This document shows, one piece after another, positions 1 to 12,581 of a stretch of DNA of 12,581 nucleotides (the first letter of the stretch is position 1; every line of letters begins with the position of its first letter). The position numbers were made by a program, and so were the translations under genes. Origin of the DNA: Burkholderiales bacterium RIFCSPHIGHO2_12_FULL_61_11 (GTDB lineage Bacteria > Pseudomonadota > Gammaproteobacteria > Burkholderiales > Burkholderiaceae_C); NCBI GenBank assembly GCA_001770785.1, contig MERZ01000388.1, forward strand, positions 1 to 12,581, written 5' to 3'. The notes under the pieces were generated by a model. That model searched no databases and was not told where the DNA came from. It worked only from the letters and a program-made list of their open reading frames with translations.

Positions 1-2
1 GT

Positions 3-368
3 GGCCGGGCTGGGGGTCAGGATCACGCTCGCCCGCAGGTTGGGTTCTTTTACGTTAAGCTGTTTGGAGCAGACGCTGTTCTCTACGTCACGATCAAGCG
101 CTGGGACGTCGCTGGCTTGTTCGTGACTGGGACTGCGACGGTGGAGTTGGAATATCGAATGGTAAGTAAGGATGGTACCGAAATCTGGAAAGCCGACGAA
201 TGGAGGCAGCGGGACGTACAGAGCAATCTTTTGACTAATTTGGTGGCATCGGCATTAAAAGACCCCATTACGATGGACCATAAGCTGCTGATGCTTGTGA
301 CTCACCATAAGCTATTCGTGCAGGACCCCAACGCCATTCCAAACGGGCCCTACCGCAAGGGCGAGTGA
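3..368 (+). CDS. GNA1162/DUF799-family lipoprotein, 3' part only
   Basis: This is the C-terminal part of a protein whose start lies before the window; the frame is open from base 3 to the TGA at 366-368. The stretch LFGADAVLYVTIKRW, then TATVELEYRMVSKDGTEIWK and the end GPYRKGE fit the GNA1162 (DUF799) family, where a 'FGADAxLYV' strand precedes beta-rich repeats and a final 'YGPRxPxY'-like motif. Family members are outer-membrane lipoproteins usually encoded beside a CsgG-like lipoprotein and a DUF4810 protein; the signal peptide and lipobox would be upstream and cannot be seen. The first 40-50 bases translate to a less typical peptide in every frame, so an upstream frame problem cannot be excluded. 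A TTG at 117 is internal and is not the start. The family call comes from remembered motifs, not a search. Confidence 0.72.
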   Translation, partial: GRAGGQDHARPQVGFFYVKLFGADAVLYVTIKRWDVAGLFVTGTATVELEYRMVSKDGTEIWKADEWRQRDVQSNLLTNLVASALKDPITMDHKLLMLVTHHKLFVQDPNAIPNGPYRKGE

Positions 369-394
369 GGAGAGAAAGGGAATGGATCAGGCTT

Positions 395-726
395 TCATTT
401 GCCATCCACCGGCGTTAATGTCATGCGCTGCAGCTCGCCTGGCATGATCCGCATCGACACCATCTGGCTACCCTGGGCACTGTTGATTTCCAGTTGGTGC
501 AGGTTGCGCTCGTAAAAGCACCCAGCTGATAAAGCGCGGCAATCATCGCCACATTGCCGACGGCCGGGCTACTGATTCCAATGTCAGGAATGGGGCAAGC
601 AGTTTGGGAAGTCGAATGTCTCTTGAGTGCCTGCTGCTGTAGTTCAATCAAAAAGATCCGTGATGCCAGCGCGACCGGCAAGTTCAGACTGATTGGAGTC
701 AGCCAGTTTGCCGAAATGCCCGCCAG
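395..726 (-). pseudogene. frameshifted remnant of an unidentified protein
   Basis: On the minus strand one frame runs from the stop TAA at 727-729 and reads convincingly as protein (SLNLPVALASRIFLIELQQQ ... VGNVAMIAALYQLGAF). At the A4 run on the plus strand (514-517) the sense changes frame: the next frame reads YERNLHQLEINSAQGSQM, then VSMRIMPGELQRMTLTPVDG and stops at 395-397. Adding one base in that run joins the two parts (LYQLGAF then YERNLHQLE). No ATG lies in the first frame; only a TTG at 679-681 is available, and it has no ribosome site, so the 5' end also looks lost. I do not recognise the family. The remnant is convergent with the lipoprotein gene, their stops lying about 26 bp apart. 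A sequencing error in the run is the alternative to real decay. Confidence 0.5.
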
Positions 727-778
727 TTAGCCGACATTGGGTTGGGTGCTACGATTTACAGAAACACAATCGGCAACT

Positions 779-1306
779 ATGACAACTCGACGAGAGATCA
801 ATTCAAAGCACGAGGGCGCAGTTATTGGTGCTGCATTACTTGCTCACAATGAGCAGATGGGAACGGCTTTCCAAGTCGAATCAAGGCCTGATCCACCAGA
901 TGCAATTTTGGTTGACGGAAATCAGCGAACGTGGATGGAGCACACAGATGCGTTTTATCCTGGGTGGGCTGAGGATTTAACGTCTTATGCTGCTACAGAC
1001 AAAGTTCATAGGCCCATGCGAAAGGGTCGCCACATGGATATGGACAATCAGGTTGCAAAAGTCTTTGCCGAGGTGGTGCTTGGAAAATTTAACAACGAAT
1101 CCTACAAGCCAACGGTAAATCAATACGGACCGGGTATTCTCGTGGTCGGCATCGAGTCACCTTGGTTCGACGGCGAAACGGTGCAGGCAATAAATGAAAA
1201 GTGGGATGAAATCGGTAGCCCCGATCTTTCAACTGTTTTTCGTTGGGTTTATCTTGGGTTCCGTTTTGGCAGTGAAAACAAGGCAATTTTGTGGGAGTTC
1301 ACCTAA
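779..1306 (+). CDS. hypothetical protein, possible PD-(D/E)XK-like nuclease fold
   Basis: A 175-residue protein of unknown function. The ATG at 779 is preferred because the sequence from MTTRREINSKHEG onward looks protein-like; a TTG at 737 in frame would add 14 residues. Neither has a clear Shine-Dalgarno site. The middle carries PDPPDAIL (37-44), then WMEHTDAFYPGWAEDL (52-67): an Asp after PP followed about 13 residues later by Glu in a strand. That is the spacing of the D...(D/E)xK core of restriction-like nucleases, but the usual Lys is Thr56 here, so catalysis is uncertain. A second conserved-looking block, GILVVGIESPWFD (119-131), could be the following strand and helix. Composition is lower in GC than the core genes, in keeping with an accessory origin. 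It lies 86 bp before the PLD/J gene on the same strand and may or may not be cotranscribed with it. Confidence 0.62.
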   Translation: MTTRREINSKHEGAVIGAALLAHNEQMGTAFQVESRPDPPDAILVDGNQRTWMEHTDAFYPGWAEDLTSYAATDKVHRPMRKGRHMDMDNQVAKVFAEVVLGKFNNESYKPTVNQYGPGILVVGIESPWFDGETVQAINEKWDEIGSPDLSTVFRWVYLGFRFGSENKAILWEFT

Positions 1307-1392
1307 CGCTCCTCGCCTATCATCAGCTTCGAGTGGAGGACTGAGCAGATTACCCGTCTCAAGCCAAGCCGACACCCTGATACCCTATCGCC

Positions 1393-2826
1393 ATGGAACT
1401 CAAAGCGCATTTCTCAAACATCCACAAGGTGATCATCCATCACCTGGAGCAAGCCCAAACCGAAATCGTCGCTGCTATTGCCTGGTTCACGGACCGTGAC
1501 ATCTTCGAGGTGCTCTGCAAAAAAGCCCGTTCCGGAATAAAGGTGTCAGTTGCACTGATCGGCGACGAAATAAATCAAGGGCCTGGCGGGCTGAATTTCC
1601 AGCGGCTCAGCAATTTCGGCGGTCAGGTGATTTTTCTGCCGCCTGGCAGCCGCGATGCACCGACCATGCACCATAAGTTTTGCGTCATCGACAGCGTCAC
1701 CGTCATCACTGGGTCGTACAACTGGAGTCAGAAGGCCCGCAGTAACGACGAAAACATAACGATCGTCACCGACTCGCAAGATTTCGCGGGGAGTTATCTC
1801 GGTACATTCGACAGCCTCCTCGCGCGCAGCGGCCACGGTTCCCCTGTCGTCGCGGATGTCGACGCTGCAAGGCGGCGGCTGGAGATGATTCGCAACCTGG
1901 TCTTGCTGGGCGAGCGGGATGATGTCGCAATCCATGTACGCAAGTTACGACCGGTCGCCGAAGCCCTTCAAGTGTCAGGAATCATCTCGGCCCTGGATAA
2001 GGGCGAGTACACGGCGGCGCTTGAGGAAATCGAAGCCTATCTGCGCAAAGCGACCGCCTTGGTGGTGGCGGGATTCGCCGACATTCCCCGCCTGCGTTTC
2101 CAGCTCGAATCCCTGGAACTGCGACTCGAATCCCTGAGTGACGAGAAGGCCGAACTGGAGCGGCGACTGATTACCTTCAACCGGCGCCACGATGATGCGC
2201 TGGGCGACCTGATTAAGCGCATCCTCAAGGCACGAGCCGAACTGGCACGGCTGCACGCAGCAGATCGGATGAACAATAAGGAACAGGAAGAAGCGGAAAC
2301 GGTCGCCCAGGAGGCCGAAGAAACTTACAATAACTTCGCCAGGCAGCACGAGGAACTGCAACGTGCAGAACCCTTGCCCAAACTCGACGTGGAGACCGAG
2401 CGGGAGCTGAAGTCACTCTATCGCAAAGCATGTGGCCTTTGCCATCCAGACAAGGTTCCAGATGAAAAGAAAGAGGCTGCGCATCGCGTATTCGTCGATC
2501 TACAAGAGGCCTACAAGGGCAATGATCTGGCCCGTGTGCGGGAAATCCATGAAACGCTTGCGGCTGGAGACCTACCGGGAACCCGATCGACCACCTTGAG
2601 CGAGGCTGTAGCACTGAAGGCGGCGATTGCCGAAATGGAATACGCCATTGCCAGGTTGGTGGCTGAACTTAAGGCAATGCAGGAAAGCGACGGGGTCCGG
2701 CTGGTGGATGCCGCCGGTGCCAGCGAGGCGGACTGGCAAGGTTTCCTTGACCGTCAGCGCGAGACACTGGAGACAGAGCTGGCCAAGACCGTATCGAACA
2801 TCCTAGCGGCACAGTCTGAAGAATAG
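1393..2826 (+). CDS. phospholipase D-like / coiled-coil / J-domain fusion protein
   Basis: A 477-residue three-part protein. Residues 1-145 form one PLD-superfamily domain: AIAWFTDRDIFEVL near the N-terminus, then the HxK(x)4D motif at H93, K95 and D100, GSYNWS at 107-112 and NDEN at 118-121. One HKD motif per chain means the active site would form in a dimer, as in bacterial Nuc and Zucchini-type enzymes, which cut nucleic acid or phosphodiester lipids. Residues about 230-335 are Glu/Arg/Leu-rich heptad-like helices, probably coiled coil. Residues about 336-390 look like a J domain (LKSLYRKACGLCHPDK, HPD at 351-353), which in known families stimulates DnaK ATPase. More helix follows (400-477). 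No signal peptide or membrane segment is seen, so it is probably cytoplasmic. ATG 1393 fits the start of the PLD fold; no good ribosome site precedes it. The stop is 7 bp before the next gene. The substrate is unknown. Confidence 0.85.
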   Translation: MELKAHFSNIHKVIIHHLEQAQTEIVAAIAWFTDRDIFEVLCKKARSGIKVSVALIGDEINQGPGGLNFQRLSNFGGQVIFLPPGSRDAPTMHHKFCVIDSVTVITGSYNWSQKARSNDENITIVTDSQDFAGSYLGTFDSLLARSGHGSPVVADVDAARRRLEMIRNLVLLGERDDVAIHVRKLRPVAEALQVSGIISALDKGEYTAALEEIEAYLRKATALVVAGFADIPRLRFQLESLELRLESLSDEKAELERRLITFNRRHDDALGDLIKRILKARAELARLHAADRMNNKEQEEAETVAQEAEETYNNFARQHEELQRAEPLPKLDVETERELKSLYRKACGLCHPDKVPDEKKEAAHRVFVDLQEAYKGNDLARVREIHETLAAGDLPGTRSTTLSEAVALKAAIAEMEYAIARLVAELKAMQESDGVRLVDAAGASEADWQGFLDRQRETLETELAKTVSNILAAQSEE

Positions 2827-2833
2827 GATTTCC

Positions 2834-4312
2834 ATGAGCGAGCAAGAAACCAAACGCTGGGCGCTTGTCCCCTATGCGGCAAGCTCTCCAGCACGGGTGC
2901 AAGTGGCAGGCAGGCAGTTGGCCATCGCCGCGCAACTAAAACAGGACATCGAACGTGGGCGACTTGTTGCGATCCTGAAACGGGTTTCACCCGAAGATGC
3001 AGTTATTTTTCTATCGAGCACGCAGGTGTTAGATGTGGGTTTAATTGAGCGTTTTGCTGATCACTGGAATTGGGGTTGTCTCTCCCGAAATACAGTCTTG
3101 CCATGGTCGCTCGATTTTATTGAAAGATTTGAGGATCGATGGGTTTGGCAAGCATACTTCGACTCGTATGCGATGCCCAGTAATACGAGCTTGCCTTGGT
3201 CACTTGATCTCATCGAACGCTTTGAATCTCGATGGAACTGGTTGCAACTCTCCGAACATGAAGGTTTGCCATGGTCGCCTGAGTTGATCGCTCGATTTGA
3301 GGATCGATGGTGCTGGTGGAACTCATACAACGGAAAGGACGGGTTCTCCGAGAATAGATCCTTGCCTTGGTCGCTTAAGCTAATCGAGCGTTTCGAGGAT
3401 AAATGGTCCTGGGGCGGGCTCTCCAAAAACAATGCTTTGACATGGTCGCTTGAGTTGATCGAACGCTTTGAGGATCACTGGCGCTGGGGGGCACTCTCCA
3501 ACAATGACGGCTTACCTTGGTCGCCGGAGTTTATCGAACGCTTTGGTGATCGTTGGAAGTGGGAGGAACTCTCGGGAAATGAAGGTTTACCCTGGTCAGT
3601 TGAGATCATCGAACGATATGAGGATCGATGGTACTGGGAGGGGGCGAAGGGACATTGGGATGTCGTAGTGGGGCTATCCTGTAATTCCTCCTTGCCTTTT
3701 TCTTTTGAGTTGATCGAACGCTATAAGGATCGGTGGGACTGGTCTTCTCTCTCTCGGAATGAAGGAGTGCCTTGGTCGCTTGAGTTCATAAAACCCTTTG
3801 AGGATCGCTGTGATTTTGATATGCTTTCCTATAATAAATCATTACTTTATTCACTCGAGCTAATCGAACGATACGAGGATCGCTGGACGTGGTCAGCGCT
3901 CTCCTGGAATACAGCGCTGCCTTGGTCGCTTGAATTTATTGAACAATATGAAGATCGTTGGGATTGGGAGCATTTGTCAGAAAACACTGCCTTACCATGG
4001 TCGCTCGAGTTTATCGAACGATATGAAGATCGTTGGAATTGGATGAATCTTTCGAAGAATACTGCCCTGCCTTGGTCTCTCCAACTGGTCGAACGCTATG
4101 AGGATCGTTGGTGCTGGAGTAATCTTTCGGAGAATGGAACTGTGGCCCAATATTTGATGCGCCCGGCTGATATCATCGAAATCATGACGAAGCATCTCAT
4201 CGAGCTCGAAGTTATTAGGGGTATGAAGGAAGATGCCATAGATGAAACCGACACAGACTTCGAGGCACTATTGGATGAATGTTTTACAAAAACTTCACCA
4301 AGATCGTACTGA
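2834..4312 (+). CDS. tryptophan-rich 25-residue repeat protein (14 units)
   Basis: A 492-residue protein built of tandem repeats. Residues 1-63 are a separate N-terminal part; 64-436 hold 14 units of 25 residues reading roughly LPWSLELIERYEDRWxW followed by xxLSxNxx; 437-492 are an acidic helical tail (LIELEVIRGMKEDAIDETD). Each unit probably makes one or two helices, giving a superhelical scaffold suited to binding protein or nucleic acid; this is inference from periodicity. Trp makes up about 8% of residues. No catalytic motif, signal peptide or membrane helix is seen. ATG 2834 is supported by AGGA at 2825-2828, which overlaps the stop of the PLD/J gene, so the two are almost surely cotranscribed and translationally linked. 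GC is lower than in the PLD/J gene. I recall similar 'WSxELIExxxDKWxW' repeats in uncharacterised proteins of several phyla but no assigned function. Confidence 0.85.
   Translation: MSEQETKRWALVPYAASSPARVQVAGRQLAIAAQLKQDIERGRLVAILKRVSPEDAVIFLSSTQVLDVGLIERFADHWNWGCLSRNTVLPWSLDFIERFEDRWVWQAYFDSYAMPSNTSLPWSLDLIERFESRWNWLQLSEHEGLPWSPELIARFEDRWCWWNSYNGKDGFSENRSLPWSLKLIERFEDKWSWGGLSKNNALTWSLELIERFEDHWRWGALSNNDGLPWSPEFIERFGDRWKWEELSGNEGLPWSVEIIERYEDRWYWEGAKGHWDVVVGLSCNSSLPFSFELIERYKDRWDWSSLSRNEGVPWSLEFIKPFEDRCDFDMLSYNKSLLYSLELIERYEDRWTWSALSWNTALPWSLEFIEQYEDRWDWEHLSENTALPWSLEFIERYEDRWNWMNLSKNTALPWSLQLVERYEDRWCWSNLSENGTVAQYLMRPADIIEIMTKHLIELEVIRGMKEDAIDETDTDFEALLDECFTKTSPRSY
3023..4141 (+). repeat. 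14 tandem 75-bp coding repeats
   Basis: In-frame units begin at 3023, 3098, 3191, 3266, 3362, 3437, 3512, 3587, 3692, 3767, 3842, 3917, 3992 and 4067. Eleven are exactly 75 bp. Units 2, 4 and 8 carry insertions of 6, 7 and 10 codons between the WxW and the LSxN part, which marks that point as a loop. Units 1-7 have Phe in 'ERFxDRW' and units 8-14 mostly Tyr in 'ERYxDRW', so the array looks assembled from two older blocks. Units 12 and 13 are the most alike (recent duplication). Unit 1 lacks the LPWS start, and unit 10 has lost its WxW (RCDFD), so these are the most worn. Confidence 0.9.
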
Positions 4313-4434
4313 GCCTCGTTAATTTGGACGGCTTTAAGGGCTTTTGGCGACCTCTCGGACTAGAAGAATCTCGGGGTGATGCAAATGGAAAAATACCTTC
4401 ATCCTCAATGGTATCGACGCAATATATAGGTAGT

Positions 4435-4487
4435 GGAGTCTGACGCAGTCGGCGGAACATTGCACGGCGGAACTGGCGTAAGACTCC
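4435..4487 (+). repeat. imperfect inverted repeat enclosing a 9-bp direct repeat
   Basis: GGAGTCT at 4435-4441 pairs with AGACTCC at 4481-4487. After one mismatch, ACG at 4443-4445 pairs with CGT at 4477-4479 and CAGT at 4446-4449 with ACTG at 4472-4475, leaving one bulged G. The loop holds CGGCGGAAC twice (4450-4458 and 4465-4473). It lies just upstream of the gene at 4525. It could be a leader RNA structure, an operator pair or a mobile-element relic. It is not terminator-like because no T run follows. Confidence 0.5.
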
Positions 4488-4510
4488 CCACACAGATACA
4501 CTTCATTGTC

Positions 4511-4517
4511 GAGGAGG
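4511..4517 (+). promoter_or_regulatory. strong Shine-Dalgarno for the gene at 4525
   Basis: GAGGAGG lies 7 nt before the ATG at 4525, an almost ideal anti-16S match. It fixes this start and shows that the AT-rich gene has, or had, an efficient translation signal. Confidence 0.8.
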
Positions 4518-4524
4518 CAATTCA

Positions 4525-5034
4525 ATGAAAATAGAGTATGACATAAATCGGTATAGAGAAATTGCAAATTTGGATCTAAATGAAATTGTCCAAGTAGCGA
4601 ACAGAAAGGGCATTAAATCGTCGATTCATATTCAAAATATAACCAAGTTGTCCTGGCGAGAACTGCAACTACTGATGCCTGATGGGGAAAATCGGTTTTC
4701 AAAAATGGTACTTTTATACAATAGATACCATACCCCTGATAGCCAGGAAGACTGTCATATGCGAGGGGAAAGATTGACGGCCTTAGAGACGGAAGAGATT
4801 AGTGATTACATAAAACTATATCAAGACAATTCATTCTCTAGGCACTTCGAGGTCAACCAGTATATTTCCGACAATAATTTTTGGGGGCGATTTCCTACAA
4901 TTCGCTCGTTGAACGACCATGGAAATTACAAAGAAATTCATGGAATACAGCCCAAATACTTTGAAGTTGTCTGTAGGTTGTTGGCTATTTCAGGAGAAGG
5001 TGGACTGCCTTTGGATGCATATAAAAAATACTGA
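4525..5034 (+). CDS. hypothetical protein, AT-rich, probably cut short by a frameshift
   Basis: A 169-residue soluble protein of unknown family, starting MKIEYDINRYREIANLDLNE and ending at the TGA 5032-5034. It contains a helix-rich first part (IVQVANRKGIKSSIHIQNIT, then LSWRELQLLMP) and charged later segments; no transmembrane helix, signal peptide or catalytic motif is evident. GC is clearly below that of the flanking core genes, a sign of horizontal origin. The end is suspect: just before the stop lies an A6 run (5023-5028), and the -1 frame beyond it continues as good-looking protein (see 5028-5188). The intact product would then have been about 222 residues. It is separated from the repeat-protein gene by about 210 bp and probably has its own promoter. 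I cannot assign a function. Confidence 0.6.
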   Translation: MKIEYDINRYREIANLDLNEIVQVANRKGIKSSIHIQNITKLSWRELQLLMPDGENRFSKMVLLYNRYHTPDSQEDCHMRGERLTALETEEISDYIKLYQDNSFSRHFEVNQYISDNNFWGRFPTIRSLNDHGNYKEIHGIQPKYFEVVCRLLAISGEGGLPLDAYKKY

Positions 5035-5188
5035 ATGATCTAGCGTTGAGTTTCTTGGAAAAATACTGTCCAAAGACGCCGATAGCTCTAAAGAGTTCGT
5101 GGATAATTTATCGGAACGCTCGGCACAACTCCAACGTTCTTTCAGAAAGAAAAGCGGTGGCCGCAACTCGACTACAGGACTTGGATAA
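5028..5188 (+). pseudogene. out-of-frame 3' continuation of the gene at 4525
   Basis: From the A6 run at 5023-5028 the -1 frame reads ILNDLALSFLEK (5028-5063). From the A5 run at 5059-5063 a further -1 frame reads ILSKDADSSKEFVDNLSER, then SAQLQRSFRKKSGGRNSTTG and stops at TAA 5186-5188. Adding one A to each run gives a single frame with the natural-looking join DAYKK-ILNDLALSFLEK-ILSKDADSS. This is either decay by two one-base losses, assembly error, or (less likely) -1 frameshifting. No start codon of its own is seen. Confidence 0.55.
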
Positions 5189-5405
5189 TTCCCGAGTGAC
5201 TGCCTCAAGTCCAAACAGCCAGATACCGGCCGTTTGTGACAGGCAGCTGCCCAAGAGCCGGACAGACTCAGAAGTCGATTTCTACCTTTGAACGACCGCT
5301 GTTGATTTTTTCGTCCAGTCTACGACTGCAATCGAGAACGAAGACCTAAGTCCGGACCTGGTCGATACCTGCCTCACAAAACCAAATCGGGTTTTGTTGA
5401 TTTGT
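5189..5405. other. non-coding debris between the accessory region and purN
   Basis: About 217 bp with no supported gene. It holds a 10-bp palindrome GGCAGCTGCC (5242-5251) and a weak AT-rich hairpin, CAAAACC 5377-5383 with GGTTTTG 5390-5396, just past the 3' end of purN. The hairpin lacks a clear T run on either strand, so a terminator role for purN is uncertain. Confidence 0.4.
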
Positions 5406-5999
5406 CTAAGTAATACCGCCACCAAACTCAAAAAAAACCCGCACCGCTTGCGGAAAAATCAGGTGTTCCTGCGTCAGCACGCGGGCTGCCAGCGTGTCAG
5501 CGCTGTCGCCCGGCAACACGGGCACTACCGCCTGCGCGAGGATGAGGCCATGGTCCAGCTCGGTCGTCACCTGGTGCACGGTCGCGCCCGCCACCTGGCA
5601 GCCTGCGTCGATGGCGCGCTGGTGCGTGTTGAGGCCGGTGAAGGCCGGCAACAGTGAGGGGTGGATATTGATCAGACGGCCCGCGTAGTGCACCACAAAG
5701 CCGGGCGTGAGGATGCGCATGAATCCCGCCAGCACCACCAGCGCGGGGGCATGCCGGTCAATGCGCGCCATCAGAGCCGCATCGAAAGACTCACGCGAAT
5801 CAAAAGAGCTGTGCGACAGCACCTCGGTGGCAATTCCCAGACTTTTGGCCAGCCCCAGGCCCTTCGCTTCCGGCTGGTTGCTGACGACGGCGGCAAGCCG
5901 CACGCCGCGCTTTTCTTGCCAGGCTTCTTTTTGGGCGGCCCTGGCAATGGCAGCCATGTTGGAGCCGCCGCCAGAAATTAAAATCACGATGTTTTTCAT
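5406..5999 (-). CDS. purN: phosphoribosylglycinamide formyltransferase (GART)
   Basis: A 197-residue PurN, close to the usual family length. It transfers the formyl group of 10-formyltetrahydrofolate to GAR, giving FGAR, the third step of de novo purine synthesis in the cytoplasm. The N-terminus has the glycine-rich phosphate-binding loop (ISGGGSNM, 8-15). The folate and active-site segments follow: LAGFMRIL (90-97), INIHPSLLPAF (110-120) and GATVHQVTTELDHG (138-151), with the catalytic trio matching N111, H113 and D149. ATG at 5997-5999 is the only sensible start. It is transcribed away from yceH, the two starts being 18 bp apart, and its probable -10 box sits inside that gap. No frameshift is seen despite a homopolymer near its 3' end. 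Confidence 0.96.
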   Translation of the reverse strand: MKNIVILISGGGSNMAAIARAAQKEAWQEKRGVRLAAVVSNQPEAKGLGLAKSLGIATEVLSHSSFDSRESFDAALMARIDRHAPALVVLAGFMRILTPGFVVHYAGRLINIHPSLLPAFTGLNTHQRAIDAGCQVAGATVHQVTTELDHGLILAQAVVPVLPGDSADTLAARVLTQEHLIFPQAVRVFFEFGGGIT

Positions 6000-6008
6000 T
6001 GTTTCAGG

Positions 6009-6014
6009 ATTATC
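6009..6014 (-). promoter_or_regulatory. candidate -10 box of purN, implying a very short leader
   Basis: On the minus strand GATAAT (5 of 6 to TATAAT) lies 9 nt before the purN ATG, so transcription would start only a few bases before the start codon. The same bases on the plus strand form the end of the AGGA ribosome site of yceH. No clear -35 is seen. Confidence 0.4.
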
Positions 6015-6017
6015 CCC

Positions 6018-6701
6018 ATGAGAGCTCTCACCCTAATCGAAGCCCGCGTGCTGGCCACCTTGATGGAAAAAGCCCGCACCGTGCCCGACAGTTACCCGCT
6101 GTCGCTCAACGCCTTGCTGCTCGGCTGCAACCAGAAAACCAGTCGCGACCCGGTGATGGAAATCACCGAGGACCAGGCCCAGGCAGCGATTGACACGCTC
6201 AAGGCGCAAAGCCTGGTATTTGAAGCCAGTTCCAGTCGTGTGCCGCGCTTTGAACACAATTTTCAGCGCGGCTTCGGCGTGAGCGAGCCGCAGGCGGTGC
6301 TGCTCGGCCTGCTCATGCTGCGCGGCCCGCAAACACCCGGCGAGCTGCGCACCAGCAGCGAGCGCTGGTACAAATTTTCCGACATTGCCAGCGTGGAAGA
6401 CGCTTTGGGCGAACTCAAGGCGCGCAGCGAGGACAGCGGTGCCGCCACGGTGGTGCAGCTACCGCGGGCCGCTGGCATGCGCGAGCAGCGGTGGGCCCAT
6501 TTACTCTGCGGCGAAAGCGCTTTAGCGGCCCTTCCTGGCGCCAGCGCTGACGATAGGGCTATTGACTCGCAAGCAGAGCCGATTTCCCTGGGCCAGGCCG
6601 AGCGCCTGCAGCAGCGCCTTGACGCCCTCGAAAACCAGGTCTTGCAGCTTCAAGGGCAGCTGGCCCATTTACAAAAAGAGCTGGGCTTGTCTCAAGCCTG
6701 A
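6018..6701 (+). CDS. yceH: YceH-family (DUF480) protein
   Basis: A 227-residue member of the YceH/DUF480 family, a conserved cytoplasmic protein with two winged-helix-like domains and no settled function. The opening LTLIEARVLATLMEKARTVP (4-23), YPLSLNALLLGCNQKTSRDP (26-45), the second block VLLGLLMLRGPQTPGELR (94-111) and YKFSDIASVEDAL (118-130) match E. coli YceH closely from memory. Residues about 189-224 (AERLQQRLDALENQVLQLQG) are a C-terminal coiled coil, also typical. The start ATG 6018 has AGGA at 6006-6009, 8 nt upstream. The gene is divergent from purN, so its promoter must lie inside purN; TAAAAT at 5979-5984 is a possible -10. The stop is 51 bp before the dehydrogenase gene. Confidence 0.93.
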   Translation: MRALTLIEARVLATLMEKARTVPDSYPLSLNALLLGCNQKTSRDPVMEITEDQAQAAIDTLKAQSLVFEASSSRVPRFEHNFQRGFGVSEPQAVLLGLLMLRGPQTPGELRTSSERWYKFSDIASVEDALGELKARSEDSGAATVVQLPRAAGMREQRWAHLLCGESALAALPGASADDRAIDSQAEPISLGQAERLQQRLDALENQVLQLQGQLAHLQKELGLSQA

Positions 6702-6721
6702 CAGCTGGGCGCGCGCGGTCG

Positions 6722-6730
6722 TGCTACAAA
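6722..6730 (+). promoter_or_regulatory. possible extended -10 promoter of the dehydrogenase pair
   Basis: TGCTACAAA has the TGn-TAnAAA form of an extended -10 box and lies about 22 nt before the ATG at 6753. A CTGACA at 6698-6703 is too far (21 bp) for a normal -35. GGAGA at 6741-6745 is the ribosome site. Confidence 0.35.
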
Positions 6731-6752
6731 ACACGCCACTGGAGAACTTGCC

Positions 6753-7934
6753 ATGGAATTAGCTTTCACCCCTGAAGAGCAGGCTTTTCGCGAAGAAATA
6801 CGCGCCTGGGTACAGGCCAATCTGCCGGCCGATATTGCGCACAAGGTGCACAACGCCTTGCGCCTGTCGCGTGACGATCTGCAGCGCTGGGCCAAAATCC
6901 TCGGCAAGAAAGGCTGGCTGGGACACGGCTGGCCCAGGGAATTTGGCGGCCCGGGCTGGACTGCCGTGCAAAAGCACTTGTTCGAGGAAGAATGCGCGCT
7001 GGCCGGCGCACCGCGCCTGCTGCCGTTTGGCCCGGTGATGGTCGCGCCCGTCATCATGGCGTTCGGCAATGCCGAGCAGCAAAAGCGCTTTCTGCCAGGC
7101 ATCGCCAGCGGCGAAGTCTGGTGGAGCCAGGGCTACAGCGAGCCAGGCGCGGGCTCGGACCTGGCCTCGGTCAAATGCCGGGCCGAGCGCCAGGGCGACA
7201 AATACATCGTCAATGGCCAGAAGACCTGGACCACGCTGGGCCAGTACGGCGATTGGATTTTTTGCCTGGTCCGCACCGCAACCGTTGGCAAGCCGCAAGC
7301 CGGCATTTCCTTTCTGCTGATCGACATGAAATCGCCAGGCGTGACGGTGCGCCCCATTGTGTTGCTCGACGGCGAGTGCGAGGTCAATGAGGTCTGGTTT
7401 GACAACGTGGAAGTCCCTGCCGAGAACCTGATCGGCGAGGAAAACAAGGGCTGGACCTACGCCAAGCACCTGCTCAGCCATGAGCGCACCAACATCGCCG
7501 ATGTGAACCGTTCCAAGCGCGAACTCGAACGCCTCAAGCGCATTGCGAAAGCCGAGGGCATTTATGACGACGCGCGTTTCCGCGATGAAATCGCCAAACT
7601 CGAAGTCGATGTGGTGGCGCTTGAAATGCTGGTGCTGCGCGTGCTCTCGGCTGAAAAATCCGGCAAGAACTCGCTCGACATCGCGGGCCTGCTGAAAATC
7701 CGCGGCAGCGAAATCCAGCAGCGCTACAGCGAGCTCATGATGCTGGCAGCTGGCCCCTACAGCCTGCCTTTCATCGAGCAAGCCATGGAAGCAGGCTGGC
7801 AAGGCAACTTCCCCGGCGGCGTCACCGCCAATGCCCCGCTCGCCTCCACCTACTTCAATCTGCGCAAGACCACGATTTATGGCGGCACCAACGAGATCCA
7901 GCGCAACATCGTTTCGCAGGTCGTTCTCGGTTGA
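6753..7934 (+). CDS. acyl-CoA dehydrogenase, large (PimC-like) subunit
   Basis: A 393-residue FAD-dependent acyl-CoA dehydrogenase, which would oxidise an acyl-CoA to the trans-2-enoyl-CoA and pass electrons to ETF. Visible family marks are the N-terminal helices with ELAFTPEEQAFREEIRAWV, WWSQGYSEPGAGSDLASV (123-140, flavin and substrate contacts), KTWTT (157-161), the mid beta domain LLIDMKSPGVTVRPI, VPAENLIGEENKGW (221-234), and IYGGTNEIQRNIV near the end. The Glu of the MCAD-type 'IYEGT' is Gly here; E244 in LLSHERTNIA (240-249) lines up with the base of isovaleryl-CoA-type enzymes and is the likelier base. Start ATG 6753 has GGAGA 7 nt upstream. The partner gene follows 27 bp later. Similarity to PimC of R. 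palustris is recalled, not searched; chain length and acid type are unknown. Confidence 0.9.
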   Translation: MELAFTPEEQAFREEIRAWVQANLPADIAHKVHNALRLSRDDLQRWAKILGKKGWLGHGWPREFGGPGWTAVQKHLFEEECALAGAPRLLPFGPVMVAPVIMAFGNAEQQKRFLPGIASGEVWWSQGYSEPGAGSDLASVKCRAERQGDKYIVNGQKTWTTLGQYGDWIFCLVRTATVGKPQAGISFLLIDMKSPGVTVRPIVLLDGECEVNEVWFDNVEVPAENLIGEENKGWTYAKHLLSHERTNIADVNRSKRELERLKRIAKAEGIYDDARFRDEIAKLEVDVVALEMLVLRVLSAEKSGKNSLDIAGLLKIRGSEIQQRYSELMMLAAGPYSLPFIEQAMEAGWQGNFPGGVTANAPLASTYFNLRKTTIYGGTNEIQRNIVSQVVLG

Positions 7935-7961
7935 GCGGACAAGATTTAAAGGACAAGCATC

Positions 7962-9077
7962 ATGGATTTTGACTTCACAGACGAGCAGGAACAACTGCGC
8001 GACGCGACTCGCAAGTGGGTTGACAAGGGCTACAGCTTTGAGCGCCGGCGAGGCATTGCCAAGGCGGGCGGCTTCTCCCGCGAGGCCTATGGCCAGCTGG
8101 CTGAGCTGGGCCTGACGGGTCTCTACATTCCCGAGGCGCAGCGCGGACTCGGCATGGGGCCGGTCGATGGCATGGTGGTGATGGAGGAACTCGGCCGCGG
8201 CATTGTGCTGGAGCCTTTTACCCAGACGCTGATGGCTGGCGCCGTGCTTTCTGGCTATGCACCGGAGGCAGTCCAGTCCGCCTGGCTGCCGAAAATCGCT
8301 TCGGGCGAGCGCCTGGTGGTGCTGGCTTACCAGGAACGCCCGGCCCGCTACCACTTCGAAAAGTGTGAAGCAAAAGCGGCTCCGGCCTCCGCTGGATGGG
8401 CGCTGACAGCGACTAAAAGCCTAGTCGCCGCGGGTGACCAGGCGGATGCTTTCATGGTGCCCGCCCTGGTCAAGGGCAAGATGGCGCTGTTCCTGGTCGA
8501 GCGCGCGACGGCGGGCGTGACCACGTACGGTTACGGCACACAGGACGGGGCGCGGGCCGCGGAAGTCATTTTCGAAGATGCGTCCGCCACGCTGATCACC
8601 CTGGAAGGCCTGACCGCCCTGACCCACGCGATGGACATCGGCATTGCCGCCAGTTGCGCCGAAGCGGTCGGCGTGATGGACAAAATCCTGGCCATCACGG
8701 TCGAGTACCTGAACACCCGCAAGCAGTTTGGCGTGGCCATCAGCAGCTTTCAGGCGCTGCGCCACCGCGTGGCGGACATGAAGATGCAACTCGAACTGGC
8801 CCGCTCGATGAGCTACTACGCGTCGCTCAAGCTCAATGCGCCGACCGAAGAACGCCGCCGCGCCCTGGCCCGCGCCAAATACCAGCTCGGTGTTTCCATG
8901 CGATTTGTCGGCCAGCAAGCAGTGCAACTGCATGGCGGCATTGCGGTCACCGACGAATACATCGTGAGCCACTACTTCAAGAAGCTCACGCAGCTGGAGA
9001 TGACGTTTGGCGACACGCTGCATCATCTGGGCGAGGTGTCCCGGCAAATGCAGGACACGGCCGGGGTGTTTGCCTGA
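7962..9077 (+). CDS. acyl-CoA dehydrogenase, small (PimD-like) subunit
   Basis: A 371-residue acyl-CoA dehydrogenase-fold protein, shorter and more divergent than its neighbour. It opens MDFDFTDEQEQLRDATRKWV and includes GLYIPEAQRGLGMG (53-66), LAYQERPARYHF in place of the usual 'TEPxAGSD' segment, TRKQFGVAISSFQALRHRVA (252-271), VQLHGGIAVTDEYIVSHYFK (321-340) and a C-terminus that stops before the 'GTxEIxR' motif. The TRKQFG and QLHGG marks are the residues that help bind FAD in the partner site in this superfamily, so the two subunits probably form a mixed oligomer of the PimC/PimD or alpha2beta2 kind. AAAGGA at 7948-7953 gives a good ribosome site 8 nt before the ATG. It is cotranscribed with the gene at 6753 and ends 33 bp before the convergent HNH gene. 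Confidence 0.88.
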   Translation: MDFDFTDEQEQLRDATRKWVDKGYSFERRRGIAKAGGFSREAYGQLAELGLTGLYIPEAQRGLGMGPVDGMVVMEELGRGIVLEPFTQTLMAGAVLSGYAPEAVQSAWLPKIASGERLVVLAYQERPARYHFEKCEAKAAPASAGWALTATKSLVAAGDQADAFMVPALVKGKMALFLVERATAGVTTYGYGTQDGARAAEVIFEDASATLITLEGLTALTHAMDIGIAASCAEAVGVMDKILAITVEYLNTRKQFGVAISSFQALRHRVADMKMQLELARSMSYYASLKLNAPTEERRRALARAKYQLGVSMRFVGQQAVQLHGGIAVTDEYIVSHYFKKLTQLEMTFGDTLHHLGEVSRQMQDTAGVFA

Positions 9078-9110
9078 ACCGCAGGCTTGGTCTGCAGCCA
9101 GGCCTTGAGC

Positions 9111-9668
9111 TCAGGCGTGCAGGCGCGAGGTCTTGGGAATGTGCGCCATCAAAAACTCCATCTGGTCCGCCAGAATGCGGCGGTTACGCAGGATGAAGTC
9201 TTCCCACAGGCTGGGCACATAAGGCGTGTACAGCAGCGGCATGCGGGCCTGCTCGGGGGTGCGGCTGCTTTTGCGGTGGTTGCAGGAGCGGCAGGAAGTC
9301 ACCACATTCATCCAGGTGTCTACGCCCTTCTGCGCGAACGGGATGATGTGCTCGCGCGTCAATTCTTCTTCGTAAAAATGCCCACCGCAGTAAGCGCACA
9401 CATTGCGGTCGCGTGCAAACAGCTTGCTGTTGGTCAGCCCGGGTTTGATCTCAAACGGGTTGATATTGGGCACGCCCTTGGTGCCGATGATGCTGTTGAT
9501 CGTGATGAGGGACTGCTTGCCGGTGATGGCGTTGTGGCCACCGTGAAACGTCGCCACGCGCGCGCCGATTTCCCAGCGCACTTCATCCGCCGCGTAATGC
9601 AGCACGGCTTGTTCAAGGCTGATCCACGATTGCGGCAACCCCTGGGCTGAGAGCTTCAAGACCTTCAA
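9111..9668 (-). CDS. HNH endonuclease-domain protein
   Basis: A 185-residue protein with a zinc-ribbon HNH domain: CAYCGGHF (91-98), LTREHIIPFAQKG (103-115), WMNVVTSCRSCNHRKSSRTP (119-138). C91/C94 and C126/C129 would hold zinc; H107 is the likely general base and N121/H131 complete the motif. HNH domains cut DNA with a divalent metal; the role of this stand-alone chromosomal member is unknown. The N-terminal 80 residues (KVLKLSAQGLPQSWISLEQA) are conserved-looking but not recognised. I choose the TTG at 9666-9668 rather than the GTG at 9693-9695 because GGAGG sits 6 nt before the TTG and the sequence before it (FPCTWRF) looks like leader. It is convergent with the dehydrogenase pair and divergent from ribF. 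Confidence 0.87.
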   Translation of the reverse strand: MKVLKLSAQGLPQSWISLEQAVLHYAADEVRWEIGARVATFHGGHNAITGKQSLITINSIIGTKGVPNINPFEIKPGLTNSKLFARDRNVCAYCGGHFYEEELTREHIIPFAQKGVDTWMNVVTSCRSCNHRKSSRTPEQARMPLLYTPYVPSLWEDFILRNRRILADQMEFLMAHIPKTSRLHA

Positions 9669-9674
9669 AACGAA

Positions 9675-9679
9675 CCTCC
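9675..9679 (-). promoter_or_regulatory. Shine-Dalgarno fixing a TTG start of the HNH gene
   Basis: On the minus strand GGAGG lies 6 nt before TTG (9668-9666). No such site precedes the longer GTG alternative. Confidence 0.7.
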
Positions 9680-9710
9680 ATGTGCATGGAAACACGGCAT
9701 CCGACTATCG

Positions 9711-9728
9711 ATGTGTCAAATGTGTCAA
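9711..9728 (-). repeat. 9-bp perfect tandem repeat TTGACACAT x2
   Basis: Read on the minus strand, TTGACACAT occurs twice with no spacer, about 45 bp upstream of the HNH start. Each copy contains a perfect TTGACA -35 hexamer, but no good -10 is found 16-18 bp after either. It may be a -35 element, an operator, or both. Confidence 0.6.
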
Positions 9729-9825
9729 TATACAGTGAAATCAGAAAAACAGCAGGGCCAACCGGTTCCGATGGCTGATTAACCAGCGCCAGACGTCGCC
9801 AATCCGGCGCTGCTGCCAGAAAAAC

Positions 9826-9831
9826 GATAAT
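9826..9831 (+). promoter_or_regulatory. candidate -10 box of ribF, near-leaderless
   Basis: GATAAT (5 of 6 to TATAAT) ends 8 nt before the ribF ATG at 9840. There is no Shine-Dalgarno sequence in the gap (TGGCCCTC), so the transcript probably begins at or just before the start codon. No clear -35. Confidence 0.45.
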
Positions 9832-9839
9832 TGGCCCTC

Positions 9840-10865
9840 ATGAAAGTTTTCCGCGGCTACCATCATCCCCAGCTGGCGCCGCACTGCGCCCTGACCATTG
9901 GCAATTTCGATGGCGTGCATCGTGGCCATCAGGCCATGCTGGTACTGCTCAGGAACGAGGCCGAGCACCGCGGCGTGCCCAGCTGCGTCATGACCTTTGA
10001 GCCACATCCGCGTGACTATTTCGCCGCGCTCGCCCGCAAACCCGAGCTGGCGCCCGCGCGCATCGCCACGCTGCGCGACAAGCTCACCGAGCTGGTGCGC
10101 TGCGGCATCGACCAATGCGTGGTCCTGCCCTTTAATGCAAAGCTGGCAGCGCAGCCGCCCGAAGCTTTTATTGAGGAAGTGCTGGTGCGCGGCCTGGGGG
10201 TCCAGTACGTGCTGGTGGGCGATGATTTCCGCTTCGGTGCCAAGCGCACCGGCGACTACGCCATGCTGGACGCAGCCGGCATGCGCCAGGGTTTTGACGT
10301 CGCCCGCATGAACAGTTATGAAGTGCATGGTTCCCGGGTGTCCAGCTCCTCCGTGCGGGACGCGCTGGCGCAGGGTGATATGGACCGGGTCGCAAGCCTG
10401 CTGGGGCGGCCTTTCAGTATTTCGGGTCATGTGGTGTATGGCCGAAAATTGGGCCGTGAACTGGGTTTTCGCACGCTCAACATGCGCTTTTCCCACTGGA
10501 ATCCGGCCGCCAGCGGAATTTTTGCGGTGCAGGTCCATGGCTTGGTCGCGCAGCCACTGCCAGGGGTCGCCAATCTGGGCATCAGGCCTTCGCTTGACCC
10601 CAATGACGTCAACGGCGGGCGCGTGCTGCTCGAAACCCATTGCCTCGAATGGCCCGCCAGCCTTGGCCCGGAAGGGGCATACGGTAAAATTGTGCGCGTG
10701 GAACTGCTACACAAACTGCATGACGAACTGAGATATGACGGGCTGGCCAGCCTGCAAGCGGGTATTGCCAGAGACTGCGACGCTGCACGGGCCTTTTTTG
10801 CCCAGTCGTTTTCGGCGTCCATGCACACGGAAACCAGCCGCCAGACCATGCGCGACCGAATTTAG
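9840..10865 (+). CDS. ribF: bifunctional riboflavin kinase / FAD synthetase
   Basis: A 341-residue RibF. It phosphorylates riboflavin to FMN and adenylylates FMN to FAD in the cytoplasm, supplying the cofactor used by the dehydrogenases upstream. The N-terminal adenylyltransferase domain shows [11 protein letters not shown] (20-30, with the HxGH nucleotide motif), FEPHPRDYF (53-61), [15 protein letters not shown] (126-140) and SSSSVRDAL (168-176, the ISSTxIR-type motif). The C-terminal kinase domain starts about residue 190 ([20 protein letters not shown]) and ends with [13 protein letters not shown]. The usual Mg-ATP motif PTAN reads RTLN (211-214): Thr and Asn are kept, Pro and Ala are not. 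ATG 9840 is preferred to the in-frame TTG 9831, which overlaps the -10 box and has no ribosome site. ileS starts 130 bp downstream, an order common in beta- and gammaproteobacteria. Confidence 0.95.
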
Positions 10866-10968
10866 ACGATCTCGCTACCTGGCCTTGACGCTCGCCACTC
10901 CAAGCGTCGGCAAACAGCTTGCTTCCCACCCGTATTTTTCCACGGCTTTGCCTCTTCAGGCCGCCCCC

Positions 10969-10974
10969 AACAAT
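10969..10974 (+). promoter_or_regulatory. weak candidate -10 box of ileS
   Basis: AACAAT (4 of 6) lies 21 nt before the ileS ATG, with a weak TTTGCC at 10947-10952 sixteen bases further up. No strong ribosome site precedes the ATG. Transcription from ribF is the alternative. Confidence 0.25.
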
Positions 10975-10995
10975 AGCGCCTCCTTAAAGCACCTC

Positions 10996-12581
10996 ATGTC
11001 TGACAAAAAAAACGACTACCGCAGCACCCTGAACCTGCCGGAAACCCCTTTCCCCATGCGCGGCGACCTGCCCAGGCGCGAGGCCGGATGGGTCAAGGAA
11101 TGGGAAGACAAGGGGCTCTACAAAAAACTGCGCGATGCACGCTGCGGCGCGGCGAAGTTTGTGCTGCATGACGGCCCCCCGTATGCCAACGGCAAGATCC
11201 ACATCGGCCACGCCGTCAACAAGATTCTGAAAGACATGGTCGTCAAGGCGCGCCAACTCAAGGGGCTGGACGCGATTTATGTGCCGGGCTGGGACTGCCA
11301 CGGCCTGCCGATTGAAAACGCCATTGAAAAACTGTACGGACGCAGTCTGCCGCGCGACGAAGTGCAGGCCAGGAGCCGTGCCTTTGCGACCGAGCAGATT
11401 GCGGGGCAGATGGCCGATTTCAAACGCCTGGGCGTGCTGGGCGAATGGGACAACCCCTACCGGACCATGGATTTCGGCAACGAGGCCAATGAAATCCGCG
11501 CGCTCAAACGCATCATGGAACGCGGCTTTGTCTATCGCGGACTGAAACCCGTGTACTGGTGTTTTGACTGCGGCTCGTCGCTGGCCGAGTTTGAGATCGA
11601 ATACGCCGACAAGAAATCTCAGACGCTGGACGTCGGCTTCAAATGCGCCGAGCCTGAGAAACTGGCTGCAGCCTTTGGCTTGCCAAAGCTTGCCAAAGAC
11701 GCCTTTGCGGTCATCTGGACCACCACCGCATGGACCATACCGGCCAACCAGGCGCTCAACCTGAACCCCGAACTCGACTACGCGCTGGTCGATACCGAAC
11801 GCGGCATTTTGCTGCTGGCAGCCGTGCTGGTCGACAAATGCCTGGAGCGCTATCAGCTCACGGGCACGGTGCTGGCGACCACGCAGGGCAAAAACCTCGC
11901 GCTGCTGAACTTCATGCACCCGCTGCACGACGTGGATGCGGGCTACCGGCGCTTGAGCCCGGTGTTTCTGGCCGACTACGCCACCGCCGAAGATGGCACC
12001 GGTGTCGTGCATTCCTCGCCCGCCTACGGCGTGGAAGACTTTAACTCCTGCGTGGCCCATGGCATTGCCTATGATGACATCCTGAATCCGGTGCAGGGCA
12101 ACGGCCGCTATGTGGATGACTTGCCGCTGTTTGGCGGGCTCAACATCTGGAAGGCCTGCCCCATCGTGATCGAAACGCTGCGCGAGCACGGCAGGCTGTT
12201 TGCCACCGAAAACATTGTTCACAGCTACCCGCACTGCTGGCGCCACAAGACGCCGGTGATCTACCGCGCAGCCGCCCAGTGGTTCATCCGCATGGACGAA
12301 GAGACCGCCGGCACCCAGGGCGTGTTCCCCAAGAACAAGGCCAGCAAGACCCTGCGCCAGCTGGCCCTGGCGGCGATTGAGGAAACCCGCTTCTACCCCG
12401 AAAATGGCAAGATCCGATTGCAGGGAATGATCGCGGGCCGGCCCGACTGGTGCATCAGCCGCCAGCGCAACTGGGGCGTTCCGCTGCCCTTCTTCATTCA
12501 CACCGCCACGGGCGAATTGCACCCGCGCACCATGGACATCATGGACCAGGCAGCCGACATGGTGCAGGCGGGGGGCATCGA
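10996..12581 (+). CDS. ileS: isoleucyl-tRNA synthetase, 5' part (runs off the window)
   Basis: The first 528 codons of a class I isoleucyl-tRNA synthetase, open to the last base; the full enzyme would be near 940 residues. It charges tRNA-Ile with isoleucine and removes misactivated valine. Seen in order: N-terminal [20 protein letters not shown] (10-29), the ATP-binding HIGH motif at 69-72 within [45 protein letters not shown], and the CP1 editing domain with [16 protein letters not shown] and [39 protein letters not shown] and [13 protein letters not shown] follow close to the window end. The KMSKS loop and the C-terminal zinc and anticodon-binding parts lie beyond the window. Start ATG 10996 is set by family N-terminal similarity. 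An A8 run right after the start is in frame, with no sign of indels. lspA would be expected next. Confidence 0.97.

Follow-up and report, generated by a model that had tools for sequence, protein, structure and literature searches.

A PLD and J-domain protein paired with exchangeable repeat proteins, a candidate modular sensor-effector unit of bacteria

We analyzed a window of 12,581 nucleotides (the whole stretch of DNA examined, contig MERZ01000388.1 of Burkholderiales bacterium RIFCSPHIGHO2_12_FULL_61_11) that carries two closely spaced genes. The first encodes a protein that we call PLD-J and the second a protein built of tryptophan-rich (Trp) repeats. The features of the locus are as follows.

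1..5426, no strand: accessory insert carrying the pair, its left end not seen (blastn and GC)
1393..2826, + strand: PLD-J, a PLD-helical-coiled coil-J protein of 477 aa (ORF, Pfam, alignment, AlphaFold2 model)
1432..1818, + strand: single-HKD PLD domain, residues 14-142
1669..1692, + strand: HKD motif, H93-x-K95-x4-D100 (alignment and pattern scan)
1858..2061, + strand: helical linker, residues 156-223 (model helices), retained in PLD-Trp fusions (blastp 1-228/227; alignment)
2080..2364, + strand: long coiled-coil helices, residues 230-324 (H230-291 and H295-324; model), absent from the PLD-Trp fusions P0143 and P0237
2395..2517, + strand: J domain, residues 335-375 (PF00226 and PDB J chains)
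2443..2451, + strand: HPD motif, H351-P352-D353 (alignment and pattern scan)
2602..2820, + strand: C-terminal helices, residues 404-476 (model)
2825..2828, + strand: AGGA, ribosome-site-like, overlapping the PLD-J stop TAG (sequence)
2834..4312, + strand: Trp-repeat protein of 492 aa (ORF, homologue search, unit HMM, AlphaFold2 model)
2861..2938, + strand: N-terminal motif ALVP...VQVAGRQLAIAAQL, residues 10-35, a putative docking helix (motif profile; second part within modelled helix 18-50)
3023..4141, + strand: 14 Trp repeats, residues 64-436 (unit HMM; two short helices per regular unit in the model)

The PLD-J stop ends at 2826 and the second gene starts with ATG at 2834, leaving a gap of 7 bp. 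The original prediction had described this junction, with a 14-unit repeat protein downstream and a ribosome site over the first gene's stop, and the coordinates, the unit HMM and the AGGA bear it out. With roughly 8000 candidates scored per protein, at least 545 proteins match PLD-J and at least 366 match the Trp-repeat protein at E<=1e-3; because of these matches and the conserved adjacency described below, neither gene is a chance ORF.

PLD-J combines a single-HKD PLD domain, a coiled coil and an HPD-bearing J domain in one protein, as had been read from the sequence. Residues 14-142 match Pfam PLDc_2 (E 1.4e-18). Residues 335-375 match Pfam DnaJ (PF00226) with E 8.6e-6 and 26.2 bits, the Pfam cut-off of 27.8 being slightly above this score, and J-domain chains of the PDB are matched as well (best E 1.4e-6). 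HKD and HPD are invariant in all 20 aligned rows, including that of the window, at identities down to 28%. Among the 120 database proteins listed, the window's own counted, the HKD pattern occurs in all and HPD in 119, the exception being P0003. The residue following HPD is variable (K, M, V, I, R, S, A, L). An AlphaFold2 model of PLD-J (mean pLDDT 79.7, pTM 0.40) contains the expected PLD fold, the coiled-coil helices and the helix-HPD-helix layout of a J domain. In fold, the PLD domain is closest to the nucleases Nuc and NucT, followed at a short distance by Zucchini and FAM83B, and the HKD motif lies within this fold, as in the Nuc/NucT/Zucchini type of the PLD superfamily.

The Trp-repeat array consists of 14 units, mostly of 25 residues (counted with an HMM trained on 11 of them), of which the first is degenerate. 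Its AlphaFold2 model has a mean pLDDT of 88.0 and a pTM of 0.81. A search of BFVD with this model gave 46 matches at E<=0.001 (best 2.9e-17), and the predicted folds of the entomopoxvirus 'tryptophan repeat gene family' (ranks 3, 5 and 7) and its giant-virus relatives match it; by predicted-structure similarity alone, the solenoid may be counted with that viral family. We know of no J or PLD partner of the viral proteins. Other proteins combine Trp repeats in one chain with DarT, TIR, HNH or kinase domains and also, judging from a weak match, with GIY-YIG-like domains.

Adjacency of the two genes in other genomes had been set beforehand as a check. We compared nine loci, the window itself and eight from proteobacteria in which the PLD-J gene is nearly full length. 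In eight of the nine the very next gene downstream encodes a Trp-repeat protein; L005 has a PLD-J gene without a partner. Natural single-chain fusions also occur. Two of them (P0143 and P0237) join PLD to Trp repeats without the coiled-coil-J part and without the N-terminal motif. A third, P0139, lacks PLD and joins coiled-coil-J to Trp repeats; the motif is not significantly matched in it, and LPD stands where other J parts have HPD.

A J-protein search of Bacteroidota matched 27 of 395 genomes, from which we took 18 regions of 18 genomes. Matches that covered nothing beyond the N-terminal PLD portion were left out, as was L012, a locus already in the set; L152, where a weak relative of the J protein lies among genes of ordinary appearance, is included in the counts. 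The neighbors of Bacteroidota J genes encode WG, TPR, LRR, beta-propeller, Fib_succ_major or Trp-repeat proteins. The partner lies upstream of the J gene in L014, L021, L141, L142 and L151, several partners share one locus in L139, L143, L145 and L148, and L025 has no adjacent partner. In L018, L023, L140, L144, L154 and L155, genes of vWA, PP2C-like and kinase type come after the J gene (all three by Pfam in L018, vWA and kinase by Pfam in L140 and L144, the rest by eye). The J part is retained where PLD is missing or HKD is lost, and HPD is present in all 18 regions. The coiled-coil-J part forms the constant core, whether PLD is present or not. That the J protein is kept while its repeat partners are exchanged for unrelated, receptor-like repeats suggests a modular sensor-effector system.

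The partners often have one motif in common, VxxAGRQLAIAxxL / VGNQIAITNKLL, a short N-terminal helix ahead of Trp, WG, TPR, LRR or propeller repeats. Training rows for its profile were chosen by eye among Trp-repeat proteins, outside the 18 Bacteroidota regions. Across 49 loci (3344 frames) the profile gave three significant matches, all overlapping the PLD-J gene or within about 1.5 kb of it. The 18 Bacteroidota regions (753 frames) yielded 16 matches at E<1 in 11 regions, and all 16 adjoin the J gene or stand in tandem with a gene that does (the best E from shuffled sequences being 3.7); at E 1 they include no frame of a J gene, every one lying in a partner gene. Over whole genomes, 18 of 19 matches fell at the J locus (9 of the 13 matching genomes supplied rows of the motif alignment, A5), and among 20 genomes without a J-gene match the motif appeared in one, weakly (E 0.018); the weakest J-locus matches (E 0.007 and 0.04) are close to, or no better than, this control. 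Among Trp-repeat proteins, 47 of the 71 in which the array begins within the first 140 residues carry the motif (15 of 39 without training rows). So does one of the 49 with a longer stretch ahead of the repeats, and this protein resembles a run-on of both genes. Some of the 24 short-headed proteins that lack it perhaps have cut starts. When the motif region of the L012 WG protein was used as query, that protein and ten close WG relatives were returned. Seven of the 18 regions have no motif match, five of them with vWA- and PP2C-like genes instead and two (L138 and L152) with neither, and the Hymenobacter TPR partners have no significant match; therefore, docking via the motif would not be universal.

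The original prediction had seen the accessory setting and a nearby nuclease-like gene as fitting a defense or conflict module, though not as proof of one. The accessory nature of the setting held up: blastn homology to all eight relatives starts only at 5425-5445, near 5427, and the GC of the insert is 0.42-0.58, against 0.58-0.63 from 5601 onward. Known defense genes nearby were largely not found, one adjoining 1 of the 7 proteobacterial pairs checked. We scanned 57 neighbors at seven proteobacterial loci with PADLOC (from 71 ORFs of at least 120 aa, leaving out 13 of L005 and one of L007) and obtained 126 families at E<=1e-5, of which a single L008 gene (11364-13148; Old, E 5.5e-211) accounted for 120. 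Two-component genes (Pfam) are probably behind some of the remaining matches, and nine other near neighbors, each scanned by PADLOC, gave none. We therefore dropped the defense-island argument. PLD-J itself weakly matches the PADLOC models DrmC (DISARM; E 7.7e-7) and MkoC (Mokosh-type; E 2.5e-6), through its PLD domain only. In DISARM, the PLD protein DrmC stands beside helicase-type Drm genes and a methylase; no DISARM or Mokosh-type partner gene was among the five window ORFs scanned by PADLOC.

Distribution in the order is patchy, with 2 of 399 genomes matching, one of them via the PLD domain only. The genome itself holds no second copies at E<=0.001; the Rfam and tRNA searches gave no match, and promoter and terminator scans did no better than shuffles. 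None of 72,556 plasmid records and none of 50,697 phage records covers 80% of PLD-J (22 and 3 partial matches, respectively), and phage or plasmid carriage was dropped as an explanation. Six PLD-J loci lie on viral contigs, and one of these, L055, is close to full length. For the Trp protein, a search of viral contigs with exact back-translated patterns, a narrow test, gave no match.

The interpretation given in the original prediction, with the repeat protein as possible sensor or scaffold, the PLD protein as effector and DnaK holding or remodeling the complex, is partly supported. We consider it somewhat probable that the pair is a modular two-part sensor-effector unit on a J-domain platform, with helix docking, Hsp70 recruitment and a PLD nuclease, likely directed against invaders. 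The coiled-coil-J protein would be the constant part. Its effector would here be a single-HKD PLD nuclease domain of the Nuc/Zucchini type, and its HPD would recruit host Hsp70 (DnaK), the likely remodeler. The repeat protein would be the variable part: its N-terminal helix would dock onto the coiled-coil-J region, and its repeats would sense a trigger through residues that vary while the Trp scaffold stays fixed. Hsp70 would act on the complex as long as the cell is at rest. Once a trigger is bound by the repeats, or the chaperone is drawn away, the PLD domains would become active and cut nucleic acid, presumably as dimers by analogy with Nuc, which works as a dimer. The likely purpose would be a response to phage or another invader.

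Four other readings deserve weighing. The unit may be a stress or protein-quality module rather than an immune one, in which the J protein and its repeat adaptors steer DnaK to particular clients, with nucleic acid or lipid being processed by PLD under stress. The constancy of the J part, also without PLD, and the scarcity of known defense genes agree with this, and repeat folds such as TPR and WD are common protein binders (textbook). However, the patchy distribution, the accessory insert and the fusions of Trp repeats to DarT, TIR, HNH, kinase and, weakly, GIY-YIG-like domains speak against it, and we regard it as unlikely. Less probable still is a J-like region that has given up Hsp70 recruitment and serves just as a structural arm of the coiled coil. 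The sub-threshold Pfam score and the variable residue after HPD would fit, but HPD, the motif contacting Hsp70, persists in 119 of 120 listed proteins and all 18 regions, and it has given way to LPD in the cis fusion P0139. We give an equally low chance to a PLD domain acting on lipid or another phosphodiester: the superfamily includes lipid enzymes and the best PDB sequence matches carry the name 'Mitochondrial cardiolipin hydrolase', whereas the nearest folds are those of nucleases. Least probable is a toxin-antitoxin-like pair in which loss of a bound inhibitory repeat protein releases the PLD nuclease, for although the genes adjoin or overlap, are co-inherited and in L004 have mobile-looking surroundings (ParA- and relaxase-like genes, read by eye), gene order varies, partner folds are unrelated and sometimes several per locus, single-chain fusions occur and many J proteins lack PLD.

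The sensor-effector reading can be set beside known systems. According to Kaur et al. 2020 (PMC7159879), modular conflict systems with effector-associated coupling domains (EADs) tie swappable effectors or sensors to a core by way of a small module that is mostly helical. There, fusions in one chain serve as an argument for coupling, and superstructure-forming repeats are common; the unit proposed here would resemble them in these traits. Among the GAP1-N2 neighborhoods treated there, one theme is HSP70 with FNIII-DnaJ proteins and another is kinase, PP2C and vWA genes. For EADs, a homotypic link is proposed, each partner bearing one copy of the domain, whereas the link proposed here is heterotypic, with a short helix on the sensor and coiled-coil-J on the platform (all 16 motif matches lie in partner genes). 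Nor does the pair show an NTPase or protease core. Pfam and NCBIfam searches up to E 1 found in neither protein the STAND/NACHT NTPase domain that marks NLR-like STAND systems. TerY-P triads, as described in PMC11090510, consist of vWA, PP2C and kinase genes such as follow the J gene in the six Bacteroidota loci named above. The window pair differs, with no Pfam match to the three in the pair or in the ORFs at 117-368, 737-1306 and 4525-5034, and that account, as far as it covers TerY-P neighbors, does not include PLD-J. According to PMC12169576, bNACHT25 needs host DnaJ, an Hsp40, for phage sensing. A J-domain component figures in both cases, but in bNACHT25 DnaJ comes from the host and a NACHT protein does the sensing, while here the J domain lies inside the putative effector. 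Searches of open-licence PMC literature brought up no description of PLD-J or the motif.

A bolder form of the idea, which we hold only tentatively and think unlikely to be right in full, is a new receptor platform whose built-in J domain makes host Hsp70 the ATP-driven switch, a role played in other immune receptors by the STAND ATPase. One helix would plug in Trp, WG, LRR, TPR and propeller proteins, and the Trp array would read its ligand by a per-repeat code, above all at positions 16, 18, 19 and 22, on a nearly fixed scaffold.

If the sensor-effector reading is true, a chaperone-centered class would be added to the modular conflict systems of bacteria, made up of a constant J-domain protein, an optional nuclease and plug-in sensors recognized by a short helix. 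Because the putative docking parts are missing together from the fusions, this model can be tested directly, and the N-terminal helix offers a simple handle for finding more sensors of unknown fold. The tryptophan-repeat fold, annotated in insect poxviruses, would gain a bacterial setting.

We searched one genome per species (84,980 species) and found PLD relatives at 50 loci. Matches that reach at least residue 459 defined a set of nine loci: the window plus L002-L009, all eight of them proteobacterial. The window's pair consists of:

1393-2826, forward strand: PLD-J, with a single-HKD PLD domain, a helical linker, a coiled coil and an HPD-bearing J domain
2834-4312, forward strand: the Trp-repeat protein, a 14-unit array

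A Trp-repeat frame directly follows or overlaps PLD-J in eight of the nine loci. At L005 (Polaromonas) no such frame is present in either position, and transposase-like genes lie around PLD-J. Compared with the window's PLD-J, identity is 81% in L002, 80% in L003, 75% in L009, 68% in L004, 61% in L006 and 44% in L007; the Trp-repeat partners at these six loci are 51-55% identical to the window's over the aligned part, and that of L008 is 46% identical. Further proteobacterial PLD-J loci are broken after the PLD part or cut by contig ends (L011, L016, L022), and L045, L046 and L051 are fragments only. Among 20 whole genomes with PLD-J or relatives, seven encode Trp-repeat proteins, all proteobacterial and at the PLD-J locus; one additional copy occurs in G414.

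Many Trp-repeat proteins that have no N-terminal domain open with a motif, 'ALVP...VxxAGRQLAIAxxL', a putative docking helix whose Bacteroidota form resembles 'VGNQIAITNKLL'. We built a motif HMM from 39 N-termini (32 chosen by eye from the 120 listed relatives, together with the window's own and those of six proteobacterial loci) and applied it to 3344 frames from 49 loci outside the training set. Three matches were significant (E<=2.7e-5; L012, L014, L015), two of them WG-repeat proteins, and all three genes lie within about 1.5 kb of PLD-J or overlap it. The fourth-ranked row, the gene after PLD-J on viral contig L055 (E 2.3), was no better than chance.

We then surveyed 395 genomes of the class, of which 27 had a match, and fetched 18 Bacteroidota regions from 18 of these (L138-L155). 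HPD is kept in all 18. The J protein has an HKD-bearing PLD domain in seven (L138-L144), a PLD-like part without HKD ahead of the HPD-bearing J part in L150, and neither HKD nor a PLD match in the other ten (L145-L149, L151-L155). Applied to 753 frames of these regions, the HMM gave 16 matches with E<1 in 11 regions (best 6e-8, weakest 0.042; best shuffled 3.7), every one in a gene that either adjoins the J gene or stands in tandem with one that does. The sequence behind the helix varies, as listed here.

Type of sequence behind the helix in the later regions
Fib_succ_major: L139 (first copy tested)
TPR: L145, L146, L149, L150
LRR: L143 (twice), and more weakly L141 and the second gene of L145
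Beta-propeller: L142; weaker in L151
11 Trp-repeat units: L147
No assigned type: L148

Seven regions gave no motif match (L138, L140, L144, L152-L155). Five of them (L140, L144, L153-L155) have vWA- and PP2C-like genes instead of a motif partner, plus a kinase, which in L153 lies upstream on the opposite strand; Pfam confirms vWA and kinase in L140 and L144, and the remaining assignments were made by eye. L138 and L152 have neither a motif match nor vWA/PP2C-like genes.

At genome scale, a motif profile (A5, E<=0.05) matched 13 of 19 J-bearing whole genomes, with 18 of 19 matches at the J locus and one elsewhere (G822:C43, E 0.004). Nine of the 13 contributed rows to A5; the four that contributed none gave five matches, all at the J locus. 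A5 missed G1127, although its region L151 had an HMM match. Twenty control genomes without a J-gene match gave one weak motif match (E 0.018).

Among Bacteroidota relatives and on L055, partners are swapped while the J part stays. The J gene neighbours WG repeats in L012 (about 1.4 kb upstream, small ORFs in between), L015 and L055, TPR proteins in L017 and L021 (by eye also L019 and L020), and vWA, PP2C-like and kinase genes in L018 (by eye L023). L014 has an upstream motif protein whose fold is unassigned, L010 has WG-like repeats (by eye) about 1.2 kb upstream and non-adjacent, and no partner adjoins the J gene in L025; contig ends truncate L013 and L024. PP2C-like and WG-kinase genes lie nearby in L027, where a protein kinase (12152-14314) carries ten WG-repeat stretches. 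Its N-terminus is close, by eye, to that of P0146, a kinase carrying Trp repeats, a further setting in which WG and Trp repeats are exchanged.

Single-chain proteins bear on docking. P0143 and P0237 join PLD, helical linker and Trp repeats, and have neither the coiled-coil-J part nor a detectable motif. With sensor and effector in one chain, the joint loss of these two parts is what a docking pair would be expected to show. P0139 joins coiled-coil-J to Trp repeats without PLD, has LPD in place of HPD and shows no significant motif match. P0136, an apparent run-on of both genes, keeps both parts. Among 120 Trp-repeat proteins examined, 71 have repeats that begin inside the first 140 residues; the motif occurs in 47 of these (15 of 39 once training rows are removed) and in 1 of 49 with a longer N-terminal part, namely P0136. 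Domains on other Trp-repeat proteins include kinase, DarT, TIR, UDG, HRDC, HNH, dynamin and Hsp70; P0223 has a large N-terminal Hsp70 domain, P0186 an Hsp70-like piece mid-protein, and P0134 a TIR domain (398-510) within the array span.

Across 1229 repeat units, drawn from the window together with 120 relatives, a scaffold is near-invariant (L1 96%, W3 96%, W15 95%, W17 96%, L20 96%, N23 99% of the units that have a residue at the position). Positions 18 (3.7 bits), 19 (4.0) and 22 (3.9) vary most, and there is variation too at 5 (3.2), 12 (2.8) and 16 (2.7). Within the window's own 14 units, 16, 18, 19 and 22 are the most variable (2.7-3.0 bits), with 1.1 bits at position 12 and 1.5 at position 5. 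Codon pairs were compared among the 11 window units that lack a loop insertion. Scaffold positions gave 387 identical, 275 synonymous and 273 non-synonymous pairs, positions 16, 18, 19 and 22 gave 5, 15 and 200, and positions 5 and 6, outside both sets, gave 28, 21 and 61. Positions 18, 19 and 22 would fall on helix 2, since this helix covers about positions 17-22 of regular units in the predicted model, and may form a common recognition face across units.

The pair is rare and accessory. At E<=1e-20, two genomes among 399 from the order match PLD-J, one via the PLD domain only, and among 398 from the phylum one, the window's own, matches the Trp-repeat protein. Homology of the window to relatives starts only at 5425-5445 (8 of 8 relatives), and GC is lower in its left part. 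For the accessory ORFs 737-1306 and 4525-5034, scans at E 1 with Pfam, PADLOC and NCBIfam found nothing, and the fetched loci compared contained no relative. The plasmid and phage collections searched held no full-length PLD-J; a gene on plasmid NZ_CP149222.1 (10958-11452), named DnaJ family molecular chaperone, matches PLD-J residues 312-472 at 31%. Genes close to the proteobacterial pairs look ordinary, except an OLD-type gene after the L008 Trp-repeat gene (11364-13148; PADLOC Old, E 5.5e-211); PADLOC gave no match for nine others. Upstream of PLD-J, L004 has a GIY-YIG-like gene (6973-7587, by eye). A similar stretch precedes the Trp repeats of P0132 (MUG113, E 0.0027, below cut-off) and, by eye, is fused to those of P0144.

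Coupling through this motif would not be homotypic, of the effector-associated domain type: all 16 matches in the later regions lie in partner genes. The pair's proteins have no STAND NTPase match, no TerY-P triad lies next to the window pair, and for DISARM a PADLOC scan of five window ORFs gave only weak PLD matches. Searches of open-licence PMC literature yielded no description of a PLD-J/repeat-protein unit. The nearest precedent in principle is that of Kaur et al. 2020 (PMC7159879); in bNACHT25 (PMC12169576), a J protein takes part in phage sensing.

We propose that the repeat protein would act as sensor, its helix docking onto the coiled-coil-J platform, and that HPD would recruit Hsp70 to keep or reset the complex; trigger binding or chaperone withdrawal would then free the putative PLD nuclease. 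The target is probably nucleic acid. A two-part sensor/effector with docking via the helix is nearly as probable, and involvement of Hsp70 is somewhat favored. We lean slightly towards the whole account being broadly right, and we give a role in defense against phage or other invaders an even chance.
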